Under the pieces are notes generated by a model. That model made no database searches. It had not been told where the DNA came from and saw only the letters and a list, made by a program, of their open reading frames with translations. The position numbers were made by a program, and so were the translations under genes. This document shows, in pieces, positions 1-51,731 of a DNA stretch of 51,731 bases (position 1 is its first letter; each line of letters starts with the position of its first letter). This DNA is from a bacterium (GTDB lineage Bacteria > Sysuimicrobiota > Sysuimicrobiia > Sysuimicrobiales > Segetimicrobiaceae): the NCBI GenBank assembly GCA_035295165.1, contig DATGJN010000080.1, positions 1 through 51,731 on the forward strand, given 5' to 3'.

Positions 1-2
1 CC

Positions 3-578
3 CACATCACAAACGGCGCGTACCGCCTCCATCCGGCGGAATGGGCCGTGGGCGACGCGGCGGCGACCGTGGCGGTGTTTTGCCTGCGCGCCGGGGTGAC
101 GCCGCAGGCGCTCGCCGCCCGTGCCGATCTTCGCCGCAGGGTGCAGCTCTTGCTGCTCGACGAACAGATTCCCGTCTACTGGTACGACGATGTCCCGCTC
201 CGGCACCCTGCGTTTGCGGCGACACAACTGCTCGCCGTCGAGCGCATCTGGGAGGGGAACGACGCAGACCTGCACTTCTCCCCCGACCTCGCGATGCGCA
301 CGGACGAAGGAAAACGGCGGATCGCCGCCGCGGCGGCGAGCATCCGCAAGTGGGGCGGGACCGCCGATCCGGAATCGGCCGCGTTGGAGCCGGCGCCCGA
401 GGACGACGTTCTTCCGCTGCGCCGGGACGCGGCCGCCACCCTGATCGCGCTCAGCGTGCCCGGTGCCACCGCGCCCGAACCGGCCGCCGGGTCCGGGGCC
501 ATCACGCGGGCGGAACTTGCGATCTGGCTGGCCGACCTCGTACGCTCCGCAATCGAGCGCCACGCGCCGGCGTCCTGA
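3..578 (+). CDS. FAD-dependent oxidoreductase, C-terminal part (5' end outside window)
   Basis: The frame is open from the window edge to a TGA at 576-578, so only the last ~191 residues are present. The first visible residues (HITNGAYRLHPAEW, then a Gly-Asp-Ala-Ala-Ala turn) match the C-terminal FAD-contacting segment of the PF12831 family of FAD-dependent oxidoreductases, where an NGAYRLHP-like motif precedes a helix over the flavin. A GTG at 48 could be mistaken for a start, but the conserved motif lies upstream of it, so the gene begins outside the window. The rest is an Ala-rich tail typical of these large flavoproteins. The substrate cannot be told from this fragment. The fragment contains no second domain. 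The family call is inferred from motif memory. Confidence 0.6.
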   Translation, partial: HITNGAYRLHPAEWAVGDAAATVAVFCLRAGVTPQALAARADLRRRVQLLLLDEQIPVYWYDDVPLRHPAFAATQLLAVERIWEGNDADLHFSPDLAMRTDEGKRRIAAAAASIRKWGGTADPESAALEPAPEDDVLPLRRDAAATLIALSVPGATAPEPAAGSGAITRAELAIWLADLVRSAIERHAPAS

Positions 579-820
579 CCGGCGCCCGAGGACGCACCGC
601 GCCACCCACAGTTTCCCATCCAGTCAGGGCCTCCACGCGCCCGCAGGCCGCGGGGCACGATCGGCCCGTGTATGCACTGCATGCCTGATTGGAGAATCGG
701 TGGTCAACCCGATACCGAGGGGGAAGTCGGAGTGATAGATTTGGCGCGGCGGCTCCTGTGCCGTCCGGGCGAACGTGCGCACGCATCGGTCGCGCCCGCG
801 CACCTAAGGGAGGTGGCGAG

Positions 821-2277
821 ATGAAAGTCATCACCGCCGGGGCACCGCGTGCAATCCGAGAACATCCGGGCTTCAACTGGAAGCCGTTTCTGCCGGTGCT
901 GCTGGCCCTGGCGATCGCGCTGATCGGACCGTTTCCCGGACTGACGCGCGCGGCTTGGCTCTACTTCGCGCTCTTCGCGGGCGTGATCGCCGCACTCATC
1001 CTCGAGCCGCTCCCCGGCGCTGCGGTCGGCCTGATCGGCGTCGGTCTCGCCACCGCGCTCGGCCTTATCCTCGGCCCGCGGCATCGATCACCTGGGGGCT
1101 ATCGGGGTTTTCCGACACCACCGTCTGGCTGATCTTCGCAGCCTACATGGTGGCCCTCGGATATCAAAAGACCGGCCTTGGCCGGCGCATCGCGCTGTCC
1201 TTGGTCAAAGCGCTTGGCGGGCGGACCCTCGGGCTGGGATACGCGGTGGCCCTAAGCGACCTGGTGCTGGCCCCGTTCACCCCCTCGAACACCGCCCGCA
1301 GCGGCGGCACCATCTACCCCATCGTCGAGAGCATCCCCCCGTTGTACGGGTCGCTCCCGGGGCAGACGGCGCGAAGGATCGGGTCATACCTGATCTGGAC
1401 GGCGCTGGCCACCACGTGCGTGACGAGCTCGATGTTCCTCACCGGCGTCGCGCCGAATTTGCTCGGCGTGGCGCTCGTGGCCAAGATGGCGAAGGTCAGT
1501 TTCAGTTGGGGCCAGTGGTTCATGGGATTCCTGCCGCTCGGAATCCTCCTGTTCCTCAGCGTGCCGCTTGTGATCTACTGGCTGTACCCTCCGGAGATCA
1601 AGCGCAGTGACAACGTGCCGGCCTGGGCCGCCAGCGAGCTGAAGAAGATCGGCCCTCTGACCGCGGGAGAGCTCAAGATGGCGGCGCTCGTGATTCTGGC
1701 GCTGACGCTCTGGATCGGCGGCGCGAGTTGGATCAACGCGACCGCCGTGGCGGTGGGGATCGTCGCGCTGATGATCGTGCTCGGGGTCATCTCGTGGGAC
1801 GACGCATTGGGGAACCGGCAAGCGTGGAACGTGTTGATCTGGTTCGCCACGCTGGTCACCCTCGCCGACGGGCTCAGCCGGGTCGGTTTCCTCGCGTGGT
1901 TCGCGCACGGGGCGGCAGGGGTGTTGCACGGCGTGCCGATCATGACGTTCGTCCTGGCCTCGGTGGCGCTCTTCTTCCTGATGCACTACATGTTCGCGAG
2001 CATCACGGCGCACACGGCCGCGCTGCTCCCCGTGTTCCTGGTCGCGGCGGCGGGCGTCCCCGGCGTTCCGATCAAGTTGCTCGCCCTGGCGCTTCTGTAC
2101 ACCCTGGGCCTCATGGGAATCCTGACTCCTTATGCGACCGGTCCGGGGCCCATCTACTTCGGGAGCGGCTACATCAGCCGGAAAGACTTCTGGATTCTGG
2201 GGCTGATCTTCGGCGCGATCTTCCTGGCGGGCCTGCTGTTCATCGAGGTGCCCTATCTGTCGACGCTCTACCGCTAA
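821..2277 (+). pseudogene. DASS-family anion (dicarboxylate/2-oxoglutarate) transporter, frameshifted
   Basis: The gene starts at ATG 821 behind a strong ribosome site (GGGAGGT, 807-813). The first ~87 codons give a cytoplasmic lead (MKVITAG) and the first membrane spans. The frame then continues into unrelated residues and stops at 1130-1132, while the homologous protein resumes in another frame near 1078 (ASITWGLSGFSDTTVWLIF) and runs to TAA 2275-2277. The second part carries the sodium/substrate SNT motif (TPSNTARSGG), many hydrophobic spans and the late YATGPGPIYFGSG motif of plant-type 2-oxoglutarate/malate translocators (divalent anion:Na+ symporters, plasma membrane). The junction at about 1073-1085 lacks some residues found in relatives, so a small deletion or an assembly error is likely. 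No slippery heptamer is visible, which argues against programmed frameshifting. It would be functional only if the frameshift is an artefact. Confidence 0.8.
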
Positions 2278-2366
2278 CACGAGAGAGAAGCGAACCTCGT
2301 TGATCAGAGGGACGCGGGCCGGCCGTCGGTAGCCGGGCTTGAGCGGGCGAGGGCCGTTGGTCCGGT

Positions 2367-2388
2367 CGTGCAGACGCAGGTCTGCGCG
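2367..2388. terminator. Hairpin between convergent transporter and cupin genes
   Basis: A 9-bp stem (one G-T pair) closes a GCAG loop (2376-2379) between the ends of two convergent genes. No clear T-run follows on either strand, so termination is inferred from position and shape. Confidence 0.4.
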
Positions 2389-2392
2389 GCGT

Positions 2393-2734
2393 TCAGCCCC
2401 TTAGATATTCCTCCCGCAGCGGGTAGAAGACATCCAGCACCCGCGCGGGGCCGCCGGACGCACGGGCGGCGTGGCGCGTACCGCCCGGGATCACATAGGC
2501 ATCCCCCGGCCGCAGCGCCCGCCGCTCCTCACCGATCTGCATCTCAATCTGCCCCTCGAGCACCACGCCCAGTTGCTCATGCGGGTGCGAGTGAAGGGCC
2601 ACGGTGGAATCGGGCGACAAATCGACGCAGCTGATCATCACATGCGCTCCCGCGAGCGGACGCATGGTCACACCCTTCGCAATCTCCTTACCGGGCAGCG
2701 CGTTGAGCGACGTGAAGACGTACTCCGCAGCCAT
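2393..2734 (-). CDS. Small single-domain cupin protein
   Basis: This 113-residue protein starts at an ATG (2734) behind AAGGAGG, which fixes the start. It is one cupin beta-barrel. Motif 1 reads HSHPHEQLGVVLEG (metal-binding His-x-His and Glu, then the turn glycine) and motif 2 reads PGGTRH, with the third His ligand. An acidic patch lies between them (IEMQIGEERRALRPGD). Such proteins bind a divalent metal and serve as small isomerases, dioxygenases, or sensors for phenolic or keto-acid compounds. The sequence does not say which. It faces the DASS transporter tail to tail, and the two micro-ORFs diverge from its upstream side. The length is normal for the family, so it looks intact. Confidence 0.75.
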   Translation of the reverse strand: MAAEYVFTSLNALPGKEIAKGVTMRPLAGAHVMISCVDLSPDSTVALHSHPHEQLGVVLEGQIEMQIGEERRALRPGDAYVIPGGTRHAARASGGPARVLDVFYPLREEYLRG

Positions 2735-2956
2735 GGCATGCCTCCTTGCGACGGGCCTCGTGAGCCGTGCGAGCCCTGCGTCGGAAGGTTTCGCCCGCGT
2801 CGGGGACGTCCCTTCAAGAAGAGGAGGCCGCGGCACGACCGGACGGCGTCTCCGGGCGCTGCGGCCCGATCCTGGCGGCCCGTTGGCTCCTAAAGAGGAA
2901 TTCGCCGGATTTTCTCGAAATGAGAGAGTTGACAACTTGTCGCGGAGGAGGTGAAC

Positions 2957-3031
2957 GTGGTGGCACTCGTAGCGTTTCTCGCACTCATCGGCATCACATT
3001 GTGGGCAACCGGCCACCTCATCGTCCGCTGA
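2957..3031 (+). CDS. Micro-ORF: 24-residue single-span membrane peptide (copy 1)
   Basis: A GTG at 2957 (with a second GTG at 2960) follows GGAGGAGGTG (2944-2953) at good spacing and opens a 24-codon frame ending at TGA 3029-3031. The peptide is almost wholly hydrophobic (VALVAFLALIGITLW) and ends in ATGHLIVR. A second peptide starting at 3167 repeats this design and ends in ATGHMILR, which is the main argument that both are translated. One membrane helix with a conserved His and a terminal Arg is predicted. I know no named family. It could be a small subunit of a membrane complex (compare KdpF or CydX in size only), a stress peptide or a toxin. No partner gene is evident. Neighbours are the cupin (divergent) and the TPR protein (downstream). 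Confidence 0.5.
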   Translation: MVALVAFLALIGITLWATGHLIVR

Positions 3032-3063
3032 TCGCGACGCTGCAGCGGGACGCCGGTTTCTTT

Positions 3064-3090
3064 CGATGAGGGGGGTCACCCCCCTCATCG
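3064..3090 (+). other. Perfect 12-bp hairpin between the two micro-ORFs
   Basis: CGATGAGGGGGG (3064-3075) pairs perfectly with CCCCCCTCATCG (3079-3090) around a TCA loop. It starts 32 nt after the stop of the first micro-ORF and ends 76 nt before the second. No T-run follows. It could be a weak terminator, an RNA processing or stability element, or an attenuator between the two short genes. Confidence 0.6.
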
Positions 3091-3166
3091 GTCTATCTGG
3101 AATGTTTGCGCCGGGGCCGTGCAGGGAAAACAAGCGGTTGAACCTAGTAGCCAGGGGGTGCCTTTC

Positions 3167-3229
3167 ATGGTGTTTGTGTTGTTGGCGCTGCTGATTCTCG
3201 CGGCAACGGGGCACATGATCCTGCGCTAG
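3167..3229 (+). CDS. Micro-ORF: 20-residue single-span membrane peptide (copy 2)
   Basis: An ATG at 3167 follows AGGGGGTG (3153-3160) and encodes 20 residues ending at TAG 3227-3229. It begins MVFVLLALLILA and ends ATGHMILR. The C-terminal pattern Ala-Thr-Gly-His-hydrophobic-Ile-hydrophobic-Arg is shared with the peptide at 2957-3031, so the two look like diverged duplicates. One transmembrane helix is predicted with the Arg at the membrane edge. The function is unknown. It is too short for profile searches and would normally be missed by gene finders. Its real existence rests on the paralogy plus the ribosome site. Confidence 0.5.
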   Translation: MVFVLLALLILAATGHMILR

Positions 3230-3337
3230 CGGTGAAACGGCGGCCGGCCGCGAGGCTCGCGCCTGCGGCTTCCGCCTGAGCACGAACGGGGCGGTCATTC
3301 ACTTCCCTTGAACCCGACAGCTGGGCGGTGCGGACAC

Positions 3338-4141
3338 ATGAGCGGCGTGCGATGGAAGGCGGTCCTATGGTTGACGGGCGTGCTCCTCGCGCTGGAAGGC
3401 GCGGCGCCGCTCTGGTCCGGGGCTCAGACCTCCCCGGGGTCGGCGACCGGTCAGGTGAATCAGGTCGAGTCGGTCACGCTGGCGCACGGGGTCAAGTCGG
3501 CGTCGGTGTTCGGATCGGGGCTGCTGACGCCCGTCGATCCCGCGACCACGTTCGTCAACACAGACGTACCGTATGCGATCGTCCGGATCAAAGCACTCGC
3601 GCCGGACACAACGGTCGCGCTGCGCCTCGCGGATCCGTCGGGATCCGCCTATGCGGTACAGGCCAAGATACCCGCCCATCGAGGGAACCCCAAGGACTTC
3701 GACTTCGCCGCCCCGTTGTACATCCTGGGCACGGACCTCGAGTCCCACACGGGAACCTGGCATGTTCAGATCCTGATCAACAACGCGCCCGCGAGCGACG
3801 TGACATTTCAGTGGCAGGCTGCAACCGCTGCGGAACTTGCGAAGCTCAAGGACACGGTGAACCAGTCTCCGCTCACCGCAGACCTGCACTGGCGCTATGG
3901 CGCCGCGCTCGGGCTGCTGGGCCACCTGTCGGAATCGATCACGGAGCTTCAGAACGCCATCCGCCTGGACCCCAACTACGCGCTGTACTACATCACGCTC
4001 GGACGCGTCTATGAACTGCAAAGCCGTGTCGCCGATGCGACGCAGCAATTTCAGAAGGCACTCAGCGTGCACGGCAGCTTCTACGATAGTGTGTTCGAGG
4101 GTTGGGCACGCGCCGGTCTCGTAAAGCTTCAGGCGCACTAG
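3338..4141 (+). CDS. Secreted or lipid-free exported TPR-repeat protein
   Basis: The protein has 267 residues from ATG 3338. An upstream in-frame TTG (3308) would add ten residues before the export signal, so I prefer the ATG. Residues 1-30 are a classical signal peptide (basic start, then LWLTGVLLALEG, with likely cleavage after SGAQ). A beta-rich middle (about 40-165) has no family I recognise. Residues ~180-260 hold two tetratricopeptide repeats (WRYGAALGLLGHLSESITEL, then DPNYALYYITLGRVYEL). TPRs mediate protein-protein contacts, so an extracytoplasmic scaffold role is inferred. It has no obvious operon partner: the micro-ORFs lie upstream and a Nudix gene starts 120 nt downstream. Confidence 0.7.
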   Translation: MSGVRWKAVLWLTGVLLALEGAAPLWSGAQTSPGSATGQVNQVESVTLAHGVKSASVFGSGLLTPVDPATTFVNTDVPYAIVRIKALAPDTTVALRLADPSGSAYAVQAKIPAHRGNPKDFDFAAPLYILGTDLESHTGTWHVQILINNAPASDVTFQWQAATAAELAKLKDTVNQSPLTADLHWRYGAALGLLGHLSESITELQNAIRLDPNYALYYITLGRVYELQSRVADATQQFQKALSVHGSFYDSVFEGWARAGLVKLQAH

Positions 4142-4261
4142 GGCCGTTCCATCGCGATGCACGGTTGGCTCCCTGGATCCGCGGCGTGCAGCGACACCCT
4201 GGGCTCGGGTGGCGTGCCGCGCCGATGCGCGTCGTCGGTGGAGCGCTAGGATCGCCGGGAG

Positions 4262-4750
4262 ATGCCGGAGGGTAACCCCAGGGCAACGACCTACCTGCGG
4301 ACGCTCTGCTTCATCCGGTACGGCGACCGCGTGCTTCTGCTCCAGCGTCGTCACCCGCCCAACCAGGGGCTGTACAACGCCCCCGGCGGCAAGATCGAGC
4401 GGGACGAAGATCCGTACGAAGCCTGTCTGCGCGAAGTCCACGAAGAGACGGGGTTCCACCTCCGCAAGATCAGGCTGCGCGCGCTGCTGACGGTGATCAG
4501 CCGGACGACCGGTGCCCAGTGGCTGTTGTTTGTGTTCGTGGGGGATCGGCCGGCGGGAGACCCCGACCCCATCGCGACGGACGAAGGGACGCTGCGGTGG
4601 GTGCCGCTGTCCGACATCGCCTCCCTGCCGGTGCCCGCGGACATTCCGCTGATTCTCCCCCACCTGTTCACCCCCGATCCCGGCATCCTGATCGGCAAGA
4701 TCCACGCCGAGGACGACGTGCTCGTGGACTACGAGGTTCGAAACGCCTGA
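4262..4750 (+). CDS. Nudix hydrolase, MutT/8-oxo-dGTP diphosphatase type
   Basis: This 162-residue protein has a textbook Nudix box at residues 43-65. It fits G-x5-E-x7-REUxEExGU exactly (GGKIERDEDPYEACLREV, then HEETGF). The REVHEETG core binds Mg2+ and cleaves a nucleoside diphosphate linked to another group. The early strand (LCFIRYGDRVLLLQRR) and the C-terminal DEGTLRWVPLSDI segment are typical of MutT/MTH1-like enzymes that clear oxidised nucleotides such as 8-oxo-dGTP. The ATG at 4262 fits the family start. A second Nudix gene follows after 57 nt and an OGG1-type glycosylase after that, which supports a role against oxidised guanine. The exact substrate is inferred. Confidence 0.85.
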   Translation: MPEGNPRATTYLRTLCFIRYGDRVLLLQRRHPPNQGLYNAPGGKIERDEDPYEACLREVHEETGFHLRKIRLRALLTVISRTTGAQWLLFVFVGDRPAGDPDPIATDEGTLRWVPLSDIASLPVPADIPLILPHLFTPDPGILIGKIHAEDDVLVDYEVRNA

Positions 4751-4807
4751 CCCAAGACGGTCGGGCCGCGCGAAGGAGTTCCGGGCATCCAGGGACAACA
4801 GGATCGT

Positions 4808-5401
4808 ATGCCCGAACAGGTCCTGGTCGTTCCGCGTGCTCGGCTGTTGCCGCACGGAGGGTTTCACGGATTCTGCCGCGAGGGACTCTCGGCGTACCTG
4901 ACCACGATCGAGGGGTACGCGTTCTTCGCGCCAAGGGATCAGGTCGAAGAGGACGCGAGTCTCAAGCAGATCATCCCCTACGTGGTCCTCCGCCACGACG
5001 CGCGCATCTTTCTCGTCGAGCGCACGCGCGGCGGCTCCGAAGCGAGGCTGCGCGACAAACTCTCGATCGGCCTCGGCGGGCACATCAATCCCGGGGATGG
5101 CGACGGTGCGGCGGACCGGGTGGCGGCGGGGATGGAACGGGAGTTGACCGAGGAGGTCGACCTGCCCGCGGGATGGCGCGCCAAGCCGATCGGCCTCCTC
5201 AACGACGACGTCGAGGCCGTCGGACGCGTGCACTTCGGCCTCGTGTACGTGGCCGATCTTCCGTCACCGGACGTGCGCGTCCGCGAGACCTCCAAGCTCG
5301 CGGGCGCGTTTGCCACGCGCGAGGAGGTCCGCGCCGCGTACCCCCGCCTGGAATCGTGGTCGCAGTTCGTCGTAGACGGGGTGGATCTGCTGGAGGTCTA
5401 G
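4808..5401 (+). CDS. Nudix-domain protein with a lengthened box (phosphoesterase-like)
   Basis: The protein has 197 residues. The N-terminus (EQVLVVPRARLL) and a conserved linker precede a Nudix fold in which the box is split by a Gly/Asp-rich loop: GGHINPGDGDG at 90-100, then RELTEEVDL at 111-119. The catalytic Glu pair of RELTEEV is present, but the spacing from the first Gly is longer than in the standard motif. This architecture matches proteins annotated as Nudix family or phosphoesterase in actinobacteria, archaea and deep-branching Gram-positives, whose substrate is not established. It sits between a standard MutT-like gene and an OGG-type glycosylase gene that starts two bases after its stop, so it is probably co-transcribed with both. 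Confidence 0.8.
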   Translation: MPEQVLVVPRARLLPHGGFHGFCREGLSAYLTTIEGYAFFAPRDQVEEDASLKQIIPYVVLRHDARIFLVERTRGGSEARLRDKLSIGLGGHINPGDGDGAADRVAAGMERELTEEVDLPAGWRAKPIGLLNDDVEAVGRVHFGLVYVADLPSPDVRVRETSKLAGAFATREEVRAAYPRLESWSQFVVDGVDLLEV

Positions 5402-5403
5402 GC

Positions 5404-6372
5404 ATGCCCGCGTGGACGCTCGAGGCGGCCGGGGTCCACCTCCGGCGCACGCTCGACTCCGGGCAGGCGTTCCGATGGCGTTGGGAGACAAGGAACGGCG
5501 GCCCCGATGTGGCCACCGGGATCGTGGGCTCCCACCGGCTCCGCGTCACACAAGACGCTCGAGGCGTTCATCTGCTGGCGCCAGGCACCCCGACCGCGCG
5601 CGACGCGCTTGCGCGCTACCTGACGCTGCCGTCCCCGGACGCCACGCGTTCGGGCGGCGACGCACCCGGGCTGCACCGTATCGAAGCGCGCCTCGCCGCA
5701 GACGCCGTGCTCGCGCGCGTGCTGCCGCGTACGCACGGCATTGCGCTGCTGGTTCAGGACCCGTGGGAGGTCCTAATCTCGTTCATCGTCTCCCAGAACA
5801 ACAACATCCCGAAGATCACCCGATCGATCGAAGGTCTCGCCCGCGCGCTCGGAGCACCCCTCGGCGACGGCGCCTACGCGTTTCCGTCACCGGCGCGGCT
5901 CGCCGCGTCGCACCCGGCGACGCTCCGCGCCTGCCACCTCGGCTATCGAGCACCCTACGTGCGCGAGGCGGCGCGGCGTGTGGCGGAGGGGCGGCTCGAT
6001 CTCGACCGGCTCCGGCGCATACCCGAGGCCGAGGCGCGCGAGGCGCTGCGCGAACTCCCCGGCATCGGCGACAAAGTGGCCGACTGCGTCCTGCTGTTCG
6101 CGCTTGGCCACGTCACGACGTTCCCGGTCGATGTGTGGGTCCGGCGCGCAGTGGAGCGGCTGTACTTCGGCGGCCGGCCGAGACCGTTGCGGGAGATCCG
6201 CGCGTTCGCACGAGATCGCTTCGGCCCGCTCGCGGGCTACGCCCAGCAGCACCTGTTCGTGTACGCGCGCACGCATCTCAGGAATCCCCGCGGGCGCGAC
6301 ACCGTCGCGGTCACCGCGCCCGCAGGCGCTTCCGGGCGAGCGCGGGCCCGCCCGGGCCGATCGCGGGCGTGA
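5404..6372 (+). CDS. ogg: 8-oxoguanine DNA glycosylase/AP lyase, OGG1 type
   Basis: The 322-residue protein has the order of OGG1 enzymes. An N-terminal OGG_N domain (DSGQAFRW near 18-25) is followed by an HhH-GPD domain. The segment ISFIVSQNNNIPKI (126-139) matches the eukaryotic-type SFICSSNNNIARI. The helix-hairpin-helix LPGIGDKVADC (218-228) carries the catalytic Lys224, and Asp243 in FPVDVWV is the activating residue. The enzyme excises 8-oxoG opposite C and nicks the strand. It lacks the C-terminal Fe-S cysteines of MutY. The ATG at 5404 is two bases after the preceding Nudix stop. The tail after ~300 is Arg/Ala-rich and probably disordered. Bacterial OGG1-type enzymes are less common than Fpg, so the cluster with two Nudix genes is notable. 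Confidence 0.88.
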   Translation: MPAWTLEAAGVHLRRTLDSGQAFRWRWETRNGGPDVATGIVGSHRLRVTQDARGVHLLAPGTPTARDALARYLTLPSPDATRSGGDAPGLHRIEARLAADAVLARVLPRTHGIALLVQDPWEVLISFIVSQNNNIPKITRSIEGLARALGAPLGDGAYAFPSPARLAASHPATLRACHLGYRAPYVREAARRVAEGRLDLDRLRRIPEAEAREALRELPGIGDKVADCVLLFALGHVTTFPVDVWVRRAVERLYFGGRPRPLREIRAFARDRFGPLAGYAQQHLFVYARTHLRNPRGRDTVAVTAPAGASGRARARPGRSRA

Positions 6373-6386
6373 GCGCGCGTCCACCC

Positions 6387-7436
6387 TCACCGCGCGGTAA
6401 CGGTGATCTCGCCGAGCCCCGGCCCCGTGATCTCGCCGACGACGGCGGCCAAGGTCCCCCGCTCGCGCAACGCTCCACACAGCCGCTCGAGACGGTCCCC
6501 AGGCACCGCGATCAGCAGGCCGCCCGAGGTTTGCGCGTCGCACACGATGACCTGCGCGTCCTCGGCGACACCGTCCCAGACGACGGCCTCTTCGAGCGCG
6601 GCCCGGTTACGCTCCGTCCCGCCCGGGATCGTCCGCTGCCGGACCAGCGTCCAGGCCTCTTCGAGCACGGGAACCGCCGAGAGGCGGAGGTGCGCGCGCA
6701 CCGCGGCCGCGCGCGTCATCTCGTGGAGGTGTCCGAGCAGTCCAAACCCCGTCACGTCTGTCGCGGCGGACACGCCGGTCGCGACCATCGCGTCCGCCGC
6801 GGCCCGGTTCAGCGTGGCCATGATGCGAATCACCTCGTCGGCCGTCTCGCGCGACGTGCGGCCCTGTTTGATTCCGGTGGTGATCACGCCCATCCCGAGC
6901 GGCTTCGTGAGGACCAGGATGTCCCCGGGGCGCGCGGACGCATTGGTCACGACGCGGTCTGGGTGCACAAACCCGGTCACCGCGAGCCCATACTTCGGCT
7001 CGGGATCGTCGATCGTGTGCCCGCCGATCACGGTGACGCCGGCCTCGGAGCACTTGTCCGCGCCGCCGCGGAGGATCTCTCCGAGGACATCCAGGGGCAG
7101 CGCCGTCCTCGGGAACGCCGCGATGTTAAGCGCGAGGCGCGGAACCGCACCCATCGCGTATACGTCGCTGAGTGCGTTGGCGGCGGCAATCGCGCCGAAC
7201 CAGTAGGGCTCGTCCACCACGGGCGTGAACACGTCCACGGTCTCGACGAGGGCGAGTTCGGGCGTAAGCCGATACACCCCCGCGTCGTCCGCGGTGTTGG
7301 TACCCACGAGGACGGCAGGGTCGGTGATCGGTGGCAGGTGGCGCAACACGTGCGCCAGGTCCGTCGGACTCAGTTTGGATGCTCAGCCGGCGCAGGCCAC
7401 CATGCTAGTGAGCCTGATCCGGTCGCGCTCGGTCAT
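6387..7436 (-). CDS. selD: Selenide, water dikinase, selenocysteine-containing
   Basis: SelD makes selenophosphate from selenide and ATP, the selenium donor for Sec-tRNA and 2-selenouridine. Read from ATG 7436, behind a strong GGGGAGG site, the frame meets one UGA (codon 18, 7383-7385) and then runs 331 sense codons to the stop. Around the UGA the protein reads VACAG-U-ASKLSP. The UGA falls exactly where Escherichia coli SelD has catalytic Cys17, three residues before the essential Lys (Lys21 here). Downstream landmarks are TADDAGVYRL, GGHTIDDPEPKYGLAVTGF, TDVTGFGLLGHLHEM and DAQTSGGL, all typical of SelD. The protein has 349 residues if UGA is read as Sec. It is convergent with the OGG gene and divergent from lysR. 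Gene finders would start it too late, at the GTG 7349. No selA, selB or selC lies in the window. Confidence 0.93.
7359..7385 (-). promoter_or_regulatory. In-frame UGA (Sec18) of selD with putative bacterial SECIS hairpin
   Basis: The UGA is at 7385-7383. Beginning 13 nt further along the message, GUCC-GAC-GGAC (7369-7359) forms a short stem with a G at the first loop position. That is the kind of apical structure SelB recognises at this distance in bacterial selenoprotein mRNAs. The UGA call is strong from protein alignment. The hairpin is short and not folded by program, so it is tentative. Confidence 0.5.
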
Positions 7437-7567
7437 CGCGTCCTCCCCGTCCGCGCCTCCCGCGCCCGCGGATCCTGACCGCGGGGGCGCCGTCGTGTCC
7501 TCATTGTAGCACCGGCGCCGGCGGCGGGGCCGCATGATGAATGCCCCTCCTCATCGGCGCAGGCCCC

Positions 7568-7576
7568 TGTTATAGT
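7568..7576 (+). promoter_or_regulatory. Extended -10 promoter element of the LysR gene
   Basis: TGTTATAGT is a TGn-extended -10 element 28 bp before the lysR start. No good -35 is visible, which suits an extended -10 promoter. A TACAAT on the other strand (7508-7503) may serve selD, so this is a divergent control region. Confidence 0.4.
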
Positions 7577-7604
7577 GAGTGGTAGCACATGTGGGAGAAC
7601 CGCC

Positions 7605-8540
7605 ATGGCGATCAACCTCCACCAACTCAAAATCTTTCACACCGTGGCCAGATCCGGCAGCTTCTCGCGCGCGGCGGCTGAACTGAAAATCAGCCAGCCG
7701 TCCGTGAGCATCCAGGTCGGAGATCTAGAGCGCCAGTTCGGCGTCGAGCTCTTCGAGCAGGCGGGGAAGGCCGCCCGGATGACCGAAGCGGGCCGGATCC
7801 TCGATGCCTATGCCGGCCGGATCCTGGCGCTCATCGACGAGACGCGCGGCGCGATCGACGAGGTCAAGGGCCTCCGCCGGGGTCGACTCCTGATCGGCGC
7901 GACGTCGACGCCCGGGGCCTACCTGCTGCCAGGACTGTTGAGTCGGTTCCGCGAGCAGTACGCGCACGTCGAATTGGGCCTGCGGATCGCCGGGACGCGG
8001 CGCATCCAGGAGATGCTGCTGCAGCGCGAGTTGGACCTCGGCGTTGTGGGCGGACACGTCACCCAGCGGGACGTCGAGGCCGTGCCGATCGCCACCGACG
8101 AGCTGGTGCTGATCACGGCACCCGGCCATCGGTTCGCGTCGATGCCGTCGGTGGCGACCCCGGACCTCGCCGGCGAGCCGTTCATTCTGCGCGAACGCGG
8201 ATCCGGCACCCGCGAGGTCGTGGACGAGGCGCTGCATCGTGTCGGCGCCCACCTCACGCCCGCGATGGAACTCGAAGGCGCGGAGATGGTCAAACAAGCC
8301 GTGGCCGCCAATCTGGGCGTGTCGATCCTCTCGCGGTGGGCGGTGGCGATCGACGTCGCCGCGGGCCGTCTCTGCATCGCACCGATCGACGGGGTACGGA
8401 TCACGCGAGAGATTCTGCTCGTCTACCATCGGGACCGCCGCCTGCCGCATCTCGCCCGCGCATTCGCCGAGATGGTGGCACCGGCCTGGCACGCCCCCGC
8501 CTCGTCGGGCGCTGCCCCTCCCGCGGCGGGTCGCGCGTAG
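7605..8540 (+). CDS. LysR-family transcriptional regulator
   Basis: The protein has 311 residues from ATG 7605 (GTGGGAGA upstream). Residues 1-60 form the winged helix-turn-helix (LHQLKIFHTVARSGSFSRAA and SQPSVSIQVGDLERQFG). A linker helix follows, then a periplasmic-binding-like effector domain (about 90-295) with the LPGLLSRFREQYAHVEL and GVSILSRWAV features of CysB/CbbR-like regulators. LysR proteins usually regulate themselves and a divergent neighbour; here the divergent gene is selD. The gene downstream in the same direction is a phosphatase. No T-N11-A operator was picked out. The tail after ~300 is Pro/Ala-rich. The effector is unknown. Confidence 0.88.
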   Translation: MAINLHQLKIFHTVARSGSFSRAAAELKISQPSVSIQVGDLERQFGVELFEQAGKAARMTEAGRILDAYAGRILALIDETRGAIDEVKGLRRGRLLIGATSTPGAYLLPGLLSRFREQYAHVELGLRIAGTRRIQEMLLQRELDLGVVGGHVTQRDVEAVPIATDELVLITAPGHRFASMPSVATPDLAGEPFILRERGSGTREVVDEALHRVGAHLTPAMELEGAEMVKQAVAANLGVSILSRWAVAIDVAAGRLCIAPIDGVRITREILLVYHRDRRLPHLARAFAEMVAPAWHAPASSGAAPPAAGRA

Positions 8541-8598
8541 CCGGCGCCCGCGCCGGCCGCGCCGCGCACCGACACACTCCAGCGAGAGGGGGAGTTTC

Positions 8599-9060
8599 AT
8601 GGAGATCTTTGAGATCCTCAAGGACCGCCTGTATCAAAGCGGCGCGCCGGAGGAAGCGGCCGAGTGGGCGTCGATTCACGCCCTCGGCATCGATACGGTC
8701 GTCGACCTCTTCGGGACGCTGGACCCCGGCGTGCCGACGGAACCCAACTCGATCCTCTACATCTTCTGGCCGATCGCGGACCATGCGGAGCTCCCCGATC
8801 TCACGATCCTGAACGTCCTGGTTGACACCGTGGTGCGCCTCATTCAACTGAACCACAAGATACTCGTCCACTGCCACCGCGGCAAAAGCCGCTCGGGACT
8901 CATCAACGCGCTTGTGGCCATGAAGATCTTCGGGATCACCGGCGCGGAGGCCGTCGACCTCGTGCGGCGCCAGCGGCCGGGGGCGCTCGCCAACCCCGTG
9001 TTTGCGGCCTATCTCGAGGCGCTCCCCGCGCCGGCTCGATCCGCGACGCCGACGACGTGA
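8599..9060 (+). CDS. Dual-specificity/tyrosine-type protein phosphatase
   Basis: This 153-residue protein starts at ATG 8599 behind GAGGGGGAG. Residues ~94-101 hold the P-loop HCHRGKSR, an HC-x5-R signature with catalytic Cys and Arg. The preceding general-acid region contains a conserved Asp (FWPIADHAELPD), and the N-terminus (LKDRLYQSGAPEEAAEW) resembles bacterial and archaeal DSP-fold enzymes. It should remove phosphate from tyrosine, serine/threonine or a small phosphomonoester through a cysteinyl-phosphate intermediate in the cytoplasm. It lies 58 nt after lysR in the same direction and ends before a likely terminator. No kinase is nearby, so the substrate is unknown. Confidence 0.82.
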   Translation: MEIFEILKDRLYQSGAPEEAAEWASIHALGIDTVVDLFGTLDPGVPTEPNSILYIFWPIADHAELPDLTILNVLVDTVVRLIQLNHKILVHCHRGKSRSGLINALVAMKIFGITGAEAVDLVRRQRPGALANPVFAAYLEALPAPARSATPTT

Positions 9061-9088
9061 CGGGCCGTCCTCACGCCTGATCGGCCCG
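9061..9088. terminator. Inverted repeat between convergent phosphatase and binding-protein genes
   Basis: CGGGCCG (9061-9067) and CGGCCCG (9082-9088) form a 7-bp stem with a 14-nt loop between two convergent genes. No T-run is present, so this is a weak call from position. Confidence 0.35.
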
Positions 9089-9121
9089 CCCGCGCCCGGT
9101 GACGTGTGCCCGCAGGGCGCG

Positions 9122-10672
9122 CTATTTCTCGGTCATCCAGGTCGTCCGCAGACCGATGTACGACGTGTTGAGGTAGTGCTGATAGCCGTGCACGTTTCGC
9201 CGCGCCGCCTCGTACTGCGTCGAGTGGAACAGGAACACCATCGGGACGGTGTCCTGGAGCCGCAGCTGGGCCTGATCGTACAGCGCCCGACGCTTTGAGT
9301 CGACGGCCACGAGGCGCGCCTGCTCGACGAGCTTGTCGAACTGCGCGTCGGAATAGCCCTCAAAGTTGCTGCCGGCGCCCGTATGGAAGTTGTTGTAGAG
9401 GAAGTCGTCGGGATCGGTCTGGCCGGACGTCCCGAGAATCGTGAGCGTGAAGTGCTTCTGGAACACGGTCGGGAGATAGACGCTCCAATCCGCCGCGACG
9501 ATCTTGGTCCGGATGCCGATCTTGGCGAGTTGCGCCTGAATGAGCTCGGCCGGCGTCCGGAGAAAATCGTACGTACTGGTCACGTACAGGTCCGCGTCCA
9601 GCCCGTTCGGGAACCCGGCCTCCGCCATCAAGCGCTTCGCGCGGTCGAGATCGACCTTGTCGTACACGTTCTTCCTCAGCGCGTAGTAGTTCCCGGGCGG
9701 GATCGCGGTGCCGGTGGCGACGACGCCGCCCACGCCGAACAGCGCGGTGTCCACGATCTCCTTGCGGTTGATCGCCCACGCCATCGCCTGACGGACCTTC
9801 ACGTTGTTGAAGGGCGCGACCGTGTTGTTGATGTAGAGACCGCGGAAGTTGGCAGAGAGCCCCCCGATCACCTCGACGTTCGGATCGGCCCGTAGGCTCT
9901 GCACGTCCGACGAGGGCACGTACTCGATCCAGTCCACGTTCCCCGTCCGGAGCGCCGTCGAGCGGGCGACCGCGTCAGGATAGAATACGAACTCGATGCG
10001 GTCGATGTAGGGGAGGCGCCGCCCGGTCGCGTCGGTGCCCCAAAAGTCGCCGCTCCGCACCAGGATCATGCGCTGCTGTGGAGTATACCCGACGAACCGG
10101 AACGGCCCCGTCCCCACGGGTTCCTTGTTGAGGTCCCCGTCCCGCTCCACGATCTCGTGGGGCACGATCACGTTCGTGGACAGGGCCAGCTTGGCCAGGA
10201 GCGGCGAGAACGGCTGCTTGAGCCGAATCGCAACGGTGAGCGGCCCCGCAACCGTGACGGTGTCGATGATCGCGAAGTCCGACGCGCGCGGCGATTTCGT
10301 TTTCGGATCGCGGATACGGTTCAGCGAGTACACGACGTCGTCCGCGGTCATCGACCGGCCGTTGTGAAACTTCACGTTCGGCCGAAGATGAAAGGTCCAG
10401 GTCAACCCGTCCGTCGAGGTCGTCCACGACGCGGCCAAGCTGGGAAGAACGTGCAGCGATGGGTCGACCGTCACGAGGGTGTCGTAGACGTTCTCCATCA
10501 TGTTCCGCGTCGCCGTCGCGGTCGTCGTGTGCGGGTCCAGCCCGACGGGGTCGGTCTGCATCCCCGCGCGCAGCGTGCCCCCGTACCGCGGCCCCGGCGC
10601 CTGCGCGAGCGCGGCCGGCAGAACCAGGAACAGTACCATGCTGACCACCACGAGCCACCGCATCGTCCGCAT
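9122..10672 (-). CDS. ABC transporter substrate-binding protein, family 5 (peptide/nickel type)
   Basis: This is a 516-residue extracytoplasmic solute-binding protein. The ATG at 10672 follows GGGGAGGT. Residues 1-23 are a signal peptide (MRWLVVVSMVLFLVLPAALA) with no lipobox Cys, so it may be free or anchored otherwise. The mature start (PRYGGTLRAGMQTDPVGLDP) and the segments TWTFHLRPNVKFHNGR, VRQAMAWAINRKEIV and a C-terminal QLRLQDTVPMVFLFH are standard SBP_bac_5 landmarks. The family binds oligopeptides, dipeptides, nickel or opines for import. It is the last gene of a three-gene operon (permease, permease, binding protein). Ligand specificity cannot be read from sequence. Confidence 0.93.
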   Translation of the reverse strand: MRTMRWLVVVSMVLFLVLPAALAQAPGPRYGGTLRAGMQTDPVGLDPHTTTATATRNMMENVYDTLVTVDPSLHVLPSLAASWTTSTDGLTWTFHLRPNVKFHNGRSMTADDVVYSLNRIRDPKTKSPRASDFAIIDTVTVAGPLTVAIRLKQPFSPLLAKLALSTNVIVPHEIVERDGDLNKEPVGTGPFRFVGYTPQQRMILVRSGDFWGTDATGRRLPYIDRIEFVFYPDAVARSTALRTGNVDWIEYVPSSDVQSLRADPNVEVIGGLSANFRGLYINNTVAPFNNVKVRQAMAWAINRKEIVDTALFGVGGVVATGTAIPPGNYYALRKNVYDKVDLDRAKRLMAEAGFPNGLDADLYVTSTYDFLRTPAELIQAQLAKIGIRTKIVAADWSVYLPTVFQKHFTLTILGTSGQTDPDDFLYNNFHTGAGSNFEGYSDAQFDKLVEQARLVAVDSKRRALYDQAQLRLQDTVPMVFLFHSTQYEAARRNVHGYQHYLNTSYIGLRTTWMTEK

Positions 10673-10693
10673 CCTGTACCTCCCCTGATCGAT

Positions 10694-11581
10694 CTATCCG
10701 ATCCCGTGCAGGTGCGGGTCCAACGCGTCCCGCACGCCGTCACCCAGCAGGTTGAACCCCAGCACCGTCATCGTGATCGCGAGGCCGGGCCCCATCGCCG
10801 GCCACACGCTGAACTGCATCACGGCGCGCCCCTCCGCGACCATCTGCCCCCAACTCGGCGCCGGCGGCTGCGTGCCGAGTCCCAGGAACGACAGGGCCGC
10901 CTCCGCCAGGATCGCAAACGCGAGTCGCAGCGTGCTCTCGACGATGAGCGGCGCCGCCGCGTTCGGTAGGATGTGACGCCGCAGGATGCGGGCGTCCCCG
11001 GCGCCGACCGCCCGCGCGGCGTCGACGTACTCCTCGTGGCGCACGGTCAACACGGCGGCCCGCGCGACGCGCGCCATCGGCGCCGCGTACACGACGGCGA
11101 TCGCGATCACCACGTTCCAGAACCCACCGCCCAGAAACGCCAGCAGCGCGATCGCGAGCAGAATCGCGGGAAACGCGAGCACGACGTCCGACACGCGCAT
11201 CACCGCGGCATCGAACGTCCGACCCCAGTAGCCGCACAGCGCCCCGAGGGTCCCGCCGCTGAGGAGCGCAAAGCCGACGGAAAACACGCCCACCCCAAGC
11301 GAGATCCGACCGCCGTACAGCACGCGCGCGAAGATGTCCCGCCCGTACAGGTCGGTTCCGAACAGATGCGCCGCGCTCGGCGCCTGCAGGCGCAACGCGG
11401 GCGCGACCTGGATGGGATCGTAGCGCGTGAGCACCGGAGCGCCGAGCGCACCGGCGACGACCAGCCCGAGCAACACGACCCCCACCCGCGCGCCGACGTG
11501 CCGCACGACGCGCGTGCCAAGGCCGCGCAGGCGCCCGGCGACGACGTTAGCCGTAGCGGACGCGAGGGTCGAGGAAACCAT
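10694..11581 (-). CDS. ABC transporter permease, DppC/OppC type
   Basis: The protein has 295 residues from ATG 11581, which overlaps the end of the upstream permease gene by 35 bp and implies coupled translation. It carries the N-terminal OppC_N-like segment (LTRYDPIQVAP, HLFGTDLYGRDIFARVLYGG), six predicted membrane spans and the EAA loop contacting the ATPase (YVDAARAVGAGDARILRRH). The C-terminus (FNLLGDGVRDALDPH) is typical of the family. It forms the channel with the DppB-type partner. No in-frame start lies between 11581 and the conserved region, which supports this choice over a shorter form. The binding-protein gene follows after 21 bp. Confidence 0.92.
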   Translation of the reverse strand: MVSSTLASATANVVAGRLRGLGTRVVRHVGARVGVVLLGLVVAGALGAPVLTRYDPIQVAPALRLQAPSAAHLFGTDLYGRDIFARVLYGGRISLGVGVFSVGFALLSGGTLGALCGYWGRTFDAAVMRVSDVVLAFPAILLAIALLAFLGGGFWNVVIAIAVVYAAPMARVARAAVLTVRHEEYVDAARAVGAGDARILRRHILPNAAAPLIVESTLRLAFAILAEAALSFLGLGTQPPAPSWGQMVAEGRAVMQFSVWPAMGPGLAITMTVLGFNLLGDGVRDALDPHLHGIG

Positions 11582-12473
11582 AGAAGACGTCCACGCAGAG
11601 ATTGACGAACACAAACGACAGCGCGATCGCCAGCACCGCGCCCTGGATGACCGGGTAGTCGCGGAGGTTGATCCCTTCGAGCGCGTACCGGCCGATTCCC
11701 GGCAGGCTGAAGATCTGCTCGATGATCACCGCTCCGCCGAGCAGCGTCCCGAATTGGAGACCGATCACGGTGACCACGGGAATCAGCGCGTTCCGCAGTG
11801 CGTGCCACAGGATCACGCGCGGCTCGTCCAGGCCCTTCGCCCGCGCGGTCCTGACGTACGAGCGCGTCAGCACCTCCAGGAGACTGCTGCGCACGATGCG
11901 GGCGATTGCCGCCGCAAGCGCAAGGCCGAGAGATACCGCGGGCAGCACCATGTGCGTGAGGTTGGCGCCGACCCCGTCGCTGGGCGCGTAGTACCCGGTC
12001 GGCGGGAGCCAGCCGAGGCGCAGCGAGAAGAGCAGGATCAACAGCACGGCCAGCCAAAACGACGGCACCGACAGACCGAGCAGCACGAAGATGTTCGCGA
12101 GATAGTCGCCGGCGCGCCCGCGTTGGAGGGCTGCGGCAATGCCGGTCGGAATGCCGATCACGAGGGCGACCCCGAGCCCGAGGCAGGACAGCTCGATCGT
12201 GACCGGAAACCGGTGAGCGAGCTCCGGACCGACCGGCAGCCCCGTGCGCAGCGACTTCCCCAAGTCGCCTTCCGCGACGCCGGCGAGGTACGCGGCCAAC
12301 TGCGCGGCCAGCGGTCGGTCGAGGCCGAACATCCGCCGGAGTTCTGCGACGCGCTGGGGGGAGATCGACGCTTCCAGGCTGACCATCTGCGTCACGACAT
12401 CCCCAGGCACAAGCCGGATCAACAGAAACACAGCGACGAGCACGCCGAACGCCGTTGGAACCGCGAGGGCCAT
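11547..12473 (-). CDS. ABC transporter permease, DppB/OppB type
   Basis: Membrane permease of ~308 residues with the DppB order: an N-terminal span (PTAFGVLVAVFLLIRLVPGD), a conserved periplasmic loop (FGLDRPLAAQ), several spans, the EAA loop (YVRTARAKGLDEPRVILWH) and the C-terminal GFLDPRVRYG. The ATG at 12473 is the first ordinary start. In-frame codons before it read L-G-A-Y-L-L-R-R, which matches the usual start of this family. A CTG at 12497 has GGAGAGGAG ahead of it, so translation may really begin at that rare codon. It is the first gene of the operon with the DppC-type permease and binding protein. No ATPase genes are linked. Confidence 0.9.
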   Translation of the reverse strand: MALAVPTAFGVLVAVFLLIRLVPGDVVTQMVSLEASISPQRVAELRRMFGLDRPLAAQLAAYLAGVAEGDLGKSLRTGLPVGPELAHRFPVTIELSCLGLGVALVIGIPTGIAAALQRGRAGDYLANIFVLLGLSVPSFWLAVLLILLFSLRLGWLPPTGYYAPSDGVGANLTHMVLPAVSLGLALAAAIARIVRSSLLEVLTRSYVRTARAKGLDEPRVILWHALRNALIPVVTVIGLQFGTLLGGAVIIEQIFSLPGIGRYALEGINLRDYPVIQGAVLAIALSFVFVNLCVDVFYGFLDPRVRYG

Positions 12474-12630
12474 GCGGCGAAGCAGGTAGGCGCCCAGGGG
12501 AACTCCTCTCCGACGGCCGCAGCCCCCAACGTCGAGGAGCTGGGCGCTCGATGCCCGCCACCTTTCTTCGGCACGAAAGCGGGGTCCTGCTGCGCCGGTC
12601 CGGGCGCCTGCGCCAACCGAGGCCGTCCCG

Positions 12631-12660
12631 TTGACGTTCCTCGGACGATAATGCTATGAT
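12631..12660 (+). promoter_or_regulatory. Sigma-70-type promoter of the serine operon
   Basis: TTGACG (12631-12636) and TATGAT (12655-12660) are 18 bp apart. This places transcription start near 12667, exactly where the T-box leader begins. Confidence 0.7.
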
Positions 12661-12665
12661 GCCCC

Positions 12666-12913
12666 GAGCAGGGCGATGACGGAGACGCGTCGGCCCGTGC
12701 CGCTCCCCAAGAGAGCCGGTGGCGGTGGAACCCGGCGGAGACGGACGGACGGCATCCACTCTCGAGCCGCGGTCGGATCGCGCGGTGGCACGCGCGTGAA
12801 GGAACTGCCGGGTACGCCCGTTACCGCGATCAAGCGCCGGACCGCCTGTGCGGGGTCCGGAAATGGAGTGGCACCGCGAGCGTTCTCGCCTCCGTATGGC
12901 GAGAGCGTTTTTT
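12666..12913 (+). promoter_or_regulatory. T-box riboswitch, probably serine-specific
   Basis: The leader shows the ordered T-box marks. First comes GCAGGGCGATGACGG (kink-turn side of stem I, ~12667-12682), then the distal motif AGAGAGCCGGTGGCGGTGG (from 12710). The antiterminator T-box TGGCACCGCG (12869-12878) follows, directly before an intrinsic terminator. Uncharged tRNA would pair with the specifier and the T-box bulge and block termination. A TCC codon followed by A (12755-12757) sits where the specifier is expected. It would pair with tRNA-Ser(GGA), which is encoded in this same window. Downstream genes are an aminotransferase, serA and serS, so serine control fits. The element is seen directly; specifier placement is inferred by eye. 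Confidence 0.88.
12881..12913 (+). terminator. Intrinsic terminator of the T-box leader
   Basis: CGTTCTCGCC (12881-12890) pairs with GGCGAGAGCG (12898-12907), with one G-T pair, and is followed by six T (12908-12913). It competes with the antiterminator formed by the T-box sequence just upstream. Confidence 0.88.
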
Positions 12914-12958
12914 GTTTGTGTCGGATCGCACCTGAGACGCGTGACGAGGAGGAGAGCG

Positions 12959-14125
12959 ATGGCCCAAACCAACCTGCTGCTGATTCCCGGCCCCACCCCA
13001 CTGCCGCCCGAGGTGCTGCGGGCCATGGACCGGCAGATGACCAACCACCGCGGCCCGGCGTTCGGCCGGCTGATGGGCGAAACGATGGATGGTCTAAAGG
13101 AGATCTTCCAGACCAAAAACGACATCATCCCGCTCGTCTCCTCCGGGACGGGCGGTCTCGAGGCGACGGTCACGAACTTCCTGTCGGCGGGCGACCGCGT
13201 GCTCTCGATCAACAACGGCTCCTTCTGCGAGCGGTTCGCCGCCATCGCGGAGCGCTACGGGGCCCGCGTCGACCGCGTCACCGCTGAATGGGGCCACCCC
13301 GTGCCGCTCGACGCGATCAGCGAGCGCATCCGGGGGGACGCCAAGCGCGAATATCGCGCGGTGCTAGTCACCCAGAGCGAAACGAGCACCGGCGTCCACA
13401 ACGATGTGCGGGCGATCCGCGGGGCCCTCGGTGACCACCCCGCGCTCCTGGTGGTCGACGCCGTCAGCAGCCTCGGGGCCATTCCCCTCGAGACCGACGC
13501 CTGGGGCGTCGACGTCGTCGTCACGGGGTCGCAGAAGGCCCTGATGAGTCCGCCGGGCATGGCCTTCGTGAGCGTGAGCGACCGCGCCTGGACGGCGGCC
13601 GAGCGGTCCACCACGCCGCGGTTCTACCTCGATCTGGGCCGCGGTCGGACGGCGGTTCACGATCGCGTCCCTTCCACGCCGTTCACCACCGCCATGACGG
13701 TCGCCTATGCGGTGCACGCGGCGGTCGGGCTGATCCTCCACGAGGGCCTGCCCCAAGTTTTCGAGCGACACCGGCGGATGGCGCGGATGGTCCGAGCCGG
13801 CGTTCGGGGCATGGGCCTCGCCCCGCTCGTCGAGGACGCGTACGCCGTCAACTCGGTGACCCCCGTGCTGATGCCGGAGAACGTGGACGGCAAGGCCGTG
13901 GTGGCGCGCGCCCGCGACGCCTACGACGTGCTGCTTGGAGCCGGGATCGGACGCTTGGATCGCAGCACCGTGCGGATCGGCCACCTCGGATACACAAAGA
14001 CGGAGTGGCTGCTCACCGGTCTCGAGACGCTCGGCCGCTCCCTCGGCGATGTGGGCCACCCGGTCGCGACCGAAGCCGGCGTGGCCGCGGCGCGGCTCGC
14101 GCTCGAGACCGCGCCGCAGCGGTAA
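12959..14125 (+). CDS. Class V aminotransferase (serine/alanine-glyoxylate family), likely in serine synthesis
   Basis: This PLP enzyme has 388 residues from ATG 12959 (ACGAGGAGG upstream, 45 nt after the T-box terminator). The start LLLIPGPTPLPPEVL, the SSGTGGLEATVTNF phosphate-binding region, Asp167 in VVDAVSS and the PLP Lys193 in TGSQKALMSPPG identify the alanine-glyoxylate/serine-pyruvate branch. The position just ahead of serA suggests it supplies the transamination step from 3-phosphohydroxypyruvate, in place of a classical SerC, as seen in some archaea and Gram-positives. That role is inferred; it could equally be a serine-glyoxylate enzyme. It is the first gene of the T-box-controlled operon. 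Confidence 0.85.
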   Translation: MAQTNLLLIPGPTPLPPEVLRAMDRQMTNHRGPAFGRLMGETMDGLKEIFQTKNDIIPLVSSGTGGLEATVTNFLSAGDRVLSINNGSFCERFAAIAERYGARVDRVTAEWGHPVPLDAISERIRGDAKREYRAVLVTQSETSTGVHNDVRAIRGALGDHPALLVVDAVSSLGAIPLETDAWGVDVVVTGSQKALMSPPGMAFVSVSDRAWTAAERSTTPRFYLDLGRGRTAVHDRVPSTPFTTAMTVAYAVHAAVGLILHEGLPQVFERHRRMARMVRAGVRGMGLAPLVEDAYAVNSVTPVLMPENVDGKAVVARARDAYDVLLGAGIGRLDRSTVRIGHLGYTKTEWLLTGLETLGRSLGDVGHPVATEAGVAAARLALETAPQR

Positions 14126-14136
14126 CGACCGGTTCC

Positions 14137-15714
14137 ATGCGCGTTCTTGTTGCCGACGGGCTGGCGGAGGAAGGCCTGAACCGGCTACGTGACGCCGGGG
14201 AGGTCGTGGTGCACCGCGGGCTGTCGGAGGATGAGCTGTGCGGCCTCCTCCCGGAGGCCGAGGCGGTCGTCGTGCGGAGCCGCACGCGCGTCACGTCGCG
14301 CGCGCTCCGCGACGCCGGCCGTCTCCGAGTGATCGCCCGCGCCGGTGTTGGCGTGGACAACATCGACGTGGACGCGGCGACCCGCCGGGGCATCCTCGTC
14401 CTGAACACGCCGGACAGCAGCACGACCGCCGCGGCCGAGCACACCCTGGCGATGGTGCTGTCGTTGGTGCGGCGCATCCCCCAGGCGCACGCCTCGTTGG
14501 CCGCCGGAGAGTGGGCGCGCGACAAGTTCCTCGGCATCGAACTGGCGGGTAAGACGCTTGGCGTCGCCGGTCTCGGGAAGATCGGCAGCGAGGTCGCGCG
14601 GCGCGCCCGCGCGTTTCAGATGCGCGTCCTCGCCTACGACCCGTACGTCACCGAGGAACGCGCGCGGCGTCTGGACGTGGAACTCGCGCCCTGGGACGCG
14701 GTTCTTCGGGAGAGCGACATCCTCACACTCCACGTGCCGCTGCGGTCGGACACCACGGCCCTGATCGGCCCCGGTGAGCTTGCGATCATGAAACCCGGGG
14801 CGCGGCTCGTGAACTGCGCGCGTGGGGGCCTCGTGGACGAAACCGCACTCCTCGACGCCCTGAACCGCGGGGCGATCGCCGGGGCCGCGCTCGACGTGTT
14901 CGAGGAGGAACCCCCCCGACCCGGGCACCCCCTGATCGGCCACCCCCGCGTCGTCGCCACACCCCACCTCGGCGGGTCCACCGTCGAGGCCCAGCGGCTG
15001 ATTGCCGTGGAGATCGCGGACCAGGTGCTGGCGGCCCTCAACGGCGCGCCGGTGCGCGGAGCGGTCAACGCGCCGGCCCTCGGCACGGAGGTGTGGCAGC
15101 GGCTTGATCCGTTCATGCGGCTGACCGACACCCTCGGCAGCCTCACCCAACAGCTCGTAGAAGGCCAGGTCGCCGCCGTGTCCCTCAGCTACGAAGGAGA
15201 GGTCGCGCAGTTGCAGACGGATCCGCTGACGGCGGCGTTTCTCGTCGGGTTGCTCCGCCACGTGTCCGACGAGCCGGTCAATCCGGTGAACGCGGTCGTC
15301 GTGGCCAAGGAGCGCGGCCTGCGGGTCAGCGAGTCACGCACGGACCTGTGCGAGGACTTCGCGAGCCAGGTCCTGGCGGAGATCCAGACCTCGCACGGAA
15401 CATTCCACATCGGCGGCACACTCTTCGGACATCGGGAACCGAAGATCACGCAGCTCAACGGCTGGGAGCTCGACCTCGCGCCGGCACCGGAGATGCTGTT
15501 CGTCTGGAACGCAGACCGGCCGGGCATGATCGGCCGAGTCGGGACCATCCTCGGCCGCCACCGCGTCAACATCGCCAACATGCACGTGGGTCGCCGGAAC
15601 GCTGGCGGCGAGGCGGTGATGGTGTTGACGCTGGACGCGCCACCCCCTGCGGCGGCGGTCGAAGAGATGACCACTGCCGACGGCATCACCGCAGTGAGGC
15701 ACGTGCGCCTGTGA
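14137..15714 (+). CDS. serA: D-3-phosphoglycerate dehydrogenase
   Basis: SerA oxidises 3-phosphoglycerate to 3-phosphohydroxypyruvate with NAD+, the first step of serine synthesis. The protein has 525 residues from ATG 14137, 11 nt after the aminotransferase stop. It shows the long four-part form: a catalytic domain split around the NAD-binding Rossmann core (LGVAGLGKIGSEVARRA), Arg in NCARGGLVDE, and His in ATPHLGGST. These are followed by the intervening ASB domain (~320-450) and a C-terminal ACT domain (MLFVWNADRPGMIGRVGTIL) that usually binds serine for feedback. It is the middle gene of the T-box operon with serS downstream, so expression should follow tRNA-Ser charging. Confidence 0.95.
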   Translation: MRVLVADGLAEEGLNRLRDAGEVVVHRGLSEDELCGLLPEAEAVVVRSRTRVTSRALRDAGRLRVIARAGVGVDNIDVDAATRRGILVLNTPDSSTTAAAEHTLAMVLSLVRRIPQAHASLAAGEWARDKFLGIELAGKTLGVAGLGKIGSEVARRARAFQMRVLAYDPYVTEERARRLDVELAPWDAVLRESDILTLHVPLRSDTTALIGPGELAIMKPGARLVNCARGGLVDETALLDALNRGAIAGAALDVFEEEPPRPGHPLIGHPRVVATPHLGGSTVEAQRLIAVEIADQVLAALNGAPVRGAVNAPALGTEVWQRLDPFMRLTDTLGSLTQQLVEGQVAAVSLSYEGEVAQLQTDPLTAAFLVGLLRHVSDEPVNPVNAVVVAKERGLRVSESRTDLCEDFASQVLAEIQTSHGTFHIGGTLFGHREPKITQLNGWELDLAPAPEMLFVWNADRPGMIGRVGTILGRHRVNIANMHVGRRNAGGEAVMVLTLDAPPPAAAVEEMTTADGITAVRHVRL

Positions 15715-15775
15715 GACCCTGGACCGTCGGCCGGGCGCACGGTCGACGCCCACGGCGGACGACGAGGACACGCCG

Positions 15776-17062
15776 ATGATCGATCTGAAGCTGCTGCGCG
15801 AGCAACCCGACTTGTTTCGCGCGTCGATGCGAAAACGGGGGTTGGACCCGGGGGCGATCGACGAAGTGCTGGCGCTCGACAAGCGGCGCCGAGAAACCCT
15901 CGCCCGTGTGGAAGGGCTCCGTGCCCGACAGAAGCGCGCCTCCGATGAGATCCGTCGCCTTGCGGACCCGGAGCGGACGGCGCGGCTCGAGGAGCTGCGG
16001 CGCCTGGCCGCCGAGATCAAGGCGGAGGAACCTGCGCTCAACAGTGCCGAGCGCGAGCTGACCGCAGCGCTGCGCACCATCCCCAACCCGCCCCATGCGT
16101 CCGTACCGGAGGGCGGCGCCGACGCCGGCCAAACCATCCGGACGGTGGGCATGCCGCCGGCGTTTCCGTTCACCGCGCGGGACCACGTCGAACTCGGCAC
16201 CCTCCTCGACATCCTCGACGTGGAGCGCAGCGCCAAGACCTCTGGGTCTCGATTCTTCTTTCTGCGGCGCGACGGAGCACTGTTGCAGCTCGCGCTGATC
16301 CGCTACGCGGTCGACCAGCTATCGACCGAGGGGTTCGTGCCGACGATCACGCCGGTGCTCGTTCGCCGGGAGAACCTGCTCGGGATGATGGGCGGCGCGC
16401 AACTCGACGACCAGATGGTGTACCGTGTGGAGGGAGAAGATCTCGCGTTGACGGGTACGTCGGAAATGGCCCTCGGGACGATGCACGCCGGGGAGGTGCT
16501 GGAGGAAACCCAGTTACCGGTCCGGCTCTGCGGCATCTCGACGTGCTTTCGCCGGGAGTCCGGCGCGCACGGCAAGGACACCCGCGGCATCTTCCGGGTA
16601 CATCAGTTCGACAAGGTGGAGATGTTCTCGTACTGTCACCCCGACCGCTCCTGGGACGAACAGGAGTTCCTCCTGAGCCTCGAGGAGCGCCTCTGGCAGT
16701 CGCTCGACCTCCCGTACCGCGTCGTGAACATCGCCGCGGGCGACCTCGGCGATCCGGCGGCACGCAAGTTCGACATCGAGACGTGGATGCCCGGGCGGAA
16801 CGGCTACGGGGAGACGCAGTCGTGCAGCAACTGCACGGATTTCCAGGCGCGCGCGGTCAACGTCCGCTTCCGGCGGCGAGACCGGACCGGCACGGAGTTC
16901 GTGCATACCCTGAACGGCACGGCCGTCGCCGTCCCGCGAACGATCGTGGCGATTCTGGAGAACTATCAGCAGGCGGACGGCAGCGTGACAATCCCGGAAC
17001 CGCTCGTTCCGTACATGGGCGGGCTCAAACAGATCCGGCCGCGCGACACGACGGCCAGGTGA
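15776..17062 (+). CDS. serS: Serine-tRNA ligase
   Basis: SerRS charges tRNA-Ser (and tRNA-Sec) with serine. The 428-residue length is normal. The start MIDLKLLREQPDLFRASMRK leads into the N-terminal coiled-coil arm (about 30-100) that grips the long variable arm of tRNA-Ser. The class II core follows, with motif 2 (CFRRESGAHGKDTRGIFRVH) and motif 3 region (NGTAVAVPRTIVAILENYQ), plus TSEMALG and SNCTDFQARA. It starts 61 nt after serA and should be part of the same T-box-controlled transcript. It also matters for selenocysteine, because SelD in this window is itself a selenoprotein and Sec-tRNA is first charged by SerRS. Confidence 0.96.
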   Translation: MIDLKLLREQPDLFRASMRKRGLDPGAIDEVLALDKRRRETLARVEGLRARQKRASDEIRRLADPERTARLEELRRLAAEIKAEEPALNSAERELTAALRTIPNPPHASVPEGGADAGQTIRTVGMPPAFPFTARDHVELGTLLDILDVERSAKTSGSRFFFLRRDGALLQLALIRYAVDQLSTEGFVPTITPVLVRRENLLGMMGGAQLDDQMVYRVEGEDLALTGTSEMALGTMHAGEVLEETQLPVRLCGISTCFRRESGAHGKDTRGIFRVHQFDKVEMFSYCHPDRSWDEQEFLLSLEERLWQSLDLPYRVVNIAAGDLGDPAARKFDIETWMPGRNGYGETQSCSNCTDFQARAVNVRFRRRDRTGTEFVHTLNGTAVAVPRTIVAILENYQQADGSVTIPEPLVPYMGGLKQIRPRDTTAR

Positions 17063-17077
17063 GGAACGGGCGCAGGG

Positions 17078-17100
17078 ACCCGGCGTCAGCGACGCCGGGT
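17078..17100 (+). terminator. Hairpin after serS
   Basis: ACCCGGCGTC (17078-17087) pairs perfectly with GACGCCGGGT (17091-17100) around an AGC loop, 15 nt after the serS stop. The T-run is poor (AGCTTCT), so it may be a weak or Rho-assisted end of the serine operon. Confidence 0.6.
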
Positions 17101-17182
17101 AGCTTCTGCACAGCCGCTTCCGACGCCCGCCCCGGCCGGTCCGTGCGACGGGCGCGGCGCGTTCCAGGCGCCGGCCCGAAGG

Positions 17183-17863
17183 TTACGACGAGACCGACAC
17201 CCCTTGCACACCTTCGATGTCGGCCAGCCTGCGATCGAGGTCGCGCATCCGCCGGCGATACTCGATCTCGACGGCGACGGCTTCCTGCACGTAGCTGAGG
17301 ATCGGCCCCTCGGCGGACTGCGGCTTGTCGCGCTCCAGCGTCCAGATCAGGTCGGTGAGGCTGTGTACCAACTCCTTCAACTGCACACGAATCCCTCCCC
17401 TTGGGGTTTCGCGTTGGCCGTCCCAGACCACATCGGCCATCGCGGACGTCTCGGGCCCACGCTCCGGTAAGTGAAGCGTGAGAGAGACTCCCCCGTCGGG
17501 GCGGTGGCGTCCTTCGATCAAAGCGAGTAATTCAGCACTGCCATCCGATCGGTACTCATCGACCGAAAGATAGAACGCCACTCCCTCTCGGCGTTCCGCA
17601 AACTCCGGCCCGACGACCTGTCGCCCCACCGCCTCCCAGAACGCGCACGCGCCCCACATCGCGCCGAACTCCAGTGCGGCCGGGCCGAGATACGTGGGAA
17701 CGCCCAGGCGATCGAATACCGCGTCGTCACGGGAAAGAGACGGGTCCCCGTGGGCCGGGAGGCCAGCCACGAGGCCCGCCCGCACAGAACGGGCGAGATC
17801 TGCACGCGTCACAATTGATCGTCTCACGGGGCGCCACGCCGCACGATGACTCACGCGCCTCAC
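17183..17863 (-). CDS. Uncharacterised protein
   Basis: I do not recognise this 226-residue protein. It has no signal peptide or membrane span. A central segment (FGAMWGACAFWEAVGRQVVG) is followed by a beta-rich part with Asp/Glu clusters. The C-terminal third is helical and charged (ELVHSLTDLIWTLERDK, VEIEYRRRMRDLDRRLADIE) and looks like a coiled coil for self-association. The GTG at 17863 is the longest start; GTG codons at 17854 and 17812 are possible, and none has a good ribosome site. It is convergent with serS and divergent from the small protein at 18132. Codon use matches its neighbours, so a recent transfer is not suggested. Confidence 0.6.
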   Translation of the reverse strand: MRRVSHRAAWRPVRRSIVTRADLARSVRAGLVAGLPAHGDPSLSRDDAVFDRLGVPTYLGPAALEFGAMWGACAFWEAVGRQVVGPEFAERREGVAFYLSVDEYRSDGSAELLALIEGRHRPDGGVSLTLHLPERGPETSAMADVVWDGQRETPRGGIRVQLKELVHSLTDLIWTLERDKPQSAEGPILSYVQEAVAVEIEYRRRMRDLDRRLADIEGVQGVSVSS

Positions 17864-18131
17864 GGCGGCGCATCACGTCATTGCACGCCGGTTGGCGAGT
17901 TCCTGCTCCACCTCCCGCAGCCGAGGCGCCGCACGTGTGTCGAGTGAACGATTCGGTCGTCGGATCTGGACGAGGGGTTTCGACCTGGCGCGCGGCGGTG
18001 GCGCACCCGAGCGCCGCGGCATGCATCGCATTCTTGATCGGCAGTTGATTCGATTTGATTTGGAATCGTAGCAGGCATTGTCGAGGTGGCACAGAAACAC
18101 TGTGTACATCTATCGTACGGGGAGAACGACA

Positions 18132-18473
18132 GTGCCGTTGACGGATAGTGGCTTTTCCAGTCCGCACGAAGAAGATGATCTGATGGCGCAAACGCTCCGA
18201 GCAGTTCGGGCAATTCGAGGAGGAACACTCCCGGCGGAATCGATCCAAGGCGCGACGCGTCGGATCAAGATATCCGAAGACATCCACATCGCGCTGGAAC
18301 ACGTGTGTTCCGCGGTCGAGAGCATTGTGGAGTGGATGGAACAGGAAGCGCGGCCTCACGCTGAGGCGACCCAACTCGTCGGCAACCTGCGCAAGGCGGG
18401 CGATGCCCTGGCGCGCTGCGCCGCCGAATATCCGCTTGAGATGGTGCTCGAGAAGGAAGACCTGCCTTCGTAA
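18132..18473 (+). CDS. Small uncharacterised helical protein
   Basis: A 113-residue acidic protein of unknown function. I chose GTG 18132 because GGGGAGA (18119-18125) sits at the right distance; ATG 18183 would give a shorter form starting MAQTLRAVRA. The body has a basic strand (ATRRIKISEDIHIALEHV) and amphipathic helices (AVESIVEWMEQEARPHAEA, VGNLRKAGDALARCAAEYP). There are no membrane spans and one Cys. The region before it (17864-18131) is more AT-rich than its surroundings near 18045-18067 and may hold its promoter, but no clean -35/-10 pair stands out. It is convergent with the YkuK-like gene. It may be a small regulator or partner protein; this is not supported by any family match. 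Confidence 0.6.
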   Translation: MPLTDSGFSSPHEEDDLMAQTLRAVRAIRGGTLPAESIQGATRRIKISEDIHIALEHVCSAVESIVEWMEQEARPHAEATQLVGNLRKAGDALARCAAEYPLEMVLEKEDLPS

Positions 18474-18504
18474 CCGGCCCGCCGCGGACGCGACGGGCCC
18501 GCCG

Positions 18505-19044
18505 CTACTCCCCCGCCGCGCTCCCTTTCAACGCTGCGGGGCGGCGCACGGCGGTGCGCGCGCGCGGAGACGACTTCCCGGTCTCGCGGTCCGCGACCTT
18601 GCTCGCCCCGTAGCTGTCGGGTTTGGTCACCGCGGCGTAGCCGCTGCCCTGGACCATGCCGACGACCTCGCGAATCACCCGCTTGGTCTCCCCGCGGTCG
18701 CCGACGTCCAGATGAATCTCCACGGGCAGTTCGCTGTAACCGTTCTTCGCGAGTTCGGCGCTGAGCTGGCTTGCCGTCTCCAGGCTGAGCGAGGTTTCGT
18801 AGAGAATGCGCTGTCGCAGGCTCTCGATCTTGCGGTTTCGGAACTTGTGGTAGAAATACCGCCCCCCGCGACCGACGCGATGCACCACGACGGCGGTCAC
18901 GAAACAGGTGTCGTCGCCTAGCAGGGAGTCCGTCCCGATGATCAGGTGGTACCGTTGGTCCGGCTGTTCCTGCATGTAGCCGACGAGCTGTTGGAACATG
19001 CGTTCGAAGCTGAGCCTACCGTATGTAGGGCTGACGAACTCCAT
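18505..19044 (-). CDS. YkuK-like protein with RNase H-like fold (DUF458)
   Basis: This 179-residue protein matches the Bacillus YkuK family. The core reads LIIGTDSLLGDD, then TAVVVHRVGRGGRYFYHKF, then SLRQRILYETSLSLETA. The first Asp of IGTDS and the later Glu/Asp residues (VEIHLDVGD) resemble the acidic metal-binding set of RNase H-like folds. In Bacillus the family is linked to sporulating Gram-positives, but its reaction is not established. The C-terminal ~30 residues are Arg/Ala-rich and extra. The ATG at 19044 fits the conserved start (MEFVSPTYGRLSFE). It is upstream-convergent with the small ORF at 18132 and lies downstream of recR on the same strand, with a 69-nt gap. Confidence 0.8.
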   Translation of the reverse strand: MEFVSPTYGRLSFERMFQQLVGYMQEQPDQRYHLIIGTDSLLGDDTCFVTAVVVHRVGRGGRYFYHKFRNRKIESLRQRILYETSLSLETASQLSAELAKNGYSELPVEIHLDVGDRGETKRVIREVVGMVQGSGYAAVTKPDSYGASKVADRETGKSSPRARTAVRRPAALKGSAAGE

Positions 19045-19113
19045 ACCCTCACCGCGCCCAGTATAACCAAGGGATCGGAACCAGGCAAGTGACCGTGCGG
19101 ACGCGCAGGCCGG

Positions 19114-19713
19114 CTACAGCTCGCGGCGTCCCTCCAGCGCGCGAGCCAGCGTCACCTCGTCCGCGTACTCCAGATCGCCGCCAACGGGTAACCCGTGCGC
19201 GATCCGGGTGACCCGGACCCCGAGGGGCTTGAGCACTTTGGACAGATAGAGCGCTGTGGCTTCGCCCTCCACGCGGGGATTCGTGGCGACGATGACCTCG
19301 CAGACCTCGCCCGTGGAGACGCGATGCAGCAGTTCGGTGATGCGCAGGTCGTCCGGTCCGATCCCGTCCAGGGGGGAGATCGCACCCTGCAGGACGTGAT
19401 AGACGCCCTTGAACTCGCGCGTGCGCTCCATCGCGGCGATGTCCCGCGCGTCCTCGACGACGCAGATCACCGACCGGTCCCGCTGCGGATTGGTGCACAG
19501 CGCGCACGGGTCGGCCTCGGTGATGTTGCCGCACACGGAGCAGTGACGGATCCGACGTTTGCATTCCAGAATCGCCTCGGCAAGAGCCTCGGCGTCCTGC
19601 GCCGACATCGAGAGCATGTGGAACGCGAGACGCTGCGCGGTCTTCGGACCGACCGTGGGCAGCTTCCCCAGCTCCTCGATCAGCCGGGCGAGCGGCGGCG
19701 CGTACGTGAACAC
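19114..19713 (-). CDS. recR: Recombination mediator RecR
   Basis: RecR works with RecO/RecF to load RecA at gaps. The 199-residue length is normal. The domain order is a helix-hairpin-helix ([20 protein letters not shown]), a four-Cys zinc finger ([16 protein letters not shown]), a Toprim domain ([17 protein letters not shown], then [18 protein letters not shown]) and the C-terminal Walker-B-like end ([17 protein letters not shown]). The start lies 7 bp after the ebfC stop, so the order dnaX-ebfC-recR on one transcript is the classical arrangement, coupling replication-clamp loading and repair genes. Confidence 0.97.
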
Positions 19714-19720
19714 CGCGGAC

Positions 19721-20044
19721 TCACGCGCCGGGGCCGGGCAGACCGGGAATCTGGAGCCCCCCGGTCACGGCCTTCATGCGCTCGGCGGCCAGGTCCCGGG
19801 CCTTCCGAAGGGCTTCCCCGGACGCCGCGACGACCAGATCCTCGAGCATCGAGACGTCGCTCGGGTCGACGACGCTAGGGTCGATCGTGATCGAGACGAG
19901 ATCCCCGTGCCCGTTCGCGATTGCGCGGACGACACCGCCGCCAGCGGTCCCCTCGACGCGTTCGCCCGACAGCGCCTCTTGGACCCGGGCCATCTCTTCC
20001 TGGACCTTCTGAACCTGCTTCAGCATCTTCTGCATGTTGAACAT
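19721..20044 (-). CDS. ebfC: YbaB/EbfC nucleoid-associated protein
   Basis: This 107-residue DNA-binding protein of the YbaB/EbfC family forms a tweezer-like dimer and binds DNA broadly. It shows the standard start [20 protein letters not shown], the [20 protein letters not shown] strand region and the [20 protein letters not shown] helix. It lies between dnaX (70 bp upstream) and recR (7 bp downstream), the conserved position of this gene in most bacteria. Length and residues are normal. Confidence 0.95.
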
Positions 20045-20113
20045 GCGTCACTCCCCATGGTGCGTAGGACGCTCGGCGCCCCGAACCAGCGCCGGGCCTC
20101 GCCACGGCCGCCC

Positions 20114-21958
20114 TTACTCGGGGCGCCGGACCTCCTGCACGGGATTGCCGAACCGGCGCACCGCCTCCGAGACCAACACATCATCGGCTGCGCCGGGGGC
20201 CTCGGGAGGCACCTCCTGCGCCGGCGGCGGGGTGTCATCGAGCGTAAACCGCACGCGCATCGGCGCACCAAACACGCGCGCCAGCGCATCCTCCACGATC
20301 CGGCGGGTCTTGAGGTCCTGAAGGCTCTCCATGTGGAACCGGTGCCGCACCGCAAGCACCAGCTCGGTGCCAGACAGCTCACGGGGCGTGCTCTCCAGGA
20401 GAAACGCGTGGACCGTGCGAGTGCGCTGCTTCACCTCCTCCATCACGTGGCCCCACCGGGCACGGAGCAACTCGAAGCTCACGCCGCCCTCGGACGCAGC
20501 GTCGCGGGCGGCCACCTGCCCGGGAGACGCCCCAGCGCCGGGCGGCTCGGGCGCGGCGGCTCCGCGCGCCCCCGCCGGATCCGATCGTGAACCCGCGGAG
20601 GCGCTGGCCTGCGATTCCTCGACCGCCCCCGTCGAGTCAGCCCCGGCGTCGCTGCGCGACGGGTCGCGACGGGGCGCGCCCGCAGTTCTCGGCGCGGCCG
20701 AGCGTGAGGCGCCGCCGCGCCGCCCCTGCCCGGCGTCGTCTCCAGAGGACGGGGCGCCGGTCGCGGGACCCTCCGAGCGCGGCGGCGCGGCCGCACCGTC
20801 TCCGGCCGGTCGATCGCGCCGCCGCTCGAGCGCCTCCACCCGCGCTGTCAACCCGTCGAGCGTCGGATCCATCTCCGGGCGGCTCACCCGCAGCAGCGCC
20901 ATCTCGAGCGCAATCCGCGGCTGGGTCGTCAGCCTGGCTTCCGCCTCGGCGGCGGCGAGCATCCGGATCTTCTGGATGATCGCCGCCGGGGCGAGCCGCG
21001 CGCTCTGCGCGCGCAGGGAAGCCAGCCGAGCGTCGCTCGTCTCGACGACCCCCCGGGGCTCGTCGACCACCGCAACCACGAGGAGATCCCGGAACTGCTC
21101 GATGAGACTCCTGAGGATCTGGCGGACATCACGGCCCTCGTCGATCACGCGGGCCGCGATCACCAAGCACCGCGCGCCATCGCCGCCGATGATGGCGTCC
21201 GCCAGTTCCTGCGTCACTTCCTCCTCGATCACGCCGAGCACCGCCAGCACGTCGGCCGTGGTCACGGTTCCCTGGCAAAAGGCGCTGAGCTGGTCGAGCA
21301 GGCTCTCAGCGTCCCGCAACGCGCCGTCCGCGCTCCGTGCGATCAGATGGAGCGCATCCTCCTCGACAGTGAACCCCTCCGACGTCGCGATGGCGCGCAG
21401 GCGGTCGACGATCGTGGCCTGAGGAATACGTTTGAAGTCGAAGCGCTGGGTGCGCGACGTGATCGTCGGCGGGAGCCGGTGCGGCTCGGTTGTCACGAGG
21501 ACGAGCACGGCGTGCGCCGGTGGCTCCTCGAGCGTCTTCAGCAGCGCGTTGGCCGCCTCCGTCGTCAACATGTGCGCCTCGTCGATGATGTACACGTTGT
21601 ACCGGCTCCCGACGGGGACGCGCGAGATCTTCTCGCGGAGATCGCGGATCTCGTCGATGCCGCGGTTGCTCGCCGCGTCGATCTCAATGACGTCGAGCGA
21701 GGCGCCCTCGCTGATCGCGCGACAGTTCGCGCACACGTTGCATGGCGTCGGCGTGGGACCGCGTTCGCAGTTCAGCGCCTTCGCGAGTAACCGCGCCGTG
21801 GTCGTCTTGCCGGTGCCGCGGTACCCGCAGAACAGATACGCGTGCACGATGCGGTTCGATGCGATGGCGTTCTGAAGCGTGCGGGTCACACGCTCCTGGC
21901 CGAACACATCCTCGAACGTCTGCGGCCGCCATTTCCGGTAGAAGGACACATGAGACAC
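20114..21958 (-). CDS. dnaX: DNA polymerase III subunit gamma/tau
   Basis: The clamp-loader ATPase has ~614 residues from GTG 21958, chosen because GAGGTGG lies eight bases upstream; GTG 21970 is the longest option. Visible parts are the Walker A (GYRGTGKTTTARLLAKAL), the zinc cysteines (C-x8-CNVCANC), Walker B (VYIIDEAHML), sensor 1 and SRC-like region (PPTITSRTQRFDFKR), and the domain III helices. Residues ~385-480 form a low-complexity Ala/Gly/Arg/Ser linker, followed by a tau-like end (RWGHVMEEVKQRTRTVHAFL). No slippery A-rich tract for making gamma was seen. The operon runs dnaX-ebfC-recR, with the SRP RNA gene further upstream. Confidence 0.95.
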   Translation of the reverse strand: MSHVSFYRKWRPQTFEDVFGQERVTRTLQNAIASNRIVHAYLFCGYRGTGKTTTARLLAKALNCERGPTPTPCNVCANCRAISEGASLDVIEIDAASNRGIDEIRDLREKISRVPVGSRYNVYIIDEAHMLTTEAANALLKTLEEPPAHAVLVLVTTEPHRLPPTITSRTQRFDFKRIPQATIVDRLRAIATSEGFTVEEDALHLIARSADGALRDAESLLDQLSAFCQGTVTTADVLAVLGVIEEEVTQELADAIIGGDGARCLVIAARVIDEGRDVRQILRSLIEQFRDLLVVAVVDEPRGVVETSDARLASLRAQSARLAPAAIIQKIRMLAAAEAEARLTTQPRIALEMALLRVSRPEMDPTLDGLTARVEALERRRDRPAGDGAAAPPRSEGPATGAPSSGDDAGQGRRGGASRSAAPRTAGAPRRDPSRSDAGADSTGAVEESQASASAGSRSDPAGARGAAAPEPPGAGASPGQVAARDAASEGGVSFELLRARWGHVMEEVKQRTRTVHAFLLESTPRELSGTELVLAVRHRFHMESLQDLKTRRIVEDALARVFGAPMRVRFTLDDTPPPAQEVPPEAPGAADDVLVSEAVRRFGNPVQEVRRPE

Positions 21959-22040
21959 GCGGACGTCCACCTCGCGCAGGTCTTGCGACGTATTCGCCGA
22001 ACCTTACCGGCACTCCTGGAGGTGCAGCATCGGACCGCGA

Positions 22041-22922
22041 TTGCTCGCGCTGGTTTCCCTTACGATCGCGGTCGGCATCTTCTTCGACGCGAGGCCGCGC
22101 GTCGGCGCGAGGTCCGCCGCGCTGTGGGCGGTGGCCACGCTGCTCGGCCTGGGTCTCGTCGCGCCGCTCTACCTGTTGATGCGTCCCTCACGCGCGCCGG
22201 CGTGGGGGATCCTCGAAATCCTGGCGCTCACGCTGTTCTTCACGATGATCGTCCCGCTCATCGGCCAATTGCTTCACGTCCGCGCCGCCGGTGCGCCGCC
22301 GCTTCCGACGATCGCCGCGCTCGCGGTGCTCCAGAACGCGGTGTTCGCCGCCGCTGCCGTCTACGTCGCGCGCGTCAAGTACCGCCTCCCGCTCGCCGCG
22401 CTTGGCCTCACGATCGGTGCCTGGTCGCAGCGGCTCCGCCAGGGCGCGATCGCCGCGGCGGCCGGCATCGCGGCGAACAGCGTGGGGCAGAGCGCCACCG
22501 TGGCCGCGCTCGCGATCTGGATGGGGCGCCAGGCCGCAAACGACCTCGTGGTGCGCGACGAGGTCCACACGCCGGTGTACCGCATCCTACCGCAGCTTCA
22601 TCAACGCGGCGAGATCGCCGTCCTCGCGGTGCTGGTCGGCATCGTCGTGCCGATCGGCGAGGAGATCTTCTTTCGGGGCCTCGCGTTCGGGGCGCTGCGC
22701 CGCGTGATGAACCGCCACCTCGCGGTACTGCTGAGCGCGTTGTTCTTCGCCGCAGCCCATCTCGAGCCGGTGGCGCTCGTGCCGATCGTGCTGCTCGGCG
22801 TGGTCCTCGCGTACACTTACGATTACACCGGCTCGCTCGCACCGGGCATGATCGCGCACGGCGTCAACAATCTCGCTGCGCTCTTCGTCTTCTACCAGAG
22901 CCCGACCCCGGGATCGTCGTAG
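22041..22922 (+). CDS. CPBP-family intramembrane metalloprotease
   Basis: A membrane protein of ~293 residues with about eight spans. The C-terminal half holds the CPBP (CAAX protease and bacteriocin-processing) signature. This is the Glu pair and Arg in GEEIFFRGLAFGALRR, then His in FFAAAHLEP and His/Asn in IAHGVNNL, which bind zinc inside the membrane. In bacteria these proteins process small peptides, give bacteriocin self-immunity or control signalling. TTG 22041 is the first usable start, but the ribosome site GGAGGTG (22018-22024) is 16 bases away. An unusual ATC at 22029 is better placed, so the start is unsure. It is divergent from dnaX and convergent with the SRP RNA. Confidence 0.85.
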   Translation: MLALVSLTIAVGIFFDARPRVGARSAALWAVATLLGLGLVAPLYLLMRPSRAPAWGILEILALTLFFTMIVPLIGQLLHVRAAGAPPLPTIAALAVLQNAVFAAAAVYVARVKYRLPLAALGLTIGAWSQRLRQGAIAAAAGIAANSVGQSATVAALAIWMGRQAANDLVVRDEVHTPVYRILPQLHQRGEIAVLAVLVGIVVPIGEEIFFRGLAFGALRRVMNRHLAVLLSALFFAAAHLEPVALVPIVLLGVVLAYTYDYTGSLAPGMIAHGVNNLAALFVFYQSPTPGSS

Positions 22923-22942
22923 CCGCCGCACACCCGCGGCGG
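22923..22942 (+). terminator. Hairpin after the CPBP protease gene
   Basis: CCGCCGC (22923-22929) pairs with GCGGCGG (22936-22942) directly after the stop codon. It has no T-run. It lies between convergent transcripts (protease and SRP RNA). Confidence 0.4.
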
Positions 22943-22984
22943 AGAACCCGTACCGGGGGTCTGCGCGCCGGCAAAGAGAGTTTT

Positions 22985-23254
22985 GGCCGTGCACCCGCCG
23001 TCGACAACCTCTCCGAGGCGGTCCCCACGCAGCCAGCTCCGACCAGGTGTCCCCACGGCACACGAAACGGCTTACGTACCGTTGCTTCCTTCCGGACCTG
23101 GCGGGGTTGGTAAGATCTCGTTGCGCGGGACCCGATCCTCCTCACCGCTTACGTAGGCCGGTTCCTCAGAGACGAGGCCTCGGGCGGGAGTTCAGCCCCG
23201 CTGTAGCGGGTTGCGGGTACAGGGAACCGCTAGCTCCCCGCCTAGCACGGCCAC
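22985..23254 (-). ncRNA. ffs: Signal recognition particle RNA, large Gram-positive type
   Basis: Read on the minus strand, the ~270-nt RNA follows the Bacillus scRNA almost block for block. It starts with the Alu-domain GGTGGCCGTGCTAGGCGGGG. Then come GCGGTTCCCTGTACCCGCAA, GGGTCCCGCGCAACG, the universally conserved S-domain CAGGTCCGGAAGGAAGCAAC (23100-23081) that binds Ffh, and near the 3' end GGGTGCACGGCC. The 5' and 3' ends pair (GGCCGTGC with GCACGGCC), closing the Alu domain. The ends are set by these pairings and by the upstream -10 and are good to a few bases. It guides signal-peptide proteins to SecYEG. Its place near dnaX-ebfC-recR and tRNA-Ser mirrors Bacillus. Confidence 0.95.
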
Positions 23255-23259
23255 CAGCA

Positions 23260-23265
23260 GTATAA
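23260..23265 (-). promoter_or_regulatory. -10 element of the SRP RNA
   Basis: TTATAC on the minus strand (23265-23260) lies 6 bases before the proposed RNA 5' end. No clear -35 is visible. Confidence 0.45.
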
Positions 23266-23353
23266 CACACGGGGCGCGCTGTGCCCGGCGCGTCCCACCG
23301 GGTCTTAACTGCGGCCAACAGGGCGGCGCGCGTATCTGGGTCGGGCCGCCACG

Positions 23354-24046
23354 CTACGGCGGCGGTGACGACGGAGGGCTCGTCGAACCCGCGGCGGCGC
23401 GCAGCGCCTCGCCCCGCCGCCGCGATTCCCGCGCGTACCTGAGGGTCCACAGAATCAGCGCGATCGTGACGCCGTTGGATACAATCGGGCCGACGACCAG
23501 CATCCGCGGGATCGACAGGCTCAGCACCAGCAAGACCTTGAGCGCAAACTCGCCGACCCACCCCACGCCCCACACCGTGGTCATGATCCGAAACACCCGG
23601 CGTGCGCCCGCCCGCTGCCAGAGCGCGTTGAACTCGGCAACGCGCACCGGATCGTGTCCCGTGCTGAAGTCGCGGCCGATAAAGAACAACAGCGGTCGGT
23701 GCCACAGGAGCGAGAACAGGCAGATGGCCCCGAGCGCGCCCGTCACGAACGACTCGCGCATCAGCACGAGCTTGGGGTCACCGCTCAGGAACGCGGTCGC
23801 GGCGCCGACGGTGATCCCCACCAGGACAAAGACCCCGATAATGTCGAGCGTGCGGCTGCGGATCAGGCTCAGGACGTTGCCGAGCGCCGGGAACACCCCG
23901 GACAACACGAGCGCGAGTGACGGCGACATGCCCGGCACCCGATGCGTCAGAAACGTGTACGCCAGGTAGGGGCATGCGACATCCAGCACCAGAATCGGTA
24001 CCAACCCGCGCGCGCTGAACCCTTCCTGGGACCGACCGCTAGACAC
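23354..24046 (-). CDS. VC0807-like integral membrane protein
   Basis: This 230-residue protein has about five to six hydrophobic spans (GLVPILVLDVACPYLAYTFL, SLALVLSGVFPALGNVLSLI, LDIIGVFVLVGITVGAA and others). The pattern Asp/Pro in the first span, an SR-rich loop (IRSRTLDI) and FSTGHDP before two late spans fits the VC0807 family of conserved bacterial membrane proteins with no known function. The C-terminus is Pro/Ser-rich. It follows the DUF2269-type gene by 13 bp on the same strand, so the two are probably one transcript. Confidence 0.65.
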   Translation of the reverse strand: MSSGRSQEGFSARGLVPILVLDVACPYLAYTFLTHRVPGMSPSLALVLSGVFPALGNVLSLIRSRTLDIIGVFVLVGITVGAATAFLSGDPKLVLMRESFVTGALGAICLFSLLWHRPLLFFIGRDFSTGHDPVRVAEFNALWQRAGARRVFRIMTTVWGVGWVGEFALKVLLVLSLSIPRMLVVGPIVSNGVTIALILWTLRYARESRRRGEALRAAAGSTSPPSSPPP

Positions 24047-24059
24047 GGCGTCCGGCCGC

Positions 24060-24521
24060 CTACGGTTTCGTGACCATGAGGTACAGCGCGGCGAGAGGCA
24101 GCAGCGTGGCGATCCCGCCCCACAGCGCCCAGCGCGCGGACAGGCGCCGGAACTCGGGGGCGAGACTCCCGGACCGGCGCGCGGCGTCCGCGACCGTGAT
24201 CAACCGGCGCTGGATGGGCACGAGCACGAGCAGATAGAGGAGCACCGTGACCCAGTACAATCCCTGCCCCCACTCCAGCCATGGGAGGCCGTGGAGGGGA
24301 AACGGACGCCGCACCGCCATCGCGTACCCGGTGACCGCGATCAGCGCCGCCCCCGGCACCGTAAACGCCAGATCGGTCAGCCCCACCAGCCGCTGGGCGA
24401 ACGCGATTGTCGCGAGATCACCCGTCCGGTCGGCGCGTGCCTTCCACATTGCGGTCACCATGATGTTACCGAGGAACAGCACCGCACCGAAGATGTGCAG
24501 GAACTTGATAAGCGTGTACAT
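24060..24521 (-). CDS. DUF2269-family membrane protein
   Basis: Membrane protein of 153 residues from ATG 24521 (MYTLIKFLHIFGAVLFLGN). The longer frame upstream lacks family residues and its start has no support. Four spans are predicted. The first-span pattern LIKFLHIFGAVLFLGNIMVT, with a His that could bind heme or metal, the TGY/A loop and the helical cytoplasmic segment (PIQRRLITVADAARRSGSL) match DUF2269 proteins, which have no established role. It is the first gene of a pair with the VC0807-like protein. The two may cooperate, but nothing in sequence proves it. Confidence 0.7.
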   Translation of the reverse strand: MYTLIKFLHIFGAVLFLGNIMVTAMWKARADRTGDLATIAFAQRLVGLTDLAFTVPGAALIAVTGYAMAVRRPFPLHGLPWLEWGQGLYWVTVLLYLLVLVPIQRRLITVADAARRSGSLAPEFRRLSARWALWGGIATLLPLAALYLMVTKP

Positions 24522-24592
24522 CGGCCGTCTCTTCCGCCTGGAGAGGGCGCGGTCCTGCACCGTGCGTGCGGTCGCGGCATGGATGCCGGAAA

Positions 24593-24688
24593 CCCACAAG
24601 GGACTCGTTCCCGCCGCGTGGAATGCCGATCGCTAGTCGTCCCCCCGGCCGCGCGCGAATCGCGCGAGGCGGACCGGTTGCCCTTGTG
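24593..24688 (+). repeat. Long-range inverted repeat in the leader of the acyl-CoA synthetase gene
   Basis: CCCACAAGGG (24593-24602) and CCCTTGTGGG (24679-24688) are perfect complements 76 nt apart. A second hairpin (CGCGCG-AAT-CGCGCG, 24652-24666) lies inside. The outer stem would end 29 nt before the GTG start at 24718. It could be a structured mRNA leader or chance in GC-rich DNA. Confidence 0.4.
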
Positions 24689-24717
24689 GGGCCCCGCGGA
24701 GAGGAGCGAGGCGAGAG

Positions 24718-26454
24718 GTGGAGCCGCGTCCGTGGCATCGATTCTACGGCAATGCCGTCCCCGCATCGATCACGTTCCCCGACGCCCCGCTGCCCTCGTT
24801 TCTCCGAACGGCCGCCGATCGCTTCCCGAATCGCCCCGCCGTCTTGCTGGCCGGCCCCGGATTCACCGGATCCCTGACGTACCGCGCCCTGGACCGGCAG
24901 AGTGATCGGTTCGCCAACGCGCTGATCGGTGCGGGAGTGAGACCGGGGGACCGCGTCGCGGTGTCCCTGCCCAACCTTCCACAGTACCCCATCGCGCTGT
25001 ATGGCATCTTGAAGGCGGGCGCGGTGGCGGTCCAGGTGAATCCCCTGTACCACGGCGACGATCTCGCGAACCTGCTCGCGGACTCCGGCGCGCGGGTGCT
25101 CGTGACCCTGACGCGCCTCTCCGCCCAAGTGGAGGCGATCCGCAGCCGGACGTCCCTCGAGCACGTCGTCCTCACCAAGGTATCGGACTACTTCCCGCCT
25201 CTCTGGCGGGTGTTGTATACGCTGACCCGCGAACGCCGTGCCGGGGACGCGATGCCCGCGCACGTCCGCGCGCTCCCGTGGTATCGCTTCCTCCGCTCCG
25301 GCCACGCCACACCGCCGGTGATCACGGTGGCTCCCGACAGCGTGGCGATCCTTCAGTACACCGGCGGCACGACCGGCATCCCACGCGGAGCGATGCTCTC
25401 CCACCGGAACCTCGTGGCGAACGCCGCGCAGGGTATCTCTTGGTTCGTGGACCTCCGCGAGGGCGCGGAGTGTTTGTTGACGGTCGTGCCCCTCTTCCAC
25501 GCGTACGGCCTCCTGGTGCTCAACGCCGGCATTCGGCTCGGCGCGACGCTGCTCATGGTGCTGATGCGCATGTTCGACGCGCGGCTCGTGGCCGAGCAGG
25601 TGCCGCGCTACCGGCCGTCGGTGTTCCCGGGGGTGCCGGCGATGTACGCCGCGATCAACCGCGTCAAGCACGTCGAGCGGTACAACCTGCACAGCATCCG
25701 CCTGTGCGTATCGGGCGCAGCGGAGCTCCCCCAGGATGTCGTGGCGGAATTCGAACAACTCACGGGAGGGCGGCTCGTCGAAGGCTACGGACTCACCGAA
25801 GCGTCCCCGTTGGTCTCCGCCAACCCACTGTGGGAGGGCGGCGTGCGCAAGGCGGGCAGCATCGGCGTTCCCCTGCCGGACACCGACGCCCGGATCGTGG
25901 ATCTCGACACCGGCACGCGGACGTTACCCGCGGGCGGGACCGGCGAACTGATCGTGCGGGGCCCCCAGGTCATGCGCGGCTATTGGAACGCGCCGGCGGA
26001 GACCGCAGGCGCGATTCGCGACGGGTGGCTGTTTACCGGCGACGTCGGGCGGATGGACGAGGACGGGTTCTTCTTTCTCGTGGACCGCAAGAAGGATATG
26101 ATCAACGTCGGCGGCTTGAACGTCTACCCGCGCGAGATCGAGGAACCGCTTCGGCAGCACCCGGCCGTGCGGCAGGCCGCGGTCGTCGGCGTCAAGCGGC
26201 CGATCCGAGGGGAAACCATCGTCGCGTACGTGGTGCCGAAGGAACCGGTCGCGGACCCGGGCCCGCTCCGCACCGAACTCCGCGAGTTTCTGCGCGCGAG
26301 AATCCCAGACTACAAGATGCCCCGGCGGATCACCATCGTGGACGAAATCCCGACGACGCTGATCGGGAAGCCGCTCCGCCGGATCCTGCGTGAAGACGCC
26401 GCCCGGCACGCCGTGGACGCGCGGGAGGAGCCCCCGACGGATGCGCGCGCGTAA
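24718..26454 (+). CDS. Long-chain fatty-acid-CoA ligase (AMP-forming)
   Basis: The 578-residue adenylate-forming enzyme activates a carboxylic acid with ATP and joins it to CoA. Seen in order: N-terminal PSFLRTAADRFPNRPAVL, the AMP-binding loop YTGGTTGIPRGAMLSHRN, the substrate-pocket region VVPLFHAYGL, GYGLTEASPLVSANP, the hinge GDVGRMDEDGFFFLVDRKKD and the C-terminal catalytic Lys in IGKPLRRIL. The hydrophobic pocket and the PREIEEPLRQHPAV end match long-chain (FadD-like) rather than acetate-type enzymes. The GTG at 24718 has GAGG-type ribosome sites just upstream. It is convergent with lepB. The exact chain length is inferred. Confidence 0.9.
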   Translation: MEPRPWHRFYGNAVPASITFPDAPLPSFLRTAADRFPNRPAVLLAGPGFTGSLTYRALDRQSDRFANALIGAGVRPGDRVAVSLPNLPQYPIALYGILKAGAVAVQVNPLYHGDDLANLLADSGARVLVTLTRLSAQVEAIRSRTSLEHVVLTKVSDYFPPLWRVLYTLTRERRAGDAMPAHVRALPWYRFLRSGHATPPVITVAPDSVAILQYTGGTTGIPRGAMLSHRNLVANAAQGISWFVDLREGAECLLTVVPLFHAYGLLVLNAGIRLGATLLMVLMRMFDARLVAEQVPRYRPSVFPGVPAMYAAINRVKHVERYNLHSIRLCVSGAAELPQDVVAEFEQLTGGRLVEGYGLTEASPLVSANPLWEGGVRKAGSIGVPLPDTDARIVDLDTGTRTLPAGGTGELIVRGPQVMRGYWNAPAETAGAIRDGWLFTGDVGRMDEDGFFFLVDRKKDMINVGGLNVYPREIEEPLRQHPAVRQAAVVGVKRPIRGETIVAYVVPKEPVADPGPLRTELREFLRARIPDYKMPRRITIVDEIPTTLIGKPLRRILREDAARHAVDAREEPPTDARA

Positions 26455-26460
26455 CCGCGC

Positions 26461-26982
26461 CTACCGCAGCAAACGCAGCCGGTCCACGGGCCAGTAGATC
26501 AGGATCGCCTCCCCGACGAGATTGCTGTCTGGCACGAACCCAAACGCCCGGCTGTCTTCGCTGTTGTCGCGATTGTCGCCCAACACGAAGATCTGGCGGG
26601 CCGGTACCCGTGCCGGGCCGTATGTCCCGTCGGTCGGCACACGCAGGTAGGCCTCCTGAAGCATCCGGCCGTCGACGTAGACGTGCGCGTCGTGGATCCG
26701 CACGGTCTGGCCGGGCACCGCGACGACGCGCTTGATGTAGTTACGCCTGGGATCGATCGGCGGATGTAACACGACGATCTCGCCCGCGCGCGGCGGACGG
26801 AAGTGGTAGACGAACTTGTTGACGAGGACCCGGTCGCGCGGCAACAGGTTGGGTTCCATGGAGTATTGCTCCACCTGGAAGGCTTGCGCGACGGACGTCA
26901 TGATCAGCTGCGCGAGCACGAACGCGATCACGAGCGTCTTGAGAAATTCGAAAAGCGCGCGGCGGATCTCCCGCGTGTTCAT
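26461..26982 (-). CDS. lepB: Signal peptidase I
   Basis: The 173-residue type I signal peptidase cleaves signal peptides outside the membrane. It starts at ATG 26982 (ACGAGG six bases upstream). One N-terminal span (FLKTLVIAFVLAQLIMTSVA) is followed by the catalytic Ser in QYSMEPNLLPRDRVLVNKF, the catalytic Lys in NYIKRVVAVPGQ and the domain-E motif GDNRDNSEDSR. The compact single-span form is that of Gram-positives such as Bacillus SipS. It starts only 24 nt after the tRNA-Ser gene on the same strand, so it may be read from the tRNA promoter. Confidence 0.95.
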   Translation of the reverse strand: MNTREIRRALFEFLKTLVIAFVLAQLIMTSVAQAFQVEQYSMEPNLLPRDRVLVNKFVYHFRPPRAGEIVVLHPPIDPRRNYIKRVVAVPGQTVRIHDAHVYVDGRMLQEAYLRVPTDGTYGPARVPARQIFVLGDNRDNSEDSRAFGFVPDSNLVGEAILIYWPVDRLRLLR

Positions 26983-27006
26983 GCCCATCCTCGTCTGCGA
27001 TTGAAT

Positions 27007-27098
27007 TGGCGGAGGGGGTGGGATTTGAACCCACGAGGCGGTTGCCCACCTACACGCTCTCCAGGCGTGCCGATTCGGCCGTGCTCTCGCACCCCTCC
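27007..27098 (-). tRNA. tRNA-Ser (anticodon GGA)
   Basis: The RNA begins GGAGGGGTGCGAGAGCACGG and ends with a T-loop GGGTTCAAATCCC, the acceptor strand CCCCTCC, discriminator G and an encoded CCA (27009-27007). The 7-bp acceptor stem is perfect. The anticodon loop CTGGAGA gives GGA, and a long variable arm (GTAGGTGGGCAACCGCCTC) marks the serine class. It reads UCC/UCU codons. Its anticodon would pair with the proposed UCC specifier of the T-box at 12.7 kb. Confidence 0.97.
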
Positions 27099-27110
27099 GG
27101 AACGACACCC

Positions 27111-27116
27111 ATTATA
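27111..27116 (-). promoter_or_regulatory. -10 element of the tRNA-Ser gene
   Basis: A consensus TATAAT on the minus strand (27116-27111) lies 12 bases before the mature tRNA 5' end. The -35 is poor (CTGAGG-like). It may also drive lepB. Confidence 0.6.
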
Positions 27117-27207
27117 GCACGGCCCCTCCGCCCTCAGGGGACGCGCACGGTCAGCCCGGCGATGGCGCGCGCCGCCGCAAATGCGCAGCGGTGTCAGGCC
27201 GCGGTCG

Positions 27208-28071
27208 CTACTTCGCGCGCTCCGCCGCCTTCAGGACCGCGCGCTTCACGTACACCGACGCAAGATGCGCGCGGAATTCGCTCGAGGCATAGAGATCGCC
27301 TTGCGTGTCCGCACCCTGCGCGGCGTGGGCCGAGGCGGCCGCCACGGTCTTCTCGTCAAGCGCCTGCCCCGTGAGCGCCTTCTCGACCGCAGTGGCGCGG
27401 TACGCTTTGCCCGAGACGCCGTTGACGCCGACCGCCACCTTCTGGCACTTCCCGCCGCTTACCGACAGCACGACCGCCACGCCCACGACCGCGTATCCGC
27501 TGGCCGGGTGCGCATGCTTCACATACGCCGTGCCGGTGCCCTTGCCGAGCACGGGAACCCGCACCTCGGTGATGATCTCCGCCGGCGCGAGCGCGGTCGT
27601 GAGCAACTCGACGAAGAAGTCCCGCGCCGCGATCGTGCGGGATCCCTTCGGCCCGGTGGCCACGATCTGCGCGTCCAGCGCGAGCATCGCCCCCGGATAG
27701 TCGGCGGCGGGATCGGCGTGCGCCAGGGACCCGCCGATCGTGCCGCGGTTCCGCACCTGCATGTCGCCGATGAGCCCCGCGGCCTCCGGCAGGAGCGGGC
27801 ACTTGGCCTTGAGCACGTCGCTGTGCTCCACGGTGTCGTGGGTCACAAGCGCGCCGATCGCGATCGTGTCGCCCGCGGCCTTGATCCCATCCAGCCCCGG
27901 GATGCGGCCGATGTCCACCACGATTTTCGGCTGCGCGAGCCGGAACTTCATGATCGGAAGCAGGCTGTGGCCGCCGGCGAGCACCTTGGCGTCGTCTCCG
28001 TGCTCTTGCAGCAGCCCGATCGCCTCCTTCACGGTCGTTGGCGCGTGGTATTCAAACGCTGCAGGAATCAT
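27208..28071 (-). CDS. coxM: FAD-binding subunit of a Cox-type molybdenum hydroxylase
   Basis: This 287-residue medium subunit carries FAD and passes electrons from the 2Fe-2S subunit to an acceptor. The PCMH-type FAD motifs are visible: AGGHSLLPIMKFRLAQP (first loop) and RNRGTIGGSLAHADPAAD (second loop). The C-terminal CO-dehydrogenase flavoprotein domain spans roughly 175-280. The ATG at 28071 gives the normal start MIPAAFEYHAPTTVKEAIGL and lies 7 bp after the large-subunit stop. It is the last gene of the S-L-M operon, the order typical of form II enzymes rather than M-S-L of true CO dehydrogenase. Confidence 0.93.
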   Translation of the reverse strand: MIPAAFEYHAPTTVKEAIGLLQEHGDDAKVLAGGHSLLPIMKFRLAQPKIVVDIGRIPGLDGIKAAGDTIAIGALVTHDTVEHSDVLKAKCPLLPEAAGLIGDMQVRNRGTIGGSLAHADPAADYPGAMLALDAQIVATGPKGSRTIAARDFFVELLTTALAPAEIITEVRVPVLGKGTGTAYVKHAHPASGYAVVGVAVVLSVSGGKCQKVAVGVNGVSGKAYRATAVEKALTGQALDEKTVAAASAHAAQGADTQGDLYASSEFRAHLASVYVKRAVLKAAERAK

Positions 28072-28078
28072 GCTGTCG

Positions 28079-30442
28079 TCACCTCCGGGTCGTTGCGTGA
28101 ATCGCGTTCCAGATCCGCTGCGGCGTCAGCGGCATGTCCAGGTGTGTGACGCCGAGGGGGCGCAGCGCGTCGAGCACCGCGTTGACGACGGCCGGCGTGC
28201 TCGCGATCGTGCCGGTTTCCCCCACGCCCTTCACGCCGAGCGGGTTGTGCGGCGACGGCGTCTCGGTGCGCGCGGTCGTGAACATCGGGAACATGTGCGC
28301 CCTCGGCACCGCGTAGTCCATCATGGAACCGGTCAACAACTGCCCCTCTGGGCTGTAGACGGCACCCTCCCACAGGGCCTGCGCAATCCCCTGTACGAGC
28401 CCGCCGTGGACCTGCCCGTCGACGATCAGCGGATTGATGACCCGGCCGCAGTCGTCGACGGCCACGTAGTGCCGCAACTCGACCTCGCCGGTATCCGCGT
28501 TGACCTTGACCGCGGCAATATGCGTCCCGAACGGGAAGGTGAAGTTCGACGGATCGTAGAACGCCGACGCCTCGAGCGACGGTTCGACGCCCGCCGGCAG
28601 GCTCCACGCAAGGTACGCCGCGAGCGTGACCTCCTGGATCGTCTTCGACCGGTCCGGGCTCCCCCTGACAGAGAAACGGCCCTGGTCGAACGTGATGTCC
28701 GCCTCGGACGCCTCGAGCATGTGTGCCGCGATCTTCCCCGCCTTCTCCTTCACCCGGCGCGCGGCGAGTACGATCGCGGCGCCACCGACGACCGTCGTGC
28801 GGCTCCCGTAGGTCCCCCACCCCATCGCGATCGCGCCGGTGTCGCCGTGCACCACGTCGATGTCTTCGATCGGCAGGCCAAGCTCCTCTGCGACGATCTG
28901 CGCGAACGTCGTCTCCTCCCCCTGCCCGTGCGGCGACGCGCCGGTGAACACGGTCGCCTTGCCGGTCGGGTGGAGACGCACCGTGGCGCTCTCCCACAGC
29001 CCGCCCTGGAAGCCGACCGCGCCGGCGACCGCCGACGGACCGAGCCCACAGATCTCCACGTACGTGCTCAGTCCGACGCCCAGATAGCGGTTGTCCTTCG
29101 GCCCTTGTTTCTGAAAGTCCCGGATCTTCTCGTACCCGATCAGCTCGAGCGCCTTGGAGAGCGCGGGGTGATAGTCCCCGCTGTCGTATGTCAGTCCCTC
29201 GACGGTCGTGTACGGGAACTGCTCGCGCTTGATGAAATTCCTCCGGCGGACATCCGCGGGATCCATCTTCAGCGCGCCCGCGACGAGATCGACCATCCGC
29301 TCGATCAGGTAGGTCGCCTCGGGGCGACCGGCGCCGCGGTACGCGTCCACCGGCGACGTGTTCGTGAACACGCCGAGCACTTCGTACGACAGGTTCGGAA
29401 TCGCGTAGCACCCCGTGAGGATCAGGCCGTGCAGGATCGTGGGCACACCCGGCGCGGCGGTCGAGAGGTACGCGCCCAGATTGGCCCACGTCTTGCCCCG
29501 AAGTGCCGTGATCGTGCCGTCCTTCCGCGCCGCGATCTCAAGGTCGGTGATGTGATCGCGGCCGTGAATCGTCGCGACGTAGTTCTCGCGGCGATCCTCG
29601 ACCCACTTCACCGGGTGCCCCGTCTCGCGCGCACAGAACACCACGACCGCCTCGTCGGCGTAGAACGGGATCTTGCTCCCGAACCCTCCGCCGACCTCGG
29701 GAGCGATCACCCGGACCTTCTGCTCGGGGATCCCCGTGACGACGGACATCAGGAACCGCGCGATGTGAGGGTTCTGGGTCGTATACCAAACGGTCAGCTC
29801 ACCGGCGCCGCTGTTGTACCGCGCGACGACGCCGCGTGTTTCCATCGCGTTCGGGATCAACCGCTGATTCACGAACCGCTGCGTGACCACGACCCCGTCA
29901 CGCTTCGCCTCGGCGAACGCCTGGTCAGCGTCGCCGCCCGCGACACGCCACGTGAACGCGACGTTCCGCGGAACGTCCGCGTGAACTTGTGGCGCGCCGT
30001 CTCGCACCGCCTGTTCCTGGTCCACCACCGCCGGGAGGTGTGCGTATTGCACCTGCACCAGGGCCGCGGCGTCGCGCGCAGCGTACAGGCTCTCCGCCAC
30101 CACGACGGCGACGCCGTCCCCGACGTAGCGCACCACATCCACCGCGAGCGCTGGATGCGGCGGTGTCTTGAGATCCGCGTTCGGCACCAGCCACGCCGTG
30201 GGGATCGGGTTCAGCTTGCCTGCGAGGTCCTTCCCCGTGTAGACGGCCACGACTCCCGGATGCCGCCGCGCCGCCGCGGCGTCCACGCGAACGATCCGGG
30301 CGTGGGCGTGTGGGCTCCGCACGATCTGCGCGTGCAGCATGCCCGGTAGCTGCAGATCATCGGTGTAGGTCGCCTGTCCCGTGATCAGCCGGGGATCTTC
30401 CCGGCGCTTGATGCTTGCCCCGAACAATTTGCTGACGGCCAT
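28079..30442 (-). CDS. coxL: Molybdopterin large subunit, form II aerobic CO dehydrogenase-like hydroxylase
   Basis: The 787-residue xanthine-oxidase-family subunit binds molybdopterin cytosine dinucleotide and hydroxylates its substrate with water. It has the a/b hammerhead start (GASIKRREDPRLITGQATYT), the Gln/Gly-rich GGGFGSKIPFY cofactor loop, the second loop GWGTYGSRTTVVGG and the base Glu742 in GVGETG. The active-site loop reads AYRGAGR (367-373), the form II signature. True CO dehydrogenase has AYxCSFR with the Cu-binding Cys, which is absent here. CO oxidation is therefore unlikely, and an aldehyde, heterocycle or other small substrate is more probable. It starts behind GGGGAGGG and follows the small-subunit gene by 21 bp. 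Confidence 0.93.
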   Translation of the reverse strand: MAVSKLFGASIKRREDPRLITGQATYTDDLQLPGMLHAQIVRSPHAHARIVRVDAAAARRHPGVVAVYTGKDLAGKLNPIPTAWLVPNADLKTPPHPALAVDVVRYVGDGVAVVVAESLYAARDAAALVQVQYAHLPAVVDQEQAVRDGAPQVHADVPRNVAFTWRVAGGDADQAFAEAKRDGVVVTQRFVNQRLIPNAMETRGVVARYNSGAGELTVWYTTQNPHIARFLMSVVTGIPEQKVRVIAPEVGGGFGSKIPFYADEAVVVFCARETGHPVKWVEDRRENYVATIHGRDHITDLEIAARKDGTITALRGKTWANLGAYLSTAAPGVPTILHGLILTGCYAIPNLSYEVLGVFTNTSPVDAYRGAGRPEATYLIERMVDLVAGALKMDPADVRRRNFIKREQFPYTTVEGLTYDSGDYHPALSKALELIGYEKIRDFQKQGPKDNRYLGVGLSTYVEICGLGPSAVAGAVGFQGGLWESATVRLHPTGKATVFTGASPHGQGEETTFAQIVAEELGLPIEDIDVVHGDTGAIAMGWGTYGSRTTVVGGAAIVLAARRVKEKAGKIAAHMLEASEADITFDQGRFSVRGSPDRSKTIQEVTLAAYLAWSLPAGVEPSLEASAFYDPSNFTFPFGTHIAAVKVNADTGEVELRHYVAVDDCGRVINPLIVDGQVHGGLVQGIAQALWEGAVYSPEGQLLTGSMMDYAVPRAHMFPMFTTARTETPSPHNPLGVKGVGETGTIASTPAVVNAVLDALRPLGVTHLDMPLTPQRIWNAIHATTRR

Positions 30443-30463
30443 GACGACTCCCTCCCCGTACCC

Positions 30464-30958
30464 CTACCGCGCGACTTTGCCTGGAGTCTCGCCCCGAAGT
30501 TTCTTGGCCGCGTACTGTATCGAGTTGACGATGTGCTGGTACCCGGTGCAGCGACAGAGATTGCCGTCGATCCCCCATCGGATCTGCTCCTCGGTCGGAT
30601 TGGGGATGCGCTGGAGCAGATCCACCGCGGTCAACATCATGCCAGGCGTGCAGAATCCGCACTGCAGCCCGTGCTCCTCCCAGAATCCCTCCTGGATCGG
30701 ATGGAGCTGCCCATCCTTGGCGAGGCCTTCGACCGTCGTGAACTGGGCTCCGTCGGCCTGGACGGCGAGGAGCGTGCACGACTTGACGGCCTTGCCGTTC
30801 ATCAGGACGGTACACGCGCCGCAGTTCGTCGTGTCGCATCCGATGTGGGTCCCGGTCAGCCCGAGGACCTCGCGAATGTAGTGCACCAACAAGAGGCGCG
30901 GCTCGACCTCGTTGGTGTGCGTAACGCCGTTCACCGTGATCTTGACCGTCCGCTTCAC
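30464..30958 (-). CDS. coxS: 2Fe-2S subunit of the Cox-type molybdenum hydroxylase
   Basis: The 164-residue small subunit carries two [2Fe-2S] clusters that relay electrons from the Mo site to FAD. The plant-type ferredoxin cluster is [16 protein letters not shown] plus a later Cys (SCTLL). The helical cluster is CGFCTPGM with CRCTGY. The start is GTG 30958, because GGAGGAGGG lies seven bases upstream; a longer frame would begin inside that ribosome site. It is the first gene of the S-L-M operon. A likely promoter with an 11-bp tandem repeat lies ~280 bp upstream. No signal peptide, as expected for this cytoplasmic enzyme. Confidence 0.94.
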
Positions 30959-31205
30959 TGTTCGTCCCTCCTCCACAGTCCGTTGCCACCAGAACGACGC
31001 GCGCCGGTCCCCATCTCACGTGGGCCGGCACGCACGCGCGCCTGCAACAATCGGGGGCTTGTGACCGCACCGTTGAAGCCCGCAGCCCGAGGAGTGCGCA
31101 TCGTCATCCGCACCTGAAGTCACGACGTGGTGACGGAACGACGGGCCCCGACGGAAACGCTCCAACAGTCACGAACGGCGGCGGTCATGGAAAGGGCCAA
31201 CGTCG

Positions 31206-31227
31206 CTTTGATCCTACTTTGGTCCTA
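31206..31227 (-). repeat. 11-bp tandem direct repeat at the cox promoter
   Basis: CTTTGATCCTA (31206-31216) is followed directly by CTTTGGTCCTA (31217-31227), with one mismatch. The 11-bp period is about one helical turn, as in a site for a tandem-binding regulator. It lies in the 328-bp gap between RidA and coxS, just downstream of a TATAAT reading toward coxS. Nothing else was found in that gap. Confidence 0.6.
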
Positions 31228-31233
31228 GCGTGT

Positions 31234-31239
31234 ATTATA
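31234..31239 (-). promoter_or_regulatory. -10 element of the cox operon
   Basis: A consensus TATAAT on the minus strand (31239-31234) would start RNA near 31227, at the edge of the 11-bp repeat, giving a ~270-nt leader before coxS. The -35 is weak (TTTCCG). Confidence 0.5.
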
Positions 31240-31286
31240 GGGCGTTCGCGGGGGGACGGAAACTTCCTCCGGCCCGCCGCCTGGCT

Positions 31287-31676
31287 TTACGGCTCGAGCA
31301 ACGCGACCGCCTCGACCTCAACCAGCATCCCCGGCGCGATCAGCGCGCGAACCTCGACCATGCTCGTGACCGGGCGGATCTGCCCGAACACCTCGCCGTG
31401 CGCGCGGCCGACCTCCTCCCAACGGCCGATGTCGGTCACGAAGATGCGCGTCTGGACCACGTCCCGCATCGTCCCGCCGAGCTCGCGGATCGCGCGCTCG
31501 ATCCGGCCGAGCACGTCTTTGGTTTGCGCGTACGCGTCTCCGGGCGCGATCGCGTTCCCATGCGGATCCGCCGCCGCGGTCCCGGCCACGAAGATCATGT
31601 TGCCGGCGCGCACGGCGCGCGAGTACCCGACTCTGGGACCCCAAACCGCCCCGGCCGACACCTGCTGTCGAGTCAT
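31287..31676 (-). CDS. RidA-family enamine/imine deaminase
   Basis: The 129-residue protein starts at ATG 31676 (GGAGGG upstream). It has the YjgF/RidA trimer fold marks: RAGNMIFVAGTAAADPHGN near the start, the conserved Arg in TRIFVTDI that holds a carboxylate, and the end GMLVEVEAVALLEP. RidA hydrolyses reactive enamine intermediates from PLP enzymes, while related paralogues act in catabolic pathways. The segment TKDVLGRIERAIRELGGTM is typical. It lies upstream of the cox operon on the same strand but has its own gap and promoter region downstream. The exact substrate is open. Confidence 0.88.
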   Translation of the reverse strand: MTRQQVSAGAVWGPRVGYSRAVRAGNMIFVAGTAAADPHGNAIAPGDAYAQTKDVLGRIERAIRELGGTMRDVVQTRIFVTDIGRWEEVGRAHGEVFGQIRPVTSMVEVRALIAPGMLVEVEAVALLEP

Positions 31677-31822
31677 CGATACGGCCCTCCGGTAACGACG
31701 TGGCAACACTACCCGCAGTATAGGCCGGGATCGGGGCTCCCCGGAAGCTCGTGCGGTATACTGGTGCACGGCGAGAGGCACCAGCCGCGCAGGAACCCGT
31801 TCCCCGCTGCGCAGGAGGTCGC

Positions 31823-32704
31823 ATGAGGCAGGCGTTCCGCGTGTCGGCTCCACCGGCGTTTGATTTCCTCGGGACGATCGAGGCGCTACGCCGGGGCCCC
31901 CACGATCCGCTCCATTGGTGCGACGGCCGCCGGTGGCGCCGCCTGTTCGCGGTAGACGGGTGCGTGTTTCTGGTCGAGGTGACCTGCCGCCGCGTGCTCA
32001 CGATCCGACGTCTGGCCGGCGAAGCGCCCCGGGACCTCGTGAAACGGACCGTCACGCGGGTCCTCGGGCTCGATGACCCCGGCGCGGCCCTGGCCGGCCG
32101 CCTGCCGCCCGCAGCGCGGCGGTTCGTTCGCGCGCGCGCGGGCCGTCTGCTTCCGGGGCATTCGTCCTTGTTCGAGGCGCTCGTCCACGCGGTGCTCGGC
32201 CAGCAGCTGCATGCCGCGGTCGCGAATCGCCACCGCGCCGCGTTCATCTACGCGTTCGGCATGCGCTACGATTACCGCGGCGTCGGGTACTGGGCCTACC
32301 CCACGCCGGAACGGGTCGCGGGCACCCGGGCGTCGCGGATCCGCGCGCTCGGGATCAGCACGGGCAAGGGGCATGCGATCCTGACCATCGCCCGACGCCT
32401 GCGCGACGGCCGCCTGACCGCGGCACGCCTCGCGGCGATGCCGTCCGAGGACGCGATCGCCACGATGAGCGCGCTGCCCGGGATCGGACGTTGGACGAGT
32501 GAATGGGTGCTGCTCCGCGGACTGCGCCGCTTCGACATCGTCCCCGCCGGGGATCTCGCGGTGCGCAAAGCGGTCGCGTGGTCGCTCGGGCGCCGGCGGC
32601 TCCTCACGGAGCGGCAGGTGCGGTCCGCAAGTCGGGCGTGGGCGCCGTACCGCGGCCTCGTCGCCTACCGCATGCTGCACGCCCATCGCCAGGCGGTCGG
32701 CTAG
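31823..32704 (+). CDS. DNA-3-methyladenine glycosylase II, AlkA-like
   Basis: The base-excision glycosylase has 293 residues from ATG 31823, with an excellent AGGAGGT site. The N-terminal half is an AlkA_N-like sheet domain (FDFLGTIEALRRGPHDPLHW). The HhH-GPD half has the helix-hairpin-helix LPGIGRWTSEWVLLRGL and the catalytic Asp in PAGDLAVRKA, as in AlkA, and no Fe-S cysteines. It removes alkylated purines with broad specificity. The final TERQVRSASRAWAPYRGLVA helix matches the WRPYRS end of AlkA enzymes. An M24 peptidase gene starts two bases after its stop, so the two are co-transcribed, though a functional link is not obvious. Confidence 0.9.
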   Translation: MRQAFRVSAPPAFDFLGTIEALRRGPHDPLHWCDGRRWRRLFAVDGCVFLVEVTCRRVLTIRRLAGEAPRDLVKRTVTRVLGLDDPGAALAGRLPPAARRFVRARAGRLLPGHSSLFEALVHAVLGQQLHAAVANRHRAAFIYAFGMRYDYRGVGYWAYPTPERVAGTRASRIRALGISTGKGHAILTIARRLRDGRLTAARLAAMPSEDAIATMSALPGIGRWTSEWVLLRGLRRFDIVPAGDLAVRKAVAWSLGRRRLLTERQVRSASRAWAPYRGLVAYRMLHAHRQAVG

Positions 32705-32706
32705 CC

Positions 32707-33894
32707 GTGTCTTCGACTCCCGCCGACGAGCTCCGGCGCCGCGCCGCCGCGCTGCAACGTCATCTCCGAGATCTCGACCTCCATGCCGCGCTGATCACCC
32801 AGAACGCGGACCTCTTCTACTTCGCCGGCAGCATGCAGAGCGGTGTGCTCGTCGTGCCGGCCGCCGGCCGCCCCGTCTACGGGGTCCGGCGGGTCTTCGA
32901 GCGCGCGACGCGCGAGAGCGCGCTCGAGCGGATCGTGCCGCTCGCCAGCCTGCGGGACCTCGCAGCCCTGGTGCGCGACGCTGCCGGCGGACCGGTCGAA
33001 CGTGTCGGCATGGAACTGGATGTGCTGCCTGTGACGGTCCGCGACCGCTTCGCGGCGACATTGGACGGCGTCACGGTCGCGGACATCTCGTCGTCGATCC
33101 GCCTCGTGCGCGCCGTGAAGTCACCGTACGAGATCGATCGGATCCGGGCCGCGGCGTCCCTGGCCAACGAGATGCTCAAGGAAGCCGTGCGCACCCTCCG
33201 CCAGGGGATGACGGACTTGGCGTTCGCGGCCGGGATCGAGGCCGCCGCGAGGCGCCTCGGCCATCAGGGCATCGTCCGCACCCGCGGCTTCAACCAGGAA
33301 GCCTACTACGGCCATGTGTTTTCGGGCGAGGCCGCAGCGGTCCCGAGCTTTCCCGACCTACCCCTCGGCGGTGTCGGTCCGAGCGCCGCGGTGCCGTACG
33401 GCGCCGGGCATCGCCGCATCGTGGCGGGAGAGCCGGTGATCGTGGACTATGTCGGCGCCGTGGACGGCTACCTCTGCGACCAGACGCGGACCCTCGCGAT
33501 CGGGACGCTTTCCCAGAAGCTCCTTGACGCCCACGACGCCGCGGTCGAGATCCTCCGGGAGGTGGAGGCCGAGATCCGGCCGGGCGTCACCCCGGAGCGC
33601 CTGTTCCGTCTCGCCGTCGAGCGCGCCGGTGCGCGGGGGTACGCCGACGCGTTCATGGGTGCCGGCCGGTTCCGCGTGCGGTACGTCGGGCACGGCGTGG
33701 GCCTGGAACTCGACGAGTGGCCGGTCCTCGCGGACGGCTTCACCGCCCCGCTCGAGCCCGGGGTGGTCTTCTGCGTGGAGCCGAAGATCGTCTTCCCCGG
33801 CGAAGGGGTCGTCGGGATCGAGGATCAGTTCGCGGTCACGGCGGACGGCGCCGAGCGGCTGACGCTGCCGGAGCAGCGGCTGTTCCCCGTGTAG
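32707..33894 (+). CDS. M24-family metallopeptidase (Xaa-Pro aminopeptidase-like)
   Basis: This 395-residue protein from GTG 32707 has the two-domain creatinase/prolidase architecture. The N-terminal domain (1-~145, with LITQNADLFYFAGSMQSGVL) is followed by a pita-bread catalytic domain. The metal ligands are visible: Asp in VIVDYVGAVDGYLCDQTR (two Asp), His in VGHGVGLELDEWP, Glu in CVEPKI and Glu in GIEDQF. It should release N-terminal residues next to proline or cut dipeptides; other M24 members hydrolyse creatine. It starts 2 bp after the AlkA-like stop, which implies coupled translation. Together with the peptide importer and S9 peptidase it points to peptide use. It is convergent with the ornithine-cyclodeaminase-like gene. 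Confidence 0.9.
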   Translation: MSSTPADELRRRAAALQRHLRDLDLHAALITQNADLFYFAGSMQSGVLVVPAAGRPVYGVRRVFERATRESALERIVPLASLRDLAALVRDAAGGPVERVGMELDVLPVTVRDRFAATLDGVTVADISSSIRLVRAVKSPYEIDRIRAAASLANEMLKEAVRTLRQGMTDLAFAAGIEAAARRLGHQGIVRTRGFNQEAYYGHVFSGEAAAVPSFPDLPLGGVGPSAAVPYGAGHRRIVAGEPVIVDYVGAVDGYLCDQTRTLAIGTLSQKLLDAHDAAVEILREVEAEIRPGVTPERLFRLAVERAGARGYADAFMGAGRFRVRYVGHGVGLELDEWPVLADGFTAPLEPGVVFCVEPKIVFPGEGVVGIEDQFAVTADGAERLTLPEQRLFPV

Positions 33895-33926
33895 CCGAGC
33901 ATCGCGATCAACGGATGCGCGCGGCG

Positions 33927-33947
33927 GCGGCTCCCGTCGGGGGCCGC
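33927..33947. terminator. Hairpin between convergent M24 peptidase and OCD-family genes
   Basis: GCGGCTCCC (33927-33935) pairs with GGGGGCCGC (33939-33947), with one G-T pair and a 3-nt loop, in the 64-bp gap between two convergent genes. No clear T-run follows. Confidence 0.4.
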
Positions 33948-33958
33948 GGCTCCCTCCA

Positions 33959-34942
33959 CTACTCCAACGAGAAGTTGTCGCCGATGCCGCGCGCCAGGGC
34001 GTGTTCGTAGGCCAGCCGCGCCGACGCAACGTCTTCCACCGCCAGGCCGACGGACTCGAACAGCGTGATCTCGTCGGGACCGGTCCGCCCAGGATGCATG
34101 CCGGCGAACACCTCGCCCACCTCCGCCAGCACGTGGGCCTCAGTGAGCTCGCCCGCCCGCACCGGCATCACCAGATCACCCGCCTCCGCCACCGCGCTCG
34201 CTCGGGAGTCCACGAACAGGTGCGATCGCGACACCGCGTCGGTGTCGAGCTCGCGCCAGTCGGGCCGGGCCGCCCCCACCGCGTTGATGTGCACGCCGGG
34301 CTCGAGCCACGCGCCCTCGAGCACCGGTGACCGGCTCGACGTCACCGTGCAAATCACGTCCGCGCCTCGGGCGGCGTCGCGCGGAGAGCCGCTGGCCACC
34401 ACGTGGAGGCGCAACCGCTCGCGCATCTCCGCCGCGAACCGGTCGGCGGCATCGCGGGTGCGGCTCCACACCCGCACCTCGGCCAAAGACGCGATTTCAC
34501 GGAGTGCGTGCAGGTGGCTGCGCGCCTGAACACCCGCCCCTAATAGCGCAAGCGTGCGGACGGGACGACCGGCGAGCTTCGCGGTGACGGCGGCCGACAC
34601 CGCGGCGGTGCGCATCTCGGTGATCAGGCGCCCGTCCATCACGGCGAGCAGCACCCCCGTCGGGGCGTCGAGCAGAAGGATGGTCGCGAGGTGCGACGGC
34701 AGCCCCCGCGCCGGGTTGTCGGGGTACACGGCGACCGCCTTCAGCCCGATCGCCTCCTGCGTCACCAGGTACGCCGGCATCACCGCGAGAAACCCGCGAT
34801 GCGCGTCGACTGGAACCACGGGCCGAAGCGGCTGCACCGCCCCTCCCGCACTGAACGCCGCGAGCGTCTGTTCCATGAGCGGGATCAACGCGCGCATGGT
34901 GAGGAGTTGGTGCAGGTGCGACTCTCGCAGGAGCAGCGGCAT
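33959..34942 (-). CDS. Ornithine cyclodeaminase/mu-crystallin family NAD(P)-dependent enzyme
   Basis: A 327-residue protein from ATG 34942. An upstream GTG is too close to the AAGGAG ribosome site to be the start. The family signs are the substrate-side Lys in IGLKAVAVYPDNPARGLPSH, Arg in MRTAAVSAAVTAKLA, the Rossmann loop LLGAGVQARSHLHAL, and Asp in VDSRASAVAEAGD. Members include ornithine cyclodeaminase (ornithine to proline plus ammonia), alanine dehydrogenase of archaea, ketimine reductase and opine-type synthases. The sequence does not decide between them. It stands alone, convergent with the M24 peptidase gene and downstream of tadA's region. Confidence 0.9.
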   Translation of the reverse strand: MPLLLRESHLHQLLTMRALIPLMEQTLAAFSAGGAVQPLRPVVPVDAHRGFLAVMPAYLVTQEAIGLKAVAVYPDNPARGLPSHLATILLLDAPTGVLLAVMDGRLITEMRTAAVSAAVTAKLAGRPVRTLALLGAGVQARSHLHALREIASLAEVRVWSRTRDAADRFAAEMRERLRLHVVASGSPRDAARGADVICTVTSSRSPVLEGAWLEPGVHINAVGAARPDWRELDTDAVSRSHLFVDSRASAVAEAGDLVMPVRAGELTEAHVLAEVGEVFAGMHPGRTGPDEITLFESVGLAVEDVASARLAYEHALARGIGDNFSLE

Positions 34943-35015
34943 CGGCACTCCTTTCGCCCGCGCGGCGGGCGCGGCCTGTGAATCCGTTCTGTTCGACGCT
35001 GCGGGGTGCTGCGCG

Positions 35016-35504
35016 CTAGGACGGGCGAGTTCTCAGCCGATCAAAGAAGCCCCGCAGCACGGCACCGCACTCCGCGGCACAGACCCCGCCGGTCACCTCG
35101 ACCACGTGCGGAAACCGGGGGTCTCGCAGCAGGTCCACGACGCTCCCCACCGCGCCGGCCTTTGGATCGGTCGCGCCGTACACCAGTCGGGGCAGCCGCG
35201 CCTGCACCATCGCGCCCGCGCACATGGCGCAGGGTTCGAGCGTCACGTACAGCGTGCAACCGATCAGCCGCCAGCCGCCCAAGTGCCGCGCGGCCTCGCG
35301 CAGCGCCAGCACCTCCGCGTGCGCCAGGGGGTCACGGTCGGCCTCGCGACGATTGTGCGCGCGCGCGAGCACGCGGCCGTCTCGGACCACCACCGCCCCG
35401 ATCGGTACGTCGCCGAGTTGCGCGGCGGCCGCCGCCTCCGCAAGCGCCACGCGCATGAACGCGTCGTCGCCCCTCGAGCCGCTTCCGCCGCCGGCCTCGC
35501 GCAC
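35016..35504 (-). CDS. tadA: tRNA-specific adenosine deaminase
   Basis: TadA converts A34 to inosine in tRNA-Arg(ACG). The 162-residue protein has the cytidine-deaminase zinc motif. PLAHAEVLAL carries the His ligand and catalytic Glu, and LEPCAMCAGAM carries the two Cys ligands. DVPIGAVVVRDGRVLARAHNRRE and the C-terminal ECGAVLRGFFDRLR are typical TadA segments. GTG 35504 is the longest start, giving a slightly long Gly/Ser-rich N-terminus (MREAGGGSGSRG) before DDAFMRVALAEA. It follows an unknown gene by 9 bp and is the third gene of a run with an HpcH-type aldolase. Confidence 0.92.
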   Translation of the reverse strand: MREAGGGSGSRGDDAFMRVALAEAAAAAQLGDVPIGAVVVRDGRVLARAHNRREADRDPLAHAEVLALREAARHLGGWRLIGCTLYVTLEPCAMCAGAMVQARLPRLVYGATDPKAGAVGSVVDLLRDPRFPHVVEVTGGVCAAECGAVLRGFFDRLRTRPS

Positions 35505-35513
35505 CGCGGGGCT

Positions 35514-36134
35514 CTACTCCGACGGGGGCAGCGGCGCGCCCTCGGCCGCGAGCCGGAGGGATTGGAGCGCGGTGAGAATGGCCGCCACCGCGGCGGCGAT
35601 CTTGCGCGGGCGGTCCGCATCCACCAGTTCGTCTTCTTTCAGGACGACGCTCGACTGCACGCGCGCGCTGTACATCGGCGCCGCATCCTCCGTCGAGAAG
35701 TGCTGCTGCAGGCTGATACTCGGCACGCCGGGATCAGGGGACACGGGCATGATCGCCCTGCGCAGCCCGACGACGTCCGGCGGCACGAGCAGCCGGTCCA
35801 TCGTGACCTCGGTCAGCAGTTCGCCGAAGACCTGCACCTCTTCGTGCACGGTGCGCGAGAACTCGACGCCCTCGTCGTACTCCGCGATGTGTCGTCCGAA
35901 CGAGAGCGCGTCCACGAGAAACCGCAACTCCGCCCACGGCCACGCGAAGGTTTGCGGAGTGTCCGCCGACGGCTCCTGTTCCAGATGGACGACGTACCGG
36001 TACTCGCGGCTCATGTGGTCCACGTCCACGAAGAACGCGTACCCGGACACGACGAGATGGTTGTCCTCGAGCGCCTCCGTCAGCCGCCCGGCGAACTCGT
36101 GGAACGGATCGTGGTAGTCGAGCCGACCGGTCAA
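35514..36134 (-). CDS. Uncharacterised protein between aldolase and tadA genes
   Basis: I do not recognise this 206-residue protein. It is acidic, soluble and without signal peptide. Conserved-looking segments are DPFHEFAGRLTEALEDNH, YAFFVDVDHMSREYRYVVHL, TVHEEVQVFGELLTEVTMD and a C-terminal helix rich in Ala/Leu. The TTG at 36134 lies four bases after the aldolase stop and 9 bp separate its end from tadA, so it is probably made from the same transcript. No catalytic motif stands out. The tight packing suggests a real gene; the function cannot be named. Confidence 0.65.
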   Translation of the reverse strand: MTGRLDYHDPFHEFAGRLTEALEDNHLVVSGYAFFVDVDHMSREYRYVVHLEQEPSADTPQTFAWPWAELRFLVDALSFGRHIAEYDEGVEFSRTVHEEVQVFGELLTEVTMDRLLVPPDVVGLRRAIMPVSPDPGVPSISLQQHFSTEDAAPMYSARVQSSVVLKEDELVDADRPRKIAAAVAAILTALQSLRLAAEGAPLPPSE

Positions 36135-36138
36135 CGCG

Positions 36139-36939
36139 TCACCGATCCCCGCGGGAGCGCGCAGCGACGGACGCGGCGGCCTGCCGCAGCCCCGTCACCT
36201 GCGCCTGCGCAGCCCGCAGGAACAGCCGGGTCGCGCTGTCGACGAACATGGTCGCACCCAGAGCATGGTACGTGCGAACATCCTCCGGCGTCAACGCCAG
36301 GATCCCCACGGCGACGCCGGCCCGCCGGCCCGTCTCCACGATGCGGCGAATCGCCGCCTGTACTTCCGGATGGTCGGGCCGGCCCGGGTGCCCGAGGCTC
36401 TGCGACAGGTCCGACGGGCCGATGAACAACACGTCCACGCCAGGGACCTCGGCGATCTGTTCGACCGCGGCCAGTCCCCGCCTGGTCTCGATCTGCAGCA
36501 CGCTGATCACGACCGCGTTGCTCGTGGTCACGTGATCCCCGAGCGACACCGCGCCCCAGGAAGACGCCGCGGTGCCTCCGGCGAGGCTCCGCGTTCCCTC
36601 CGGCGCGTATTTGGTCGCGGCCACGGCCGCGACGGCCTGCTCGGGCGTTTCGATCTGCGGGACCATCACCCCCACGCAGCCCACGTCGAGCACCTGCAAG
36701 ATCTGCTTCGGCCGGTGGTCGGGAACGCGCGCGATCGGCGTGATGCCAACGGCGCGGCACGCCCGCACCATCGCCTGAAGCGTCTCGCTCGTGAGCGGCC
36801 CATGCTCCATGTCGAGCAGCACCCAATCGTACCCGGCGACGCCCACGATCTCCACGACCTCGGGGGAGGGCAACGACACGATCGTGCCCAGCACCGCGTC
36901 GCCGCGGCGGAGCCGTTCCTTCAGCGGGTTCTGGAGCAT
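36139..36939 (-). CDS. HpcH/HpaI-family class II aldolase
   Basis: The 266-residue enzyme starts at ATG 36939, behind GGGAGGG. It is a (beta/alpha)8 aldolase/citrate-lyase-family protein that cleaves or forms C-C bonds at a keto-acid with a divalent metal. Key segments are GTIVSLPSPEVVEIVGVAGY, YDWVLLDMEHGPL (acid/His), VMVPQIETPEQAVAAV, the metal Glu in VLQIETRRGL, and the metal Asp in FIGPSDLSQSLG. This order matches 4-hydroxy-2-oxoheptanedioate or 2-keto-3-deoxy-rhamnonate-type aldolases. The substrate is not decided. It is divergent from the histidine-phosphatase gene by 62 bp and heads the run with the unknown gene and tadA. Confidence 0.92.
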   Translation of the reverse strand: MLQNPLKERLRRGDAVLGTIVSLPSPEVVEIVGVAGYDWVLLDMEHGPLTSETLQAMVRACRAVGITPIARVPDHRPKQILQVLDVGCVGVMVPQIETPEQAVAAVAATKYAPEGTRSLAGGTAASSWGAVSLGDHVTTSNAVVISVLQIETRRGLAAVEQIAEVPGVDVLFIGPSDLSQSLGHPGRPDHPEVQAAIRRIVETGRRAGVAVGILALTPEDVRTYHALGATMFVDSATRLFLRAAQAQVTGLRQAAASVAARSRGDR

Positions 36940-37001
36940 CTGACCCTCCCTGCGGGCGTTCCGGTGCAAGACTTCCATCCCGCGCGGGCGAATTCCCCCA
37001 T

Positions 37002-37643
37002 GTGCCCACCGTCGTCTATCTCGTCCGCCACGGCGTCACCGATTGGAACGTCGCGCATCGTCTGGCCGGACGGCTGCCCGGTATCTCGCTGAACTCGGAC
37101 GGCCGGGGGGAGGCGGCCGCCGTCGCGTCGAGGCTCGCCGCGCTCCCGATCGGGAGGGTCGCATCGAGCCCGCTCGAGCGCGCGCAGGAGACGGCGGAGC
37201 GGATCGCGCGGCCGCACGGACTCGCGGTGGCGACGGAGACCGCGTTGCTCGAGCGGGGGTACCCCGCGTGGCAGGGCCTGTCGGCAGCCGAGATCCGCGA
37301 GCGGTTTCGCGACGACGTCGACGCCGTGGCGCGCGGCGGACGCGTCCGCGGGGTCGAATCGGTCGAAGAGATGGCGGAACGCATGTGGGCCGTCGTGGAG
37401 CGGCTCGCGGCGCTCCACGCGGACGAGGCCATCGTGATCGTGTCCCACGCCGACCCGATCCGGGCCGTGATCGCGCGCATCGTCGGGGTGCCCCCCGCCC
37501 GCCTGCGGGCGATCACGATCGATACGGGCTCGCTCTCCAGGATCCGCCGGCGCGACGCCGCCGCGGTCGTCGACTACACGAACAGCCGGATCCACCTTGA
37601 CGCCCTCGGAACACCGGGCCAGTCTTCCTCCAGCCCCGCGTAG
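37002..37643 (+). CDS. Histidine phosphatase family protein
   Basis: The 213-residue phosphoglycerate-mutase-like enzyme starts at GTG 37002 (VPTVVYLVRHGVTDWN). The catalytic RHG with phospho-His sits at residues 9-11. The second His is in VSHADPIRAVIARI, and the Glu acid region is TALLERGYPAWQGLSAAEI. SSPLERAQETAERIA is the standard family helix. It removes phosphate from sugar or cobalamin-pathway intermediates, or from phosphoglycolate-like small molecules; no cobalamin genes are nearby. The C-terminus ends in a Ser-rich tail. It is divergent from the aldolase gene and convergent with the VIT transporter. Confidence 0.9.
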   Translation: MPTVVYLVRHGVTDWNVAHRLAGRLPGISLNSDGRGEAAAVASRLAALPIGRVASSPLERAQETAERIARPHGLAVATETALLERGYPAWQGLSAAEIRERFRDDVDAVARGGRVRGVESVEEMAERMWAVVERLAALHADEAIVIVSHADPIRAVIARIVGVPPARLRAITIDTGSLSRIRRRDAAAVVDYTNSRIHLDALGTPGQSSSSPA

Positions 37644-37674
37644 CGCGAGGCGCCCGGCGGGAGCCACAGGAGCG

Positions 37675-38229
37675 TCACGACCGCCCGATCAGGATCCCCG
37701 CGAGGAACACCAAGCCCCCGCCGACGACCACCTGGAGGACCGAGAGCCAGAAGCTCATGGCAAAGTAGCGATTCCGGATGAACGCGATCGTCACGAGCTC
37801 GACTCCTACGACCAGGTAGGCCAATGCGAGCGCGGTGCCCAAATGCGGGATCAAGAACGGGAGCGCGTGCATCAGGCCGCCGATCAGCGTGGCGATTCCG
37901 GTGATCGACCCGCGGATGATGGGCTTGCCCCGGCCGGTCAACGTGCCGGTGTCGGAGAGCGCCTCCGCAAAACCCATGCTGATCCCGGCGCCGACCGCCG
38001 CCGCGCTGCCAACCAGGAACGCGGTGTGCGGACTGCGAGTGGCAAACGCGGTCGCAAACAACGGCGCGAGCGTGGAAATGGACCCGTCCATCAGCCCGAG
38101 GAGCGCGGGCTGGACCACCTTGAGGAGATACCCGGAGTGGTGCTGTTGGGCGCGCAGGTCGGCGGATCCCGCGTGCGGATGGCTCGGCTCCACGACCGCC
38201 ACGTGGACTTCCGGATCGTCGCGCGTCAT
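37675..38229 (-). CDS. VIT1/CCC1-type iron/manganese transporter
   Basis: The 184-residue membrane protein starts at ATG 38229. Its start overlaps the stop of the Fur-family gene by four bases (ATGA), implying translational coupling. About five spans are predicted. The first carries the VIT signature LLGLMDGSISTLAPLFATAF, and GAGISMGFAEALSD and RGKPIIRGSITGIATLIGGL follow. VIT1/CCC1 proteins move Fe2+ or Mn2+ by proton exchange; bacterial ones export or sequester metal. It is shorter than plant VIT1 and lacks the long cytoplasmic metal-binding helices, as in several bacterial forms. Its link to a metal regulator supports control by metal or peroxide. Confidence 0.88.
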   Translation of the reverse strand: MTRDDPEVHVAVVEPSHPHAGSADLRAQQHHSGYLLKVVQPALLGLMDGSISTLAPLFATAFATRSPHTAFLVGSAAAVGAGISMGFAEALSDTGTLTGRGKPIIRGSITGIATLIGGLMHALPFLIPHLGTALALAYLVVGVELVTIAFIRNRYFAMSFWLSVLQVVVGGGLVFLAGILIGRS

Positions 38230-38744
38230 GCCCCCGCCTCCTGTGCGGGGCCCCGACGCCTCCGGCAGCGAGGACAGACCCCATGAAGTTCGAACCGAAC
38301 CGATCGCACCTGAAAGCCCGCGCGCGACGCGACCGTGCGTTCGATCGCGCGGACACGCGGGTCCAGAACGTCGAGCACATCCCCGCACCGCCGACAGACC
38401 AGGTTCACGTGCCGTTCCACCTGGCCGTCGTAGCGCCGGACCGGACCGCCGACTTCTTGCACGATGCCGAGGTCGGCGAACAGGCCCAGCGTAGCATACA
38501 CCGTGGCCGGGCTGATGCCGGGGAACCGCCGCCGCACCTCGTCGCAGACCGTTTCGACGCGCGGGTGCGTGGCGCGCCCGACGACCGCCTCGTAGATCGC
38601 CATCCGCTGCGGCGTGAGCCGCCCGCCGCGAGCGGCCAGCGTACGCCGGAGCGCCGTCCACGCCCGGTCCGGCGCGGTCCGCCCGGAACCGGCGCGCCTT
38701 CCCCCTGAACCCGCAGTCCGTACTGAATTCTTATTTGTAATCAT
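38226..38744 (-). CDS. Fur/PerR-family metal-dependent repressor
   Basis: The 172-residue regulator has a winged-helix DNA-binding domain (LTPQRMAIYEAVVGRATHP, PGISPATVYATLGLFADLG) and a dimer/metal domain. The metal residues are Asp in RYDGQVERHVNLVC, whose His matches PerR His91 while the usual second His is Asn. Two CxxC pairs (CRRC and CPRC) form the structural zinc site. It has a long basic N-terminal extension. The ATG at 38744 is the only good start and sits inside a 13-bp palindrome. A promoter 10 bases upstream means the mRNA is nearly leaderless. It heads a two-gene operon with the VIT transporter. Whether it senses iron, manganese or peroxide is inferred to be PerR-like. Confidence 0.9.
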   Translation of the reverse strand: MITNKNSVRTAGSGGRRAGSGRTAPDRAWTALRRTLAARGGRLTPQRMAIYEAVVGRATHPRVETVCDEVRRRFPGISPATVYATLGLFADLGIVQEVGGPVRRYDGQVERHVNLVCRRCGDVLDVLDPRVRAIERTVASRAGFQVRSVRFELHGVCPRCRRRRGPAQEAGA

Positions 38745-38748
38745 TACA
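38736..38748 (-). promoter_or_regulatory. Palindromic Fur/PerR-type operator at the fur start codon
   Basis: TGTAAT-C-ATTACA (plus strand, 38736-38748) is a perfect 6-1-6 palindrome resembling the PerR and Zur box form (xxTAATxATTAxx). It covers the ATG at 38744-38742 and the predicted transcription start, so binding would block its own transcription. Confidence 0.65.
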
Positions 38749-38753
38749 GTTAC

Positions 38754-38782
38754 AGCCTATCCGCCGCACGCCCGCGTGTCAA
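38754..38782 (-). promoter_or_regulatory. Promoter of the fur-VIT operon
   Basis: On the minus strand TTGACA (38782-38777) and TAGGCT (38759-38754) are separated by exactly 17 bp. The -10 ends nine bases before the ATG, so the transcript begins at or just before the start codon. Confidence 0.7.
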
Positions 38783-38903
38783 GCGGCAGGGACGCACTGC
38801 GCCCGACGCCAACCCTTCTCCGGGCGGGCCGGAACCGGCCGGCCCCACAACGGCGGCGGCCGCGCGCGGGCTGCGACCGGCCGCCATCCTCGGAGGTGCA
38901 GGC

Positions 38904-39860
38904 ATGCGGTTGGTGACGTTTGCGTCGCGCGGGAGGACCCGGGTCGGGGCGCTGTCGGGAGGCTGGATCGTCGACCTGACCGCGGCCGCGCAGGCGCACT
39001 ACGCGGCGCGCGGGGCGGCGCGCCCCGGGGCCCGCGCCCGCACGTTGCTGCCCCCGTCGATGCGCCATCTGCTCGCCGGCGGCGACGAAGCGCTCACGTT
39101 CGCCCGCGCGGTCACCGCCGAAGCGGAGGCGCGCCTCTCCACGACGGAGGGCGCTCGCGCGTTGGAGGCGGACGGCATCGCGTGGCGCCGTGACGATGTG
39201 CGGCTGCTCCCTCCGGTTCCCGCCCCGCCGAAAATCCTCTGCGTCGGCCGGAATTACGCGGAGCACGCGCGCGAGGGCGGGAGCGATCCCCCCGAGCTCC
39301 CGATCTTCTTTGGGCGGTTCCCCCACAGCCTGCTCGGCCCCGGCGAGCCCTATGTGATGCCGCGCGCGAGCACCCAGGTGGATTTCGAGGGCGAGCTCGC
39401 GGCAATCATCGGGACGGGCGGGCGCGACATCCCCGAAGCCCGCGCGTTGCGGCACGTCGCCGGCTACACGCCGTTCAACGACATGTCGATCCGGGACTAT
39501 CAGCGCCGCACGTCGCAGTGGATGCTCGGCAAGAACTTCGACCGCAGCGGCCCGCTCGGCCCGGCCCTTGTCACGCGCGACGAGATCCCAGATCCGCAGG
39601 CGCTCACCCTTACGGTGGACGTGAGCGGCGAGCGCATGCAGGAGGTCAGCACCAGCATCATGATCTTCACGGTCGCATACCTGATCGCGTATGTCTCCCG
39701 CGTGCTGACGCTCGAACCCGGGGACGTCATCGCGACCGGCACGCCGAGCGGCGTTGGGTACGCACGCACACCCCCGCGATGGTTGCGCCCCGGTGACGTC
39801 GTGCGCGTCGAGATCACCGGGCTCGGCGCGCTGGAGACGCCGGTCGCGGCGGGGTCCTAA
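38904..39860 (+). CDS. Fumarylacetoacetate hydrolase family protein
   Basis: This 318-residue enzyme has an N-terminal FAA_N-like part (MRLVTFASRGRTRVGALSGG) and a C-terminal FAH barrel. The metal site is visible: Glu in NYAEHAREGG region, DFEGELAAIIG, then TPFNDMSIRDYQ, WMLGKNFDRSGPLGP and GDVIATGTPSGVGYAR. The family hydrolyses or decarboxylates 2-oxo-alkene acids (fumarylpyruvate, acylpyruvates, homoprotocatechuate products). With the HpcH-type aldolase two genes away it could belong to an aromatic or sugar-acid breakdown route, but this is inference. The ATG at 38904 follows GGAGGTGCAGGC. A bidirectional hairpin follows the gene. Confidence 0.92.
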   Translation: MRLVTFASRGRTRVGALSGGWIVDLTAAAQAHYAARGAARPGARARTLLPPSMRHLLAGGDEALTFARAVTAEAEARLSTTEGARALEADGIAWRRDDVRLLPPVPAPPKILCVGRNYAEHAREGGSDPPELPIFFGRFPHSLLGPGEPYVMPRASTQVDFEGELAAIIGTGGRDIPEARALRHVAGYTPFNDMSIRDYQRRTSQWMLGKNFDRSGPLGPALVTRDEIPDPQALTLTVDVSGERMQEVSTSIMIFTVAYLIAYVSRVLTLEPGDVIATGTPSGVGYARTPPRWLRPGDVVRVEITGLGALETPVAAGS

Positions 39861-39908
39861 CGCGGGTCCAGGCTTCGACGGCGCGCCGCGGGAGGGACCG
39901 GCGGAAGC

Positions 39909-39943
39909 CCGAGAGGGCCGCCCACCCAAGGCGACCCTCTCGG
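39909..39943. terminator. Bidirectional hairpin between FAA hydrolase and symporter genes
   Basis: CCGAGAGGG (39909-39917) pairs perfectly with CCCTCTCGG (39935-39943), and an inner GCC/GGC adds to the stem. It lies between convergent genes. T-runs are absent. Confidence 0.6.
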
Positions 39944-39976
39944 CGCACCAACTCGGGCGTCTCGCGCCCGACGTCC

Positions 39977-41527
39977 CTACCGTGCCGCGGCGACCGCCGG
40001 CGCGCCGAGCACTTCCTCCTCGGCCTCGTACGCGTCGCCCGCCGTCTCGTCCCTCCCTCGGGGCACGCCCACCGCGTCGAGGATCCACGTCCCCACGATC
40101 GCGATGAGGATGTTCAGCACGAACATCTCGAGCGCGGCGTAGGCGTTGATGGTCATGCCGCCGACGTGCAGGGGGTACACCGGCGACTTGAAGCCCGTCG
40201 ACCACGCGAGGCCGGTGCCGACGACCATCGCGACCAGCCACCCGAGCACCAGCGCAACGTGATGGAACCAGCGCGTGTACAATCCGAACACGATGGCCGG
40301 GAACGTCTGGAGGATCCACACGCCTCCGAGCAGCTGCAGGTTGATCGCATACTGCGTCGGCAGCAAGAGCACGAACGCGAGGGCGCCGATCTTGACGAGG
40401 AGCGACACGGTCTTCGCGACCGTGGCCTCCTCGTGGGAGGCGCCGACCGTCTTGAAGTACACGTGGTAGATGTTGCGCGTGAAGAGATTGGCGGCCGCGA
40501 TCGACATGACCGCGGCAGGCACGAGCGCGCCGATCGCGATCGCCGCGAACGCGAATCCGACGAACCAGTCGGGAAACATCTTCAACAGCAAAGCCGGCAC
40601 CGCAAGGCTCGGGGCGGACACCTTCACGCCGGCCGCGATCGCCATATACCCGAACAGCGCAAGCAGCCCGAGCATCAGTGAGTACGCGGGCAGGAGCGCG
40701 GCGTTCCGCCGGACGACCTGACCGCTCGAGGAGCTCAACACGGCCGTGATCGCGTGCGGGTACATGAACAGGGCCAACGCCGACCCGAGCGCCAGCGACG
40801 CGTAGGGCATCGCCGCCGCCGGCGGCAAGATCAGAAAGCCTTTCTTCGCCGGAAGCGCCGCCGCCGCGGCCTGGAAGATGTGCCCGAAACCCCCGAGCTT
40901 GATCGGGATCGCGATGACCGCGACGATCACGGTGATGTAGATCATGGAGTCCTTCACGAGGGCGATCAGCGCCGGCGCCCGGAGGCCGCTTTGGTACGTG
41001 TAGGCGGCGAGGATCAGGAAGGCGATGATGAGCGGCAGGTCCCTCGCCACCCCCGACCCCACGAATCCCATCGTCGCGAGCACCACCTGGATGCCCACGA
41101 GCTGCAGCGCGATGTACGGCATCGTGGCCAGGATGCCGGTCACGGCGATGGCGAGCGCCAGACCGCTGGACCCGTACCGGCCGCGGACGAAATCGGCCGG
41201 CGTGATGTAGTGATGACGCCGGCAGACGGCCCACAACCGCGGCATCAGCACGAAGACGAGGGGGTAGACAATGATCGTGTAGGGTACCGCGAAGAACCCC
41301 AGCGCTCCCACGCCGTAGACCAGCGCCGGCACCGCGATGAACGTGTACGCCGTGTAGAGGTCGCCGCCGAGCAAAAACCAGGTCACCACCGTGCCGAACC
41401 GCCGCCCGGCGAGACCCCATTCGTCGAGCCGCGTCAAGTCGCCCCGCTGCCAGTGCACGGCGACAAACCCCATCACCGTGACCAGCAGAAAGAAGAACGC
41501 GAAGACGATCAAGATCGTCCAGTTCAT
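39977..41527 (-). CDS. Sodium:solute symporter, MctP-like monocarboxylate permease
   Basis: The 516-residue SSS-family protein has ~13 membrane spans. The opening MNWTILIVFAFFFLLVTVMG leads to WGLAGRRFGTVVTWFLLGGD and the sodium-site region of spans 1 and 8 (ALALFMYPHAITAVLSSSS). The late segment TRNIYHVYFKTVGASHEEAT is also typical. These match MctP-type uptake systems for lactate, pyruvate, propionate, acetate and alanine. The ATG at 41527 overlaps the stop of the small DUF3311 gene by four bases; this gene pair is standard for MctP. The acetyl-CoA synthetase further along makes acetate or similar acids plausible substrates. The C-terminal tail is acidic and cytoplasmic. Confidence 0.9.
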   Translation of the reverse strand: MNWTILIVFAFFFLLVTVMGFVAVHWQRGDLTRLDEWGLAGRRFGTVVTWFLLGGDLYTAYTFIAVPALVYGVGALGFFAVPYTIIVYPLVFVLMPRLWAVCRRHHYITPADFVRGRYGSSGLALAIAVTGILATMPYIALQLVGIQVVLATMGFVGSGVARDLPLIIAFLILAAYTYQSGLRAPALIALVKDSMIYITVIVAVIAIPIKLGGFGHIFQAAAAALPAKKGFLILPPAAAMPYASLALGSALALFMYPHAITAVLSSSSGQVVRRNAALLPAYSLMLGLLALFGYMAIAAGVKVSAPSLAVPALLLKMFPDWFVGFAFAAIAIGALVPAAVMSIAAANLFTRNIYHVYFKTVGASHEEATVAKTVSLLVKIGALAFVLLLPTQYAINLQLLGGVWILQTFPAIVFGLYTRWFHHVALVLGWLVAMVVGTGLAWSTGFKSPVYPLHVGGMTINAYAALEMFVLNILIAIVGTWILDAVGVPRGRDETAGDAYEAEEEVLGAPAVAAAR

Positions 41528-41769
41528 CGCCCACCCTCCTGCTTTGTGACCTTATACACGAATGCCGTCAAGATCACGCCGATGATGAGCCAAACGAACT
41601 GGTAGAAATAGAAGTATGGGATCCCCCACACCGCCGGTTCTGCGCGAGAGTAGAACGCGGGCCAGAGCAACGCGATGAACGGAAGCAACAGCAGGAGGTA
41701 CCACGGGCTGAACACGGGGTGCGCAGCGCGGTGCGTGCGTGACGCCGACAGGTCCGAACCTCTCTTCAT
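41524..41769 (-). CDS. DUF3311-family small membrane partner of the symporter
   Basis: The 81-residue protein starts at ATG 41769 (GAAGGGGGC upstream) and has two hydrophobic segments (PWYLLLLLPFIALLWPAFYS and FYFYQFVWLIIGVILTAFVY). The pattern Pro-x-Tyr between spans (GIPYFYFYQF) is the DUF3311 mark. These short proteins are nearly always encoded just before an SSS symporter and are thought to assist it, much like the small partner in other two-gene symporters; the mechanism is unknown. Its stop overlaps the symporter start (ATGA), so the two are translationally coupled. A 222-bp gap separates it from the divergent S9 peptidase; I saw no clear promoter motif there. Confidence 0.88.
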   Translation of the reverse strand: MKRGSDLSASRTHRAAHPVFSPWYLLLLLPFIALLWPAFYSRAEPAVWGIPYFYFYQFVWLIIGVILTAFVYKVTKQEGGR

Positions 41770-41991
41770 GGCATGCCCCCTTCTTCGTATCACGCCATGC
41801 GATGCGGCCGATCAAGCGGTCTGCGCGACCGACATACACCGCGGGGCCCCGCGACTCCTGGCGCCGGGTCCGCCGGGCCTGACGCCGGGGCCCGCGATCG
41901 CTCCGTCCCAGCGACCGTCGCCCGAGGTGTGGTGCCCCATGCGCGCCGAAGTACCATCGCACGCCCGCGATCACAAGGAGGCGAGCTAGGG

Positions 41992-44001
41992 ATGCCCCAG
42001 CCCGCGTTGACGCTCGATCAGGCGCTTGCGATCACGTTCACGGCCGGGCACGCGTGGTCGCCCGGCGGTCGGTTAATCGGCTTCATCCACGACGACGGCG
42101 GCCGGTTCTCGCTGCGGGTCGCGTCGCCGGACACGGAGGACGCCACCCAGATCTCCGAAGGCGACGTGCCGGTCACGGCGTTCGCGTGGGCGCCGGACGG
42201 CGCGATCGGCTACGTCCAGGACGGCCGCCTGTTACTGGCGCGGGCGCAGGGAGGATCGTCGGGCCCGAACGTCCGGTGGGCGTCCGCGGAGGCCTACGCC
42301 GGCCCCGACCCCGTCGCGGCGCTCGCCTGGGCGTTCCGCGGCTCGCTGCTGGCCTTTCACGCCGGCGGGAAGGTATGGACGCTCGATCTCCGCGGCCCGT
42401 CGCTCCGCGCGCTCGCGCTGCCGTGGCCGGTGCGCGCACTCGGCCATGAACCCCCGCTCGCGTGGTCGCCCGACGCACGGATGCTCGCCGTCACGATCCG
42501 GGACGGCGCGCAGTGGGACCTCGCCGTCGTCACGGAATCCGGTCGCGTCTTGTGGCGCACACACACCGAAGAGCTGGAGGGGCCCGCCGTGTGGCTGCGT
42601 CCGGGGCGGCTGCTGTTCGCGCGGACCTCCGTTCCATACACCGCCCGGGAGTGGCACGTCCTGGACGTGCCCGCGGACGGCAGGCCTGCGCAGGTGAGGC
42701 GGCTGCACCGCGCCGAGGAACCCGACGGGCTGGGCGCCGATTTCGCCCCGCAGCCGCATCCCGACGGGCGGCGCGCCGTCCTGGTGCTGCGGCACGAAGG
42801 CTGGTGGCACCTCTACGTGCTCGACACGGAAACCGGGACCCTCCGGGCGCTGACCGGAGGCGAGGCCGAAGACGTGGGCCACGCCGTGGACCGTCCGCGG
42901 ATCAGCCCGGACGGACGGGAGGTGATCTTCTCCGCGAACCGCGTCAACCTGGGGCAGCGCCATTTGTTCAGCGCCGACCTGACGACGGGGGAGCTCCGGC
43001 AGGTCACGGGCGCGTCCGGCACGAGCGTGGAGCCCGAATGGTCGCCCTGGGGAGACCGGATCGCGTTCAAGCACAGCACGATCCATCACGCGCCCGAGAT
43101 CTGGATCGTGGACCGCGGCGGCGAGGAGATGCGGCGCGTCGTCGGCGCGATGCCGCCCGGGGTCGACCCCGGGCGGTTCCCGCTGCCGAAGGCGGCGACG
43201 ATCCGGGGCGCGCACGATTGGGAGATCCCGGGATATCTGCTGACCCCGGAACCGCTCGAGCCCGGGCGGCGCTACCCCGCGCTCGTGTACGTCCACGGCG
43301 GCGGTATGCGCCAGATGCGCGAAGGGTTTCCGCCGCTCGAAGCATATGCGTTCCACTACGCCGTGTCGCTCTGGCTGACCGGACTCGGCGTGGTGTCCTA
43401 CCTCGTCAACTACCGTGGCGGCATCGGGTACGGCCGCGCGTTCGAGCAGGGCAACTCGGGCGGTCTCGGCGTCCTCGAGTGCCAAGATTGCGTGCGCGCG
43501 GGGGAGTACCTCAAGAGTCTTCCGTTCGTGGACCCCGAACGCGTCGGAATCTGGGGACTGAGCTACGGCGGGTGGCTCACGCTCGCGTCGTTGTGCCGCT
43601 CACCCGAGACCTTTGCGCTCGGCGTCAACTTCGCGGGCCTCTGGGACTTCGGCCGGTGGATGGCGTGGGCCAAGGAGGCCTACCGGCCGCCGTACGACTA
43701 CTTCCTGGGACGGGCCCGCGGCACCCGCGCGGAGTCGCCGGATGTCTGGCGCAACGCGTCGCCCCGGCATCTCATCGAGCGCATGCGGGCCCCGCTCATC
43801 AACTTCCACGGCACCGCCGATGCGGCGGTGCCGTTCGAGCAACTGGACCTGATCGTGGAGGATTGCGTGCGGCACGGCAAGAGGTTCGAGACCCACTACT
43901 ACCCAGGGGAAACGCACCTGTTCACACACCGGGCCACGTGGCGCGACGCACTCCGAAAATTCGAGGCGGCGCTGCGCACGTACCTGGGCGTGACAGAGTA
44001 G
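41992..44001 (+). CDS. S9-family (prolyl oligopeptidase-like) serine peptidase
   Basis: This 669-residue enzyme starts at ATG 41992, behind AAGGAGG. Residues ~15-400 are a WD-like beta-propeller (repeats such as FAWAPDGAIGYVQDG, LAWSPDARMLAV, EPEWSPWGDRIAFK) that filters peptides. Residues ~410-669 are the alpha/beta-hydrolase domain, with oxyanion HGGGMRQM, nucleophile Ser524 in GLSYGGW, Asp610 in HGTADAAVP and His642 in GETHLF. This is the dipeptidyl-peptidase/acylaminoacyl-peptidase branch (S9C-like). It has no signal peptide, so it acts in the cytoplasm on short peptides, which fits the peptide-type ABC importer. It ends 15 bp before a convergent TorD-like gene. Confidence 0.93.
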   Translation: MPQPALTLDQALAITFTAGHAWSPGGRLIGFIHDDGGRFSLRVASPDTEDATQISEGDVPVTAFAWAPDGAIGYVQDGRLLLARAQGGSSGPNVRWASAEAYAGPDPVAALAWAFRGSLLAFHAGGKVWTLDLRGPSLRALALPWPVRALGHEPPLAWSPDARMLAVTIRDGAQWDLAVVTESGRVLWRTHTEELEGPAVWLRPGRLLFARTSVPYTAREWHVLDVPADGRPAQVRRLHRAEEPDGLGADFAPQPHPDGRRAVLVLRHEGWWHLYVLDTETGTLRALTGGEAEDVGHAVDRPRISPDGREVIFSANRVNLGQRHLFSADLTTGELRQVTGASGTSVEPEWSPWGDRIAFKHSTIHHAPEIWIVDRGGEEMRRVVGAMPPGVDPGRFPLPKAATIRGAHDWEIPGYLLTPEPLEPGRRYPALVYVHGGGMRQMREGFPPLEAYAFHYAVSLWLTGLGVVSYLVNYRGGIGYGRAFEQGNSGGLGVLECQDCVRAGEYLKSLPFVDPERVGIWGLSYGGWLTLASLCRSPETFALGVNFAGLWDFGRWMAWAKEAYRPPYDYFLGRARGTRAESPDVWRNASPRHLIERMRAPLINFHGTADAAVPFEQLDLIVEDCVRHGKRFETHYYPGETHLFTHRATWRDALRKFEAALRTYLGVTE

Positions 44002-44016
44002 CCGGTCGCGTCGGCG

Positions 44017-44907
44017 TCAACTCCCCTCCGCGGCGAGCCGCGCGAGCAGGTCCGCGGCTGTCTCGGCACGCGCCGCCCAGAACTCCGCGATCCCGCCGAC
44101 CGCGTCCCGGTGCGCCAGGTGCCTCGGGATCCACGCGCGCACCTCCGCCTCGAGCCAGGCGAGCGTCCGCGTCGCGTCCTGGGACAGCAGCGCATCCAGC
44201 ATGAACCGCCGCTCTCCCATTCGAAGCCCCAGCTCGGTGTCGCGGGCGGCCCGCGCGAGATCGGCGCGCACGAGGAGCGCCCCGCTGCGCACGGGCGCGA
44301 GCAGGCCTTGGAGGAACGCCGCGGCGCCGGCCTGCCGGGGATCGGGGAGCGGCGGCGCCTCCCGCAGGTGCAACGGCAGAGCATCGGGCCGGCCCGGCTG
44401 GACGAGCGCTTCCCGAAGCGCCTCACCGAGCATCTCCCCCCACGCGCGGTAGCACGGCGATGCGATGTCCCGAAGTTTGTCGAGGTACATCGGCAGCCAG
44501 CAGGCGAGGTGTTCCCACAAGAGCGCCTTGCGGCTCTCGGCCAGGAGCACCCGGCGCGCCGGTTCACGCTCAGTGCTCTCGTGCTCCCCCAGCGTGGCGT
44601 AGAGAGCGAGCAGGGTGGTCAAGTGGTCGGGCTCGACCGGCGGCACGCGTCCCAGCGCCCGCCAGAACCCGGCGATGCGATCCCGGGCCTCTCCGCCCAG
44701 CATGCCGTCGCCGCCGAGATACACGGACGCGTACGGATACAGGTGGAGCACGAAGATCTCGGTGTAGTGAGCGGCCTCGGGTCGACCGGGCAGCCCAAGG
44801 ATTTCGGCGAGACGGATCTGCTCCAGGCCCGGGGGCTCGCCGAGCACCCCGAGCGCGCGCCACAACTCCATCAGCGCCTCGAGGCGCGGGCCTTCGTCAG
44901 GGTCCAC
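44017..44907 (-). CDS. TorD-family molybdoenzyme chaperone
   Basis: This 296-residue all-helical protein has no cofactor motif. Its opening (LEALMELWRALGVLGEPPGL) and the pattern YTEIFVLHLYPYASVYLGGDGMLGGEARDRIAGFWRALG, read in two pieces, followed by PDHLTTLLALYATL, match TorD/DmsD-like chaperones, which insert the molybdenum cofactor and guard folding of one specific partner. The family motif ExxDHL appears as EPDHLTTLL. It is longer than E. coli TorD (~200) because of a C-terminal helical region. GTG 44907 is the only good start. It lies 97 bp after the Mo-subunit gene on the same strand, the usual position for a dedicated chaperone. Confidence 0.82.
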   Translation of the reverse strand: MDPDEGPRLEALMELWRALGVLGEPPGLEQIRLAEILGLPGRPEAAHYTEIFVLHLYPYASVYLGGDGMLGGEARDRIAGFWRALGRVPPVEPDHLTTLLALYATLGEHESTEREPARRVLLAESRKALLWEHLACWLPMYLDKLRDIASPCYRAWGEMLGEALREALVQPGRPDALPLHLREAPPLPDPRQAGAAAFLQGLLAPVRSGALLVRADLARAARDTELGLRMGERRFMLDALLSQDATRTLAWLEAEVRAWIPRHLAHRDAVGGIAEFWAARAETAADLLARLAAEGS

Positions 44908-45004
44908 GCGGATGAGCCCGCCGCCGCCCCGGCGACCGATCCGACTCGACCGCCTGCATTGCTCCTTACCGGGTCCGAAAGCCCTGACGTGAACCTCCGC
45001 CGCG

Positions 45005-47944
45005 TCACTCGCCGGCGGCCGGCGTGGGGTCCGGCGTCCTCGGACCCGGCAGGCGGTATGCGTCCCGGGACGGCCGCAGCGGCCGCATCAACCAGTAGGG
45101 CCGGCGCGTCCCATCCGGCGAGTGCCGGTCGGCGGGCTTGGTCAGCGCAAGCCACTTCGCATACACCTCGTGCGCGCGCTGCGTGCTGACGGCGATGTCC
45201 CCGTAGCGGTCGCCGGGACCAGCCGGCCGGACGCGCACCGCCTGGTGCCAGCAGTGTTGGCCGGAGATCGGGTCCGGATGCACAGGAAACGTCAGGTTCT
45301 GGTGCACGCCGACGTCCGTCCACCAGATCCGCAACGTGTCGGGATCGCCGGAGGCGTAGGGCGCGACACCGCGCTCGCGACGCAGCTGCCAGCGGTCCTC
45401 GGCCCGATCGAGCGTCACCGTCGCCATCGCCTGGCGCTGACCCGGACCCGCGCCCTGGATCTTCCACCGGCCCATGTGATGGCTGCAGGCGACGACCCCC
45501 GGGCGGATGCCTTCGGTGACCCACGCCTTCACGACGAAGTAGCCGATCTCGGTCTCCACGCGTACGAGATCGCCGGTGCGAAGGCGCATCGCATCCGCGT
45601 CGTGCGGGTGGATCCACAGCGGGTTTGTGTGGGCGATCTCGTCGAGCCACTTCGAGTTTGCGCTGCGCGTGTGAATCTGCACCGGCAGGCGGAACGTCGA
45701 GATCAGCACCATCTGGTCGCGCTCGAGCGCGCTGCGATGGACGTGGCTGCGCAGGTACGTCGGCAGGGCGCACTCGGACCACCCCCACTCGACGAGCGTA
45801 CGAGAGTAGAACTCGAGCCGGGCCGACGGCGTCGGAAACCCGCGCAGGATCTCCCCGTCCACCCGAACGCCAACCGGCCGTCGCCCGTCGGCGTCGGGCT
45901 CGGGACTCCCGACCGGCACGATGTTGGGATCGGGCGGCTTCGCCGCGCGCGTGTAGGCGCGGCCGAACCGGCCAACGTGCACGTCCTGCAACTCCGCGAG
46001 CGGCACCGGCGTTTCGTACAGCGCGCCGATCTTGCGCGTGATCTCAAACGCGCCGTACCGCCGCATGAACCCGAGCGGCGTGAGGCCCTCCCCTGCGGCG
46101 CGCTCGGGCAGCCCCGGCACGGAATGGTCGAAGATGTGCGCGTAGTACTCGTCCACCGCGAGCCGGGCGCCGGGCTCTCGCTGGGACTCGAAGTGCTTGC
46201 GGATCCCGAGCGATCCGTCGGGATCGATCCGCCACGACAGCTCGATCCAGAACTCATTCTCCTCCCAGACCTCCCCGGGGTTCGTCTGGCGCGTGTCCGT
46301 CACGCGCTCCCCGAGGCGCTCCCGCGCCGCGCGCAGCACCGGCTGGCGGAAGCCGATCCACTGACCGTCGTACTGCTCGTAGGAGTGCAGGTCGTGGCGC
46401 TCGGGTCCGTGCCCCATCGGAAGCACGTAGTCCGCGAAGAACGCCGTCTCGTTCCAGGTCGGCGTGAGCGCCACGGAGCAGCCGACGACACGTTCGTCGG
46501 TCAGCATCTCGATCCAGGAAAACCCGTCGGGATTGGTCCAGACCGGATTGTAGACGCGGGTGAAGTACACCTCGAGCCGCCCCCGCCCGTCTTTCAGAAG
46601 ATGCGGCAGCAAGAACGAGAGCTCGTTGATCGCGAGGGGGTACTCGATCGGCCAGGTCAGGCCGTTCCAGGTCGTCGGGTGCGGCGGGACGTAGATCGGC
46701 TTCGGCACGTACTTGTTCCACGCGTTCGGGTAGGTGCCGCCTTCGGTCGCCACGGCACCCAGCAACGCGTTCAGCAGGAACAGCGTTCGCGGCACCTGCC
46801 ACCCGCCCAGGTTGCCGGCGGCGGCGCTGCGCCACGTGTGGGTCGACAGGCGCGTGCCGGCCGACGCGACCGTGCGCGCCACGTCTTCGAGCGCGGCCGC
46901 ATCCACCCCCGACTCCTGGGACGCGAACTCGAATGTGTACGACGCATAGAGGCCGCGCAGGATCTCCTCAAACGTCTCGAACGTCGCCGGGTGATCCGGG
47001 TGCTCGAACGCGAGGTACTCCTCCCAGTTCCACCAGCGCCGGACGAACTCGCGGTCGTAGAGGCCGCGCCGGATCAGGTAGCTCGCGATCGCGAGCAGGA
47101 TCGCCGCCTCGGACCCGGGATGCGGCGCGATCCAGTGGTCCGCATGTGTCGCTGTGTTCGACAGCCGCGTGTCGAACACGATAAGTTTGGCCCCCTGCTG
47201 TTTCGCCTCGATCACGCGCTGGGCGTGGGGGTTGAAGTAGTGGCCCGCCTCGAGGTGACTGCTGACCAACAGGATCACGCGGGCGTTGGCGTGATCCGGG
47301 CTCGGCCGGTCCACGCCCATCCAAAAATGGTAGCCCGCCCGGCCGCCGCTGGAACAGACGTTGGTGTGAGTGTTGTGCCCGTCGACACCCCACGCGGCGA
47401 GCACGCGCTCCGTGAACCCATCCTCGCCTGGCCGGCCGACGTGATACATCACTTCGTTCCCGCGTCCTTCCGTGATCGCACGGCGAATGCGCACGGCGAT
47501 GTCGTCGAGCGCCTCGCTCCAGCTCACTTGGACCCACTTGCCCTCACCCCGCCGGCCGGCCCGTTTCAGCGGGTACAGAATCCGGTCGGGGTCGGTGATC
47601 TGGTTGAGGGTCGCCGGCCCCTTGGCGCAGTTCCGTCCGCGCGACCCGGGATGCTCGGGGTTGCCTTCGAACTTCCGCACCTGCAGCGTCTCCCGGTCCA
47701 CGTAGGCGAGGAGACCGCACGCCGACTCGCAGTTGAAACACGTGGTCGGCACCAGCATGTACCGCTTCTCGACCCGCCGACCCGGCCACGCCTTGGAGTC
47801 GAGCTCGACCCAGTCGTCCCACCGCTCCTTCGGGGGGAACGAGGCGAGATGGATCCGGCTCGGCCCAGGGTAGAACGTCTCGCCCCGCGCCTCGGCGTCG
47901 CGCCGCGCCGCGCTCACCCGCTGGTTCAGCGCCTTCGTGTCCAT
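45005..47944 (-). CDS. Molybdopterin oxidoreductase catalytic subunit (complex iron-sulfur molybdoenzyme)
   Basis: This 979-residue DMSO-reductase-family protein starts at ATG 47944 (AAGGGGGA upstream), 10 bp after the membrane/FeS subunit. The N-terminal [4Fe-4S] motif is Cys69-x2-Cys72-x3-Cys76-x29-Cys106. A Cys197 in THTNVCSSGGRAGYHF is the likely Mo ligand, as in Psr/Phs/Arr/Nap groups. Other cofactor segments are HPGSEAAILLAIASYLI, GTRLSTHTWRSAAAGNLGG and the C-terminal dinucleotide domain (PLWIHPHDADAMRLRTGDLV). There is no twin-arginine signal, so it faces the cytoplasm, as in sulfite dehydrogenase SoeA. The substrate is unknown; polysulfide, thiosulfate, sulfite or an organic S/N-oxide are options from family ties. 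A TorD-like chaperone gene follows. Confidence 0.85.
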   Translation of the reverse strand: MDTKALNQRVSAARRDAEARGETFYPGPSRIHLASFPPKERWDDWVELDSKAWPGRRVEKRYMLVPTTCFNCESACGLLAYVDRETLQVRKFEGNPEHPGSRGRNCAKGPATLNQITDPDRILYPLKRAGRRGEGKWVQVSWSEALDDIAVRIRRAITEGRGNEVMYHVGRPGEDGFTERVLAAWGVDGHNTHTNVCSSGGRAGYHFWMGVDRPSPDHANARVILLVSSHLEAGHYFNPHAQRVIEAKQQGAKLIVFDTRLSNTATHADHWIAPHPGSEAAILLAIASYLIRRGLYDREFVRRWWNWEEYLAFEHPDHPATFETFEEILRGLYASYTFEFASQESGVDAAALEDVARTVASAGTRLSTHTWRSAAAGNLGGWQVPRTLFLLNALLGAVATEGGTYPNAWNKYVPKPIYVPPHPTTWNGLTWPIEYPLAINELSFLLPHLLKDGRGRLEVYFTRVYNPVWTNPDGFSWIEMLTDERVVGCSVALTPTWNETAFFADYVLPMGHGPERHDLHSYEQYDGQWIGFRQPVLRAARERLGERVTDTRQTNPGEVWEENEFWIELSWRIDPDGSLGIRKHFESQREPGARLAVDEYYAHIFDHSVPGLPERAAGEGLTPLGFMRRYGAFEITRKIGALYETPVPLAELQDVHVGRFGRAYTRAAKPPDPNIVPVGSPEPDADGRRPVGVRVDGEILRGFPTPSARLEFYSRTLVEWGWSECALPTYLRSHVHRSALERDQMVLISTFRLPVQIHTRSANSKWLDEIAHTNPLWIHPHDADAMRLRTGDLVRVETEIGYFVVKAWVTEGIRPGVVACSHHMGRWKIQGAGPGQRQAMATVTLDRAEDRWQLRRERGVAPYASGDPDTLRIWWTDVGVHQNLTFPVHPDPISGQHCWHQAVRVRPAGPGDRYGDIAVSTQRAHEVYAKWLALTKPADRHSPDGTRRPYWLMRPLRPSRDAYRLPGPRTPDPTPAAGE

Positions 47945-47954
47945 TCCGTCCCCC

Positions 47955-49550
47955 TTAGGCAAGCGGCACGCACTGCCCGGCCTGCACGTACGCGTGCTCG
48001 TACGCGAGCAACCCGACGAGCGCCAGCACGGCGACCGCGGCACCGCTTCCCGCGATCGGCGTCGCGAGAACGCCGAGCACGGCCGCGGAGACGAGCACGG
48101 CGAGTGCGCCGAACCCGATGCCGGTCCAGAACCCCGTCCGGAAGCGGCCCGCGGTCATCTCGCGGACCGCGAGGCGCCCGTGGGCGGTGCCGTGCGGCAG
48201 CGTCGTCTCCCCCCACACCAACAGCAGGTGCGCGAGGCTCGCGCCTCCGACGATCCCGAGCAGCGGCGGCGCCACGGCCGGTTCCAGCCAGCCGGCGAAC
48301 GGCAGCAGGATGGCCGCCCCGGCGATCACCGCCTGCAGCAGCAGGTGCAGCGGCAGCACCGGATTCTGCCAGAGGTCGCGCGCCTTCGCCTGCGCGAACA
48401 GGTAGGCAGTGTACACTGCGCACAGCACGGCGAGCACCGCGCCCGGCGCGCCGAGCACCCGCTGCAGCTCGCGCCATCCGAATACGCTGCCAACGAAGTG
48501 CAGCGCGAGCACGAGCGAGTACGCCGTGATGATGAAGGCGCCGCGCACCAGCCAGCTCCCCCACTGCGGACGCGTGAAGATCAAGTAGAACCGCTCGGGG
48601 TGCTTCAGGTCGGCGACGAGGAGCCCGCCGGTCGCGGCGAGTGCTGCGCCGCAGACGACCGGCGCCACCCACACCCACAAGGCACTGCTCCACGACAGGA
48701 CGCCGCCGAGCAGCAACCCCAGGAGCACGAGATACGCCCCCGCGGCGATGCCCTTGGTCCACGTGTACAGACTGACCCGCCAGTGCCAGGGCGCGGTGTG
48801 GGGCACGTCGTAGCTGAGGAGCGCCGCGGCAGACGTGTTGTTCCACGGTGAGGCGACGCCGGCCGGCACGTCGCCGGGCCCGGTCCCCTGTTCGCTCCAC
48901 ATGTAGAGGCCGCCATCGGGGCGCCGCGCGGCAAGCGGGTCGAGCGTCGCCTGGTGCGCCCCGCGGTAGAACAGCTTGGGCTGCGTGTCCTTCTCCGGCC
49001 GGCGCACGGTGACGGGCTCGCGGTGCACAATCTGGGCGACCCGGGAGGTCGGGTCGTTCAGATCACCGACGAGGATCGCCTCGGTCGGACAGACCACCAC
49101 GCACGCCGGCTCAAGCCCGACGTCGAGCCGGTGCGCGCAGAAGTTGCACTTCTCCGCCGCATGATCCTCGGGGTTGATGAAGATCGCGTCGTACGGGCAC
49201 GCGGCGATGCAGGCCTTGCAGCCGATGCAGATCGATTTGTCGAAGTCGACGATCCCGTCCGGACGCACGAACATCGCCGACGTCGGACACGCGGTCGCGC
49301 ACGGGGCGTCGTCGCACTGGTTGCAGCGCGTGACCTGGAACGCCCGGCGCGCCTGCGGGAACATCCCGACGTCGACGTACTTCACGTACGTCCGGGTGAC
49401 CCCCACCGGCACTTCGTTCTCCGACTTGCACGCCACGGTGCAGGCGTGGCAGCCGACGCAGCGGGTGTGGTCGATGACCTTCGCCCACTTCGGCGGACGC
49501 GCCGCGCCGGCGAGCGCGTCCCCGACGGCCTGGGCAGCAGGAAGAGGCAT
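47955..49550 (-). CDS. Fused ferredoxin (four 4Fe-4S) and NrfD-like membrane subunit
   Basis: The 531-residue protein joins two subunits that are usually separate. Residues ~20-210 hold four cysteine sets for [4Fe-4S] clusters (CVGCHACTVAC, CNQCDDAPCATACP, CIGCKACIAACP, CNFCAHRLDVGLEPACVVVC), as in PsrB/HybA. From ~255 to the end there are about eight spans of the NrfD/PsrC type (YTWTKGIAAGAYLVLLGLLL, DLKHPERFYLIFTRPQWGSW) with quinone-site-like residues. It should carry electrons between the quinone pool and the Mo subunit encoded 10 bp downstream. There is no Tat signal, so the cluster domain lies in the cytoplasm. ATG 49550 has CAGGAG upstream. The fusion is uncommon and intact. Confidence 0.9.
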   Translation of the reverse strand: MPLPAAQAVGDALAGAARPPKWAKVIDHTRCVGCHACTVACKSENEVPVGVTRTYVKYVDVGMFPQARRAFQVTRCNQCDDAPCATACPTSAMFVRPDGIVDFDKSICIGCKACIAACPYDAIFINPEDHAAEKCNFCAHRLDVGLEPACVVVCPTEAILVGDLNDPTSRVAQIVHREPVTVRRPEKDTQPKLFYRGAHQATLDPLAARRPDGGLYMWSEQGTGPGDVPAGVASPWNNTSAAALLSYDVPHTAPWHWRVSLYTWTKGIAAGAYLVLLGLLLGGVLSWSSALWVWVAPVVCGAALAATGGLLVADLKHPERFYLIFTRPQWGSWLVRGAFIITAYSLVLALHFVGSVFGWRELQRVLGAPGAVLAVLCAVYTAYLFAQAKARDLWQNPVLPLHLLLQAVIAGAAILLPFAGWLEPAVAPPLLGIVGGASLAHLLLVWGETTLPHGTAHGRLAVREMTAGRFRTGFWTGIGFGALAVLVSAAVLGVLATPIAGSGAAVAVLALVGLLAYEHAYVQAGQCVPLA

Positions 49551-49750
49551 GCCGTTGCTCCTGGGGTGATCGAGTCGGTGCCTTAACTGTTTCGGCGGCG
49601 GAGCGACGCGACCCCTGCTCGGAGAGGGACGCCGCCGGCCCCTCGCACGCTATCTCTGCGCTTCTCTCGGGCCCGTCAGCGGCGGCGCTCAGCGTGTCGG
49701 GAACATCAGCGGCCGCTGGCAGGCCATCCTTGCAGATGTTCGGACGGCAG

Positions 49751-49782
49751 ACCAGCAGGGGCACGATCGTACCCCTGCTGGT
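49751..49782 (-). terminator. 32-bp near-perfect palindrome downstream of acs
   Basis: ACCAGCAGGGG (49751-49761) pairs with CCCCTGCTGGT (49772-49782). The centre ACGATCGT is itself palindromic, leaving one mismatch in 16 pairs. It lies 38 bases after the acs stop on the minus strand. No T-run follows, so it may be a Rho-aided end or an operator for the molybdoenzyme operon that starts 200 bp on. Confidence 0.5.
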
Positions 49783-49819
49783 CGCGAGTCCCGTGGGTCA
49801 CGTTCTCGGATCCGAGTCT

Positions 49820-51731
49820 TCACACGCTCCCGAAGCGCTTGATGTCCTCAGGGCCGGTCTTGGTCACCACCGGTGTGGCCCCCTGCACCGCCACGCGGAT
49901 TTGCTCGACCACGTCCGGATTGGCCAGGGTGGTAACGTCCCCCGTGTCCATGGTGTTGGAGATGGCCGCGAGTACCCGGCGCATGATCTTCCCCGATCGA
50001 GTCTTGGGCATGTCGGGGACGATGCGGACGTCTTTGGGGCGGGCGATCTTGCCGATGGTGGTCTCGATCGCATGGACCACCCGATCCTTGATCTCGGCGC
50101 TCGGCGAGATGCCCGGTTTCAGCGAGACGTAGACCTCGGGCACCCGCCCTTTCAATTCATCGACCACGGGCACCACCGCCGCCTCGGCCACCTCGGGCAC
50201 TGTCAAGCAGGCCGACTCGATCTCCTTTGTCCCCAGGCGGTGCCCCGCGACGTTGATGACGTCGTCGACGCGGCCCAGGATTCTGAAGTAGCCGTCGGCC
50301 GCCTGCAGCGCACCATCGCCGGCGAAGTACGGCCAGTCGCGCCAATCCTTGCTCTTCGGGTTCTTGCAGTACTTCGCGTAGTATTGGCGGACGAAGCGGT
50401 CACGGTCTCCCCAGATCGTCTGCATGATCCCCGGCCAGGGGTTGCGGATGCAGATGTTGCCGGCTTTGCTCGAGCCGCGCGGGATCTCCTTCCCCTCTTC
50501 GTCGTAGATCACCGGGTAGATCCCCGGCACGCCCGGGCCGGCGCTTCCTGGTTTCATCGGATCGAGGGCCGGCTTCGTGCTGCAGAGAAAGCCCCCGTTT
50601 TCCGTCTGCCACCAGGTGTCCACGATGACCGCCTCGCCCTTGCCGACGGCCTTGTGGTACCAGCGCCACACCTCGGGCTCGATCGGCTCTCCGACCGTCG
50701 TCATGTGCTTGAAGCGGGTGTGGTATTTCTGGGGTTCGTCGGGTCCGGCCTTGCGCAGCATGCGGATCGTCGTGGGCGAGGTGTGGAAGATGTTCACGTC
50801 CAGGCGCTCGGCGATGCGCCACGGACGCCCCGCGTCGGGATACGTGGGGACGCCCTCGTAGATGATGCTCGTCGCGCCGAGCGCCAGCGGGCCGTAGACG
50901 ATGTACGAGTGCCCCGTAATCCATCCGATGTCGGCGAAGCACCAGTAGACGTCGGTCGGGTGAATATCCTGAATGTACTTGGACGTACCGGCCACGTACG
51001 CGAGATACCCGCCGGTCCGGTGCTGGCAGCCCTTGGGGCGTCCCGTCGTGCCGCTCGTGTACATGAGGAACAAGGGCGCCTCGGCATCCATCGAGACCGG
51101 CTCGATCTTCTGGCCGACATACTTCTTGAGCAGGTCGTTCATGATATAGTCGCGGCCGGAGACCAGCGCTGTCTCTGACGCTGACTTGTCGCGGAGCCGG
51201 CGCCAAATGAGAACCTTGTCCACTTTCTGGCCTTCCTTGGCCGCTGCCGCCACTGCGATGTCGGCGTTCGCCTTGTGGTCAAGCAGCTTCCCGTTCCGGT
51301 AGTACCCGTCCATCGTAATGAGGACGCGGCTCCCGGAGTCCGCCGCCCGAAGGCCGCACGCCTCGCCGCTGAATCCGCCGAAGACCACGGAGTGCACGAC
51401 GCCCAGGCGCGCGCACGCCAGCATCGTGATCGGAAGCTCCGGGGTCATCGGAAGGTGGATGGTGACACGATCGCCTTCCTTGAGACCGGCGAAATCGCGA
51501 AGGAGCGCGGCGACCTCGTTGACACGTGTGTACAGCTCCTGGTAGGTGATCGCGACGTGGGTGTCTTCCTCGGGCTCCGGGACGAAGATGAGGGCCGCCT
51601 TGTTCTTGTACTGCGCGAGATGGCGGTCGACGCAGTTGTAGGATACGTTCAGCTTTCCGCCGACGAACCACTTCCAGAACGGCGGGTCGTTGGTATCGAG
51701 CGTGGTGTAGTACTGATCCCAGGAGAGCAGG
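49820..51731 (-). CDS. acs: Acetyl-CoA synthetase (AMP-forming), 5' end outside window
   Basis: The frame stays open to the window edge (the first visible residues include LSWDQYYTTLDTNDPPFWKW), so about 637 of the ~650 residues of Acs are present. Landmarks: the P-loop FLMYTSGTTGRPKGCQHRTGGY, the acetate-pocket Trp region VIVDTWWQTENGGF, the hinge ADGYFRILGRVDDVINVAGH and the C-terminal acetylatable Lys in KTRSGKIMRR. The QTENGGF and VFGGFSGEACGLRAAD segments are specific to Acs. It activates acetate with ATP and CoA via acetyl-AMP. It runs in the same direction as the molybdoenzyme cluster but is separated from it by 269 bp and a palindrome. Acetate uptake by the MctP-like symporter would feed it. 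Confidence 0.96.
   Translation of the reverse strand, partial: LLSWDQYYTTLDTNDPPFWKWFVGGKLNVSYNCVDRHLAQYKNKAALIFVPEPEEDTHVAITYQELYTRVNEVAALLRDFAGLKEGDRVTIHLPMTPELPITMLACARLGVVHSVVFGGFSGEACGLRAADSGSRVLITMDGYYRNGKLLDHKANADIAVAAAAKEGQKVDKVLIWRRLRDKSASETALVSGRDYIMNDLLKKYVGQKIEPVSMDAEAPLFLMYTSGTTGRPKGCQHRTGGYLAYVAGTSKYIQDIHPTDVYWCFADIGWITGHSYIVYGPLALGATSIIYEGVPTYPDAGRPWRIAERLDVNIFHTSPTTIRMLRKAGPDEPQKYHTRFKHMTTVGEPIEPEVWRWYHKAVGKGEAVIVDTWWQTENGGFLCSTKPALDPMKPGSAGPGVPGIYPVIYDEEGKEIPRGSSKAGNICIRNPWPGIMQTIWGDRDRFVRQYYAKYCKNPKSKDWRDWPYFAGDGALQAADGYFRILGRVDDVINVAGHRLGTKEIESACLTVPEVAEAAVVPVVDELKGRVPEVYVSLKPGISPSAEIKDRVVHAIETTIGKIARPKDVRIVPDMPKTRSGKIMRRVLAAISNTMDTGDVTTLANPDVVEQIRVAVQGATPVVTKTGPEDIKRFGSV

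Follow-up and report, generated by a model that had tools for sequence, protein, structure and literature searches.

A selD gene with an in-frame TGA codon, predicted to encode selenocysteine, and a SECIS hairpin within the coding region in a little-studied bacterial class

Introduction

Selenophosphate synthetases (SelD) that contain selenocysteine (Sec) are known in some bacteria, as an earlier note on the DNA studied here had stated; in a 2015 survey they made up 19% of prokaryotic SelD, always with Sec at the same position, and bacterial SECIS elements were detected in their genes by RNAz (PMC4561486). In these bacterial Sec-SelD or SPS2 proteins (TIGR00476; PMC4561486), Sec occupies one conserved site in an N-terminal loop with a Lys three residues on, and the SECIS lies within the coding region shortly after the UGA. 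The principle that SelD can be its own product is long known. In the bacterial SECIS model, a stem of 4-16 bp carries a loop of 3-9 nt whose first two positions include a G; the element is spaced 16-37 nt from the UGA and has an energy of -7.5 or lower (PMC13188914). The SECIS elements of bacterial fdhA/fdhF have a small loop with G then U on a short stem at this distance (PMC13188914).

The selD gene described here lies in a stretch of 51,731 nt (the window) and resembles the described Sec-SelD in its Sec site, in the Lys three residues on and in a SECIS shortly after the UGA. It differs from them in its companion Cys, which precedes Sec by three residues (-3; CAG-U-ASK) and does not follow it by two (+2; GAG-U-ACK). 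Since Sec-SelD has long been known, this SelD is ordinary in kind; what may be less familiar in this lineage are the companion Cys at -3 instead of +2 and a hairpin whose position shifts between families. Our literature search turned up no paper dealing with selenoproteins from this lineage, whose nearest named relatives are metagenome-assembled genomes (MAGs) labelled Bacillota (Centralia), Terrabacteria group ANGP1 and Armatimonadetes CSP1-3. The Sec-SelD implies a working selenium-protein pathway in this uncultured, little-studied group, in which standard gene callers truncate SelD and thereby remove its active site.

Results and discussion

The selD frame

The frame from ATG 7436 ends at TGA 6389-6387 and its sole interruption is the TGA at 7385-7383, surrounded by the residues MVACAG-U-ASKLSP (Table 1). 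The earlier note had read a UGA at codon 18 of this frame, in the context CAG-U-ASKLSP and behind a strong ribosome site; its coordinates and reading are correct, and the site is the purine-rich GGGGAGGA, 4 nt ahead of the ATG. Searched against the TIGR00476 selD profile, the read-through product scored 389.6 bits (E 9.7e-117; cut-off 125) over profile positions 1-309 of 311, a full-length match above the curated cut-off. Both AIRS domains are present, which bears out the claim that the rest of the frame is a full SelD.

In an alignment of Sec-type and Cys-type SelD, as the note had proposed, the UGA falls opposite Cys, and U18 and K21 line up with the catalytic-site Cys and Lys of the Cys-SelD rows. 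We take codon 18 to be the position of catalytic Cys17 in E. coli SelD, with Lys21 three residues on. The two proteins share the enzyme family and this catalytic position, but the residue is Sec here and Cys in E. coli. We conclude that the gene almost certainly encodes a selenophosphate synthetase with Sec as the catalytic residue, a reading that draws directly on gene content, conservation and RNA structure and, for Sec incorporation and catalysis, on what is known of the families. Adjoining selD in the window are a divergent LysR-type regulator (7575-8540, plus strand) and, downstream and convergent, an OGG_N/HhH-GPD DNA glycosylase (4519-6372, plus strand).

Table 1. Positions of the features discussed (window numbering unless a contig is named)
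Feature	Position	Strand	Description and basis
selD	6387..7436	minus	349 codons + stop, in-frame TGA read as Sec18; TIGR00476, PF00586, PF02769
TGA codon 18, predicted selenocysteine	7383..7385	minus	sequence; conservation in class genomes
Ribosome-binding site GGGGAGGA	7441..7448	minus	sequence; ATG 7436 begins 4 nt later
GTG, Val30 codon, in SECIS loop	7347..7349	minus	table 11 start for truncated ORF 6387..7349
Hairpin A, GUCC-GAC-GGAC	7359..7369	minus	between UGA and hairpin B; folds, synonymous-codon z
SECIS hairpin B	7339..7357	minus	folds, synonymous-codon z, compensatory pairs, inner pairs missing in Cys-SelD
fdhA (L154), formate dehydrogenase alpha with in-frame TGA	G000:C69:30079-31956	minus	predicted selenoprotein

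Conservation of the TGA codon

Were the UGA a real stop, the gene would be a pseudogene without product or would yield a shorter protein from GTG 7349. Translation table 11 without recoding does offer such an ORF, and no other (7349..6387, 320 aa). This ORF begins 29 residues late and lacks the active-site loop, the UGA position and Lys21, so that an ordinary gene call loses the active site, as had been predicted. The GTG that a gene caller would pick as the start coincides with the loop of the SECIS described below, which argues against a start there, and residues on both sides of the TGA are conserved throughout the class (RLTSMVACAG-U-ASKL), which argues against a pseudogene. We therefore consider a truncated or inactive gene very improbable.

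TGA is one base away from both TGT and TGC, and a sequencing or assembly error could have turned an ordinary Cys-SelD into the gene seen here. Of the 43 genomes in our class sample, 37 possess a main SelD spanning the site, and every one of these carries TGA. Because of this uniformity, sequencing error and pseudogene are both ruled out in practice; error, which would also have to account for a downstream hairpin typical of Sec genes whose inner pairs are mostly missing in true Cys-SelD, is the more remote of the two. Across 117 loci from the class and from wider species genomes (a total that counts some class genomes twice, as the two collections overlap), the codon was TGA in 106, TGT in six and TGC in five, with none other. 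Genome-wide reassignment of TGA to Trp or Gly would likewise let the codon be read through, but gene content and the TGA stop refute it and leave it with a negligible chance: selD itself ends in TGA, selA, selB and tRNA-Sec are in the genome, the other TGA observed in frame marks the Sec site of fdhA, and homologues carry Cys at the site, never Trp or Gly.

Most class genomes without a covering SelD are incomplete. In one that is 95% complete (G038), SelD is missing and no selB scored over the cut-off, which is the joint absence to be expected; another (G039) has the TGA SelD and no selB over the cut-off, perhaps owing to an assembly gap. SelD matches in plasmid records were distant only. One class genome (G029) also holds a second, distant SelD (42% identity) of the Cys type, with codon TGC. 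It lies on a 14.7-kb contig (G029:C34:3938-7033; the selD part is spanned by L140) with tRNA-Sec and a high-scoring selB adjoining. This second set represents either contamination, which stands at 6% for the bin, or a Sec operon that the genome has acquired.

Sec machinery and a second predicted selenoprotein

The genome that carries the window (G000) comprises 4.79 Mb in 121 contigs and is 97.9% complete, with an estimated contamination of 2.9%. The earlier note had predicted that selA, selB and selC would lie in other parts of the genome and had staked its reading on their presence; all three were found. Profile searches placed selA (536.7 bits) and selB (329.6 bits) as neighbours on contig C24, with intact ORFs of 482 and 645 aa, respectively, and winged-helix domains in SelB. 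The tRNA-Sec on contig C76 scored 70.6 bits (gathering score 47), and ARAGORN assigned it the anticodon tca (UCA). The genome has one SelD match over the cut-off. Its selAB and tRNA-Sec are on different contigs; since selB and tRNA-Sec share a contig in several relatives (e.g. G026 and G027), this split is most likely a matter of assembly rather than contamination.

SelD is not the sole predicted selenoprotein of this genome, because its fdhA has one TGA in frame, at the Sec site (context NNIDSCNRT-U-HAPS). A hairpin follows 3' of that TGA (CGUCUCC-GGUCU-GGAGACG, with loop GGUCU).

We propose that SelB with Sec-tRNA-Sec would bind the hairpin at 7357-7339 of the selD message and insert Sec at the UGA. 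The finished SelD would then, as its family suggests, convert selenide and ATP to selenophosphate, on which SelA would draw to form more Sec-tRNA-Sec. SelD would therefore feed the Sec pathway and also be produced through it, and the pathway would serve the Sec formate dehydrogenase as well.

A SECIS hairpin downstream of the UGA

With the U of the UGA counted as +1, hairpin B extends from +29 to +47 and consists of a 7-bp stem (UGGCGCA/UGCGCCA) closed by the loop CGUGU (7350-7346), 32 nt past the UGA, with an energy of -11.4 kcal/mol. Stem length, loop, distance and energy all agree with the bacterial SECIS model given above. Plain folds of the 50-60 nt after the UGA in the window showed no significance when compared with dinucleotide shuffles (z -0.4 to -0.9), and neither did simple folds of 41-80 nt. 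An Rfam search gave no match, its single hit being due to chance. The case for a SECIS is made by the local hairpin, by covariation and by controls with synonymous codons, not by the plain fold.

Against synonymous recodings, which keep the protein unchanged, hairpin B had a mean z of -3.15 in family f1, -3.11 in f4 and -2.90 in f2. In the window itself z was -2.7, and 5% of the recodings folded equally well. Covariation within families f1-f4 was uninformative; the hairpin pairs barely vary there, so a wider set of 69 Sec-SelD genes across phyla was needed. In this set, the hairpin B pairs form in 91.1% of cells, and slid versions of the hairpin pair at 22-54%. Two-sided changes occur at five of the seven pairs, with 28 compensatory two-sided cells against 5.9 expected (0/500 shuffles). 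G37 and U38 are invariant, both being partly imposed by a conserved Val codon.

The clearest pair is +33:+43, in which the base at the wobble position of an Ala codon matches the one that opens the codon four residues later. The Ala codon is GCG in 57/59 genes with Arg at that residue, GCT in 8/8 with Ser, GCC in 5/5 with Gly and GCA in 3/3 with Cys, counts that come from related sequences and are not independent events. This match is not explained by protein constraint. The pair is formed in 81/96 genes (shuffles: mean 52.9, maximum 66 in 5000).

The Cys-type SelD genes sampled mostly lack the hairpin B pairs, unlike the selD of the window: among 11 such genes, 9-27% have the inner pairs +32:+44 to +34:+42. 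Folding energy gave a mixed control (mean z -1.8 for TGC genes and -0.7 for TGT genes), and we therefore based our reading on the individual base pairs of hairpin B rather than on total folding energy. These findings support a bacterial-type SECIS hairpin at 7357-7339, the element for which the earlier note had suggested folding the sequence after the UGA. In comparison with the fdhA SECIS of the same genome, the loop starts further from the UGA (+36 in selD, about +22 in fdhA). A further difference from fdhA/fdhF is an extra small hairpin between UGA and SECIS.

The companion Cys

In this class the loop (window 7394-7377, minus strand) has its Cys at -3, and most other Sec-SelD have Cys at +2. 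Among 97 distinct Sec-SelD, 50 have Cys at +2 only, 44 at -3 only, three at neither and none at both positions. On a tree built with the motif left out, these states change at least eight times. Independent pairs on well-supported branches number only three, and for this reason the mutual exclusivity of the two positions is not significant. The pattern is suggestive of a swapped redox partner of Sec.

A possible shift in SECIS position

The small hairpin between UGA and hairpin B, hairpin A, spans +17 to +27; in the window it is weak, at z -0.9. Three families of this class, f5, f6 and f7 (e.g. the SelD genes L048, L045 and L136), have a long, strong hairpin A (mean z -2.5 to -4.1), as in CUGGGUCC-GGA-GGACCUGG, together with a hairpin B that is missing or weak (mean z -0.1 to -0.5). 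With its loop 17 nt past the UGA, hairpin A also falls within the bacterial SECIS model. The far hairpin B is retained in family f2, and likewise in f1 and f4, where A varies. This computed pattern, with hairpin A strong where B is missing or weak, suggests that the SECIS has changed place between two adjacent positions inside a single class. Several SelD genes of actinobacteria seem to have their hairpin in yet another register.

A broader idea, which we put forward tentatively and regard as rather unlikely, is that the SECIS is one of two hairpins that swap roles by lineage, and that the redox partner of Sec moved repeatedly between +2 and -3 without ever occupying both. If true, these genes would form a natural series for examining what displacement of the SECIS SelB can tolerate and how the Sec loop functions in SelD.
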